Source of the DNA: Metridium senile
Taxonomy: Eukaryota > Cnidaria > Anthozoa > Actiniaria > Metridiidae
Direction of reading: 5' to 3'
NCBI GenBank assembly: GCA_949775045.1
Contig: OX459095.1
Coordinates: 25,645,978-25,709,977, forward strand
Length of the DNA stretch: 64,000 bases
Positions 1 to 64,000 of the stretch are shown one piece after another; position 1 is the first letter of the stretch, and each line of letters begins with the position of its first letter. Below the pieces are notes generated by a model. That model ran no database searches, was not told the DNA's origin, and saw nothing but the letters and a program-made list of their open reading frames with translations. A program made the position numbers and the translations under genes.

Positions 1-2634
1 TCACTCGAGTGAGAACAAAATATTTGAGCATGAGCATTTTCTAAACTATTCCAAACGAAAGACACGAAACAAAAGAGCTGTCTGTTCCTTTTTACTTTGA
101 CACGAGATGTTTGAGATCAAAAAACCGATCAAAAATTGTATACAGCAGGCAGCTGACCAACCCGCGAAAAACCTGGCTCATTCGCGCTAGGGGTGTTCTG
201 AGAAAAACAACTTGCTCGAGTAAGTGCTTCGTCCTAATGATATTTTTACAGTTTACTGCTAGCAAATACTGCACTTACTAACTGTAAACACTGAGAAAAA
301 AAGCGAACAAGCGTAGAGAAATTAACCAATATATTTTATTGCGTGAGTTTCTAGTGCAATTTTGTCAAGCCATTTGTACAATCTGGACCGGCCGCGGTAT
401 AAACAGCTAATGCTGAAATGTTGTGGCGACATTTTATAGTCGCCTTTAATTTTCATAAAACAAAATAGTATTTGGATGGTCCTTTTAATCACAGCGTGAG
501 AGAGACTTCATCAACTTCGTGTATTTATTCTATTAACCCTTTCGGACATCCAAACAAAAAATAAACAGCGTGGACGGAAAAGCCACAAAATTAACATTTT
601 GATCGGACGCGAAAACCATGAAAACTTTTGGAATAATGAGCGTGTTGGGATGATGAATGAACGCTCTTTCAACAGGCATACTTTCGCTTTGACCGCGATG
701 TCGTATGGCTGACAAAAGAATTGGCTAACACCAACACAACTTGGTTTTCTGATGCTGATTATGGCCAAATCTGTCAATTAGAAAAACACAGCCCCAAGTG
801 GGAAAATGAGCGCGCTTCGCGGCATTGGGACAAATCCGGCATTCTAATGAGAGACGTCGATTTTTAAGATTGGATTCGACTAGCGCTGGCCTGTCTCTGA
901 AAATCATGAGTAATAAACTAAAACCTAGCCTTAATATTAATTTGCTAACTTGAAAGAGCACCGTTTATAAATGATGAAGTGTCGGAGGTCCGAATAGCTG
1001 TATCCATTCCACGGGATTCGATTGGTTTTTTTGGTCAAACAAAATCCAGTCATCCGCGGAACAATAACAGATGTTTCCGAAAAACCGAGTTTGAAAGTCA
1101 CTTTTTTTGGCGTTAAAATAAGGGGTGTTAGGGTGAGATTTGTGATTCATGTTTTCAACTGAATTCATCTGCATCCTGTGCGGTATATTTTGTTAAGTTT
1201 TCGTTTCTCATTTGGGTAAAAATGGAAATATCTTGACCGCTGTAAAGTAGGATTTTCAAAAGGAATTAAGCGGTACGTCTGGCTTTCATATGGGACAAAC
1301 TGACTCGTACATCCTCAGTTGAATATATTAACATTCAAGAGCAAGGATAAATACATTCAAGATCAAAACTAAATACGGCTTTAAAGTGACTTCTACATGA
1401 TAAAAAGCCCAATTTTTGGCGCGGTAATAGGATTTTCGGCGCGCGTCCTAATAGCAAATGCTGAATAAATTTCTCTCTTGTTTCAAATTTATACATTCGA
1501 TTCGAAAACAGAACTTTAATAAATTTATATTGATTCTATTTTAGAGGAAAAAACTTCAAACTTTTTTGCCCCGTTGTGTGGTTCATTTTTACTTTCGAGT
1601 TACTAAAATTAATTAAGAAAATTTGGCGGTAAAATGCCTGTGTTCGACAGGACAGCTCGCTGGGATTAGCTCGTTTTGGGTTCATTTTCTTTGTCAAGTG
1701 TTGCTGGTTATGATAACTCTTTGCTATGAAGTCTCTACAATATTCAATAATCAACAATATCAAACTAAAAGGTAGTATTGAATAAGTTGTTATTTCCTTA
1801 GAAGTCCCTAAGGTGACACATCCCAAAAAAGGATTCTTCGACGAGCGATATGCCATGCTTAACTTCTTTGAATGAATAATTTGAAAAGTCTGCCTCAAAC
1901 AAGATAAATAGCACAACATAATGGCATTCAAACACTTGGCCCTTGTTCGCTGTAGCATAAAAATAGTGTTCTCATTTGAATACTCGTGCTAGTTCACTTG
2001 TTTGTCACGCGACAAGTTGTACAATCATACTGTCGTTTTCATAATAAACCTCGCACCTCTGTACACAAATCTTAATTTAACCTAATGACTCTCTTAAGGA
2101 ATGATGTTCAGTGAAAGCATTTATTAAGTGAGTCGACGGTGGTGAATTCGAGTATTTTTCACGGTTTTCTTTGGGTTAGTTTGTCTTGGGATAATAAAGG
2201 GAAAGCTGTTTTTGGTCCACATCCGCTCTAGCACACCGGCTTGAAAATGATTCTTTCAAATTGACTAAAAGCACTCGAAAGCATTGAAAAAGAAACACGA
2301 AAATTGCTCAGCGAAACTACGCCAGTTTGAAGAAGCGAAAGCATAACAAGTAGTTTAAAATTCCGTTGAAAACAGAGCGAAACAATGCGGCTAATTTGGC
2401 CGACTGATCCCAGTTCGAGATCGTGCAGCGATAAATACACGCTCACTGTAATATTAACGAAGGTGTGAATTTTGTAGCCTTTAGTGTCTATATGTATTTG
2501 CACCTTGCGCTATATTAAACGCGCCGAAATACCTCGAGGAGATCCACATATAGCGTGCAAAAATGTTCGTGTGTTTGTCGTGTAAAATGTCTGAGAGCAT
2601 GTGAATATATAATTGGTTGAATATCTCGACTCAC
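1..2634. other. Gene-free left edge, presumed intron of the NOL4-like gene
   Basis: No exon could be supported on either strand. The minus-strand exon at 2635-2796 ends in a clear donor, so this stretch is probably intron and the remaining exons of that gene lie beyond the left edge. Open frames of 60-140 codons here show no recognisable domain or convincing splice pair. Confidence 0.5.
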
Positions 2635-3137
2635 CGCTCTGTAGGTCTTTTTCTGTCCAACATGGATCCCCCGTTCATTGATGTGCACACTGCTTATTAT
2701 ATCGAAGAAATCGTCTGCTACCGCTACGCGTCTGTACTCAAGAACTTGCGTCCGAACTCCTATGTTATCGTCGTAAGGATACAAGGAATCCACACTCTAC
2801 GAGCCAAAACAAAATCACATGAGACAAAAGAGTAGCACTAGTTGAGACGACGAAGTATCGTCGGACATACCCGTGTGTGTGGCACTTTGACTGGCACATA
2901 CAGCGTACCAAACGGGGATATATCCTCGGACTGTACAATCCGGAATCCTTTCGACTTGACCCAAAACCTGAATTTAGCATCAGTCTCGATCATCGGCTCC
3001 CCCAGTAGGTATCTGCAAATTTTGTTGTACTTAGTACGAGTGATAGTCTTGGTGCGACTGTTTTCGCCATAGTTCATCTGGACCCAGCGTTGAAAATTAC
3101 GCCGAAATGTTGACTTCTCCACTACCACTGCCGACAT
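2635..3137 (-). CDS. NOL4-like protein, first two coding exons (partial gene)
   Basis: Two exons in consistent phase: 3137-2871 (89 codons, ATG with A at -3) and 2796-2635 (54 codons), separated by a 74-bp intron with donor GTATGT and acceptor GTAG; the second exon ends at a GTGAGT donor. The first exon encodes a conserved basic block (FRRNFQRWVQMNYG, then KTKTITRTKYNKI, then AKFRFWVKSKGF and LYVPVK). The second carries VAVADDFFDIISSVH and HVGQKKTYRA. As I recall them, these blocks match in order the N-terminal region of NOL4/NOL4L, nuclear or nucleolar proteins of poorly known function. Related blocks also occur in KRBA2/Ginger-type integrase proteins, so a domesticated or remnant integrase is the main alternative; the clean introns favour a host gene. 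The rest of the gene lies to the left. The longer open frame starting at 3176 uses a GTG, so the ATG at 3137 was chosen. Confidence 0.6.
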
Positions 3138-3337
3138 TGTGTGTTTCACACCTATTAGTGATCCAGTTTGGCACACGGGTGTATGTTAGTAAGTCTGCAA
3201 GCCAAATTGACTGTGACCATGAGCCTTCCTATTGGACAGTTTCGACTGGTTTAGAAGGGTTTCCTTTCATAACACCCAATCCCGCTTCGCTTCAGCAGAT
3301 GTCCCATAATCGAACAATATTGGTGCGTGCATAATTT

Positions 3338-6300
3338 TGGTAATTGAGTGAAACCTCTTGTTATAAAAAGATTCACCTTTTAGTTGACAATTAATGCCCT
3401 GAGCTTTTGTTTAATTCGACTTGCAGGCTCCTGAAAAAAATCTTTACTTCAAAAACAGCACGCGAGAGCTGAGTTTTCCGTCGTAGTTGATGAAGTAGTA
3501 GTAAAACGTCTTTGTGGATGGATTGAGGCGAGAATAAAAACAATGTAGACTCTGAATAGAATCAAAACCACGGCAAAACGCAATGATTAGAACTATAAGA
3601 ATCGATCACAAGGTTTTCAGAAAAGGATTCATCGATAAAGAACAAGTTTGTAGATTGATTTGAGTCTTTGCCGGACGACCGGATGTCTTGCATTACAAAC
3701 ATGTCCACGTCATGATCTAGAAACCCATTAAAAAACGCTAAAACTTTCATTCATTCAGAGACGAGCAACAAAAACATTTCATCACATTTCACTGAAGACA
3801 TGTCAAAGAATTTACATTGAATAGAAGAAACCCCAAGAGCAAATAATCCCCAAGTATTTGTGTATTCAAGTCATTTCAATTTGATGGGATGGTAAACAAG
3901 CTACGAGCCTTGTTGTCTTTGCCACTAGTTGACTATTCGTTTCTCGGCCAGTTCTCAAACAACGTGAGGCTGGTTGGGGTATAGCTTTCACTTCTAACAC
4001 CTTGCTATATTATTAACTATTATATACCGTTAAGCAATTGTATGGCCGAACAATAATCAAAAGGCGAAATACACAAGGACTTAGTAAACTGAATATCATA
4101 CTTGTTCATTGTACGAGCTTTACTTCATCCTTTTTTCTCTAAAATAATCAATTCGAAATTATAGTGTTACTAATATTTGAAAAAAGTATATTTCGTAACA
4201 AGCTTGGTTGTAATGTAAAGTAGCTCGTAAATACCTTCGGGGCAAAAACTCAGAAAACAAGGCACACAATATGCCCTCGAAAAAGCCTAGCAACCCACAT
4301 TGACAGGTGCTAGGCTGTCACGCCAAAAGAGTAACACAAACAGCTTCACTCCTCTTCTTTCAGCAACATGAAACACTCTTTAAGAACAGCTTAAACAACA
4401 CAAAAACCAACTCATATCCCACGAACAACCCTTCCGCGGGACGTGCAAGAAAAACAAGAAAAACACGCAAAAAGCACAACTACCCTAGCTTTGAAATGAG
4501 AATCCAACGACTCAAATAACTCAAGTAATACGAGTAGAATAAGCAGATAGTTTTTTTGATGTCGGCCTATTTAGTTGAGTAATTGTAAAGCGAGGGATTT
4601 GTTTCCCAATAACAAAAGAAGCTACTTCATGGTCTATGGAGTCTTGACCTGCTAGTCGAATTGACAAAATACACGCATTGCTAATTCACCTCTGTTGAAG
4701 AAACCACATCTTGAACATAATAAAACCCATTGGTGTTTTACTATTCTCCTTTTGAGTCTTTCAATTGCCGGGAGATGTTTTTATTCGTTCATTGTTGTTA
4801 TATTCAAATTGCGAGCTGTATTATGAAATTGGATGGTACAGTTCTGTAGACAGCTATCTTAGGCTCAAGCCATTACGAGGACAGTAGATAAAAAACCATC
4901 AGTATACATTGACGGCTACGAGATAAATTTACTAAAAAGAGAATAGAGCATAGAGGATGACTAGCAAAATAACAGCGGGTAATCCTTTCAAATAAAAACT
5001 ACTTTGAAAAGAGCCTTAATGTTGAAACAACACTTGTAGGCCATTTTGTAAGGACTACAGCGCATTTGTGAAAAGTTATCATTAAGGAAAAGCTGTACTC
5101 TTACGCGCTATCTCCTTTTATCCTTCGTGATATGTGCACTGATAAGTTTGTGACTAAGAGGAAGAAAAAGACAATAAAACACATCGGACACTAAGAGATT
5201 CACTGTCATGAACAGGACCACCAGAAATTGAAGTATTTTAGTTTAGGCATTAATTATTCAGTCCCTGCAAGATCCTGTTTGCGATTTTGAATAATTCATT
5301 TCAACTTACTTCACTGCAATCTGGTTTTAGATACTTATGTCTTAATGTACTTTGTTTTACTTGATTAAATATTACAAATGGCTTTGAAATATTATTAAAT
5401 GGGAAACACAGCGCATGCAAATGTCCCGCAAAGGGCCAGTGTTTGGGCGCCGGGACTCGCTAGCTATTTCAATCAATTAATAAATTTCGAAGTCTAGTAT
5501 CTTAAAGTACAATATCACAAAGTGCCATTCACCCAACCATCAGTCAACCCAAAAAGCACGATCCTTATTGATTCACGATAACTTCCGAAAAACGATTCTC
5601 GCTCCGATTTTTCGATTCCTATAAGTTCAATATTTATTCCTAAAATGACATTTCGCACAAATATTATTACAAAATGTAGTTTATTGTCCAGTTGATTTCT
5701 ATTTTTGGGGTCTGTTTTTGGTCCGGTGTGATGTGTTTTCAGGTTGAGTGGCTATACCAGTGCTATAGGACAAGCCCCATAGATTAACAAAGATTTGATA
5801 TGATTCTTTGCAGCCAGCCGGATCTAAATCCCATGAAATACGATCTACCTTCTAACTCGAATTCCGCCTATAACCACCGAAAAACATCCATTTTTTTGGG
5901 GTGATATTAAGTTATACATTTCGACAATCGAATACATGATCAATGGAATATATGATCGTTCGAATATATGATCATTCGACGTCCATAATAACATGGTGTC
6001 TACGAAATAAATGATTCATGTTTCATTTTATGGTAATTTGCATCATTTGAGTGTAAAACCGAAAACTAGTCGAGATATTCTAAGGCACAAAGCTGAAGGC
6101 CCTTGAAAGAATTACCATAAGGGATGATTATCAAGAAATTGTAGCATCGAAAACAACAAGAAATTTACATTTATTCATTACTAGGATAAGAAGCCGTAGA
6201 ATTTGTTTCGCCAAAAAGTATCAAAGTTTCTGTTTTTTTATTTTGTTTTATAAAAAAAAACCCTGAAAAAGCTAGTAGCTCATTTATTAAATTATTATTC

Positions 6301-6860
6301 AATTACTATTTTTCTTGCTTTGCATGGTAACATTGCTCAAAAGAAAACTAGATCAAATGAAAACTAGATATTCACTATAGTATTGACTAGGACGAAACAT
6401 GGTAAAAAGAATCGAATTTTCTTAATTTTCCTTTAATAACTTTTTGGAAGAAAAGCTAGTAACTAATTATTAGTAAAAAAATGTTATAAAATTAATTATT
6501 TCGTTTTAAAAAAAAGTAAAAACTCACTGTTTTTATTTTGTGCTCCTCAGAAATTTCATTTATTCTTTACCATAACCGTGAGCAAGACTGAAAAATCATT
6601 ATTATCGTTTTTAGAAAATTTAGAAACGTATTTAACATCCCATTATCATTCCCTCCTCTTTTCTTTATAACTTTTTTTTAAAAGCAAAAAAAAAAATAGA
6701 CTAAAAAACCCATTACTCGAGAGTGATAGTGGTTAAGGCTTCGAGCACGCGATGGGCTGCCATCCTGACAACGAAAATCCACTAAGCCCGTTATCAAATT
6801 CAAGTCTGTTTCGTCTCTTGAATGGATCATTGAACCAACAAACAAGTTTATCTCGTCAGT
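3338..6860. other. Gene-free AT-rich stretch
   Basis: No open frame here has a recognisable domain or a supportable splice context. The first part is probably 5' flank or 5' UTR of the NOL4-like gene. Around 5920-5990 there is a short local repetition of a GAATAYATGATC-type motif. Nothing else stands out. Confidence 0.5.
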
Positions 6861-6869
6861 CGCTCATTT

Positions 6870-7165
6870 GTTTGGGATAATCTCTGACAGTTTGGTTCAT
6901 TTTTGGTATATTTTTGGTACTTTTTAGTTTAATTATTTGGAGGATAATCTTTGAGAGTTATGTTATTTTTTGGTGTATTTTTGGTGCTATTTAGTTCAAT
7001 TTTTTTTTCGATGATCTGTGACAGTTTTGTCAATTTTTGAGTATGTTTTTGTACTTTTAGTTCAATATTTTTGGGATATTGAATCTGTGACAGTTTTGTT
7101 TTTGGTGTATTGTTTGGTACTTTATAGTCCTTTTTGGGATAATCTGTGATAATCCTGCTGTTATT
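6870..7165. repeat. Degenerate ~70-bp tandem repeat
   Basis: About four imperfect copies of a T-rich unit containing GGATAATCTGTGACAGTTT followed by TTTTTGGTRTATTTTTGGTAC. The minus-strand frame across it is an artefact of the repeat. Confidence 0.6.
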
Positions 7166-7984
7166 TTTGTCGACCATTCGTACTTCAACAATATCTTTTT
7201 TTAATTTTTGAAAAAATCGTCGACAAAAATAAAAACGAAACTATCGCAGAATATCCCTTAAAAAAGGAACCAACAAGAAGAACAAGAACTGACTCAAAAG
7301 AGTTACATACATTAAATATATCCAGTATGGGAAATGTTTGATCTGAAACCTATAGCCAGTGAAAAAGGGCGCTGACAATCAAGAGTTTCACTAGCTTGGC
7401 TAGTCATAATAACTCTCTGGTCTTTTTGTTACTTTAATGTCTAAGTTGTTTGCAGTCCCAGTGCTATAAACTGAAGTGTCCTCAGATGAGTTCTTATCGT
7501 GCAAATAGCTCTCAATAGCAATGGGCATCCACTGACATATACAGTCATTAAGAATGACAAAAACTGGTGATAACATTTGATGGACATATCTCTATAGCTA
7601 GTACTAGGAACTACTAGAGTGAAATACTATATAACTAAATCTATACTAAGTAAAAAAACCTTTTTTTGAAATATAACTCTAACTTCTTCCGAATGCCTGA
7701 TCATATTTTATTTTCTGAGTATTTCACCGCTAAAAAGCTAAAATTTCCAAGTACAAATTTTATAGTTTATACTTTGGTTAGAAATAGATATGTTTTTGTT
7801 TGCTTTGGTTAAGTATTTTGTTACAAATCCGCCCCCATCCCCCTAAAAAACTGAAAAGTTTTAATGTTTTTTTTTATGTAATTTGGCGAAGCTGATTAGT
7901 TTACTAGTGTTACAATAAGCAAGAATTGACTTTGAAAAAAAAGAAGAAAAGAGATAACAATATACACACGTGTGAAAAATAAAT

Positions 7985-8405
7985 AGAATTATGAATGAAT
8001 GAATAGAATAATAAATGGATGAATAAATAGAATAAGGAATTAATGAATAGAATGATAAATGGATGGATGGATGGATGGATGGAAAAATGAATGAATGAAC
8101 GAACAAACGAACGAATGAATAAAAGGATGAATGAATGAATGAAGGAATGAATGAATGAAGGAAGGAACGAATGAATGAAGGAACGAATGAATGAAGGAAC
8201 GAATGAATGAATGAATGAACGAACGAACGAACGAACGAACGAATGAACGAACAAACGAATGAAAAAAGGCATGTGAATGAATGAATGAATGAATGAATGA
8301 ATGAATGAATGAATGAATGAATGAATGAATGAATGAATGAATGAATGAATGAATGAATGAATGAATGAGTAAATGGACCAATGAATGAATGAATAAAGGG
8401 ATGAA
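7985..8405. repeat. (GAAT)n tetranucleotide microsatellite
   Basis: A roughly 400-bp run of GAAT/ATGA tetramers with GAAC, GGAT and GAAG variants; the central block at 8275-8368 is nearly pure. Long minus-strand frames of FIHS repeats are by-products of the tetramer. Confidence 0.95.
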
Positions 8406-8989
8406 TAAAATAAAAGTTTCGCTTCAGTGTGGCAGTAACAGATATCCATGACGAGGACCGGTGATGGTGGGTGACTCAGCCCGGCAAAAATTGCCGGAAA
8501 TTGAAATGAAATTTAGGATAAATCATCTAGTGATTATCATTTCACCATCTCCGATACTAGGACACAATAAAGGAACAGATCGGTTCCAATGTAAACCGAT
8601 AATATGGACGGGCCATCATTAATAAGAACATGTCCCTTTTCTTGCTAGTCTAGCCTCAGGCCACTGTACACTCGCCATTAACGATCTCTAGAGGAGTTTT
8701 TCATAATGGGGTTGTTAAGGACGGGGCCAATATTAATCTCGGCTGTCATCAGTCCCATTCACGGCTTAGATAAGGCCTCGTAGCACCAACAATACCTTTT
8801 GGTGATTGGTTGAATGGGCTAACGGACTGCTGACATCTGCCTTGGTGCTCACGGGCGAATATCAATCATCCATTTGATTGAACTGTAGAGAAACTAGTCG
8901 AAGCAGTGAGGCCATTTTGAATGTTGTATGTTAGAAAAACTGTTAAAGGTTGTTGCGTCTTCCTCTTTAAATAAAGCTATTGTATTGTA

Positions 8990-9790
8990 ACGAATTTGAC
9001 TCGCCGAAAAATCCATTCGAACGCAGGAAAAACCATTTGATTGCACAAAGCCATTTAGATGTAGCAATAGAACATTCGAATAATTAAAATAAAAACTGAA
9101 AAAAAAAACAGAAAACATTATTCACTGCATAAAAGCCAGCATACGAATGTACCAAAGCTATATATCGCTTGAATACAGATACCGCGATATAAACCATAAA
9201 AAAAACATTTGAATAAAACAAAAACTTATTTCTAGACAAAACGTTATGTATAAAAAAAAGTAGGTTTATAGTGTAAATATTCTTCGACTTAGGAAAGTTT
9301 AGAAACATTCATATATTAAAAGTATGAACACTATTCGTGCACAGAAAAAAAGTATTTGAATAAAACTTCAATATGGAAAAAACACATTTTTAAGCGAACG
9401 AACTTAACTTGCATCACTTTAGTTAAGAAAAAAAAAAGACACTTCACGTTTCACTACAAAAAAATATTCTTAAGTTCCAAAAACAAATTTTACTACAGAA
9501 TAATATATTTGAATTAAGAAAACCGTTTGGGTGCCAAAAAAACAGCAACATTTGAGTAGAACAACAGAGAACATTCAAATTCAGGAAAAAAATAACGATG
9601 AAAATATATTTACCTTCAAATTGACTATTTCATTGCAGAAAACCATTTAAATTTTCGAAATCAATTTCAGTGCAGCGAAACAATGACTATACAATGCAAA
9701 AAACTATATTTTGAATAAAAAAAAAAGCATTTAATTCAATGGCGCAAAGAGTGTTTTAGTTCCAAAAAGAGCTATTTGAATGCTTATAGA
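8990..9790. repeat. Diffuse degenerate array of ATTTGAA-containing units
   Basis: Over about 800 bp a loose motif (AAAACCATTTGAATNNAGAAAA and variants) recurs every 20-40 bases with variable spacing. This suggests an old, heavily diverged minisatellite. No coding potential is seen. Confidence 0.4.
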
Positions 9791-10639
9791 GAAATACACA
9801 AAAAGAAAATCCACTTTGACTAATGGATATCTTAGCAATACAGCACGGTATTCTACGTAGACAGGACAATACTGGCCATTTCTTATTACACGCACGCATT
9901 ACCATCACAATATCATACCAAAATGGCCCGAGGGAATGTTTTGATGGGTGTGAAGCTCTCATATGTTCTAGATTCTGTCATCCCAACTACTAAATAGGAC
10001 TGCATTAGACAGAAACATCACAGTAGTCTTGCTGTTAAATAGACACTTTTGTCGTCGAGGAAATCGCATTCAGAGAGCAGTGATAATATAGGTTTTCACA
10101 TTAAAAAGGGATTGTTTTTGGTTGCGTTTCCGCGAACTATTCATTCTAAACCACAATTCAAAAAGGATCCTTTTTTAGGTCAAATTTAAAGTGTTGAAAA
10201 GTATTAAATTGTTTTGTTAAAACAAAGAACGATTGGGCACACTTTTGTTCGAGTGTAAAAGTAAAGAATACCAAGCAATAACGTACAGTTTTTATTCGCG
10301 TGCGTCAGTGGTTGGAGTCCTTTTCTTGCGGTGAAACAAACACCTTTTAACGCTAAGTTTTTCTTGATAAATACACCTTTCTTAACCGCGATTGTAGCCA
10401 AAAACTTCCATCTCTTTATATCAAACTTTCTCAGCTGTTTCAATAAATACAATTGACTTGATGGTGCACGTCAAAATGACCAGATACACTCAAATGTGGC
10501 AGATAATGTACATCAAAAGAGCCGAACATGATACCAAAGTGGCATTGTGTACGATATACTTTAGCTTATATATTACTTGCACGATCGATCGAGGCTAGCA
10601 CGAGGTTTAACAATAGATCCTATTATTGAGGAATACTTT

Positions 10640-10925
10640 ATCATGGTCACATGACCGATGGTAAAAGAGGTCGATAGACGTTGTCAAAAAGGGAAAATAC
10701 AGTGCAGTTGTGAAGGGAGAAAGGAATGTTCTGGTAATAATGATAACATATGTTCTGGTGGTAAAAGAGGTCGATAGAATGTCAAAAAGGGAAAATAAAG
10801 TACAGTTGTGAAGGAAAGAATGTTCTGTAACATATGTTCTGGTGGTAGAAGAGGTCGATATAGTTTCAAAAAAGGCAAAACAGTACAATGCAGTTGTGAA
10901 GGAAAGTAATGTTCTGGTAATAATT
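10640..10925. repeat. ~95-bp tandem repeat, three copies
   Basis: Three imperfect copies of a unit containing GGTAAAAGAGGTCGATAGA, GTCAAAAAGGGAAAATA, CAGTTGTGAAGG and AATGTTCTGGTAATAAT. Deletions shorten the second and third copies. Confidence 0.7.
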
Positions 10926-11019
10926 ATGATAACGATAACAATTACAATTACAAATGTGAAAACGGCAATACTTTTATTTCAGTTATTTGTATATATTTAT
11001 CTATTAATTTTTTTACCTT

Positions 11020-11092
11020 ACCTTCTTGCTTACTTACTTACCTTCTTGCTTACTTACTTACTTACCTTCTTGCTTACTTACTTACTTATCGA
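11020..11092. repeat. (TTAC)n microsatellite with TTCTTGC interruptions
   Basis: Repeated TTACTTACTTACC blocks separated by TTCTTGC form a short higher-order pattern. A 19-base run of G follows separately at about 11291-11309. Confidence 0.8.
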
Positions 11093-12079
11093 CCTACCAA
11101 TTTTCCATTTAGATACAAACTCACTCATAGTACTAACTTACATACCTACTTATTACTTAGAACTGTTTACTAGTTTTAGATTCTCCAATTAAGAAATAAA
11201 AGACTTTTTAGATATTAGAAAAGAAAACAACAGCATATAACAACAAAGCCGTATTCTCTACTTCACAATAACCATAATGTCTTCTGTTCGGGGGGGGGGG
11301 GGGGGGGGATGTAGCTATTATAATTTAAATCAAACAAATTTGAATTACAAAATCTACCCCTCAAAAACAGAAGGCATTATGGTTATGCGAAAATAGAGAA
11401 TAATATAATATGATGATATATAGCATCTCCTTCTATTAACAGCAATTTGTTAATAACATGCTAATAAACTAAAAATAGTATAACAATTTTAAAAGTAATT
11501 CCATTTAATTTGATAAAAATAAAAGAATAACCAAACATATCATAAAAACTTCCTGCTTGGGTTATTTGCTTAACATGTATTCGAGTAAGTAGCAGGTGTT
11601 CCCTGCCAGTCATAAAAACGTTAGACGATGTCCTTTTAGCTCTTTAACAGTTCTGTTATCTTCTACATTAAGATTGCAGATATACACTCATTTTCACTCT
11701 TCTAAAAGCGCACGACGAATGGAAAACATCCTGACGAGACTAGCACACGACAATGATAATGGTTTTGATGTCAAATATGTTCAAATGCGCTTTGTAATAT
11801 ATAATAATAATAATAATTGACATGTACAATTGCTAGTTCTTATACAGCGCATTTCCAGAACTGCTCAATGCGTTTACTCAACGTGTTCGAGTTGAAGGTA
11901 TATCAAGGCGCATTAAGCTGCCACTATACAACAACACATGTCTGAACACGGAGTTCTTTTATATATATTATTTCTTTCGGAACAATTTCAAACGATTACA
12001 TACAATGTGTGATGATCGTTGTAGATAGTAATTAATTAAAACAATTGCACTTATAGAAGCCCGAAAACTAATGGGGATT

Positions 12080-12165
12080 TAATACGGGATTTAATACGGG
12101 ATTTGAACCCATGATCTTTGCAGAACCGGTGCAATGCTCTACCAACTGAATTACGAAGCCACATA
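12080..12165 (-). mobile_element. tRNA-derived SINE head
   Basis: On the minus strand the sequence reads like a tRNA, with an A-box-like TTCAGTTGGTAGAGCATTG and a B-box-like GGGTTCAAATCCC. The acceptor stem does not close and the anticodon arm is degenerate, so a tRNA-derived SINE fragment is more likely than a functional tRNA. Confidence 0.55.
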
Positions 12166-13149
12166 TGTTGGTAGGATGTCAATATGTTGAGTACCCATAC
12201 AATCATAAGTGGTTAGTAGTCAGTATTGGCCAGTCACTAAGGGTGGTTTACATCCTGGTATTGGTACGTCCTCAGTGCTTCCTTTACGTCTCCCCCCACA
12301 CCCCCCCCCCCCACCCCTTCCCAGGTGTTTGACTTCATACCATAATATCCATCCCATTCAACTCACTTTTTCTAAATAAAAAAAAATACCCTATTCATAA
12401 CTAATAACCGTTGTACAATTTACCAAGTTAATACATCTACAATAGATTCTAACTAAAACGCTCAGAATTCGATATTTTATTGCTTTAGAGTTGTTTATCT
12501 CTATGCTGCAGAGAAAAGAGGGAGTCACTGAGTTAAATAATACTAAAATATCTTACAAAACACTTATTTTAATATTGATGAAGTGTATATTTGTACTTTT
12601 TATAACTTTTAAAACAGATTATTTCATAATCTACATACTTATTTTGTAGAGAGGACTGGAGGGAGTTTTTAAATTATCACTTTTTCTCGCCTAAAATTTT
12701 AGAAAAGAACCAAATCTATATTTCGAAAGGTAATTTTTTTTTGCCCTTGAGGCAGTGCAAGAACATTTTTTTACGCTTTGCACGATATTTTTTTCAGGAT
12801 TTTTTGTTGTCCACATATATATATATATATATTTTTCAAGATTAAAGCTGTGCTCGTATTTGTTTTGGGTAATTACAATCAAGGCTTATTGCTAATAAAC
12901 AATAAAAGTACCAGAATAGTCGGTAAAAATAGCAAGGTTTTGTATGACAAGACTAGCAAGCCACCTAGTCAACCACATAAACTCTTATAATATTTTTGAT
13001 GATTTCAAAAAAATTCTTAGCCGAATTTTAAGACATTCTCTCTTGAATTCATTTTCTACTCTTAACTCATTTTCTTTTTTAAATGATCACGTGACCACGT
13101 TATGCAAAAGGCCTATTGTCGAGTGTGAATAACATACAAACAAAAAGTA

Positions 13150-13232
13150 CGTCAAATAAACGAAGGGCTAAAGCTCGAAACGTCAGTAAAGTTAAGTCAA
13201 CATTTTTTACGGTGTTACAAATTACATTATAT
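13150..13232 (+). repeat. Hammerhead-like repeat, 5' part, interrupted by a MITE
   Basis: Contains CGAAGGGCTAAAGCTCGAAACGTC at about 13161-13184, followed by AAAGTTAAGTCAACATTTTTTACGGTGTTACAAATT. The same series occurs on the minus strand at 37195-37275. GGGCT and AGCTC can pair as a stem II next to GAAAC, as in hammerhead cores, but the upstream CUGAUGA box is degraded here. Confidence 0.5.
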
Positions 13233-13234
13233 AA

Positions 13235-13519
13235 AGCCTGGTTCCCATATAATCGCTACGATCGCCAGGATCGCTGTGATCATGTATTTATGGTGTAAAT
13301 AAATTATTGTCATTGTTACTGATGGCACTTTGGTTTTGTGAAATTATAAAAATATCACTGCTGACTAATGGTTGAAGCTTAAATTTGACGAAATAAACCT
13401 AAACATAAAAAATCAGTGTCGATTTTGTTTAATCACAAAGAACTCTGAGCTATATTCTGATGGCCAAACATGATTTTCGGCGATCGCAGCGATCGTAGCG
13501 ATCATATGGAAACCAGGCT
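13235..13519. mobile_element. Harbinger-like MITE (285 bp, TAA duplication)
   Basis: The terminal inverted repeats begin AGCCTGGTTYCCATAT and continue through ATCGCTACGATCGC. The element is bounded by TAA at 13232-13234 and 13520-13522, a 3-bp duplication as in PIF/Harbinger elements. It interrupts the hammerhead-like repeat that begins at 13150. There is no coding capacity. Confidence 0.75.
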
Positions 13520-13633
13520 TAATAATATAATAATTTAATTCTTAGTGCACTACACAATCTCAGTGCTCTTACAATAATATGGAAAATAATTATGAGAGTA
13601 GTAATACAAAAAAAACCCCTAGGAATTAAAAAG

Positions 13634-13795
13634 TTATGTCTTTAGCTTTAACTTAAATGACTCTGTGGAAGGTGTGTTCTTAATTTCCACCGGTAGTTCA
13701 TTCCACAGAATTGGAGCACATACCGAGAATGCTCTAGAACCGTAGTTCTTAGTTATATACTTGGGTCTTATTAAGTGTTGGTTATCATGCATTAG
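13634..13795 (-). mobile_element. 5'-truncated LINE (CR1/L2-like) 3' end
   Basis: Read on the minus strand, about 50 codons encode YGSRAFSVCAPILWNELP followed by ESFKLKLKT and a stop. This is the characteristic C-terminal tail of non-LTR reverse transcriptase proteins of the CR1/L2/jockey type. Only the tail is present. Confidence 0.75.
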
Positions 13796-13837
13796 CGTTC
13801 AATCGGAAAACTATGTTGGTTTGTTTAAAGTGCCGGT

Positions 13838-13920
13838 AAGTCAGCATTCTATTACCTATCGTTTATATTAAACACCCGCAGCCTGTACTAGTTTACTCGC
13901 TAGTTTCCATAAATAAACAT
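13838..13920 (+). repeat. 3' part of the interrupted hammerhead-like repeat
   Basis: Contains TCGTTTATATTAAACAC then CTGTACTAGTTTACTCGCTAGTTTCCAT. The same block occurs at about 32300-32365 (plus) and 37050-37120 (minus). At 37 kb it lies next to the hammerhead-like part, so here the MITE and LINE fragment appear to have split one repeat. Confidence 0.5.
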
Positions 13921-14409
13921 ATAATAACATCACAGGTCTCTACTTTTTGATTGACTGTTTACCTACAATGGACCCGGTCTGGTGCTGAGAATAACACACT
14001 CGGAACTAGACTATTAACCATGCATTTCAACTTCCTGTCTTTATACCATCCCCCCACGGGGTATATTTACTAAACCCTTCTGGACAGCTCTTGCACCGCC
14101 CTTGCTCCGCCCTCTGTGGTTACACCAATACAATGTTAAATGTCAAATTGTGGTTAGCTCTCAGCATTTCGAATAATGGTACCTGCTTTTATACATGACA
14201 TATGCAAATAGAGACGTCTACAGTCAAGTGTATAATGCGTTCATTCAACGTTTCGTTGAAGCCTTCACGCCTGCCCACATGTATACGGATATTTCTAAAT
14301 CTGTAACGTTTAAGTTGTGGTTGGATGCCTGTCTACGAATGAACATACAGAATAATATGACTCAGTCGAGTAGGTTCTGAAAGTCTGAACCGGAAAAAGG
14401 ACATTGCAA

Positions 14410-14655
14410 ATACGAGAAGTGGTAACCCAAGTAACTGAGTAAATTGATGCATCCACAGTTACTCACTGCAAAGACGACTGAGTCGGTAGTGGTTACTCAA
14501 ATAACTGAGTAAATCGATGCATCCACAGTTACTCACTGCAAAGACGACTGAGTAGTGGTTATTCAAATAACTGAGTAAATCGATGCGTCCACAGTTACTC
14601 ACTGCATGCAAAGACGACTGAGTAGAGATTACGCAAATAACTGAGTAAATCGATT
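14410..14655. repeat. ~70-bp tandem repeat, three to four copies
   Basis: Units contain AACTGAGTAAATCGATGC, ATCCACAGTTACTCACTGC and AAAGACGACTGAGTAG. The copies are similar and differ by small deletions. Confidence 0.8.
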
Positions 14656-15044
14656 GAATATATTTTGTTAGTTTATTTTTGTTTATTATGACTATTGTTA
14701 ACCTTAATATATACAGAATATAATATAAAGAACCCATTTAATCCCAATTTACCCTCTACGCGTTACAATATTCCTAATAATAATAAGTTATTACACTAGT
14801 ACTGGATACGATTTAGTGTTCCCAACTCGAAAAAAAATACTCTAAGTTTCTCAATACTTTCTCGTCTGTACTGGAATAATCAGTTTCAGACGCAAACTGA
14901 GGCAAATGACGATTGTTGAAAAAGAACAAGAAAAGTTAAAAACGTTTTTGTTGTGTTGTGTACTAAGTGATGGCAGAGATGGTAGTCGCGAACTGAACAA
15001 TGTCTTACGTTAATACGGAATTAAAGCTTCTGTGCGTAACGTAA

Positions 15045-15252
15045 AGGCCGGTACACACCGCTGGACCACAAGTTGCTGCAACTTTCGTGTGACATATTCA
15101 AGTTATATGAAAATCTTTGTACATATCACAAAGATTATTCTCTGCAATCCGTCGCACAAATTCTTTCTGATTTGAATTCAAAGCAACAAAGATAAACAAT
15201 ACACACGAAGCGACCTGTCGTAAAGACATCTTGCAGCAGCCTGTACCGGCCT
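15045..15252. mobile_element. Harbinger-like MITE (208 bp, TAA duplication)
   Basis: Short terminal inverted repeats (AGGCCGGTACA at the left, TGTACCGGCCT at the right) are flanked by TAA at 15042-15044 and 15253-15255. It lies just downstream of the type II membrane protein gene's stop codon, probably in or near its 3' UTR. Confidence 0.75.
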
Positions 15253-15354
15253 TAATATCTCAAATAATTGTTTTCCAGATTGACAAAAAATTTGCTAAAA
15301 TGCATAACAAATGTTTACAAGAATGCTGTTGTCTTGTTAGCAGTACTGACTGGT

Positions 15355-15876
15355 CTACTCCATAGCGCAGTACCTCTGATTACAAGCGGTTGTAGGTCTC
15401 AGTTTGTAAACGTAAAAAGTGCCACAGTTACGGACAAGTGCAGGGCGTTTATACGCGCAGCAGTTGTTCTTCTTGGAATCTCCAAAGCAGACGTGTGTTT
15501 GAATACATCCATCTTCTTTCTTGGGATGCATTCCGTAAAGCCAGCCAGGGAAGTCGGTGTTGCATTGTCCTCCAGCCTGGCATGACGTGGGCATTTGCCG
15601 TCCAGCGCCGCCGCCAATTCGGTACCAGCCCGCTGGAAGGTTCAAGTCGCATTTACCCATGATCTTCTTGGAAAATATGTTGCGATCAGGCTCTTCGAGG
15701 ATGTTATAGTGATGACACTCGAATGCTACTTCACCGACATCGTGACCTTTGAGAGAAGGAAACATGGTTAACCTAAAGCTCACCCCATAGAGTAAATAAA
15801 ATATTAATACGAACTAGCAAGTATTAGAGCTCAAACACTATATCCGTGGAATAAAATCAAATTGCTACTGTGTAAT

Positions 15877-15939
<63 letters not shown>

Positions 15940-16627
15940 AAAAGAGAAAGAGAGAAAGAAAGAGAGAAAGAGAGAAAGAAAGAAAGAGAGAAAGAGAGAA
16001 AGAGAGAAAGAGAGAAAGAGAGAAAGAAAGAAAGAAAGAAACGAAGGAAGGAAGGAAGGAAGGAAGGAAGAAAGGAAGGAAGGAAGGAAAACAACAACAA
16101 AAGATAACAAATGAAAACCAAAGTAATGAATAAAAAGGAAAAAAGAGGACATACAAACTGGCGGTGTTCCTGTCCATTTTCCATGTTTATTGCATACACG
16201 GATTTGCGACCCATACAACATGCATCCAGGATTGCATGCAAACTTGATACAAGCACCGACACTCCTGTCTTTGCCGACCATTACACCATTTGCAGGAGCA
16301 TTAAGCTCCTTGCATTTATAAAGACCTAAAAACAATATCTATTAGTAGTGATTGAATAGTATTATAGTGGATAAAAAATGCAACCATATCAATCACTATC
16401 ATAATTATTATCATTGTCGTTATTATTATTATCACCATAATCCCCGGCATATTGACATTGACATTGTATTTACATTGAAGTATAATACAATATAATCATC
16501 ATCATCATCATCATCATTATCCTCATCAGTAACTTACCGTCATGTCCATCATCATCAACATTATCCACATCTTCATCATCATTAACACCACCATCACTGC
16601 CATCATCATCATCATCATCATCATCAA

Positions 16628-16659
<32 letters not shown>

Positions 16660-19600
16660 ACATCATCATCATCATCATCATCAACACCACCACTACGTTT
16701 ATACTTCCATCATCGTCATGATCCACGTCTTCCTCCTCATCATCATCGTTAAAACCATCACCACCTCCATCATCATCAAAACCACCGCCATCATCATCAT
16801 CCTCAACAACTTCATCATCATCATCATTAACACCATCACCACCTCCATCATCATCATCTTTAAAATCGACAGCATCATCATGATCATTTACATCAACATC
16901 ATCATCATCAACTCCACATCATCATCATCATCAACTCCACATCATCATCATCATCGACATCATCACCTCCAACCTCCATCATCATCAATTACATCGACAA
17001 CATCATCACCATCACCGCCATCTCTCTTTATTTAGACTAATAATACGCTATATTATGTTTGCATCGGGTTTCCTGTGGTATGAGCCAGTTCCGACGTATC
17101 GTTTAACATGATGATGTAATTAATAGTAACTCAATAGGAGGATAAACTCTTATCTGTAACGCACTCTAGATCTAGTAACAGAGTTTAATCCTCCTATCGA
17201 GTTACTGTTAATTACATCATATTACGGAACTGTCTCATACCACAGGAATCCCGATGCAAACATAATATAGCGCATCAATAGCGTAAATAAAGAAAGAGAA
17301 AAAAAGAAAAGAAACGACAAAAAGCCGGGCTCCCTGTGGCCAGTCGAATACTTACTGACTTCAGTGTTGTACTGTACTGGTGTGGGAGTCACACTCGTTT
17401 TCATCGTGCAACTGTACGTCCCTTCATCTTTCGACGAAACCTGCTTAATGATTAGTTCTGATCGATACAACGGTAACTGGTTGGGCGCGGGCTGTATTTT
17501 AACGGTCTTTGATTCTAGTACTTTGCCATCTTTAAGCCATGTAATGATAGGTTCAGGATCACCGTGGGCTGAGCAGTGGAGTGTTAACGGCTTGTCGACG
17601 TCCTTTACGGTCGTTGTTGCTGCCATCAAATTCATGGCACGAAGGGGAACTGAGAGATATGCAATCATCCAGTGTATGAGATGTGTGAAGATTGAGCCCC
17701 TACCAGGGGAACGTAGGTGAATCGAGAGAGATGCAATCATCCAGTGTATGAGATGTGTAAAGAATGAGCCCCTACCAGGGAAACGTAGGGGAACTGAGAG
17801 ATATGCAATCATCCAGTGTATGAGATGTGTGAAGAATGAGCCCCTACCAGGGGAACGTAGGTGAACTGAGAGATATGCACTAGGTTGTGTGACAGCCAAG
17901 GGTGAAATAACACTAGGTTGTGTGACAGCCAAGGATAAAATATCTTTGGTTTTGTGACAGCCAAGGGTGGCGTTACATTAGGTTGATGTCACAATGTTTA
18001 GGAGTGTCTAAATTACACAGTCACTAGTGCCGTGACATTAATTTGTGTGACGTTGCACTGTGGCGCGGCATTAGATTAAGTGCAACTCAGAAACATTAGG
18101 TAATGTAACGTTGCATAACATTGTGTGACTGTCACGCTATATTGTGTGACAGTCACGCATGACATTGTATGCAATAAATAGTATGTTCTTCATGCCTCAC
18201 AAATGTCGGTTTGAATCGCGACGTAGCCTAATGAAGACTAGCAGTAGCAGTCGCAACGTCGCGGTCCAAACCTTCGACATTCGTGAGACAAATGAATAGC
18301 ATACTTTTTATCTTTTATCAACGAAGAATTATCTTTCTAATTTTATAATATAATGCGGATTACCGTATTTCCTTGGGATCACGTTTGTCACTGCCATTGC
18401 ATTCCCGGCGAGATTTTTCGCTTGACAAGCATAAAAACCTTGTTCGTTCTTGGTAGGGTTCGTGATGTATAACACATCTTGAATTACTTTTAGATTTGGT
18501 GGACCAATCTTCTTGCCTTGCCTTGCCCAGAGGATCTTTGGTTTGGGATTACCCACGATTGGGCACTCTATAGTAGTCGTTAGCTTATCGTAGGCAAACG
18601 TTCGTGAGGGGAGAGGTTTGGTAATACGTGGCTTGGCTAAACAAGAAGCGACAAGAATGGGATTAATAATGGTGAAAATAATGATAATGGTGATGATAAC
18701 ATAATGGTGATGATAACGATGGTGATGATAACGATGGTGATGATAACGATGGTGATTATTTAATAGATAATCACTTCGGCACGCAGCATTCGTGGGTATA
18801 TTGCAGGCAGCTGAGGGCGTAGCCCGAAGCTGCCTGCAATATACCCACGAATGCTGCGTGCCGAAGTGATTATCTAGTATAATTACTATTCAATACCCTG
18901 CCCCATTATTCTATCTCTTGCACAGTAATCGGCGGTTTCTTGTGTTTTTGAATATAATAACAATAGGCTTACCAAACTTTAATTAGTTATCAGCCAATGA
19001 AAATGTATTTACCATTCAGTAGCCTGCCCCATTATTGTTCTCTTTGTTGCATAATAATCGGCGGTTTCTTGTCTCTTTGAATATAATAACAATAGGCTTA
19101 CCAAACTCTAATTAGTAATAATTTCATTCAATTGATGACATTAAGACTTGTTTTTGTTGCAAGTTTTCCAACGGCTGCCTCAGTAGTATAATGGCTTAAG
19201 GCGCCGATACAGCAAAGCAGAAGATCTCGGTTCGAATCCTGGCCTGCGTTAGTACTCAAAGACTTTTTTCGCCAAAAATCGCTTTCTAGTAAATTAATTC
19301 TAAGTCTGATCTTTACTAGAATGAACATTATTTGTTATACACACTAAATAGAACATACTGCAATATTTCTAATAATGCAGAGTGCGGACTGCAATATTTC
19401 TAATAATGCAGAGTGCGGACTGCATTATTTCTAATAATGCAGAGTGCGGACTGCAATATTTCTAATAATGCTGAGTGGGGACTGCAACATAACTAGATGT
19501 CTTTGCTTTCAGATGCGGGTACCCTGTAATCGGTGATTTAGTGCAGAGAGAGAACAATGGGGTAGGGTGGTGAATAGTGATGATAATGATATGGTGATGA

Positions 19601-22600
19601 TAATGATGATGATCATGATAATGGTGATGATAACGATGGTGATGATAATGATAATGGTGATGATAATGATAATGGTGATCATGAATGATAATGGTGATGA
19701 TAATGATAATGGTGATCATGAATGATAATGATAATGGTGATGATAATGATAATGGTGATCATGAATGATAATGATAATGGTGATGATAATGATGACGATG
19801 GTGATGATGGTGATAATGATAACGATTGTGGTGGTAAAGATGATAATGATGATAATGATAATGGTGATGATAATGGTGATGATAATGATGACGATGGTGA
19901 TGATGGTCATAATGATAACGATTGTGGTGGTAAAGATGATAATGATGATAATGATAATGGTGATGATAATGGTGATGATAATGATGACGATGGTGATGAT
20001 GGTCATAATGATAACGATTGTGGTGGTAAAGATGATAATGATAATGGTGATGATAAAGATGATAATGATGACGACGGTGATGATGGTCATAATAATATGA
20101 AGATGATGATTATCGATTGCCTTGTTCTTACGTCTGTTAGAGAGAGTACACTTTTCACAGTCTTTACCATTTAATGATTCTATGCTTTTTCGGTTTACAC
20201 TACACAATCTTCATGTTTTTTCCTTGTGCATAATATCCGCATAAACCAGTCCTAAAACTGATGATGATGATGATGATGATGGTGCATGTGATGATGATGA
20301 TGATGATGATGTTGGTGATAATGATGATTGTGATTATAATGATGATGATGATAATGTTGATGATGATGGTGCATGTGATGATGATGATTGTGATGATAAT
20401 TATTAATAATAATAATGATAATAAATGACGATATATATATATATATACTTGCGACAATAAGTTCCACTTTAGCCGTAGCGGAACCTATAGGATTTCTGGT
20501 TCTAAATGTAAACGTTCCAGAATCATTGACCTTGGCGTTCTGAATGGTCAAAGTGTTACCAAACGTCGCTTGGCTGGTAGCGTCATTGATCCAGAAACTA
20601 TCAGGATCAGGTCGACCTACTACTTCAGCAGATAGATGAACCTTTGCTCCTACTGATACGACTACTGTCTTGTTGGGTCTGGTGGTGATGTTAGGTGCAA
20701 CTAAACCATGAAGATAACAAACGTTATATGCATGAAAGTATACACCCTTTCCGAGAAAGTTTGTCACTCAAGAAAAGCTTACAAGCTAGTGGCGCAAAGT
20801 ATCATGGATCAGTTTAGAAACTACATGTGCATTCAGCATGCTTTTCTTGTTGTCTAATAAGTTCAAATATAGTCATTTATCAATATAACACACTGACAAG
20901 TGTGGCAATGTGGCCATGAAATCCCTGCGTTCTAATAAAGTATACATAAGTTACCCATAATCCCCTGCGCTACTAGCTTGTAAGTTTTTCACTTCACGGG
21001 TGACAAAGTTTCTCGTAAAAGGTATATGTGCAATGATTGGGCACCAAATGGCTAATGGAAGATAATAATAAAGCACTTTTTAACGTCTTCTCAATGTATT
21101 TAGCCCAACAATGCAAGTGTCCGGCTACAAATTGGGAAGACTCAGACCCAGAACTCTGATCGATACTTTTTACAGAGTGAGGAAAACCGGATAACCTGGA
21201 GAAAAACCCTCGTGGCATTGAATAGAACAACACCATCAAACGAACTCAACTTATATATCCATGCCCGAGCAGCGACTCGAACCTGGACCACAGTGGTAAA
21301 AGGCGGTTAACCACCCATCCAGGGCGATAGTTATAGTTATATCAGGGGCGGATCCAGAAATTTGTCAGAGGGGTGTCGCAATTGCAAATGAAGAGCTCTT
21401 TTAAAAGGTGTTAGGGGTGTTCGGTCCCTAAACGTCGTAAATAAAATAGGGGTAATTGCGGCGCTAGGGGGTGTCCGGTTTCTTTCCACCCACTACATCA
21501 GATGCCCCTGCATTATGTACCCGGTTAAGTCCATTGGGTTAGTAGCTGTATTTTAGTAAGAGTTCTCATTGACTAGCAACCTTTATACAGACATTACGCC
21601 CATCCGAACTCAATGTTAGAAGTGTAAGCATTATCCATGCCCTTTAATCCCCATTCGTGATTTAATAAAGAATGTTGGTTTTATTTGCGCTATAAATATG
21701 AATAGATAATTGAGTTCTGCATTTTAATAACTTTCAAATGGTATATAATTTTCTATTTTACCTTCAATTCTGACGAAATGAAAGCGCTTTCACAAAGTAT
21801 AAACGCAAACCTATCGGAAGGCCTTAATTTAATAATTTATACATATAGATATACATATACATATACATATAGATACTTAATTAAATCAGTTTCGCACAAT
21901 AGTTCCCTTCACACGGTTCCCTGCGCCATCTTGAAAGGTAGCTAGACCTAGCTTTTGCATATCGAAACGAGACAAAACATAGAGACTTTGTAACACTTTG
22001 CAGGCAGGACAATAACTCACGTGTCTCTTTCGTTGCAAGCTCAACGTTCGTCTCGCTTTGATGCAGGGCCAAGGCCAGGCTACCTTTCAAGATGGCGCAG
22101 GAAACTGTGAAGTGGACTATTTTCAATATAAAGCCAACTTACCGAAGTCTTTAAAGATATTTGATGACATACCAGACACTGCTGCCTGTGCTGGGGTTGC
22201 AGCCCTTGGTGGTCCTGATAGAAACATAGCAGCACCCCTTAAAGTAACACTTGGGTCCGAGGCTTTGGCCCCCCCACGTCTAAACAGCATCAGCTTGGCC
22301 CTATCTCCCGACATCCACTGTACTTTCCCATCAGGGCCAACAATGGCAGCAAGCCCAGGTTTTCCTCTCGATCCATAACGTCCACGTGGTCCTCGGTAAC
22401 CTCGCGGTCCACGGAAACCCCTGGGTCCGGGTGCACCAGCGATAGCGATGATCTGTGCCCTATTTATTGGTGGTCCAGCACCCGGTGGCCCTGCACCAGG
22501 TGGTCCTGTCCCGGCCGTAGGGGTGACAACTATACAGGAATGAATATATATTACAAACACATAAATCATAGATATGGGGAAATCAGTTAATTAGTTTATC

Positions 22601-22679
22601 TGACTTATTATTTCTTGGATTGGTTGATTGATTGATTGGTTGGTTGGTTGGGTGATTGATTGATTGGTTTATTTGATTA

Positions 22680-22738
<59 letters not shown>

Positions 22739-25700
22739 CATTCATTCATTCATTGGTTGATTTTTTAATTGTTCGTGATACCAACCTAATCCTTTTTGTA
22801 AACGTGCGGTAATGGCTTCTTGGACATGAGTCGACAGCATTCTCTCAAATTCTTTATTTGAAGCCGCTCTAGACCCTGATAAGAAAAACATCAATAAGGG
22901 AATTCGGCAGTGCCACTTTTTCTAGTACTAAAATATAACATTTGTTTTTACAATATATATATTTGTAAATATTTGTTAGTACAAGCTATCCACAATAACT
23001 ACAAAAGTTAGCCTAGGTGGATAGCAGTGAGTCATTCCAAGACGAAAATTAATTATGGTTGAAAACCTAAACTATAAATAATCGAAAAATTTGCCGAAAA
23101 CATGAAATATATCGTGTTGTTTGTACTCAATGGAAACAGTTCAAAAAAATAATCCATTTTTACCCACTATACTTTTCGGTCTTCAAATAACCTATCGTCT
23201 TGGACAACCGCTTAGAAATAGGTGTATACGTACCAAATAGATTCTTGAAGTACGCTTGGACATATTTCTGTGTTGCAGAACTGACTTCGCGTCCAGCGGC
23301 TGAAAATAGTCAATTAAAACACTTTTAAAACTCAACTCATTGAGCTTACAACTATCTTAGTAGCACGTTACAGCCACGCAGCTTACAATCATAAGGAAAT
23401 AAAGAGAGCGTTTGTTCTGAAATTCTGTTTGAATTCTGAAATTCATTTTTATTGACAAGGTCATGTGACCAGGTCCTGCAAAAGGCATATAGCAGTTTGA
23501 TGTATTAGTTTGTGCGAACAACTGAGCGTTCAAAACCAGTAACCCACAGTCAGGGTTTGTTACGTCCTCTTGTTCTTTCGTGTGAGTGTAATCAATAAAT
23601 GTTGTGTGAGTGTGGTGAATTGTCCTATTTCATTATGACGTCACATCAAAACATTCTATCGTTCTAACACTAAGGATCATGGTCGCTAGTGGGGGACAGA
23701 TTCATAACAACAATACAAGAATACACGATAAAATTGCATTTACAAGACGAATAGGAAAGAAATGACAACAAAATGCCAAAAATATGAAAGTATAAACATA
23801 GACACATAACATACATAAAAATTAGATAATTTGAAGCTCAATTTTCAAAGAGAAAGAAGATTTAGTTGAAATTTCCATTGTTTTCGGCGATTCTATCCCC
23901 CACTAAAACACATCGTGACGTCATAATGAAATAGGGCAATTAGAGCTAAGATCTATTTTACTCACCAATTAGGTTCACACTGCCCTTGTCCACAGTAACT
24001 GTGCCTGAAAACCAAATAATAGTCAACACAATTAACAACACATGGAGAACCACCTAAATAAAATGTTTTCAGCATAAAATAAAATATGACAAAAAAGTGA
24101 ATCACATTCCCACACCGGGAATTGAACCCGGGCCACGGCGGTGAGAGCGCCGGATCCTAACCACTAGACCATATGGGAAATCATGTACAGTGTACCTAAG
24201 TCGATAGTCCCGTTGATGATTCTTCGTCCAAGAGGATCAATAGTCACGTTCTTTCCATCAGCTGAAAAACACAACACATTTCAAACGTGTTTACAGGCGA
24301 CGTGCATGGAAAGCCATTTTCTAGAACAAAGCATGATGGGAAAATGAGCCCTTGCCCTATATATAGTTAAAATACATTTTAATGTCAATTTTTTTTCTGG
24401 GTATTTCTAATACACAAGCATATTAGCAACAGATAAATAAAACGTGAAAAATTAATTAATTTGGGATTCATTTAAGAGGAATAAGATATAATGATACCTT
24501 GTTCTAGAAAATCAGGGCGCGCCTTTCAGGACAAAACTGTAGAGTACAATTACTGTTGCTCGAATTGGCCTCTTTACCTGCCTTGTTTGTTGTCCCATTT
24601 CAGATCACGTGATGCTACCCTTGGGAATTGTTTCTTTCACATGTAAATGATATAACACGTTCATTATATAAGAAAAATTCTCAAGGGAATGACACGTGGT
24701 CTGAAATGGGCAATTTGCATACGGAGGTAAAGAGGTCTAATGGCAACGTACTGGTTAAGTAAACCTTACCTTTAACACAAACAATATAATCCTTTTCCTT
24801 GAATTGAAAAAAGAACAGAGTCAAAATCAGACATACATATATTTTACAGGGTGCATGGGTGTGGAACACGATGATGATGAGGATTGATGATAGTAATATT
24901 GATGATAACGATGATGATGATGATGACGCGATGATGGTAACGATTGATGATAGTAATATTGATGATACGATCATGATGATTGATGATAGTAATATTGATG
25001 ATGATGATGATGATTGATGATAGTAGCATTGATGATGATGATGATGATGATTGATGATAGTACCATTGATGATACGATCATGATGATTGATGATAGTAAT
25101 ATTGATGATAACGATGATGATGATTGATGATAGTAATATTGATGATAAGATCATGATGATTGATGATAGTAACATTGATGATAACGATGATGATGATTGA
25201 TGATAGTAACATTGATGATAACGATGATGATGATTGATGATAGTAACATTGATGATAACGATGATGATGATTGATGATAGTAATATTGATGATAACGATG
25301 ATGATGATTGATGATAGTAATATTGATGATAAGATCATGATGATTGATGATAGTAATATTGATGATAACGATGATGATGATTGATGATAGTAATATTGAT
25401 GATAACGATGATGATGATTGATGATAGTAACATTGATGATAACGATGATGATGATTGATGATAGTAACATTGATGATAACGATGATGATGGTTGATGATA
25501 GTAGCATTGATGATAACGATGATGATGATGATTGATGATGATATTGATGGAGTTTATAATTTTGTTATATATAAAATTTCACGCCTGTCACGCAATGATA
25601 TTTCACACAAGTGTGACAGAATTTGTTGCGTGACTTTAAAGACCCACCTTTATGACCTTCTTGCATCTTGTCGTCAATGGCTGCCTCGACACAGCCTTCC

Positions 25701-26532
25701 AGAATTCACTGACTTTGATTAATGCTGTCAGATTGGTGCTTGCTGATGCATTTGCTTTTGTGTGTGTACCGTTGACTTTGCCTGCTACTTGCCCAGTTAC
25801 ATTCCCACCCGTCCCAGTACCCGACCCTGTCAATTTCTTTTGCTGCTGTAGTCTTAACTGCTGTTGCCTTTTAAGTTCTTGCTGCCGTTTCAATTGTTGC
25901 TGTCGCCGTTGCCACTGCTGTTGTCTCGTTAGCTGTTGGCGACCCGTCCCAGAACCCGACCCTGTCAATTTCTTTTGCTGCTGTAGTCTTAACTGTTGTT
26001 GTCTTTTAAGTTCTTGCTGCCGTTTCAATTGTTGCTGTCGCCTTTGCCACTGCTGTTGTCTCGTTAGCTGTTGGCGACCTGTCCCAGAACCCGACCCTGT
26101 CAATTTCTTTTGCTGTTGCCTTTTAAGTTCTTGCTGTCGTTTCAACTCCTGTTGTTTCTTTAGTTGCTGTTGGCGAGCAAGCTCTTGTTGACGACGGCGT
26201 TGCAGTTCCTGTTGCCGTCGTCGTGCAAGTTCTTGCTGCCGTTTTCGAGCTAATTCTTGTTTTCGCTTTCTTTCTGCTTCCTGTCGCCTTCTCCAATATT
26301 GGCGTTTTTGCCTTGAATGAACTACTCCCGATGCAGAAGTAGACCAGTTGCCATATTGTATCTCACGTAGTTGTTGCTCTAAAACCTTGATTCTGCTTTG
26401 CGCTGCGGTTAAATCCTCTCTCTGTGTCTGTAGCATGTACGCTAGTGCAAGCACTGAACCTACGATAATCAAGAAGTTGATTAAAGTAAATATTATGTGG
26501 AAGTTTGGAGAATATTTTCGTTTGTTCTCCAT
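15355..26532 (-). CDS. Type II membrane protein with collagen, three Ig, sushi and D8C domains (12 exons, 980 aa)
   Basis: Exons: 26532-25648, 24797-24770, 24261-24196, 24004-23966, 23299-23234, 22875-22786, 22529-22143, 20700-20449, 18636-18364, 17649-17356, 16325-16155 and 15746-15355. They total 2,943 nt; intron 1 is phase 0 and all others are phase 1. The protein has no signal peptide. It has a short basic cytosolic tail, one hydrophobic segment (about 11-34), a heptad-like stretch (36-58), a furin-like RQKR (74-77) and a Q/R/K-rich stalk with two copies of a ~44-residue repeat ending in GSGSGTG. Small spacer exons lead to a collagen exon (392-520) with about nine clean G-X-Y triplets. 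Next come Ig1 (521-604), Ig2 (605-695), Ig3 (696-793), a sushi domain (794-850) whose last Cys codon spans an intron, and a C-terminal D8C domain (851-980). D8C features include GWYRIGGGAGRQMPTSC, PGWL, CC and NCGTFYVYKL, as in uromodulin, GP2 and OIT3. Ig2 and Ig3 keep the Cys pair and Trp; Ig1 lacks both Cys. A surface or shed matrix/adhesion role is inferred, not shown. Confidence 0.85.
15870..16090. repeat. (GAAA)n/(GAGA)n/(GGAA)n purine tract
   Basis: A 220-bp purine run inside the last intron of the type II membrane protein gene. K/R/E-rich and F/L/S-rich open frames over it are artefacts. Confidence 0.95.
16495..17015. repeat. (CATCAT)n microsatellite
   Basis: About 500 bp of CAT/CAC trinucleotide repeats inside an intron of the type II membrane protein gene. 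Confidence 0.95.
17023..17299. mobile_element. ~277-bp fold-back element
   Basis: The left arm (ACGCTATATTATGTTTGCAT, CCTGTGGTATGAG, GATGTAATTAATAGTAACTC) is matched in reverse complement by the right arm. The two arms, each about 125-135 bp, flank a short centre. The right half recurs at about 53035-53215. It sits in the intron 3' of the Ig3 exon. Confidence 0.7.
17640..17880. repeat. ~73-bp tandem repeat spanning the Ig3 splice acceptor
   Basis: Three to four copies of a unit containing GAACTGAGAGATATGCAATC, ATCCAGTGTATGAGATGTGT and GAGCCCCTACCAGGG. The first copy overlaps the start of the Ig3 exon at 17649, so each copy carries a version of the minus-strand acceptor CTCTCAG. Confidence 0.8.
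17880..17965. repeat. Short tandem repeat with TGTGACAGCCAAGG core
   Basis: Three copies of a ~38-bp unit (GGTTGTGTGACAGCCAAGG) adjoin the previous array. Degenerate TTGTGTGAC motifs continue to about 18160. Confidence 0.6.
18175..18306 (+). repeat. Hammerhead-like repeat with inverted ends
   Basis: The core TAATGAAGACTAGCAGTAGCAGTCGCAAC resembles CUGAUGA-stem II-GAAAC, with GACT/AGTC able to pair; both boxes carry substitutions, so activity is unlikely. The flanks (AGTATGTTCTTCATGCCTCACAAATGTCG and the matching right side) form an imperfect inverted repeat. A relative with a better CTGATGA box lies at 35630-35880. Confidence 0.5.
18764..18876. repeat. Perfect palindrome: 49-bp arms, 15-nt loop
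   Basis: The arms at 18764-18812 and 18828-18876 are exact reverse complements (TAGATAATCACTTCGGCACG at the left end), with loop GAGGGCGTAGCCCGA. It lies in the intron between the Ig1 and Ig2 exons. It is probably a MITE or a recent inverted duplication; no clear target duplication was seen beyond TA-rich flanks. Confidence 0.85.
18890..19116. repeat. ~120-bp direct repeat, two copies
   Basis: Two tandem copies share CCTGCCCCATTATT, AATCGGCGGTTTCTTGT and ATAATAACAATAGGCTTACC. Confidence 0.8.
19172..19255 (+). mobile_element. tRNA-like sequence (SINE head or tRNA pseudogene)
   Basis: TAGTATAATGGCTTAAGGC resembles an A box and GGTTCGAATCC is a perfect B box 40-50 bases later. No closed acceptor or anticodon stem is seen, so this is a pseudogene or SINE head. 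Confidence 0.5.
19355..19485. repeat. 31-bp tandem repeat, four copies
   Basis: Units of GGACTGCAATATTTCTAATAATGCAGAGTGC abut directly with few differences. There are no spacers, so this is not CRISPR-like. Confidence 0.85.
19565..20110. repeat. (GATGATAATGGT)n complex microsatellite
   Basis: An intronic array. From about 19800 it shows a higher-order unit of ~100 bp containing GATAACGATTGTGGTGGTAA. Plus-strand MIMVM and minus-strand IIII frames are artefacts. Confidence 0.95.
20255..20430. repeat. (GATGAT)n microsatellite
   Basis: The TGA-rich tract ends 19 bases short of the donor side of the Ig1 exon, with an (AT)n stretch directly at the splice junction. Confidence 0.9.
21170..21325 (-). 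mobile_element. tRNA-derived SINE copy
   Basis: The minus-strand sequence starts with a tRNA-like head (GGTTCGAGTC B box). It shares ATGCCCGAGCAG, TCAAACGAACTCAACT and GATAACCTGGAGAAAAACCC (plus-strand spelling) with the copy at 41105-41535. Confidence 0.6.
21344..21512. mobile_element. hAT-like MITE beginning CAGGGGCGGATCC
   Basis: Termini CAGGGGC and GCCCCTG enclose AATAGGGGTAATTGCGGCG and GGGTGTCCGG blocks. Related sequence lies at about 34388-34552 and, amplified, at 63198-63721. The flanking duplication is degenerate. Confidence 0.55.
22612..22765. repeat. (TTGA)n microsatellite
   Basis: A TTGATTGATTGG/TTCA tetranucleotide run in the intron between the sixth exon (22786-22875) and the collagen exon of the type II membrane protein gene. 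Confidence 0.95.
23618..23941. mobile_element. Non-autonomous DNA element with ~26-bp inverted ends
   Basis: The left end ATTGTCCTATTTCATTATGA and the right end (reverse complement ATTGCCCTATTTCATTATGA) are near-identical inverted repeats that continue into CGTCAC. They enclose about 320 bp with no coding sequence. The element is intronic. Confidence 0.6.
24107..24178 (-). tRNA. tRNA-Glu (anticodon CTC)
   Basis: A 72-nt minus-strand cloverleaf: a 7-bp acceptor stem TCCCATA/TGTGGGA (one U-G pair), discriminator A, and a D arm with TAGTGGTTAGGA. The anticodon stem CGGCG/CGCCG carries loop CTCTCAC (CTC reads GAG codons). The T arm CCGGG-TTCAATT-CCCGG has a usable B box. No intron is present. 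It lies in the same orientation as its host gene, within the intron between exons 24261-24196 and 24004-23966. It looks functional. Confidence 0.93.
24569..24735. mobile_element. MITE with CCTCTTTACC ends (copy 1)
   Basis: Inverted ends CCTCTTTACC and GGTAAAGAGG, with internal inverted CCCATTTCAGA and TCTGAAATGGG. A second copy in opposite orientation lies at 36413-36570 in an RMND1 intron. Confidence 0.65.
24870..25550. repeat. (GATGATTGATGATAGTAACATT)n array
   Basis: A ~36-bp unit (TGATGATTGATGATAGTAAYATTGATGATAACGA) repeats about 18 times in intron 1 of the type II membrane protein gene. Confidence 0.95.
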
Positions 26533-26699
26533 GATGTCGGCCGTAAGTCCAGACCATGGACAACAACTGGGTGTCTCACGTTACTAACACAGTGGTAGTT
26601 TGAATAGGGTCTTTGATTGCATCTAAATGGGGTCGCTAGGGTCATAGAAATACCGAGTAATATTCAAAACTAGCATAGTAAAATTGACTATGATTATAG

Positions 26700-26985
26700 T
26701 AATATTACAAATGATAATAATAATAATGAGGATAATCATTTATGATGTTGATAATGACGATTATAGTAATAATAATAGTGGCGCCTAATAATGATAATGA
26801 TGATAACGATGATGATAATGACGATTATAGTAATAATAATAGTGGCGCCTAATAATGATAATGATGATGACGATGGTGATAATGACGATTATAGTAATAA
26901 TAATAGTGGCGCCTATTAATGATGATGACGCCGATGGTGATAATGATGATGATGATAATAAAAGTGACGCCTATTGATGTTACGA
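26700..26985. repeat. ~61-bp tandem repeat, three to four copies
   Basis: Units contain GATTATAGTAATAATAATAG, TGGCGCCTA and (GATAAT)n. They lie between the divergent starts of the type II membrane protein gene and BCS1L. Confidence 0.85.
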
Positions 26986-27125
26986 TGTAAAGACCACTTT
27001 CATAAATAGCGGGAAATGATTTTTTCAAGTAAGCAGATATTTTAATATTTTAGAAAAGTCATAAGAAAGAACCATCTTAGTTATGAAAGAAAAAAGAACC
27101 ATCTAATGAAAGAACCATCGTAGTT

Positions 27126-27210
27126 TAGTCTCCCTCGCAGCCGTTCTTAGTGTCGTCACGCAAGGGAGGGACAGGAAGCCCGCCACTAAAAACGGCTGCG
27201 AGGGAGACTA
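27126..27210. mobile_element. 85-bp hairpin MITE with 9-bp target duplication
   Basis: Ends TAGTCTCCCTCGCAGCCGTT and the reverse complement. It is flanked by ATCGTAGTT at 27117-27125 and 27211-27219. The 9-bp duplication fits Mutator-like elements. Confidence 0.75.
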
Positions 27211-27507
27211 ATCGTAGTTATGCTTAATAAAAAAATGTACAGATTTGTATGTAATTTTCTGCTGAGGTCGTTTAGGCCTCGTTTTAGTGTTTTTCTGATT
27301 TTTCAAACTCTTATAGATTCTTGCGAATTTAATCGTTTTTTTTCCCTCAAACTTTCACAAGTTATTGTTATGGTGAATGCCTATCATATGATAGCTTTCT
27401 TTTTCTTAAAACATCAATCTTAAAAATTATGATAATTAGTGGCGGACATTTATGAAAGTCGTCTATAAAATTAATACTTCTGAACTTACCGTCTTTTCGC
27501 TCGCTCT

Positions 27508-27515
27508 GATTGGTC
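27508..27515 (-). promoter_or_regulatory. Inverted CCAAT motif upstream of BCS1L
   Basis: GATTGGTC (CCAAT on the minus strand) lies about 100 bp upstream of the BCS1L start codon. No TATA box is evident. The regulatory role is inferred from position only. Confidence 0.3.
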
Positions 27516-27614
27516 GAAATCCAAAAAGGCGGGAAAAAGTCAAACGTAAAACTGCTGACAGGAATAACAGTCGGCTCATACAAAATGGCGGCGCATGCGA
27601 CACTTTAGTGAAAA

Positions 27615-32152
<4,538 letters not shown>

Positions 32153-32189
32153 CAACAGCAAATGTTCATATAAATAATTAATACAACAA

Positions 32190-32380
32190 CAACAGTAGTC
32201 TACAATACACTATAAGTTTTTAAATTATTTAATTGGTAGGTAATAATTATAATGAAATTTGTAATGCTGTAAAAAAAAACAAGTTACAAATTTCATTATA
32301 TTGCATATTATTTATATTAAACACAAATGAAGCCTATACTAGTTTACTTGCTAGTTTCCATTAATTTTATATTTATTTGA
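32190..32380 (+). repeat. Fragment of the hammerhead-associated repeat family in the BCS1L 3' flank
   Basis: Two AAATTTGTAAY/GTTACAAATTTCATTATA blocks and then ATATTAAACACAAATGAAGCC and ACTAGTTTACTTGCTAGTTT match the repeat at 13.2-13.9 kb and 37.05-37.28 kb. It probably forms part of the BCS1L 3' UTR. Confidence 0.5.
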
Positions 32381-32529
32381 TAGTTGTTTAGTTAGCGCAA
32401 GGTGTTATTCACAGGTTGGAGTTCCTGTGGCGGAGAGGGCTTGGGCTATTTCTATGGCAGTCGACTCAAATCAAGATTTTTTTTATATTGCCTACTGGTC
32501 AGCAGTTTACGCTACTGGTCAGTGGTTTA

Positions 32530-33135
32530 CTGTTGTATAGGCTGGTATAGTGTCTGTATATGCTGGCATAGAGTTGTTACGGCTTGTATGTAGCTGTAGT
32601 GTCTGTATAAGCTGGTATATAGCAGTATAGGCTTGTACGTAGCTGTATAGTGTCAGTATAAGCTGGTATATAGCAGTATAGGCTTGCACGTAGCTGTATA
32701 GTGTCTGTATAAGCTGGTATATAGCAGTACAGGCTTGTACGTAGCTGTATAGTATCTGTATAAGCTGGTATATAGCAGTACAGGCTTGTACGTAGCTGTA
32801 TAGTGTCTGTATAGGCTGTTATATAGCAGTATAGGCTTGCACGTAGCTGCATAGTGTCTGTATAGGCCGGTATATAGCAGTATAGGCTTGCACGTAGCTG
32901 TATAGTGTCTGTATAGGCCGGTATATAGCAGTATAGGCTTGTACGTAGCTGTATAGTGTCTGTATAGGCCGGTATATAGCAGTATAGGCTTATATGTAGC
33001 TGTATAGTGTCTGTATAAGCTGGTATATAGCAGCATAGGCTTGTACGTAGCTGCATAGTATCTGTATAAGCTGGTATATAGCAGTATAGGCTTGTACGTA
33101 GCTGTATAGTTTCTGTATAGGCTAGTATAGAGCTG
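32530..33135. repeat. 51-bp minisatellite, about 12 copies
   Basis: The unit (GTGTCTGTATAAGCTGGTAT then ATAGCAGTATAGGCTTGTAC and GTAGCTGTATA) has a period of 51 bp, divisible by three, so minus-strand frames stay open and give YKPILLYTSLYRHYTAT-like repeats. There is no start context, no conservation argument and no splice signal, and it lies between convergent gene ends. Confidence 0.9.
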
Positions 33136-33648
33136 TGTAGTTGCTGTGTAGTAGGCTTGATAGCAAGGGATACTCATGGATACAAATGGACAGTCATGGA
33201 TAGGTGTTGAGGGCTATGGATAGTTATTGGCTATGGATACTTATGGATAGCAATGGAATAATCATATAATACAAGATATAAAAGGACACTATATAAAACG
33301 ATAAATAAAGTATATCTACTTAAAATGTTAGTTTAAAAATAAAGATGTTCAAAAAATGTATATTTTAATTCAATTTATATTGATATAATATAAATAACAG
33401 TTATGTAAACTTTGCATAAAAATATATCAGTTAGTGTAAGCCTTATTAAAGAGGGAGGTTTTAAGCTCGCTTTGAATTAGGTGTCTTGGCATCAAATAGG
33501 TGTATATGGCAAGCACTCTATACAATAGTATTGGATAATCTTTATAGCACAGACATATTCTAAAATGTTATAAAACAATATAATAATAGGTTCATGTTCA
33601 ATAAAATTATGCTTTATGGATATTGCAGAATCTCCCTTCTGTCCCCTG

Positions 33649-36600
33649 CTAACTTATTGGTAAATGTGTTTCAACCAGATGTATGATTTCAAAGATGACC
33701 TACAACAGAAAATAGAAACATTTTAATTTTTCTATAATTTTTCAATAATTTGATATTTCAGAAATGAAATCCTAATTCACAAATTTAGGTATAAATATGT
33801 AGCATTCAGTACAACTATTCACTTGCATTTGAGCAAGCCACACACCAAATTTCTTGATTTCCAGACGTTCACTAACTAGAGCATTTGAAATGTCAATGAT
33901 ATAGTTTGTATACATCAGCCAAACGTTACTCAATGGTTTGATGTGCTAAGATGTAAAACACTTGGAAAATGGTTACAGCAAGATGCTCAAGATTGTGACC
34001 ACTGATAATGTATTCATATACTTTTGTAGCGCCATCCTCCAATTAGCGTTTAGATCAGAGTTAAGATAAGACAATCCTGTAATGCTGATTGGATAACAGC
34101 ATAGACGGAAGTATGTGAATACATTAGCTGTGGTCACACTTTTGGACTCTTCTGTAATACCAATTCAACAGATGATTGTTGCATTGTATGACATACCTCA
34201 ATAGCAATAAGTGCTATGATTCCCCATTCTAGTGTATTGGAATGTCTTTCACTCAGGTGTGATCTAAGTAGCTCTGCTAGTTCACTGCAGTGGTTTAGCT
34301 TTTCGTTCATTACCTAGTAAGAAGCCATAACATTTAACATATATATATCTATTACTATATCCGCCCATGAGAAAATATGTAAGTAAGGGGGATCCAGAAA
34401 TTTGTCAAGGGGGTGTCCCAATTGCAACTGAAGGGCCCTTATAATTAAGGTGTCTGGTGTCTGAATGTCTTACATAAAATAGGGGTAATTGCGATGCTAG
34501 GAGGGTGTCCAGTGCCTGAAGGGACAACCCCTACATCCGCCCCTGTAAATCCTTGGGTACCCTTCAAGACATGCTAGTCAGAACTGTATCATAAGGGAAG
34601 AGGAACACATGTCTACACATTCAAAAAAGTGTTTATCTACCATTCTCAAGTTTCTTTAGACATAATTTTCTCCTTCCCTGTTTTTTCCAGTTAAAACTCG
34701 CATCATCTTGTGTTTCTACTACTACTGATATATTTGTCCCTCTATAATGGTCTTTTTGTATTTTTTGTATTATTTTTTAATATTCTTTAATATTCCTTCT
34801 AAAACTCATGAATAATTAATGAAGAGAAAACAAAGACAAAATCACTAGCGTGAAGGAGTTTGAAATCTGATGAAACACTTGCATAAAATTAAGCCAACTT
34901 CGCTTTGAATTTCTCCAATAATTATCCAATAATTTGAGAAGTAATATCCAACACTCGAAAGAATGATTCATCAGGTTTTCAAACACCGAAAAATGGGTTG
35001 AAAAAACGAGGCGCACTCTTTTTCGTGTTTGATAATTATATTCCATAGCAGTTCATACAGAAATCCCAATCTCAGAACAAACAGCAAAACTCATGCTGAA
35101 AGGGAGGCCAAGTTATGTCTTAATTCTTGTGTTACTGATACCTTAGTTCTTCTTCTGATGTCCATATATGAACACATACTTTCATAAAGTTTACCAAGTT
35201 CTTCCCGGTCCCAGTAGAAATCAGGTGTCATCAGTAGATCTGAATATAAGTTAATTTTGTATCTGTTGAATGCAAAAAAATAAATAAATGCATATAACAT
35301 ATTTATTTAAAAAAAAAAAATAGAACAATAAAATGTGGTAAAAAAGTCATTTATTTTACCAAAAAACTTATCCTCAAAAACAAACCCTAGCCTGCGTAGC
35401 AAGCGTTTCTTTTTGGGGAAGAGAAAAAATTGTATTTTGGGATACCTGTGTCACCAATATGGTTGCGCGTAACCTAAGACAGGTACAAAAAGTGGAATTT
35501 CTCCTCTCCCCCTCCCCCTAGCTCCGCTTTTTGCACCACAGGTAACCCCAAAAACCAATTTTTTCTCCTTTCCCCGCAACAGAAATGCTTGCTACTCAGG
35601 CTAACAAACCCTGACTACTGATATATATAAGACCTAACCTCATCCCAGTCTACCCATAACCTGATGAAGACTAGCAGTAGCAGTCAAAATGTTGTGGTCC
35701 AAACCTTTGACATTTAGGCTCCTTCTCCGTGTACTGGACACAGTCTACGTAATTCAATAGAAAGACTTAATTTAAACAAAGAACGAAGCTAACAAAAAAT
35801 ACAATAGGTTTCCAGTACATGCAGAAGGAGCCAACATTTATGAGACAAACAAATACAGTAACATTTGAACTTCACAAATTTGGAATTTAATTTATTCTAT
35901 TAATTACCTGAGTGAGATAAGTTCTCCTGTTTTTTCTAATATTTCATTTCTTGACATCTTTAGTTTTACACCTTTACTCAATGCCTACAGGGAAAAAAAC
36001 ATTTTTCAAATTTTTTTCAGACTATTTGAACTGTTGGGCTTCCTGTGGTAGCAGTACACAGGGTAACCAAGAAAAAACAAAGTTAATCAAAAGAACATTA
36101 AAATAACTATTAAAGCAGGATTTTATATAAATTGACTACAGGTACTTACAACAGGAACCCAAGCTAATGAATCAATGTACTCTTCAAGTTCTGACTCCCA
36201 AATTCCAAGTTTTACTGAAAAATAAATAAATAATAATATATAGAGGAATATATTACATGGGCGCGCTGAGATACCAATTTCATCTTCAAGTGTTCAAATG
36301 ATCTCTCACAAGCACAGCAAACGAGTAAGAGATTGTCAACACAAGAAGATAAAATTTGTATCTCCAAGCGACCATGTAATGTTCTGTTTATTATAAAATA
36401 GACCTCTTTAATTACCTCGTATGCAAACTGCCCATTTCAGACCCCATGTCATTTCCTTGAAAATTGTTCTTTTATGATGAACATGTTATATCATTTACAT
36501 GTGAAAGAAACAATTCCCAAGGGTAGCATCACATGATCTGAAATGGGACAACAAACAAGGAAGGTAAAGTCAATGAAAAGAAAAGAAAACATTTTTTGAC

Positions 36601-39600
36601 ACAATTAAGAAGTTTTGATAAGGCTGTGCAGCCATAGTGATGCTATTTTTGACCACATGTAAAAATAACCAAATTTTTGAAGCAGAGAAACATAGGTTAA
36701 TTTCATTGACAATTATATAATAATATTGTTTATTAAATGGACTGATTCCATAAATTGTTTGTTGCATTTGATAGAACAATTCTGAGAGAGGTTCACATTA
36801 ATGGGACCAATTTATGGAATCAGATTAGTTGATGACAAGACCAGTGAAAAAAAATAGCACAGAGTAAAAATAATACCTGATAAAGCAATTGCATTTGAAA
36901 AAGCAAACTTCTGAAGAGCTTTTTCTTCTGTGCTTGTATTTTCATTTAGTAGTATTTTTCCTTTCATAAAATTGGTTTGATTTCTGAAATTACAGAAAAA
37001 GTAAAAAATGGGTGCTACAATTATTAATGTAAATCAGATTTTTTATAAGAGGATGGAACTAGCAAGTAAACTAGTGTACCTGCTGCGTTGGTCTTTGATA
37101 TAAACGATACTAGGTAATATTAATAATTTTTTATTCAATAAAAAAATTTAAAAAAATTTAAAAAATTTAAAAAAAAAATAAAAAAAAAGGTAATATTAAT
37201 AATGAAATTTGTAACACCATAAAAAATGTTCACTTAACTTTACTGACGTTTCGAGCTTTAGCCCTTCGTCGGAGTAAAAGAGATTTATAAGATATTAATT
37301 TAACTCACTTGGAATAAGAAAATGGGATTTCTTCACTCTCTTCTTCAATATCTTCTTCCCTGTAGGTTGAGTGACCTTCAAACCGTTTCATGACAGTTCT
37401 GATATAGTCAATCTATAAGACAGAAATCATTAAATTAAAATATTTTCATATCATCAATCTCATCATGCCACTAGTTACTCTCACTTAATATACTTAATTT
37501 GTAAAGAAATGTTTGATGAGCAGGAGAGTTTATCAGGATTTAAAACCATGAGGCAAAGCCAAGTGGTTTGAGACCTGATAAAATATGATCTGTAAGTTTA
37601 TTGAATGACTTCAAAAACTCCAACCTGTATAATTTCATTTTGTTATTAATGTTTTTTTTTAGAGAACATTTAGGTTAAGGTTTATGCAACTTAGGGTGAA
37701 TCTTTATCAGACTTCATATAAACACTTGTCATGGTTACAATTGTGTTAGTAAATTCTTAATATAAGTTATTAATGAGCTTTTGAAGTTCAATATATAATG
37801 ATTAAAGTAATTTTAATACTTACATCCTCTTTATCAACATTCCAAAAAACAACTGCACCAAGCCATCTAAAAGAAACCAATAAAAGTTTCATTAATTGAG
37901 GATGAACATCATAATTTGTTATTTACCAAATTTTGAAATTGTGAAAAGAAGCCTAAAAAAATAAAGGGCTTCAAAAAAAATTTGAACCCAAGACCTCTGC
38001 AATAGTGGGGCTTCTCCACTATGTATTATACATATAGTCTAGTATGTTATAAAACAATTGAACAAAGCTTACAAAGAATACAATAGATTTCTAGTCCACA
38101 AATTAAAGGAGGAGCGAGTCTCAATTGCAACTGATATTTTTAGTGCAGCTATATTTAATTATGCACTTATTAAAAATGTGGTTCTTTCTTGGTATAACAA
38201 TACCAAATTCAGATCATGGTAGAAATTTGCAAAGCAGTATACTTTCATTGTTACAGAAAACAATATATTTATTCATTATTGTACTCATTGGAAGACCATT
38301 TTAAAAGGCTTAAAAAATGCGGTTGATGTGATATATTGGACAATTAGGTTTAGGGAAAGGTTAGGCATAACAAAAATATTTTTCGTAGTTTGAGCCTCAG
38401 CATTGTAAAAATAAAAATTCTTAAGGTTGAGGACCATTGGTGAACATTGTCTATTTGTTCTTACTATTTGTCCCAAGTTTCAGGGGCAGATCCAGTATTT
38501 TAACAAGGGGGAGGGGTGAACTTCGATATCCTTTTGGCGTATAATGGCAGACACAAGAGCGCAAAGATCGTAAAGTGCCCGCTTTTCTTTGCTAAAACAG
38601 GACTTAACTGCAAAAGAGGGGGGTGAAAAGTCACCCAGTTTACCCCCCCCCCCCCCTCCCATCCGCCCCTGTGTTCCATGCTCCAATGCAATAAAGGCAC
38701 TCATGAATGGAGGAGGAACTATTAGAAAGCACCAGTAATGCAGGCCTGTCAACTCTCCCGGATAATCCGGGAGTCTCAAGATTTTGGATCGTTTCTGCCG
38801 GTCTCAAGATTTCGGCGTCAAATCTCCCGGATAATCGGTAAAATTGATAAATTTGCTAAGAAAAGGCCTGATATATGTACGGAGGCGTCTTTTTTTGGTT
38901 CGGAACTTTTAAGACAAACAAAATAGTGGAAATTCAGAAATTATCAAACAAAATGGCGGAAATTTTCGAATTATTGGTAATCTCCAGGTATAAACACGTC
39001 TGGGGTTGACATGCAGCCCTGGAAATGTGTGTGGTAATTCATGGATAATAAATAGCAACCATGTACCTGAAAAAGAAGATCTCTCCTTTGCACATACCAC
39101 TGTCATCCAATTGTTTTGTACAGACATGTAAAACATCTCTAGCATCTATTTATGTATTAATCATATTAATAATGATAATTGCAAATATAGTATTTAAATA
39201 ATATTGACAATGATGATGATAATAATATTATGACAATAATGATGATGACAATGATAAAGATAATGATGATGATAACAATGATGATAATAGCAAGGAAGAA
39301 CTTAGACAATGATGATGATGACAATGATAAAGACAATGATGATGATGACAACGATAAAGACAATGATGATAATAATAATAATAATAATTATCATTTATAT
39401 AGCGCCGATATCCTTAAGCTCATCGGCGCTTTACATTTTGAAAATCAAAAGACAAAATATTAGAAAAGATTCAAAAACATGAAAAAGACAATTAAATTTC
39501 ATACATTTACTTTTTTTTTAACATATATCATATTTCATACATTAATTGCAGTAAAGGTACACATAAAATATAATAACTATATAAATTAAAACATTTCAAT

Positions 39601-41785
39601 TTTAAGAATATGCTAAATTAAAAAGGTAAGTTTTTAAATGTTTTTTAAAAATATCTAAAGAAGAAATTTTTCTAATATACTCTGGAAGGGAATTCCATAA
39701 AAACGGAGCAGCGACTGAAAACGATCTTTTACCATACGTTATTAAAGGTAGACCTTTGTAATAAGTTTGACGAAGAAGATCTCAGAGAACGATGATGATA
39801 ACAATGATGATGATAGCAAGGAAGAACTTAGACAATGATGATGATGACAATGATAAAGACAATGATGATGATAACAATGATGATGATAGCAAGGAAGAAC
39901 TTAGACAATGATGATGATGACAATGATAAAGACAATGATGATGATAACAATGATGATGATAGCAAGTAAGAACTTAGACGATGATAATAATGATGATGAT
40001 GACAATGATGATGATAACAATGATGATGATAGCAAGGAAGAACTTAGACGATGATAATAATGATGATGATGACAATGATAAAGACAATGATGATGATAAC
40101 AATGATGATGATAGCAAGGAAGAATTTAGATAATGATGATGATGACAATGATAAAGACAATGATGATGATAACAATGATGATGATAGCAAGGAAGAATTT
40201 AGATAATGATGATGATGATGATGATGACAATGATAAAGACAATGATAAAGACAACGAGGATGATAACAATGATGAAGATAGCAAGGAAGAACTTAGACAA
40301 TGATGATGATGACAATGATAAAGACAATGATGATGATAACAATGATGATGATGACAATGATAAAGACAATGATAATTAACAATGATGATGATGATAATAA
40401 GGAAGAACTTAGACAATGATGATAATGATGATGATGACAATGATAAAGATAACAATGATGATGTTAATAATAATGATTAGAATTCATGTATGGTTGATAC
40501 AAACCTTTTGGTAGTGCAGAAATAGTGTAGTTTTCTTTCATTGCGTTCATTGTGTCTCGTAATCCAAGCAAATGATACTGCTCACTGGTAGAGTATGTAT
40601 GACACAGCAAATCATTCTGCAATATAAAGGAAACAAGTCATAGGGGGCGGACTGTATATCACTCATTATTATCCAACTAGTCATAGACAAGTTAAAATAT
40701 CACAGGAGTAGGACTGGATTGAGTAAAAATATCCAGCAATATTTTTACTTGTCTATCTAGCCCTCGAGTAAAACAATATTTTGCTTTATAAAAGAACAAA
40801 AACCTTTTTTTCTGATGATTGGATAATAAATAACTTATTAGACAGTTTGTTGTGTAATATGGTTGGATATTTTACTCGTTAACTTGTAAAATATCCTACC
40901 ACATTACACATCAAACTGTCTAATAAGATATATATATATATATTTTGTATATCTTTTCTGTTTTATAAATCACTTTTTTAACATATCTCAATCTTTCTAG
41001 CTGGACATGTGTGCCCTATACTAATTGAGGAGACTCTAGCACACACTCACTACCTCTATGTTAATTATTTTGCACACAACTCGGCTCACATGTTCATTTT
41101 TGCAGAGGGAGGAAAACAAGATAACCTGGAGAAAAACCCTCATCACATCCTCGGGAACCCAGGGGTATTCTTCTGTCGCTCGTTTCTCGCTTCCACAACA
41201 TATACCCCTGGGAATGCAGTCTGTTGGAGCTTGTTCTGGGAGTCAAAATTCAAACTTATTTAACGACTTTCTTTGAATGGTTATCTTGATTTTCATTGGT
41301 ACACCTAATAAGGTCGACCAATCAGGAAAGAGCTGAATTTTGACTTCCGGAACAAGCTCCAACAGACTACGTTCCCAGGGGTATATGTTGTGGAAGCGAG
41401 AAACGAGCGAAAGAAGAATACCCCTGGGTTCCCGAGGATGCCCTCATCATGGCATAGGAGAGAAGAACACGTCAAACAAACTCAACTCACATATAATCAA
41501 TGCCCGAGCAGGAAACTTGAACCTGGACGGTGCAATATTTTCTAATAATAACAAAACTAAAATAACCAACTTGCAGAGTAACTTTTACAATAAAACATTA
41601 TAGCCATTATTTACTTGTTCCATTTCTGGTGGACTTTCTTTAGAAAGAGATTTGATTCTTGGGCGGATTTGTATCGAGGTTTCTTGTGAATTCTTTAATT
41701 TATCAGTAGACTTTGTTATGGCTGAAATGCGGCTTGCATAACGTTTACTAAATAAGAATACGACCTTAAAAACAAAGGTAAACAT
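33649..41785 (-). CDS. RMND1: RMND1 homologue (DUF155), mitochondrial; 11 coding exons, 345 aa
   Basis: Coding exons: 41785-41615, 40616-40505, 39136-39067, 37866-37824, 37412-37309, 36983-36877, 36214-36150, 35984-35908, 35262-35142, 34313-34197 and 33699-33649 (1,038 nt, all phases consistent). RMND1 supports mitochondrial translation at the inner membrane. The N-terminus ([19 protein letters not shown]) is basic and lacks acidic residues, like a mitochondrial presequence. The DUF155 body includes [64 protein letters not shown] and a hydrophobic C-terminal helix [17 protein letters not shown] 5' UTR exon is likely at about 41910-42000 (donor AAG|GTAGC) spliced to 41802. The protein is shorter than human RMND1 (449 aa), mainly at the N-terminus. 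Several introns are filled with microsatellites and MITEs. Confidence 0.93.
34388..34552. mobile_element. Diverged hAT-like MITE copy (GGATCCAGAAATTTGTC family)
   Basis: Shares GGATCCAGAAATTTGTCA, AATAGGGGTAATTGCG and a C-rich end with the element at 21344-21512. The left terminus has decayed. Confidence 0.5.
35389..35602. mobile_element. MULE-type MITE (214 bp, 10-bp duplication)
   Basis: Ends AGCCTGCGTAGCAAGC and the reverse complement (GCTTGCTACTCAGGCT), flanked by AACAAACCCT at 35379-35388 and 35603-35612. The 10-bp duplication is typical of Mutator-like elements. Its end motif is shared with the element at 48577-48720. It lies in an RMND1 intron. Confidence 0.85.
35630..35880 (+). repeat. 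Hammerhead-like repeat carrying a nested MITE
   Basis: CTGATGA at 35661-35667, a stem II GACTAGCAGTAGCAGTC, then AAAAT where GAAAC is expected. This is the same family as 18175-18306. Removing the nested element 35717-35832 restores the continuous flank seen in the other copy (GACATTYRTGAGACAAA). Confidence 0.55.
35717..35832. mobile_element. 116-bp hAT-like MITE
   Basis: Ends GGCTCCTTCTCCGTGTACTGG and the near reverse complement, flanked by GACATTTA and AACATTTA (7 of 8 match, 35709-35716 and 35833-35840). It is inserted in the hammerhead-like repeat. Confidence 0.7.
36413..36570. mobile_element. MITE with CCTCTTTA ends (copy 2)
   Basis: Opposite-orientation relative of 24569-24735, sharing CCCATTTCAGA, CATGTGAAAGAAACAATTCC and ATCTGAAATGGGACAACAAA. 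It lies in an RMND1 intron. Confidence 0.6.
37050..37275 (-). repeat. Hammerhead-associated repeat, most complete copy
   Basis: On the minus strand CCGACGAAGGGCTAAAGCTC GAAACGTCAG (37272-37243) is followed by AAAGTTAAGTGAACATTTTT, TGTTACAAATTTCATTA, an A/T-rich insert, and ACTAGTTTACTTGCTAGTTC. The core CGACGA-GGGCT/AGCTC-GAAAC is one change from a CUGACGA hammerhead box. Such motifs are known from Penelope-like and retrozyme elements; cleavage is untested. Confidence 0.5.
39195..39400. repeat. (GATGATGACAATGATAAAGACAAT)n microsatellite, first block
   Basis: An imperfect TGA/ACA-rich array in an RMND1 intron next to a TTATATAGCGCCGATATCC repeat (39395-39790) common in invertebrate genomes. 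Confidence 0.9.
39790..40475. repeat. ~75-bp higher-order (GAT)n array with AGCAAGGAAGAACTTAGA
   Basis: Units of (GATGATGACAATGATAAAGA)n punctuated by AGCAAGGAAGAACTTAGA repeat about eight times in the RMND1 intron, starting 30 bp from the exon at 40505. Confidence 0.92.
40834..40927. repeat. Imperfect palindrome with ~42-bp arms
   Basis: CTTATTAGACAGTTTG at the left pairs with CAAACTGTCTAATAAG at the right; the centre is around GTTAAC. It is followed by (TA)n and may be a hairpin MITE. Confidence 0.6.
41105..41535 (-). mobile_element. tRNA-derived SINE split by a MULE-type MITE
   Basis: The SINE parts 41105-41145 and 41441-41535 match 21170-21325 (GATAACCTGGAGAAAAACCC, AACAAACTCAACT, ATGCCCGAGCAG). 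The intervening 41146-41440 is a separate insertion with its own 9-bp duplication. Confidence 0.6.
41146..41440. mobile_element. 295-bp MULE-type MITE with ~110-bp inverted ends
   Basis: Ends CATCCTCGGGAACCCAGGGG and the reverse complement; the inverted arms continue through TATTCTTC, CGAGCG and CATATACCCCTGGGAA. It is flanked by CCCTCATCA at 41137-41145 and 41441-41449. Confidence 0.85.
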
Positions 41786-42599
41786 CTTTTACAAACACAT
41801 GTCTGGAAAAACATCCTTCTCAAGATGAAGAAAGGAAAAACTTGCAAAAATAAGCATAATATAAACAAACAAAACAAAAATCTAGGGAAGATAAAATGTA
41901 TTAAGCTACCTTCTTGTCCATTATTGATTCATATTTGGAAGCAAAGGGTCCCACATAAGAATAATTGAAATTTCTGGAAATTTTGAAAAGTTTGTCCGCC
42001 ATTTTTGATTTCTATAATGATACCGCTGACACATAAAATGCACTTGAGACCGGCTCAGATCTAATTTGCATAATTTTTGGAGGAGTGTCAAGAGGTGTGT
42101 TACATGGATAAAGAGTGAAAGCGAGACAAACACAATCATAATGAAATATTTTTTGAATAATTTTTAACTGCAAAGGAAACGGGAAAATTGTTTATTGGTT
42201 TGTTCATTTTCTTTGAAATGAGTTAAAATAAGTTTTTTTTTTTTCATATTTAATTTCTGTTGTTGAGTGTGTCAGGTTGTGTTTTCAATCCATTTCCATT
42301 TTACATGTAAATTCTTGAATAAAACAGTAGCAGATGCTAGGAATGGTTTATCGATAATCTAGTTAAATCTTACCTCAAATGATTATTTTGATATAAAGAT
42401 AATTATTTAATTTTTGTTCAATAAAAATATATTTACGATTCATATAAATATTATGAAAAACAGAAATAAGTAAGGAATTTAGCGTTTTTATACGCCAGAA
42501 TTTGAAGCGGCTGGAAAATGTCATTTTCTGAAGTCGATCGTGAAAATAATTGTACGAAAATGAAATACGTGAAATGTGGCACGACTGGGACTGCACGTC

Positions 42600-42660
42600 A
42601 GCTTTTGATTGGTCAATATGTACAAATAGATTCATGTTGACCAATCAGAGGCAAGGATTC
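42600..42660. promoter_or_regulatory. Candidate bidirectional promoter core with two CCAAT motifs
   Basis: GATTGGTCA at 42607 and TGACCAATC at 42638 are oppositely oriented CCAAT boxes about 110-150 bp upstream of the aldolase ATG. They lie in the ~970-bp interval shared with the divergent RMND1 start. No TATA box is seen. Function is inferred from position only. Confidence 0.35.
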
Positions 42661-42757
42661 AGTGCCCTTCAACGTCACAACTACAAGGGTTTGTTCTCTC
42701 TTCTCGTAGTTCTCTCTGTGGGTAGAAGGTTCGTGGTCTTGCAAAATTCTCTACAAA

Positions 42758-45700
42758 ATGGATGCTCCTTTGACTCCTGAGCTTAAAGCCGAGCTGAAAA
42801 GAATTGCCGAAGCCATTGTGGCTCCCGGTAAAGGGATTCTTGCAGCAGACGAAAGCACGGGCACAATGGGCAAGCGTCTAGCAGGAATTGGAGTGGAGAA
42901 CACTGAAGAAAATCGTCGTCATTATCGCCAACTTTTGTTCACTAGTGGTGCAAATATGACCGACTGCATCAGCGGGGTAATTCTATTTGAAGAGACCTTG
43001 TACCAGAAAGCAGATGACGGTACTCCCTTCGTAAAAATCCTTCGCGATAAAGGAATCATTCCTGGCATTAAGGTCGACAAAGGAGTCGTTCCACTCGCAG
43101 GAACGCTCGAAGAAGGAACAACACAAGGCCTTGATAACCTCAGCCAGCGATGTGCTCAGTACAAGAAAGACGGCTGCGACTTTGCTAAATGGCGCTGTGT
43201 ACTTAAGATCAGTGATAGCACTCCATCAGAGCTAGCCATGAAGGAAAATGCCAATGTTCTTGCTCGATATGCCACCATCTGCCAACAGAATGGTCTTGTA
43301 CCCATCGTGGAACCAGAGGTACTTTGTGATGGTGAACACACTTTGGAAAGAGCTCAAATTGTCACGGAAGCCGTTCTTTCACACCAATACAAAGCGCTGG
43401 TCGACCATCATGTCTATTTAGAGGGAACATTGCTGAAACCAAACATGGTGACTGCAGGTATTGCAAAAGCTTTCTTTAATAATATAAAGGAATTTTGACT
43501 TTGTACTTTACTCTTCGATTTGACAGCTCTTTTCTTCGTACCATTATATATTTTGAATGATAATTAGGTTTGACTTTATAAATGACATGATTTGACATAT
43601 AAAATCCCTATACTTGATGCTGTATATGTACTGTATGGTGACAAAATTCATGATTCAAAACCTCCATTCCTTAAATTTATGATTGTGATTGTGCTAATAA
43701 ATTTGGTATAATAGACCAAATCGTTTAACACGTTGCTATGTACGTTTTGTACCAATCCAAATCTTTTGGGAATAAGATTCTTTGTTCTGTGTATTGAAAT
43801 ATGTCACATGGAAGCTTTTTGAACAAATGTTTTTACTCCTAGCTGAGGTTTTGAATTGGGTCAAATCACTATAATACGAAATAGGTACTGGGAGATTACT
43901 TCAGAGTGTTTTGTCCTTTTTGATTGACATGTGCTTTAATAATCAGCTATCAATGTAGTACCCCATACTAAGAATAGTTTCAGAACTAGCACCAGAAAGG
44001 TCTTGGTTTGCAAAATCATTTATTAATGCACTTGTCATCGGCTTCCACAAGTTTTTGTAGAAAATACCCCTATATTTTACCAGTACCCGGGGCAAAGAAA
44101 ATTCACAAATAAAAATAGAACTGTCAACAAACAGAGTGCACACACTAAATCTGTGAAACAAAGTTAAATTTATTAAAAAGCAAAATTTACAATAAAAGTA
44201 TTTGGGAATTTCTTAATTTTCTAAACTGCTATTAATCAACATTATTACCTTGTTGAAAGGCATGCATATAGTATCAACACATATCTAGTGATTAAGACAA
44301 GACAGAGTATCTGATAGAGTGCGACGGTGCGATCCCGCTCTATTTGCCTCAAATCGCACCGAATCGCACTATTTCCGATTTATCGCACTATTCATCAATT
44401 TTTGCACTAATTGCTGTAAAATGTATAAGAAAACAATAAAAACATCTAAATACAACATACAGACTAAAATAAACTCACAATTTTACCATTTGTTGATGAA
44501 ATTCAATGTTAAATAGCCGGATTTGGGTGCTAAAACCCGTTCAACATTTTTCAAAACACGTTCTTGCTACGTAAGACTACAAAATCACACAGGCGTTCCT
44601 CGAAAATTATGGAGAGACCTTCAACTCGGGCCGTGTATTTTACGGACCTGTCTCTCTGGAAGGTACTGGTCCATTTACTATTTTGCAAGTGAAAGAAGTT
44701 GACGAGGTGTATAAATGGCTACAGAAAACAGAAGCATGATAAGCGAATAGACAACAACGTATACGCATAATGAAACTGAATTAATGAAGAATACAGTGGA
44801 TACTTTAATAAAATACAATGAGAACGTGAAAACGAACTAGCAAGTTCTAATGTTGTACAGTTGAAAACAAAAGAAGAGAAACAAATTTAAGTCAAACGGA
44901 CGAAACGAACTAGCAACTTTTGATGTTGTATAGTTGAAAACAAAAGAAAAGTAACGAGAAAACGAACTAGCAACTTCTAATGTTGTAAACAGTTGAAAAC
45001 GAAAGAAAAACTAACAAGCCCCCATTCTTCCTTCTGAATGAAAACATCTTGTTTTGTCATGTTCTCTAAATTCATTTAGTGTCTATTAAACACTTTGCAC
45101 CAAATAGACAAAAGCCTATAAAGCTAACAACTACAAACAGTATACAGGTCTACACAAAGTTTATTTCTCTGATCACGTTTAATTTTCTTATTTATTTAGT
45201 TACTAAATTTTTGCTTTAAAAACAACAAAGGAATAGTTATAAAATAGTATTTTAGCAATTTATTTCGATCGAGCGTATTTTAATTAATGCTAATTTATGC
45301 AAATTTATGCGATCACACTTTTTTGAAAAAAAACCACACTTTTTCGCACTATTTTTGATTTTTTCCCGCACTGCATCAGATACTCTGACAAGAGTACTTT
45401 CCTTTACTGCAGTAAACTGAGCAGCCGTTCTCACATTGCTGTACAGCCGCCATGTTGTCTAGGTACCAGTCTACTAGTAGTGTGTCTCAACACAGCAACC
45501 CCAATATTGATTAATTGAAGACAAAACGCAAAAACGTTGCTCGTACGTAGTTGTATTTGCTTTTTAAGTCATTGATGACCAAGACTTATTTATTAACAGC
45601 CCTGTATAATGAATTCTAATGCTTTTGGAGGATTTTAAACCATTTTACCTATCCACTACAATTCTCCCAGGGGCTGGGGGAAGGATTTGATTCTAAGTCA

Positions 45701-46762
45701 CCATATTTCCCCCAGTTTAGCCCAGGGTCCCCCCCTCGTGGAAGCCGATGATAAGTGCATAATAATAATCAGTATGTGCTTTTTGTTGCAAAAGGACAAA
45801 GTTGCCCAACCAAGTGCACTCCTGAACAATGTGCCGCAGCTACAGTTCAGACTTTACAGAGGACTGTCCCTGTTGCTGTTCCTGGTATTACCTTTTTGTC
45901 TGGTGGCCAGTCAGAGGAACAAGCATCTGTACATCTTAATGCTATCAATAAGCATCCTGGTAAGTGAACTGCAAAAACATTACAATATTATTGCAGCTTG
46001 TTATGAAGTTGGTATTGTTTGCTGCTGTTTGTACTTTGTGATCAGTGACAGGCTCATAATATAACATACTACACTCATCTACAATTCCCTTCTATAAAAG
46101 AGTGGGAGGTTGAGGACTAGTTGGATGTGCAGGGGCAGGGGTTCTTTCTTTGTCCAAGTGATAGGGGTGATCGGCAGAGGTTTTGGAAACGACCCCTAAA
46201 ACATACGCACAGATAAAAATAACTGATAAAGCCTTATTGATTTCTACCCCAACAAAGCAACAAAACAGAGTAAAAATGACTCTTACAGGTATGAAATCAT
46301 GTTACGTAACTGATTTTTTGAGCCAAAACCCTAAAATGATCCTAAAAGGTACGCACATGAAATATTTTAACCCTAAAAGGTACCGCGATCACGCCTACCC
46401 CTTGGACAAAGGGAGAACCCCCCTCTAACCAAACAAGTATCCACAACTCCAACTAGTTCCAAACCTCCAACTCGTTTCTGAAGAGATGGATATTATAGCT
46501 AAATACAAAGAAAAACTTTGATTGAGTTCCTCTCTTTTTCTCAGGCAAGAAACCATGGGGTCTTACTTTCTCATTTGGCAGAGCTCTACAAGCAAGTGCA
46601 CTGAAAGCATGGAGTGGCAAAAGTGAGAATGTCAAGGCAGGACAAGAGGAGTTCTTGAAGCGTGCTACTGCAAATGGTCTGGCAGCTAAAGGACAGTATC
46701 AAGGAGGCGGACAAAGCGTTGCAGGACAGGACAGCCTGTTTATTGCAAAACATCAGTACTAA
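42758..46762 (+). CDS. Class I fructose-bisphosphate aldolase, 3 exons, 360 aa
   Basis: Exons: 42758-43457, 45795-45959 and 46545-46762 (1,083 nt, both introns phase 1). It cleaves fructose-1,6-bisphosphate to dihydroxyacetone phosphate and glyceraldehyde-3-phosphate in glycolysis and gluconeogenesis. Visible active-site residues: D31 in ILAADEST, K105 and K144, R147, E185/E187 in VEPE, and the Schiff-base lysine K227 in [10 protein letters not shown]. Exon 2 carries [12 protein letters not shown] (phosphate-binding loop) and exon 3 [19 protein letters not shown]. The C-terminus ends HQY with the conserved terminal Tyr. The length matches the animal family (about 360-364 aa). A polyadenylation signal AATAAA lies at 47105-47110. 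Intron 1 contains a 1,085-bp hAT-like element and intron 2 a MITE. Confidence 0.97.
44303..45387 (+). mobile_element. hAT-like non-autonomous element (1,085 bp) with a captured exon
   Basis: Ends CAGAGTATCTGAT and ATCAGATACTCTG with further subterminal GTGCG and CGCACTATTT similarity, flanked by ACAAGA at 44297-44302 and 45388-45393. The CAGAG end fits the hAT end consensus; the 6-bp duplication is unusual for hAT. It contains a 48-codon exon-like open frame (44593-44739) and a ~50-bp minisatellite (GAACTAGCAAYTTYTAATGT, three copies, 44836-45007). There is no transposase. Confidence 0.75.
44593..44739 (+). pseudogene. Captured terminal-exon fragment (48 codons plus stop)
   Basis: After an acceptor-like CACACAG the frame reads [20 protein letters not shown], then [20 protein letters not shown] and KWLQKTEA before TGA. 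AATAAA follows at 44807-44812. The composition looks like genuine coding sequence, with weak resemblance to YCII-type small proteins (GP, then ILxVxxxDEV). It cannot splice in frame to aldolase exon 1. It is probably a host-gene exon carried by the transposon; identity unknown. Confidence 0.45.
46134..46423. mobile_element. MITE in aldolase intron 2
   Basis: Inverted ends GGGGTTCTTTCTTTGTCCAAG and CTTGGACAAAGGGAGAACCCC; the inner arms (AGGGGTGATCGG and CCGCGATCACGCCT) also pair. Length is about 290 bp. Confidence 0.6.
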
Positions 46763-47271
46763 GCAGATGACAAAGGAAAACCTCATTCCTGGGAAAACTA
46801 TTGAAGTTAAATCCTTAACTTGTATGCTATTACAAAAGCATGTTACTTTCTGACATTCAGCACTTTAAAAGTGATTATCATATATTATCATTATTAACAT
46901 AAAACATCAGTTGGTGGTATTGCTCTTTTTTATGGCATATAAGTTACTGTTTGTACTTCAATAATACCAAAACAGTCGATGCAAAGAATGATTTATTAGT
47001 ATTGTTAGAAAAAATCTATCTTTTTGGTGGTATCTGGTTCTGAATTTCTTTATGATAAGTAGTAGAGTAAGCAAGTCAAATGAAGAGTGAGTGTTGTTAA
47101 TATTAATAAAGAAATTGTACAAGAGTATATGGTTATTGTATAATATTTTACTTGGCGATTCTGTTTACAAAGTGAAATCAGCATCCTTAAGGAAACTCAT
47201 GATTTACAGTGTTGGGTCAAAGATAGTAGTTGAAATAGTAGGAAAGATTGTACAATGTTCCTTTTCTCACC

Positions 47272-47501
47272 ACAGGTAGCCCAAGTTCACTGTGTTGAAG
47301 GAATATGGGTACTTTTGAACCTCAATTTTTTGCCTTCAAATTTTATGAAATTAACTCAGAGGGTTATAGAGATCAACAAGAAGATACTGTAATAGTTTTG
47401 TTGAATTTTATAAAATTTTAAGGCAAAAAACCGAAGGCTCAGAAGTACCCATATATCCTTTAGTAAATCAACACTAACAGTGAGCTTGGGTTACCTGTGT
47501 T
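47272..47501. mobile_element. MITE with CACAGGTARCCCAAG ends
   Basis: Left end CACAGGTAGCCCAAGTTCACTGT and an inverted right end, with internal ATATGGGTACTTTTGA and its complement. The flanks TTCTCAC and TTCTCAA suggest a short imperfect duplication. Confidence 0.6.
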
Positions 47502-47519
47502 CTCAACAATACAATAGAC

Positions 47520-48566
47520 ATTCCCTAATTTGCTTCTCTGATCATGAAACAATAGATTCAAGTTGAGGCTGGAGTAGATAAAATACAGTGAATGTCTATA
47601 GATTCAGCCTCGACTTGAATCTATTGTTTTGTGATGCGAATTCAGGCAAAGGTCTATTCCAGAGCCCCTGGGTTATAAAGGTAAAGCATTATTATTTTAC
47701 AGCTTACAGTAGCAGGTAGAGTGGAGGCATTTAACCTGTGAAATAGAAATTGCTTGCTAAAGTGTAATAGTTAAACAGACTCAAAAGAAAACAAATTCGA
47801 ATTAGGGCCTACTAAATCTATTTCACAGGTCTAATGGGCTCCTGATAATAGAACTTGGGGCAAAGAGTGTGCTTATGAAAGCAATGATTAGTGTTCTATT
47901 TTATGGGTATTTCCATGCTCCTCTCCTGAAAACTGTCAATGTGTAAATTATGGCAATTATCAATTTGCACCAGCCTTTCACTGCTATGATCCAGGTTTCG
48001 ATTCCTGGCTCAGGAACCGGATCATATGTCAATTTGATGTGTTGTTTTCTACCATGCCACAAGGGTTTTTCTCTGAGTATTCCGTAGACAATAATCAACC
48101 ACCCTCGGACCAGAGGAAGCAGTCGCTTACAGGAGATGGTTGCTTACGATAGTGGTTGTTATGAGAGTCTACTGTATTCCTAGGTGGGTGGGGACTCCAT
48201 TTGTCCAAGTAAAATGTGGTGGTGTCCCAGGCATCCCAACTAGTCTACGGATGGGATTCCTGTGGCTTTATGCATGCGATTTTCTTGAAAACTTGTGCAG
48301 TGTCGAAGAGGAAGAGGGTGGGACTTTGGACACTTTCTTGGTATAACTCCTGATCCCCAATTCATGATTGCCTTTATTTGCGTTTGGGCATTGTCCATGA
48401 GACAAATTTAAGAACAAGGAGACACATTTAAGAACAAGCACTGAGACAAACCAATGCTACTCAATCTTCAAATTTATGTTTTTATATACCAATGATGCTG
48501 GGGTTCGAGCAGCTATATTGGCCTTTTCCATATCGAGCAAGGGACTGGGTACGAGTGTGAAAAACT
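47520..48566. other. Gene-free stretch
   Basis: A short hairpin (GATTCAAGT..GAGGCTG at 47556-47626) is present. No open frame with a domain, splice context or known repeat is seen otherwise. Confidence 0.4.
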
Positions 48567-48576
48567 AATTTAATTA

Positions 48577-48720
48577 GGGAGAGCCTACGTAGCAAGCAGT
48601 TGATGTAATGTATTCATAAAAATACAATGCATCACACGTAATACAATGGATAGAACGACAATAGAATACAATAGATTTTGTGCATACATTACATCAACTG
48701 AGTGCTATGTAGGCTCTCCC
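48577..48720. mobile_element. MULE-type MITE (144 bp, 10-bp duplication)
   Basis: Ends GGGAGAGCCTACGTAGCAAG and the reverse complement, flanked by AATTTAATTA at 48567-48576 and 48721-48730. It shares the AGCCTRCGTAGCAAGC end motif with 35389-35602. Confidence 0.88.
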
Positions 48721-48730
48721 AATTTAATTA

Positions 48731-49656
48731 TGGTTCCAGAAAAAATAACCCAGTCTCATGGAAGAGTAACCAAATAAATTAGCTTATTGAACGTTTCAGA
48801 ACGTTTGGCTAAATAGAAAATCATTTTCTAAGCATCCAATTAAACTCTACTATAAAGAGAAAAGTATGGTGTATTTCCAAAACGTCCTTCCAAACCTTCC
48901 ATTCTTTGTATTTTCAAAAAAAAATTAATTCGTAATTTCGTTGCAATTTGCACAAACTTGTTCAAACTTTCAATTCTTACTAATTAAATGTATTTGTTCT
49001 TTTGTGTGAAGGGGTTTATTTTTGAATTAAAATAATTTTGAGAAACTTGGTTCCAGTCTCTTGCTCGATATGAAATTGAAATTGAAAATGAGGAGTTTTT
49101 GTTATTTTAACGCGCGGTTGGGTGTCCTGTGGTGATTGGTTTGTCGTGCAGATTATTTAAGGCAACTTTCTCACTCAAGACAGAAATCAAAGGAAGTTGT
49201 ATTTATGTATTTTGTCAAAGTTCACTGCATGCACGAGTTTTTCGAGAAAATTGCGTGCGAAAAGTCACAGAAATCCCACCCACGCTCCTTCAAACAAATA
49301 CACCACAATAGAGATTTTTGTTTTAGCGAAATTGGCACAAACTATTCCTACTTTAGATAAATTGATTTTCTCTTAGACAAGAACGTGAATTCTATTAAAG
49401 TCTAAATTGAATAGAAAAAAAATTCAATTCAGATCCTATCTGACTCATGAATGGCCAATACCGATTTGTTGATTGAATAAGTATGGATTAAAACTCTAGA
49501 TGAAAAAATGGTTAATTTATTTTCGACTACGTAGAAATATCTAGGTTTATGAACACATATGGTATGGTCTAATGAGTGGGAAATGATATATAAATGACTA
49601 TATTCAAACTTATAAAACTCATTAATAATTCATGATAATTTAACAAAAGAAATCAC
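48731..49656. other. Gene-free AT-rich stretch
   Basis: No domain-bearing frame or repeat structure was recognised between the MITE and the CACAC array. Confidence 0.4.
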
Positions 49657-49803
49657 AACCACACCACACCACACCACACCACACCACACCACACCACACC
49701 ACACCACACCACACCACACCACACCACACCACACCACACCACACCACACCACACCACACCACACCACACCACACCACACCACACCACACCACACCACACC
49801 ACA
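49657..49803. repeat. (CACAC)n pentanucleotide array
   Basis: About 29 nearly perfect ACCAC pentamers end 81 bp before the Mutator-like element. Confidence 0.97.
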
Positions 49804-49884
49804 TCATTATCTTGACAATTTTAGTAAAATATGAAAGAACTAGCCTTGGAGTTTCTAAGTACTATGCAATATTCGCGTCCGATC

Positions 49885-51742
49885 GGGTGCCCGGAAAACG
49901 AAGACCCGGAAAACGAAGACCTAAGACCCGAAAAACGAAGACCCACAAAAATTATCGAGATAAATGCCTTAAACGTCAAAGACCTTTTTACAACATGTTC
50001 TTTTAACGTTTTGGCATTATTTATGACGTTTTACGATGGTTTTTGATGAGGGTCTTCGTTTTCCGGATCCGGAAAACGAAGACCCACGATAATTATCGAG
50101 ATAAACCCCTTAAACGTCAAAGCCGTTCTTACAGCATCTTCTTTTAACGCTTTGGCATTATTTATGACCTTTTACGATGGTTTTTGATGAGGGTCTTCGT
50201 TTTCCGGATCCGGAAAACGAAGACCCACGATAATTATCGAGATAAACCCCTTAAACGTCAAAGCCGTTCTTACAGCATGTTCTTTTAACGCTTTGGCATT
50301 ATTTATGACCTTTTACGATGGTTTTTGATGAGGGTCTTCGTTTTCCGGATCCGGAAAACGAAGACCCACGATAATTATCGAGATAAATAATTATCGACGT
50401 CAAAGACGGGGTGCCCGGAAAACGAAGACCCGGAAAACGAAGACCTAAGACCCGAAAAACGAAGACCCACGATAATTATCGAGATAAATGCCTTAAACGT
50501 CAAAGACCTTTTTACAACATGTTCTTTTAACGCTTTGGCATTATTTATGACGTATTACGTTGGTTTTTGATGAGGGTCTTCGTTTTCCCGATCCGGAAAA
50601 CGAAGACCCACGATAATTATCGAGATAAACGCCTTAAACATCACAACCGTTCTTACAACATGTTCTTTTAACGCTTTGGCATTATTTATGACGTTTTACG
50701 ATGGTTTTTGATGAGGGTCTTCGTTTTCCGGATTCGGAAAACGAAGACCCACGATAATTATCGAGATAAACGCCTTAAACATCACAACCGTTCTTACAAC
50801 ATGTTCTTTTAACGCTTTGGCATTATTTATGACGTTTTACGATGGTTTTTGATGAGGGTCTTCGTTTTCCGGATTCGGAAAACGAAGACCCACGATAATT
50901 ATCGAGATAAACCCCTTAAACGTCAAAGCCGTTCTTACAGCATCTTCTTTTAACGCTTTGGCATTATTTATGACCTTTTACGATGGTTTTTGATGAGGGT
51001 CTTCGTTTTCCGGATCCGGAAAACGAAGACCCACGATAATTATCGAGATAAACCCCTTAAACGTCAAAGCCGTTCTTACAGCATGTTCTTTTAACGCTTT
51101 GGCATTATTTATGACCTTTTACGATGGTTTTTGATGAGGGTCTTCGTTTTCCGGATCCGGAAAACGAAGACCCACGATAATTATCGAGATAAATAATTAT
51201 CGACGTCAAAGACGGGGTGCCCGGAAAACGAAGACCCGGAAAACGAAGACCTAAGACCCGAAAAACGAAGACCCACGATAATTATCGAGATAAATGCCTT
51301 AAACGTCAAAGACCTTTTTACAACATGTTCTTTTAACGCTTTGGCATTATTTATGACGTATTACGTTGGTTTTTGATGAGGGTCTTCGTTTTCCCGATCC
51401 GGAAAACGAAGACCCACGATAATTATCGAGATAAACGCCTTAAACATCACAACCGTTCTTACAACATGTTCTTTTAACGCTTTGGCATTATTTATGACGT
51501 TTTACGATGGTTTTTGATGAGGGTCTTCGTTTTCCGGATTCGGAAAACGAAGACCCACGATAATTATCGAGATAAACGCCTTAAACATCACAACCGTTCT
51601 TACAACATGTTCTTTTAACGCTTTGGCATTATTTATGACGTTTTACGATGGTTTTTGATGAGGGTCTTCGTTTTCCGGATCCGGAAAACGAAGACCCACG
51701 ATAATTATCGAGATAAATAATTATCGACGTCAAAGACGTCCT
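49885..51742 (+). repeat. Left terminal repeat: array of ~141-bp units with higher-order structure
   Basis: The unit runs GGAAAACGAAGACCCACGAT, AATTATCGAGATAAA, CCTTAAACGTCAAAG, ACATGTTCTTTTAACG, CTTTGGCATTATTTATGACG, TGATGAGGGTCTTCGTTTTC. Adjacent units join through a 36-bp perfect palindrome centred on GGATCC. The terminal block (GGTGCCCGGAAAACGAAGAC plus CTAAGACCCG) recurs at 49886, 50410 and 51217, so a block of about 807 bp has been duplicated within the repeat. Confidence 0.93.
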
Positions 51743-52154
51743 TACGTCGGATGCAGACTGACTTATTACAACTTAGATATTATAACTAATTGCAAATTAC
51801 GATATACTGACAAATTACAATGTATTACAAACATCATCCTTTGATCTGTATAGAATAATGTTGCCTTTTACATACCTAGTCATAAAATTATTTCAATAGA
51901 ATACATTGAAATTACAGCTTATGAATGAATTTGAAATGACACATTTGAATTGCAACGGCTTTTCTTATTTCTGTTCTGTCGCTAATAATACAAATATAAG
52001 GTATAATATAATTATAATTTAACGCGCTTATTTGAATATTGTTTAAGCGCGCGTTGTTTTAGAATTTATATATTTTAGGTATAGCAATATGCCCTAGGAG
52101 GGGGGAGGGGGACTCCCTTAAAAATGGATAGGGGTGCCCCCGGGGCAATATGAT

Positions 52155-52190
52155 CACTGATGAAGGTCTAAGTGTAGATCGAAACGTCTG
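52155..52190 (+). ncRNA. Hammerhead-ribozyme-like core motif
   Basis: CTGATGA at 52157-52163, stem II pairing GGTCT with AGATC across loop AAGTGT, then GAAAC at 52181-52185. All conserved core bases of a hammerhead (CUGAUGA and GAAA) are intact. A closed stem III with the NUH cleavage triplet is not evident in the monomer, so activity would need a dimeric or short-stem form as in Penelope/retrozyme motifs. Confidence 0.4.
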
Positions 52191-53034
52191 AATAAATTAA
52201 ACCAAAATCAGGCCAGAGTCAAACCAATTTGTACTTTAACAAAATCCATGATGTTCCGGCAGGGTAGTTCAAAATGCATTTTTTGTTTTATCGAAAAAAG
52301 AAAAGGCAAGTTGTAATAATAAAACGACAGTGTAGCAAAATTAGCATTCACCGGTATTACACAATTACAGAGGAATTCCCTTATCATAGAAGGATTGTTT
52401 GGATTAGTTTACTTATCGTCTTCATCAAAAGCTGGCCTTTCAAACTGACTGCGATTCCCGGTTGAGTTCCCGGTAATTAATGGCTACAAATACTCTCAAA
52501 AGGACGGGAGATATTTGATCCATTGATTTGTGGTTTAAAACAGAATTAAAAATGTCTTATAACCTCATATTACACAAATCGATGTTAGAAGAAAATATTT
52601 TATTACGAGTAACGCAAGGTACGATGTTGGTTGACAATGCATGACTTTTGAATTTGCATGCGTAATTAGAACTCAACACTGTCGTATTTTGCACGAATTG
52701 TAATTTTAAAAACGCTAGGAACAAAATGAACACATGTGTAGATGAATTATAGCAGAATTTGATTGATCTGCTCGTCTGATAGATTCCAATCGTTTTGATC
52801 ATGACAATGTCGTTCTATTTATGACCATTTATAGCATGTAATTTTCATCAAAATAAGATGCCTAATTTCAAATTTCAATTTGATTCCATTCATATCTTCA
52901 GCCTAATTCAATTATTTTAGTCTAATCTTAAATCGGCTTTCAACTCGAACTGTAACTCGAAGTCCAACTCGAAGTCCAACTCGAAGTCCAACTCGGTAAA
53001 TCAGGTCTCCCCTCACCTATTGATGGTTTAATAG

Positions 53035-53215
53035 CGAGTGCGTTACAGATTAGAGTTATAAATCCTCCTATCGAGCTACTGTTGATTACATCAGTGTGTT
53101 ATTCGAAACTTCGGAACTATCTATACTTATACCACATGAGTCCCGTTACAAGCATAGTATATTACAGGGGGAAAAAAGAAAAGAAAAGGCAAAACGCCGG
53201 GCTCCCTGTGAAACC
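53035..53215 (+). repeat. Half copy of the fold-back element
   Basis: Matches the right half of 17023-17299 and the sequence beyond it (AATCCTCCTATCGAG, CTACTGTTGATTACATCA, ATACCACATGAGTCCCG, CGCCGGGCTCCCTGTG). It lies 270 bp upstream of the kinase-transposase start codon. Confidence 0.65.
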
Positions 53216-53482
53216 AGTACCAAAACGAAACACCGGTGTACCAAAACTTTCAAATATCATATTTAAAGATACTTTGACGAATCACTAATACAAAGCCAGG
53301 CTCTCGTGAGACCACCGGCATTGTTGCGATTGTTATATAACGAAATAACGATAATACTAATCGCCTTATCAGACAATTAAGTTGCATATAAATGAACAGC
53401 ATTTGACAGGCATTTGACAAAGTATGTATCTGCCTTGCAAACGCTTCTCAGGTGCCATTCTCATACGAATGTATACTTAGAA

Positions 53483-56400
53483 ATGGCTGCGTTTAAACTG
53501 CCTTCGCTTCGAGTAATTACGACCAATGAAAATGATTACGAGAAGGAATATAACTGCATCTTGGGTAAGGACTTCCCAAGATTTGCTTGGAATCAAATCC
53601 AACACGGTATGTCGATAGGGCAAGGTTCCTTTGGTACAGTTTCTCTTTGTCAGTATAATGGCCAAACTGTTGTCATCAAAAAACTACTCAGTGAAGAGAA
53701 ATCTGATAGGGATATCTTTGTAAAAGAAGCTCGGCTTCTCCATAGCATCAACAGCGACCATATCGTGAGTTTAAGTGCATTAAGCCTGTCGCCATGTGCT
53801 CTGATGTTGGAGTACTGTTGTTTTGACTTTAAACCATTTGGAGGATGCCATTCAGTAAGCAGCCTAGATAAGTGGTTTAAATACGTTGACGGGAAAAACA
53901 TCGTCAATGATTTTTTGTTTGCTAACAAAATCGCTCTCGATATAGCTGAGGGTGTACTTTATTTGCATGAGCGTGACATTGTCCACCGTGACATTAAACC
54001 AGCAAATGTGCTCGTGTCAAATCAACATTATAGTTCCCTTGAAGGGACACGCGTCGAGCAGGCATGGGCAGAAGAACCAATTCGTTGCAAACTGGCTGAC
54101 TTCGGAGAGAGCCGCTCGTATCTTCTCCAGACCGAAGTTAACGTTTTAAGGACGGCCACGGGTAACATTGTTCGTGGCACACCAGCATTTCGAGCACCCG
54201 AGATCTTCTCAGCTGGTACGGAAAAGTTGACCATTTCCGATCTCAAATCAGTCGATATTTGGGCTATGGGAATGGTCTTCTTTGTCATCTTAAATCCCGA
54301 TCTTCGACACCCCTACGAGCTCAATCTAGAAGATGCGCCCACTGGAGAAGCCCTTGAGTATTTAACAAACCTTCACAGACAAAAGAAGCAACCTCAGTAT
54401 TCTGAAAAGTACATGTTACAACAAGCTACAGATTGGTCACGAATTGACGACGCCTATGAAAGATGCACCAGATTCAATCCCGGAGAAAGGCAGTCAGCAA
54501 AGGATATTGCTAATTTGATTGCATATGGCAATGAAATTAAATGCCACTCTATCCCGCTTGCAAGGAGCCAGAGTACTTCGATTGAAAGAGGAAATTTGAG
54601 AGATGACGGGACAAATAGTTGTTCGTTTTTGTCCTTTCACTTTTCCCATGTGGTCAAGAATAGATCACAACAGCCGCCTGTACCTGAAACATGGCAGAAT
54701 ATGGCATCTTTGGCAGAAAAGATTATATCCAACACACCCGCATTGATTAACAAAGTGCGCCAAAAGGAATGCCACTATGATGCAATGGAGGCGTATCGCA
54801 TACTCAAATGCGTGGACATCGTTGATTGTGATTATTCTCTAACAGAAGAAATCATAAGCGATGCTCCCGTTTTTTCTGCCCGTGGAAGATCTGAGCTAAC
54901 AAAAGCGCTAAGAGAAATGTACAACACGGAAGATGTGGAAGCTGGCATTTTCACCTGCGACCGATATATATTTAGTATTTCATGTGTGGGAGGCCATTTC
55001 GTAATCATGGATACACACAGAATTGGAGAGGTGATGGGAGGACGTGGCGGTGGAATTGTCGTGGTATTTGACAAGGAGGACAATCCCCGTCATGTGTGTG
55101 AGTGGATCTGCAAGAGATTGAGATGGTCCAAAGTCAATACCGAGTCGCCGATTTCTCTAGCCCTGCTGAAAAAGGAAACAGAAAGGTTTGTTTATTTAAT
55201 ATCGTGAGTGTACTGTTCATGACATGTCACTCCATATCACTCCATATCGTATTGTTACGAAAGGTTTTGAAATTTGTTTTATCTTCGATAACTTATAAGT
55301 TTCTCTTTTTAACAGTGAAAGTATTGATAAAGAAGGAGTGTCTAAGGAAAAGAAAAAGCAAACTAAAGTCAGTATTGATGAAGACATCACGTTTGTCTTT
55401 AGCAGTGAAGGTATCGATGGGGAAAGTAACACTAAAGCTAAGCAAAGGACAAGGGAAACTACAGTCAACAATAATGATGACGTCAGGTAGGTAAAGGGCG
55501 TGGTATTTTGAACACATGTAGTCTTAAGTCTAACAACTTAACGTTTGTCTTTAGCAGTGAAGGTATCGATGGGGAAAGTAACACTAAAGCTAAGCAAAGG
55601 ACAAGGGAAACTACAGTCCAGGTTGATGATGACGACAGGTATGTAGTGAAGGGCGTGGCATTTTGAACACGTGTAGTCTTTAGTACTTCTACTTCTAACA
55701 ACTTAACGTTTGTCTTTAGCAGTGAAGGTATCGATGGGGAAAGTAACACTAAAGCTAAGCAAAGGACAAGGGAAACTACAGTCCAGGTTGATGATGACGA
55801 CAGGTATGTAGTGAAGGGCGTGGCATTTTGAACACGTGTAGTCTTTAGTACTTCTACTTCTAACAACTTAACGTTTGTCTTTAGCAGTGACGGTATCGAT
55901 GGGGAAAGTAACACTAAAGCTAAGCAAAGGAAAAGGAAAACTACAGTCCAGGTTGATGATGACGACAGGTATGTAGTGAAGGGCGTGGCATTTTGAACAC
56001 GTGTAGTCTTTAGTACTTCTACTTCTAACAACTTAACGTTTGTCTTTAGCAGTGAAGGTATCGATGGGGAAAGTAACACTAAAGCTAAGCAAAGGAAAAG
56101 GAAAACTACAGTCAACAATAATGATGACGACAGGTAGGTAAAGGGCGTGGTATTTTGAACACGTGTAGTCTTTAGTCTAACAACTTAACGTTTGTCTTTA
56201 GCAGTGAAGGTATCGATGGGGAAAGTAACACTAAAGCTAAGCAAAAGAAAAGGAAAACTACAGTCAACAATAATAATGACGCCAGGTAGGTAAAGGGCGT
56301 GGCAGTTTGAACACGTGAAGTCTTTTTTCTAACAACTTAACATTTGTCTTTGGCAGTGAATGGTATTTTTTATTGTTAGAAGTCCATATACGATTGTTAT

Positions 56401-59400
56401 TTATATTTAGACTTTTTTCCTTTTCTTTTGTATTTTTCTAAAAGGAACTGTAAAAGACGCCCCACTTGTATAGACCTCACAATAACACCTCCGAAAAGTT
56501 CTGCCGAAGAGAAAGGAGATGGTAAAGACACAAGGTATACTTCCTGTCCATAATTAAGTATGATAGTGACAAACTGAATCCCTCAACAAACAGTAAACGC
56601 TATGGATTTAGAATATGTTTGTTGTTTTGTTCCAGGGAATTTTCTGGGTTGGACAAAAGTGATGTACAAAAAACAAAGCATCAGTCAAAAGGAAGTGAGG
56701 TATGCATGTGTTTCACCAGGTTTATAAACTCCGTCAAGGGCGTGATTTTTTTTTGCTTTGTCATTATTAGATGCTCATGAAAGCCAAACATAAATCACTT
56801 TATAATCGTCTTTGTGTTACAGAAATCCTGGAAGAATGATCCCAATATTCCATTTTATGAAAGAAACCGCCATGAGAGATACAAGATTGGTGAGGTGGTA
56901 AATATCCTGTTGAAGAAAAGCCACAGTACTGTTGAGAAGTGTAAGAAACATCCTCTAAAAGTACGAGAAAATGCGTCGTTTTTAATTGATCTCACGTGCT
57001 ACGAGGACTGGGAGGACATCAAATCGGATATGAATGGAGAGTACAATAAAGTTCTTCGTTGTGGAGTTTGGACGTTAGAAATTGATGCGGCTGACCACGG
57101 AGATGCCACCACAACAAAAGCAAACGATTTCACTATCATTGCAAAAAACGAGCAGCCGTTGTTATGTACAAAACGCCAATATCACCTTGTGATCAATTCG
57201 AAAAAGAACAAAGCAGAACCATCTTTGGTACGTTCTTTATTTGTTCTTCGTGATAAAGCTGGCAAAATAGTCAACAACGTTTGCTTGCTGCAATACCACA
57301 TTACAAGTGGCGAGGAAAAAGTTGAGCTAAAAGTTAGTGGCCATGGTAATAGCAAATCCTCAAAGCCTTTCCACCCCACTAGCAAGAGTACACTGGAAGC
57401 AGTCAAAGAAAAAGTGCACCAGAAACATTCAAGCAAACTGTATGATGAGCTAGTCAAACAGGCAGGCGGTGCTAGTGAATCGAGGACACCCAGTGACCTG
57501 CCAAGATCCCGCGAACAGGTTTATGATTTAAAAAGAAAAGCAAAAAACACTCAAGATGTTGATGCTGTCAGCGAGTTATTGCTGTATGCCAGGGACAGAG
57601 AAGAAGAGATAGTAATGAAGCACATTGACTATCCGAATGATACTTGGGTACTTGGTACCAAAACGATGTGCTCTGACCTTGAAAGATTCACAACATCAGA
57701 TATCTTGAGCCGTCCTCTTAGTGTAGACCCCACATTCAACTTGGGTAAATTCGAAGTAACCCCAATAGTATATAAGCATCTTTTTTTGAAAAGCAAGGGC
57801 AGTTGCGAACATCCCATCTTTCTTGGTCCTACATTGATTCACCATCAGAAAGACTACGCTACCTTTAAAGTCCTTTCATCCACATGCGTAGGGCAGATCA
57901 GAGGAATCACAAAAGTCAAAGGTTTTATTACCGATGGCGAAAAAGCTCTCCACGACGCCTTCAGTGACGATTTGCAAGACGCTGTTGGGCTTCGTTGTTT
58001 TCGCCACTTTCAGTCCAACTGCAAATCCAAGCTGCAAAACATCGGTATACGCAAGGCAACAGACGAAAAATTTTTCATCGATGCAACTTTCGGAAGACCT
58101 GGTAGCTTTGAGGGAATCTTGGATGCAAAGGACGAGAAAGATCTAACGAGGCGATTGAATGCGGCCAAGAAGGATATGGTTACAAAGGAGAAAGAAGCCC
58201 TAAACATAAGGTCAGAGGGATATTCTTCGAAATACTGGGAGTATCTTTCGAACAATTTCGAAATGATGAGGACGTCTATGATAGGAAAGGTGAGAGCGAA
58301 AGCTGGATTGCCCCTGGACGAGAATGGGAAGCCTGTTCGCTGTTATACGAATACATCGGAGTCGTTGAACCACGTCATGAAACAAGAACGCAACGCTTTC
58401 CTAAGAAACAACGCTACAAAATCCATGACCAAGCTTCAATTCACCAAATATGTATTTGAAGCGATCCACAAACGCCAGCAAGAGGAATTGGCTCAAGCAA
58501 TAGCCGGGTTAAGTGAGCAGTACCTACTCAGCGACGAAGCTAAATATCTGGGGAAAGCAGTAGATGAGTGGTTTGACTGCACGGCAAAGGAAAGGAAAGA
58601 ATACATTGCTAAAATCAACAAAATGTCGATGGAAGATTTGGAGGCTAAAAAGAAAATTCGACTTCACTGCGAAGATTTCTCAGGAGAGAAGGAGTTTCTG
58701 AATGTCAACATTGATCTGGTAGGGAAGCTCCAATCCAAATTTGGCTACGACGCAATAAATTCCAGCCACCTTAAAGATCGCGTAGAAGAATTACTCAATC
58801 ATCCCAGTGCAATACAACCGAAAGCATCTCTAGTAACTGGCGGTAACCCCAAGTACGATGTAGCCAGCATTCAAAGTAAACATGGTCGAGTAGAAGTGAC
58901 TGTTTACAAAAACCACGCAACATGCAGTTGTGGCCGCTTCAAATATGATAATATCTGCGCACACTCGTTAGCAGTAGCAGCCAAAACTGGTATACTCACT
59001 TCGCACCTGTTATTTGTAGAGAAAAAACGCACTAAGCCAAAAAGAAGTGCTATAGCGGAGCACGATGTCAATCATGAAGTGGCTGGCAAAAAAGGTGGAA
59101 GAAACAAGTTCTCTTACAGGCCTAGCAGGGCACAAGGCCAGAAACAAGATGACAAAGGTCAACAAACACCATCCGGACATCCCTACAGTAAGATATATCA
59201 CAATGATAATCCTTTCGTGCTGCAACCTCTTTCAAAGGATTGCCAATCATGCAAGTCTTGTGATATAGCATTTTGTAATAGAAAGAAGATCGTTCCGTTT
59301 GACGTAGTTTTGTCACATAAAGAAAAATGGTACTATCCAGTGGAAGGGAACTGGGCGAAAAGAAAAGCAAGCACAAAGGAAACCACCAGGTATTATCATG

Positions 59401-59540
59401 CATCCAAGTCGTGTTTGGAAAAGCGTTTTCCCTACTTTAATGCTAGCTACGTAGTCATCCCACGAGAAGTGCTGCAATTGCTTACGAAGGTGCACAAAAC
59501 CTACCTATCTAAAGAACTTGGTCTTCAGTTTTCACCTTGA
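53483..59540 (+). CDS. Protein kinase-MULE transposase fusion (10 exons, 1,721 aa)
   Basis: Exons: 53483-55185, 55316-55486, 55555-55638, 55720-55803, 55885-55968, 56050-56133, 56202-56285, 56445-56534, 56636-56699 and 56823-59540 (5,166 nt). Introns are phase 2 except the last (phase 0). The ATG at 53483 has G at -3 and +4; an upstream TTG extension was rejected. Kinase (about 40-350): GQGSFG loop 46-51, K66, E82, HRD 168-170 with N175, DFG 206-208, APE 238-240, D258, R336; all catalytic residues present. Residues 430-550 form an unknown domain with GGHFVIMDTHRIGE. Five identical-length 84-nt exons plus a related half of exon 2 encode SEGIDGESNTKAKQ-type charged repeats. Exon 10 (residues 817-1721) is a MULE transposase: D1118 (VDPTFNLG), D1187 (ITDGEKAL), C1208-x-x-H1211, E1329 (NTSESLNH), and a SWIM finger C1517-C1519-C1528-H1530. 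Cys/His clusters follow at the C-terminus. The transposase presumably binds the terminal arrays; the kinase's target is unknown. An AATAAA lies at 59795-59800. Two separate genes remain possible, but phase continuity argues for one. Confidence 0.85.
55400..56370 (+). repeat. Tandem exon-intron repeat (152-165 bp period)
   Basis: Each unit holds an acceptor TTTGTCTTTAG, an 84-nt exon, a donor GTAKGTA and a short intron with GGGCGTGG and GAACACGTGTAGTC. Five intact exon copies follow a related segment embedded within exon 2 (from 55403). A decayed copy lies at about 56341-56365 (TTTGGCAG, no donor). Confidence 0.92.
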
Positions 59541-61085
59541 AAAAAAGTTCGCTGCTAGAGTAGATAGTAGCAAAAATATATACACACTGACATATAACAA
59601 CAGTTAAGAAACTTAACGATGCACTAAATGCAAAGTAAATGACAAATTTCTGTAACTTTCGCAGTTGATAAAATAGTACTGATGAATGCGTATAATAAGA
59701 TAAAAAATATATGGGGTTTCCGAACGAATTTTCGAGAAAAATTGCTTTGAAGTCGGTTATTTTAGCAACTGGCGTGAGGAGCCTTATTTTGATAAATAAA
59801 ATACAAACTCGACGAAAAAATTAGATAATATATATAATTAGATATCTTTGTAGATGTCACTGTCTGGAAAACAGTTAGTTTTGATCAGTTAGTATGCAAA
59901 CCAGCACTCCTTTGTAATGAAAAAAGTAGGCGGGACGAAATGATGACAAAAATGTCGGGTTTTGGTTCCAAAACAAACAAAAAAGGAAAACTAAATACAT
60001 TTGCACGTATTCTTTCGATTCCCTACTCAAAATAAGTGGTTTCCGGATGATTTCAAAACGTGTTTTCATTCAAGTGTCTCGCAAATCGAAACATTTAAAC
60101 GACGTCACAAAAAGGCGCATACGTCGTTAAGCAAATTATTCTAAACTGAATATGAAAATGTTGGTAGAATATCAATAGTATAGGAAAGGATAACACAATA
60201 ATTTCTCGTTTTTTTTAATAGTATAAATATATATATATATATGTTTCACCGCATATCATTAATAAGAAATGTGTATTTTTATTACCGAAGAAATGTTACA
60301 GTTAAGAAATACTTACTTATTATATTGTGTAGTGAGCATGCAAAATTTATCCAAAAAAGAAACTAATTGTAACTATTTCTTTCTTTTAGTTATTAGAGTC
60401 ATGTTCATAATCATTGTAGGGTAAATTATATAATCAGTCTTTATAATTTTTTTTCTGATTATGATGGTTTATGATTAATAAATATTGATTGATTGATGGT
60501 TTTTGCTTCTTTGATTGTTTTTGTCACAAATCAATTAGAATGAACAAGAGTTTTTAATAAAGATATTACGGTTAAAGCAAAAAAAATCGCCGTAATTTTG
60601 TTTTTGTAAAAATGACCTTTATCTAGATAGTACGAACATTTTCCTCATCAGGCTGTGTCCTAAAGATTGAAATGCTTGAAGCTATATAGGACTGGCGGAT
60701 TATGTCTCCTTTTGCGTTTTGCTTGATTTTTACTAAAATTCCATTTTTCCGAATATCTCGCGAAGCATAAAACATTTTCAAACATTTTTTTCAAACATTT
60801 GTTATTGTTGCTTTGCTCAAAGCTATATAACTGAGTTTCAGCTAATTCCGTTGGTTATTTGCTATTTTTACCCTAGCTATACATAAGAGAAGGGAAGGTT
60901 GGAAGCGAATGCTAATCGAATTGAAGGAAACGCTCTCCACAACGATTTCACGGATCACGGAGGAACGAAAAGCGTTTTCACGAATCAAGTTTTAATACTC
61001 GCGATGTTAACTCTGTTGTTTCTACTAGGCGACGTTTTGACAGATAATCAATATTAACTGGATCTAACAGATATAAAAACCTTTA
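59541..61085. other. 3' region of the MULE
   Basis: No coding sequence is seen. The AATAAA at 59795-59800 is the first plausible polyadenylation signal. The rest is AT-rich spacer to the right array. Confidence 0.45.
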
Positions 61086-61837
61086 TCGTGGGTCTTCGTT
61101 TTCAAAAACCATCAAAAACCATCGTAAAACGTCATAAATAATACCAAAGCGTTAAAAGAACATGTTGTAAGAACGGTTGTGACGTTTAAGGCGTTTATCT
61201 CGATAATTATCGTAGGTCTTCGTTTTCCGGATCCGGAAAACGAAGACCCTCATCAAAAACCATCGTAAAACGTCATAAATAATGCCAAAGCGTTAAATGA
61301 ACATGTTGTAAGAACGGTTGTGATGTTTAAGGCGTTTATCTCGATAATTATCGTGGGTCTTCGTTTTCCGGATCCGGAAAACGAAGACCCTCATCAAAAA
61401 GCATCGTAATACGTCATAAATAATGCCAAAGCGTTAAAAGAACATGTTGTAAAAAGGTCTTTGACGTTTAAGGTATTTATCTCGATAATTATCGTGGGTC
61501 TTCGTTTTCCGGATCCGGAAAACGAAGACCCTCATCAAAAACCATCGTAAAACGTCATAAATAATGCCAAAGCGTTAAAAGAACATGTTGTAAGAACGGT
61601 AGTGATGTTTAAGGCGTTTATCTCGATAATTATCGTGGGTCTTCGTTTTCCGGATCCGGAAAACGAAGACCCTCATCAAAAACCAACGTAATACGTCATA
61701 AATAATGCCAAAGCGTTAAAAGAACATGTTGTAAAAAGGTCTTTGACGTTTAAGGCATTTATCTCGATAATTATCGTGGGTCTTCGTTTTTCGGGTCTTA
61801 GGTCTTCGTTTTCCGGGTCTTCGTTTTCCGGGCACCC
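61086..61837 (-). repeat. Right terminal repeat: inverted ~141-bp array
   Basis: About five units in reverse complement of the left array, ending with a single terminal block. It is shorter than the left array because it lacks the internal higher-order duplication. Confidence 0.93.
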
Positions 61838-61847
61838 GCGTCCGATC

Positions 61848-61945
61848 TGTAAGAGATATACAGTGGCTCGTCTTCGAGTCGGACTCGCCACTGTATATTC
61901 CATACAGATCGCCCGCTCATATTGTATATAGTACTAAAAACTCTA
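61848..61945. repeat. Right part of a palindrome split by the MULE
   Basis: ATACAGTGGCTCGTC and GACTCGCCACTGTAT pair, and CGATCTGTATGG pairs back to the TSD side. Joining 49855-49884 to 61848 restores an imperfect palindrome of about 120 bp (AGTACTAT at the far left, ATAGTACT at the far right). Confidence 0.75.
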
Positions 61946-62200
61946 AAAAAAAAATAAGTAATAAGCTGATGACGACGTTTCGGACGTGAATATTAATTTC
62001 GTATAAAATCCACATTTCTTATCATCGTCCTTATATAATGTGTCGAGCTAGCAAAAGATGTGAAAAATTGACACATTTCAAACAATTTTCGACTAGTACT
62101 GTATAGTGATTGTTCATTTCTGTCTGCAAAACTGCAACCGGGATTGCAGATCACATGCAAATTATTTGTCAAATCCTAAGTACTTATTGACTGAGTGGGA

Positions 62201-62302
62201 GGGCCGTACGGGAAAATATTTGGCTCGCGGTCATGACGTACGGAACGAGCGCAGCGAGGTCCGTACAAATGACCAGGAGCCAAATATTTTCCCGTACGGC
62301 CC
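62201..62302. repeat. Imperfect palindrome with 26-bp arms
   Basis: GGGCCGTACGGGAAAATATT with TGGCTC at the left and its reverse complement at the right. Further CGTACGG motifs inside and downstream (62230-62430) suggest a family of short inverted elements. Confidence 0.7.
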
Positions 62303-62309
62303 GACCTAA

Positions 62310-62328
62310 CTAACCCTAACCCTAACCC
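62310..62328. repeat. Interstitial telomere-like motif
   Basis: CTAACCCTAACCCTAACCC, about three copies of the metazoan telomere repeat (TTAGGG on the minus strand), directly beside the palindrome end. Confidence 0.7.
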
Positions 62329-62429
62329 ACACTTTTTAATTTAAAGGCCATTTTTGTTGTGATGTTTCGAGTAGCAGGTCCGTACGTGTTTGTACGGACC
62401 AGGTGAAAAAAGCCGTACGGACCCCATCA

Positions 62430-63197
62430 CGTGACTTTTTACAAAGGTTTTCTTAAGAGCGCGCGCCGGGCAAAATACGGGTCATATGATAAAAAGATAT
62501 ATTTTACTGTATGGGGAATTATTTTGAAGAGTAACAGATGAAGACTAGCAATTATTCAGTTTTTTTATTTGGTATAACTATAAACAAAAGATTAGAAATG
62601 TCTATTTTTATCTCAACATATCAATATAAGTAATACATTTTGATCATTTTGAAACAAGTATCACAATTTTTTGGGACTTTATTATTTACCTTTAATGTTA
62701 TTCAGATTTTTATTTCTCCAGAAAATAAAGGGAACAATTAACACTAATTAATTTACAATACAAAGTAGATAAAACATTTTGCTATTCTTAGTATATAACG
62801 CAATAATGGTCACAAATAACTGGTCTTATACAATAGGACCTTCCCTTGTGCCAAAAGCGAGCTTATGCCGCTAAAACAAAAATCTCTAATAAGCCCGTCC
62901 CAAATCCTCAGATAGACTAGTTGGGCTGCCTGTGTCAGACTCAAGCATTCATAGGCCAGTATATGATGTCAAAAAACATTATTGACTAATGGCGTTACAT
63001 GCATCGTGACACTTTCCTTACAAATACATGTTCTACGATCGATATACATACAATACTTGTATAATACATGTATAGTACATGTTATTTTGATTGGTATTTT
63101 ACCACATACCCCATGATTAGGGACACAGGAAACCCATCATGCACTTAGTTTCAGTGATATGTCAAGATGGAGAGATTGTAGCTTTAATGTATCTTAT
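62430..63197. other. Gene-free stretch
   Basis: AT-rich DNA without a supportable gene. A short GATGAAGACTAGCAATTA remnant of the hammerhead-like repeat is at about 62537. Confidence 0.4.
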
Positions 63198-63721
63198 CAG
63201 GGGCGGATTTAGGGGGTGTCCCTTCAGGAGCCGGACACCCCCCTAGCGCCGCAATTACCCCTATTTTATTTAAAACATTTAGGGACCGGACACCCCCTAG
63301 CGCCGCAATAACCCCTATTTTATTTAACACATTTAGGGACCGGACACCCCCTAGCGCCGCAATAACCCCTATCTTATTTAACACATTTAGGGACCGGACA
63401 CCCCCCTAGCGCCGCAATTACCCTATTTTATTTAACACATTTAGGGACCGGACACCCCCCTACCGTTGCAATTACCCCTATTTTATTTAACACATTTAGG
63501 GACCGGACACCCCCCTAGCGCGCAATTACCCTATTTTATTTAACACATTTAGGGACCGGACACCCCCCCCCCCCCCTCCCCCCAGCGCCGCAATAACCCC
63601 TATTTTATTTAACACATTTAGGGACCGGACACCCCCTAGCGCCGCAATTACCCCTATTTTATTTAACACATTCAGGGACCGGACACCCCCTAACACCTTA
63701 GGAGCCCTGGATCCGCCTCTG
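63198..63721. mobile_element. hAT-like MITE with internal 54-bp satellite expansion
   Basis: Terminal CAGGGGCGGATTTAG at the left and CTGGATCCGCCTCTG at the right, flanked by approximately CTTAT on both sides. The interior holds about nine 54-bp copies of CTAGCGCCGCAATWACCCCT, ATTTTATTTAACACATTTAG, GGACCGGACACCCC. The minus-strand LNKIGVIAALGGVRS frame is an artefact, since 54 is divisible by three. Confidence 0.8.
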
Positions 63722-64000
63722 CTTATGTAACTATTGAGGCTGGTTTCTGAATTCTAGAGAAAATAAGGGTAAGAACAGTTTTGCTGTTGGTGTATGTGGC
63801 TATACTTATCTTGCACCACTTTAAACAAATACTCACTAAAATAAATCGCCGAGATAGACAAAACAAAAGTGTTCACTATTAAATGGTATCTCCATCTCTT
63901 TCTCCATACTCTTCCAACAGCAATGTTCATCACTCGAGTTTGAATCACGAGCGAAATTGTGTTGAAGACTAAATCGATAAAAAGTCCAGCAGAAACTCGC

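Follow-up and report, generated by a model that had tools for sequence, protein, structure and literature searches.

A Mutator-like transposon of Metridium senile with a gene able to encode a predicted kinase-transposase fusion

Introduction

The regulation of DDE transposases is usually held to depend on signalling by the host. If a transposase itself included a kinase under constraint and a putative deubiquitinase, the element would bring its own control, and a locus of Metridium senile raises the question of whether such an arrangement occurs. We analyzed a window of 64,000 bp (C1:25645978-25709977), in which the sequence-only reading had placed a complete Mutator-like element (MULE) encoding a protein kinase fused to its transposase. 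The locus poses two questions, namely whether one gene joins the two enzymes, and whether the kinase is a working part of the element or a chance passenger.

Boundaries and movement of the element

By base-level reading of both ends, we delimited a complete Mutator-like element of 11,953 bp (49885-61837), as had been proposed. Its two ends match perfectly over their first 62 bases in inverted orientation, and the same 10 bp flank it on both sides as a perfect target duplication. The terminal features are as follows.

49875..49884, no strand: left target-site duplication, GCGTCCGATC
49885..49946, + strand: left terminal inverted repeat, 62 bp, perfect
49928..51717, + strand: left subterminal array, 141-bp repeats with GAAAACGAAGACC words
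61110..61794, - strand: right subterminal array, 141-bp repeats
61776..61837, - strand: right terminal inverted repeat, 62 bp, perfect
61838..61847, no strand: right target-site duplication, GCGTCCGATC

Of the end motif GGGTGCCCGG there are three copies at the left (49885, 50409 and 51215) and a single one at the right end. Additionally, the 141-bp repeat arrays of both ends hold the word GAAAACGAAGACC in 21 copies on one strand and 18 copies of its complement; these arrays are possible binding sites of the transposase. The three left copies of the end motif, like the five tandem 81-bp exons listed below, had gone unremarked in the earlier reading.

The ends recur throughout the genome of the same animal (389 Mb, 169 contigs searched), where the left end has at least 74 matches, counting the one in the window; many form pairs of opposite orientation with a spacing of about 0.9-3 kb. 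We read four further copies at base level. On C12, C10 and C7, both ends are present and the flanking 10-bp duplications are perfect (GTCGAGCACT, GACGACATCA and CTAAAATTTC), while the right end of the fourth, on C13, is without its last bases. Thus, inverted ends with a duplication in the 8-11-bp range of Mutator-like elements, 10 bp in each case, are found here and in three of the four other copies. Internal deletion has shortened the C7 copy, a relative that matches the right part of the element at 98.4% identity over 2,219 bp and keeps the last 79 transposase residues at 99%. Since these copies carry their own 10-bp duplications and one is a deleted relative, the element family has moved in the past.

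These findings bear on whether the locus is a domesticated host gene that kept old transposon ends by accident. The genome search, with 50 of 89 candidates scored, turned up a single intact copy of the family, as such a gene would predict; however, the 62-bp ends are intact with an exact duplication, many short copies share them, and one deleted copy is nearly identical, so that we regard domestication as very improbable.

Gene model, kinase and transposase

The predicted gene has ten exons, from 53483-55185 to 56823-59540, with GT..AG borders and one open frame of 1,716 aa. The single phase-consistent frame agrees with the earlier reading, whose length of 1,721 aa differs slightly.

53483..55185, + strand: exon 1, with start codon, kinase, linker and Cys/DxH domain (Pfam, gene model, own-genome relatives)
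53606..54511, + strand: protein kinase domain, aa 42-343, with IGQGSFGTV, VVIKK, HRDIKPAN, DFG and APE (Pfam PF00069, 1e-29)
54557..55162, + strand: Cys/DxH domain, aa ~359-560, with Q363, C380 and D510-x-H512; putative papain-like cysteine protease/deubiquitinase
55316..55486, + strand: exon 2 (gene model, as for exons 3-9)
55558..55638, + strand: exon 3, tandem 81-bp linker exon
55723..55803, + strand: exon 4, tandem 81-bp
55888..55968, + strand: exon 5, tandem 81-bp
56053..56133, + strand: exon 6, tandem 81-bp
56205..56285, + strand: exon 7, tandem 81-bp
56445..56534, + strand: exon 8
56636..56699, + strand: exon 9
56823..59540, + strand: exon 10, with MULE transposase and stop codon (gene model, Pfam, alignment)
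57561..58544, + strand: RNase H-like DDE core, exon residues 247-574, with D302, D371, CxxH 392-395 and E513 (alignment, predicted fold)
58893..58982, + strand: SWIM zinc finger (Pfam PF04434, 2.5e-6)

As the model stands, the gene is able to encode a kinase-transposase fusion, the two parts presumably being joined by splicing at this locus. The core of the sequence-only reading, a kinase and a transposase in one gene, is therefore well supported, but it was incomplete, for a third domain of exon 1 had been overlooked.

The kinase domain has the VxK lysine, HRD, DFG and APE of a protein kinase, in line with the conserved residues claimed for it, and when compared with the PDB it matches 536 sequences at E <= 1e-5, the best being IRE1 (8.2e-15). 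By its motifs, the kinase of the window element looks active. Among the seven listed sequences of the kinase and Cys/DxH domain together (hereafter the block), the HxD aspartate, the DFG motif, the block cysteine and DxH are present in all, and the G-loop and VxK patterns in five each. Specifically, P0081 starts late and is without both patterns, and L057 and L058 are each without one of them; the HRD position reads HMD in L057, HGD in L058 and HRD in the others.

CxxH between the second D and the E is a feature of MULE transposases. In exon 10, this motif lies before the catalytic glutamate of an RNase H-fold DDE core, and D302, D371, C392, H395 and E513 are invariant across 21 aligned proteins, the window's among them. 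The SWIM finger exceeds its Pfam cut-off, and the D-D-CxxH-E plus SWIM signature seen in the letters thus holds. The Pfam MULE domain scores 19.0 bits (E 0.0019) against a cut-off of 27.6; of 80 hits, four have a precomputed PF10551 match (one also PF00872) and one more has PF00872 alone. The best match of the predicted fold is ISCth4.

A third domain between kinase and transposase

After the kinase, exon 1 encodes a conserved domain of about 200 residues that has no Pfam name. Q363, C380, D510 and H512 are among its invariant residues in all eight aligned members (the window included; two members contain one X for a stop). The order, a cysteine followed by Asp-x-His, and the distance of 130 residues from C380 to D510 fit the ~120-130 residues of the VTD deubiquitinases, in which the corresponding pairs are C322/D451 in DrT1-VTD2 (129) and C319/D440 in Wc-VTD1 (121); VTDs are described from Helitrons and, in Cnidaria, as fusions to transposon-associated domains (PMC9741609).

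To what extent the domain resembles VTDs in sequence was assessed by profiles. PF04843 reaches one of the eight members, at E 0.08, below its cut-off and beside unrelated families of like E. The M. senile genome has true PF04843 domains: among the 20 matches listed (E <= 10), ten exceed the cut-off alone and four further pieces do so together with their neighbours, while the 14 control genomes have none; no kinase-block locus is among those 20. Five own-genome VTD domains (of six fetched), all matching PF04843, were aligned and compared with the Cys/DxH domain by hhalign, which gave E 0.1 and a probability of 0.6% for the eight-member alignment and E 0.013 and 3.4% for a four-member alignment, both in the same DxH register; in a scripted comparison, 2 and 1 of 200 column shuffles, respectively, scored as high as the real alignments. 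When the domain was searched against Pfam and the PDB, nothing exceeded a cut-off, and its PDB profile searches gave no VTD. An AlphaFold model of exon 1 had a pLDDT of 33.5 with three sequences as input. Position and motif are suggestive of a likeness to VTDs, short of proof of descent, and the third domain is probably protein-cutting and perhaps ubiquitin-removing. PDCD10 was rejected as a match, for its alignment (E 0.007) covers a stretch with neither the cysteine nor DxH.

The block in related elements

The block accompanies related transposases elsewhere. In P0064, a single ORF of 1,200 aa runs without interruption through kinase, Cys/DxH domain and transposase. P0081, from Actinostola, is a gene model that extends into other sequence; it combines the block with the C-terminal portion of a transposase. 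Pairwise identity among the blocks of P0064, P0081 and the window is 31-34%. In the own genome, the search yielded 31 block matches (77 of 116 candidates scored). Among them, C3:18736327 has an intact block (43% identity) with a transposase ORF about 5 kb downstream, in an element with long inverted repeats whose target duplication could not be fixed, and C4:19174324 has a multi-exon block ahead of a transposase ORF. Closer copies survive as degraded pieces at C4:8285706 and C4:8300482. A protein-database search with exon-1 residues 345-570 gave no hits among 817 candidates of 316-1005 aa, and one with the full-length protein gave only P0081 among 4417 candidates; since P0064 was missed, its length being in range, both searches are insensitive. 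Viral and prokaryotic contigs scanned with the kinase-block alignment gave 28 and 13 pattern matches, none of them relatives.

We compared the window and C3 blocks by codon position. Their identities at positions 1/2/3 are 0.53/0.68/0.32, where shuffling gives 0.26 for the third position, and the pattern is alike for the kinase and Cys/DxH parts, which points to long purifying selection on the block. The degraded C4 pieces have dN/dS of ~0.7 and 1.1, as for dead copies, and are uninformative on constraint.

MULEs often capture host sequence (PMC6446971), and the related family described below seems to be without the block; both would suit a Pack-MULE-like event in which this one element picked up a host kinase gene by chance and to no function. 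The sequence-only reading had named a kinase missing from all other copies as the sign of such a capture, and the opposite was found: blocks 31-43% identical occur with related transposases in P0064, P0081, C3 and C4, and the codon constraint is strong. A chance capture is contradicted by these independent block-bearing copies and is scarcely credible; the block looks like a working part under strong constraint.

A second alternative is that block and transposase belong to one element but are made as separate proteins, by alternative splicing or from two transcripts, with the block acting in trans. The whole block lies within one exon, several kb separate it from the transposase in the C3 and C4 relatives, and in TBE elements zinc finger and kinase occupy an ORF of their own (PMC4724952). 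On the other hand, P0064 holds both in one ORF, and the ten-exon model links both in phase without a stop, so that we consider separate proteins unlikely. We judge it probable that the locus is an autonomous Mutator-like transposon whose one gene comprises the kinase, a cysteine-protease-like domain (a putative deubiquitinase) and a SWIM DDE transposase, the block being an inherited accessory tethered to the transposase.

Possible role and relation to known systems

In such an element, the transposase would bind the arrayed end repeats and move the element, giving the 10-bp target duplications. The N-terminal block, tethered to it, could bring phosphorylation to the transposition complex or to nearby repair and chromatin factors, and the Cys/DxH domain, if active, could remove ubiquitin there. 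The two enzymes may thereby shield the transposase or tune it to the state of the cell. Both the kinase and the protease activities are predictions from the protein sequence.

In the open-licence literature, we found no published transposon with a kinase, Cys/DxH and transposase architecture. The MULE clades share with the element a DDE transposase, inverted ends, 8-11-bp duplications and, in many clades, SWIM; their accessory domains include OTU, SET, FAR1, FLYWCH, PHD and others, and the word kinase is absent from the main text (PMC6446971). The TBE transposons of Oxytricha likewise have a kinase domain, in the 57kD ORF, but they belong to the Tc1/mariner superfamily and carry it in a separate zinc-finger ORF, unfused to the transposase (PMC4724952). 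The VTD deubiquitinases, of Helitrons and the herpesvirus tegument, are alike in the cysteine and Asp-x-His order and in carriage by transposons; however, the sequence similarity is marginal, the hosts studied are rolling-circle Helitrons, and the available text mentions no kinase (PMC9741609). A transposase combined with a constrained kinase and a putative deubiquitinase would open a direct way to study how transposons cope with the DNA-damage and protein-turnover pathways of their hosts, and would show that eukaryotic DNA transposons recruit signalling enzymes, as large viruses do.

Distribution of the block and a putative second element type

A related family has 12 own-genome matches with a 974-aa open frame. 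One copy was checked, and no kinase turned up over roughly 7 kb on its upstream side; all 31 block matches lie more than 20 kb from these 12. As this related high-copy family seems to be without the block, the block would be an accessory that transposition does not need. In the transposase tree, the five rows labelled kinase-bearing are scattered, requiring five changes, the same number as in shuffles; most remaining rows are of unknown kinase state, and L036, which has no label, represents the locus of L060. The block may have had a single ancient origin and later losses, or it may have been gained or exchanged repeatedly.

The block also occurs beside helicases, a second respect in which the sequence-only reading was incomplete. 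On C8, a 2,058-aa ORF (L057:137-6310, minus strand) combines a divergent version of the kinase and Cys/DxH domain with a RecQ-like helicase (DEAD 1.1e-29, Helicase_C 1.2e-11; RecQ_Zn_bind and RQC below cut-off) and a region weakly matching MULE (0.0086, below cut-off). The helicase is an accessory like that of KolobokH, a Kolobok with a RecQ helicase, which differs in belonging to another superfamily and for which the available text mentions no kinase (PMC9587614).

We tentatively entertain a broader reading, in which a portable "host-handling" block of kinase and deubiquitinase-like protease has passed, by inheritance or exchange, among two or more very different cnidarian transposon types (SWIM MULEs and RecQ-helicase-bearing elements) and, tethered to the transposase, would control ubiquitin and phosphorylation signals of the host where transposition takes place, much as the tegument enzymes of herpesviruses do. 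It is possible but doubtful, its odds being lowered because the PF04843 genome search marked no kinase-block locus. Kinase and Cys/DxH domain again accompany a DEAD helicase on C14, and the block-helicase combinations of C8 and C14 may represent a second element type. In the block tree (eight rows), these two loci (L057 and L058) split from the MULE type at 100/100, with weak support inside the MULE type.

The kinase block beside a RecQ-like helicase

The N-terminal block of the element, consisting of the kinase and the Cys/DxH domain (a putative cysteine protease or deubiquitinase), is also found next to a helicase at two other loci of the M. senile genome:

C8:16671137-16677310 (locus L057:137-6310), minus strand: kinase, Cys/DxH domain and RecQ-like helicase, 2,058-aa open frame
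C14:15182001-15187000 (locus L058): kinase, Cys/DxH domain and DEAD/RecQ-like helicase

At the C8 locus, all three domains are contained in the single open frame together with a weak match to the MULE transposase, and this locus may represent another type of transposon that carries a kinase. At the C14 locus, the start of the kinase lies in an upstream frame of its own, apart from the remainder.

Related MULE-like family and Herpes_teg_N domains

A related MULE-like family is represented in the same genome by 12 matches (L015-L026) that have an open frame of 974 aa. Each of these carries a 919-aa ORF, the first 30 residues of which are identical among them, and the family is perhaps recently active.

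Among the matches listed by the profile search, 14 domains or pieces exceed the Herpes_teg_N (PF04843) cut-off (C1:45180147-45180614 and 13 more), one of which is held within an open frame of 2,701 aa. They are likely herpes-tegument-like deubiquitinase (VTD) domains belonging to other elements. A D[VI][EA]KNPGP motif, like that of 2A-like skipping peptides, immediately precedes the domain in five of the six examined.

Linker and left end of the element

The charged linker joining the block to the transposase is extended by a tandem exon-intron unit, present in about six copies of ~165 bp each (window 55389-56366). At the left end, the end motif occurs in two extra copies (50409 and 51215), and the left terminal repeat is therefore triplicated in effect. 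In the flank, a perfect ACCAC simple repeat of 29 copies (49658-49803) stops ~80 bp ahead of the insertion point.
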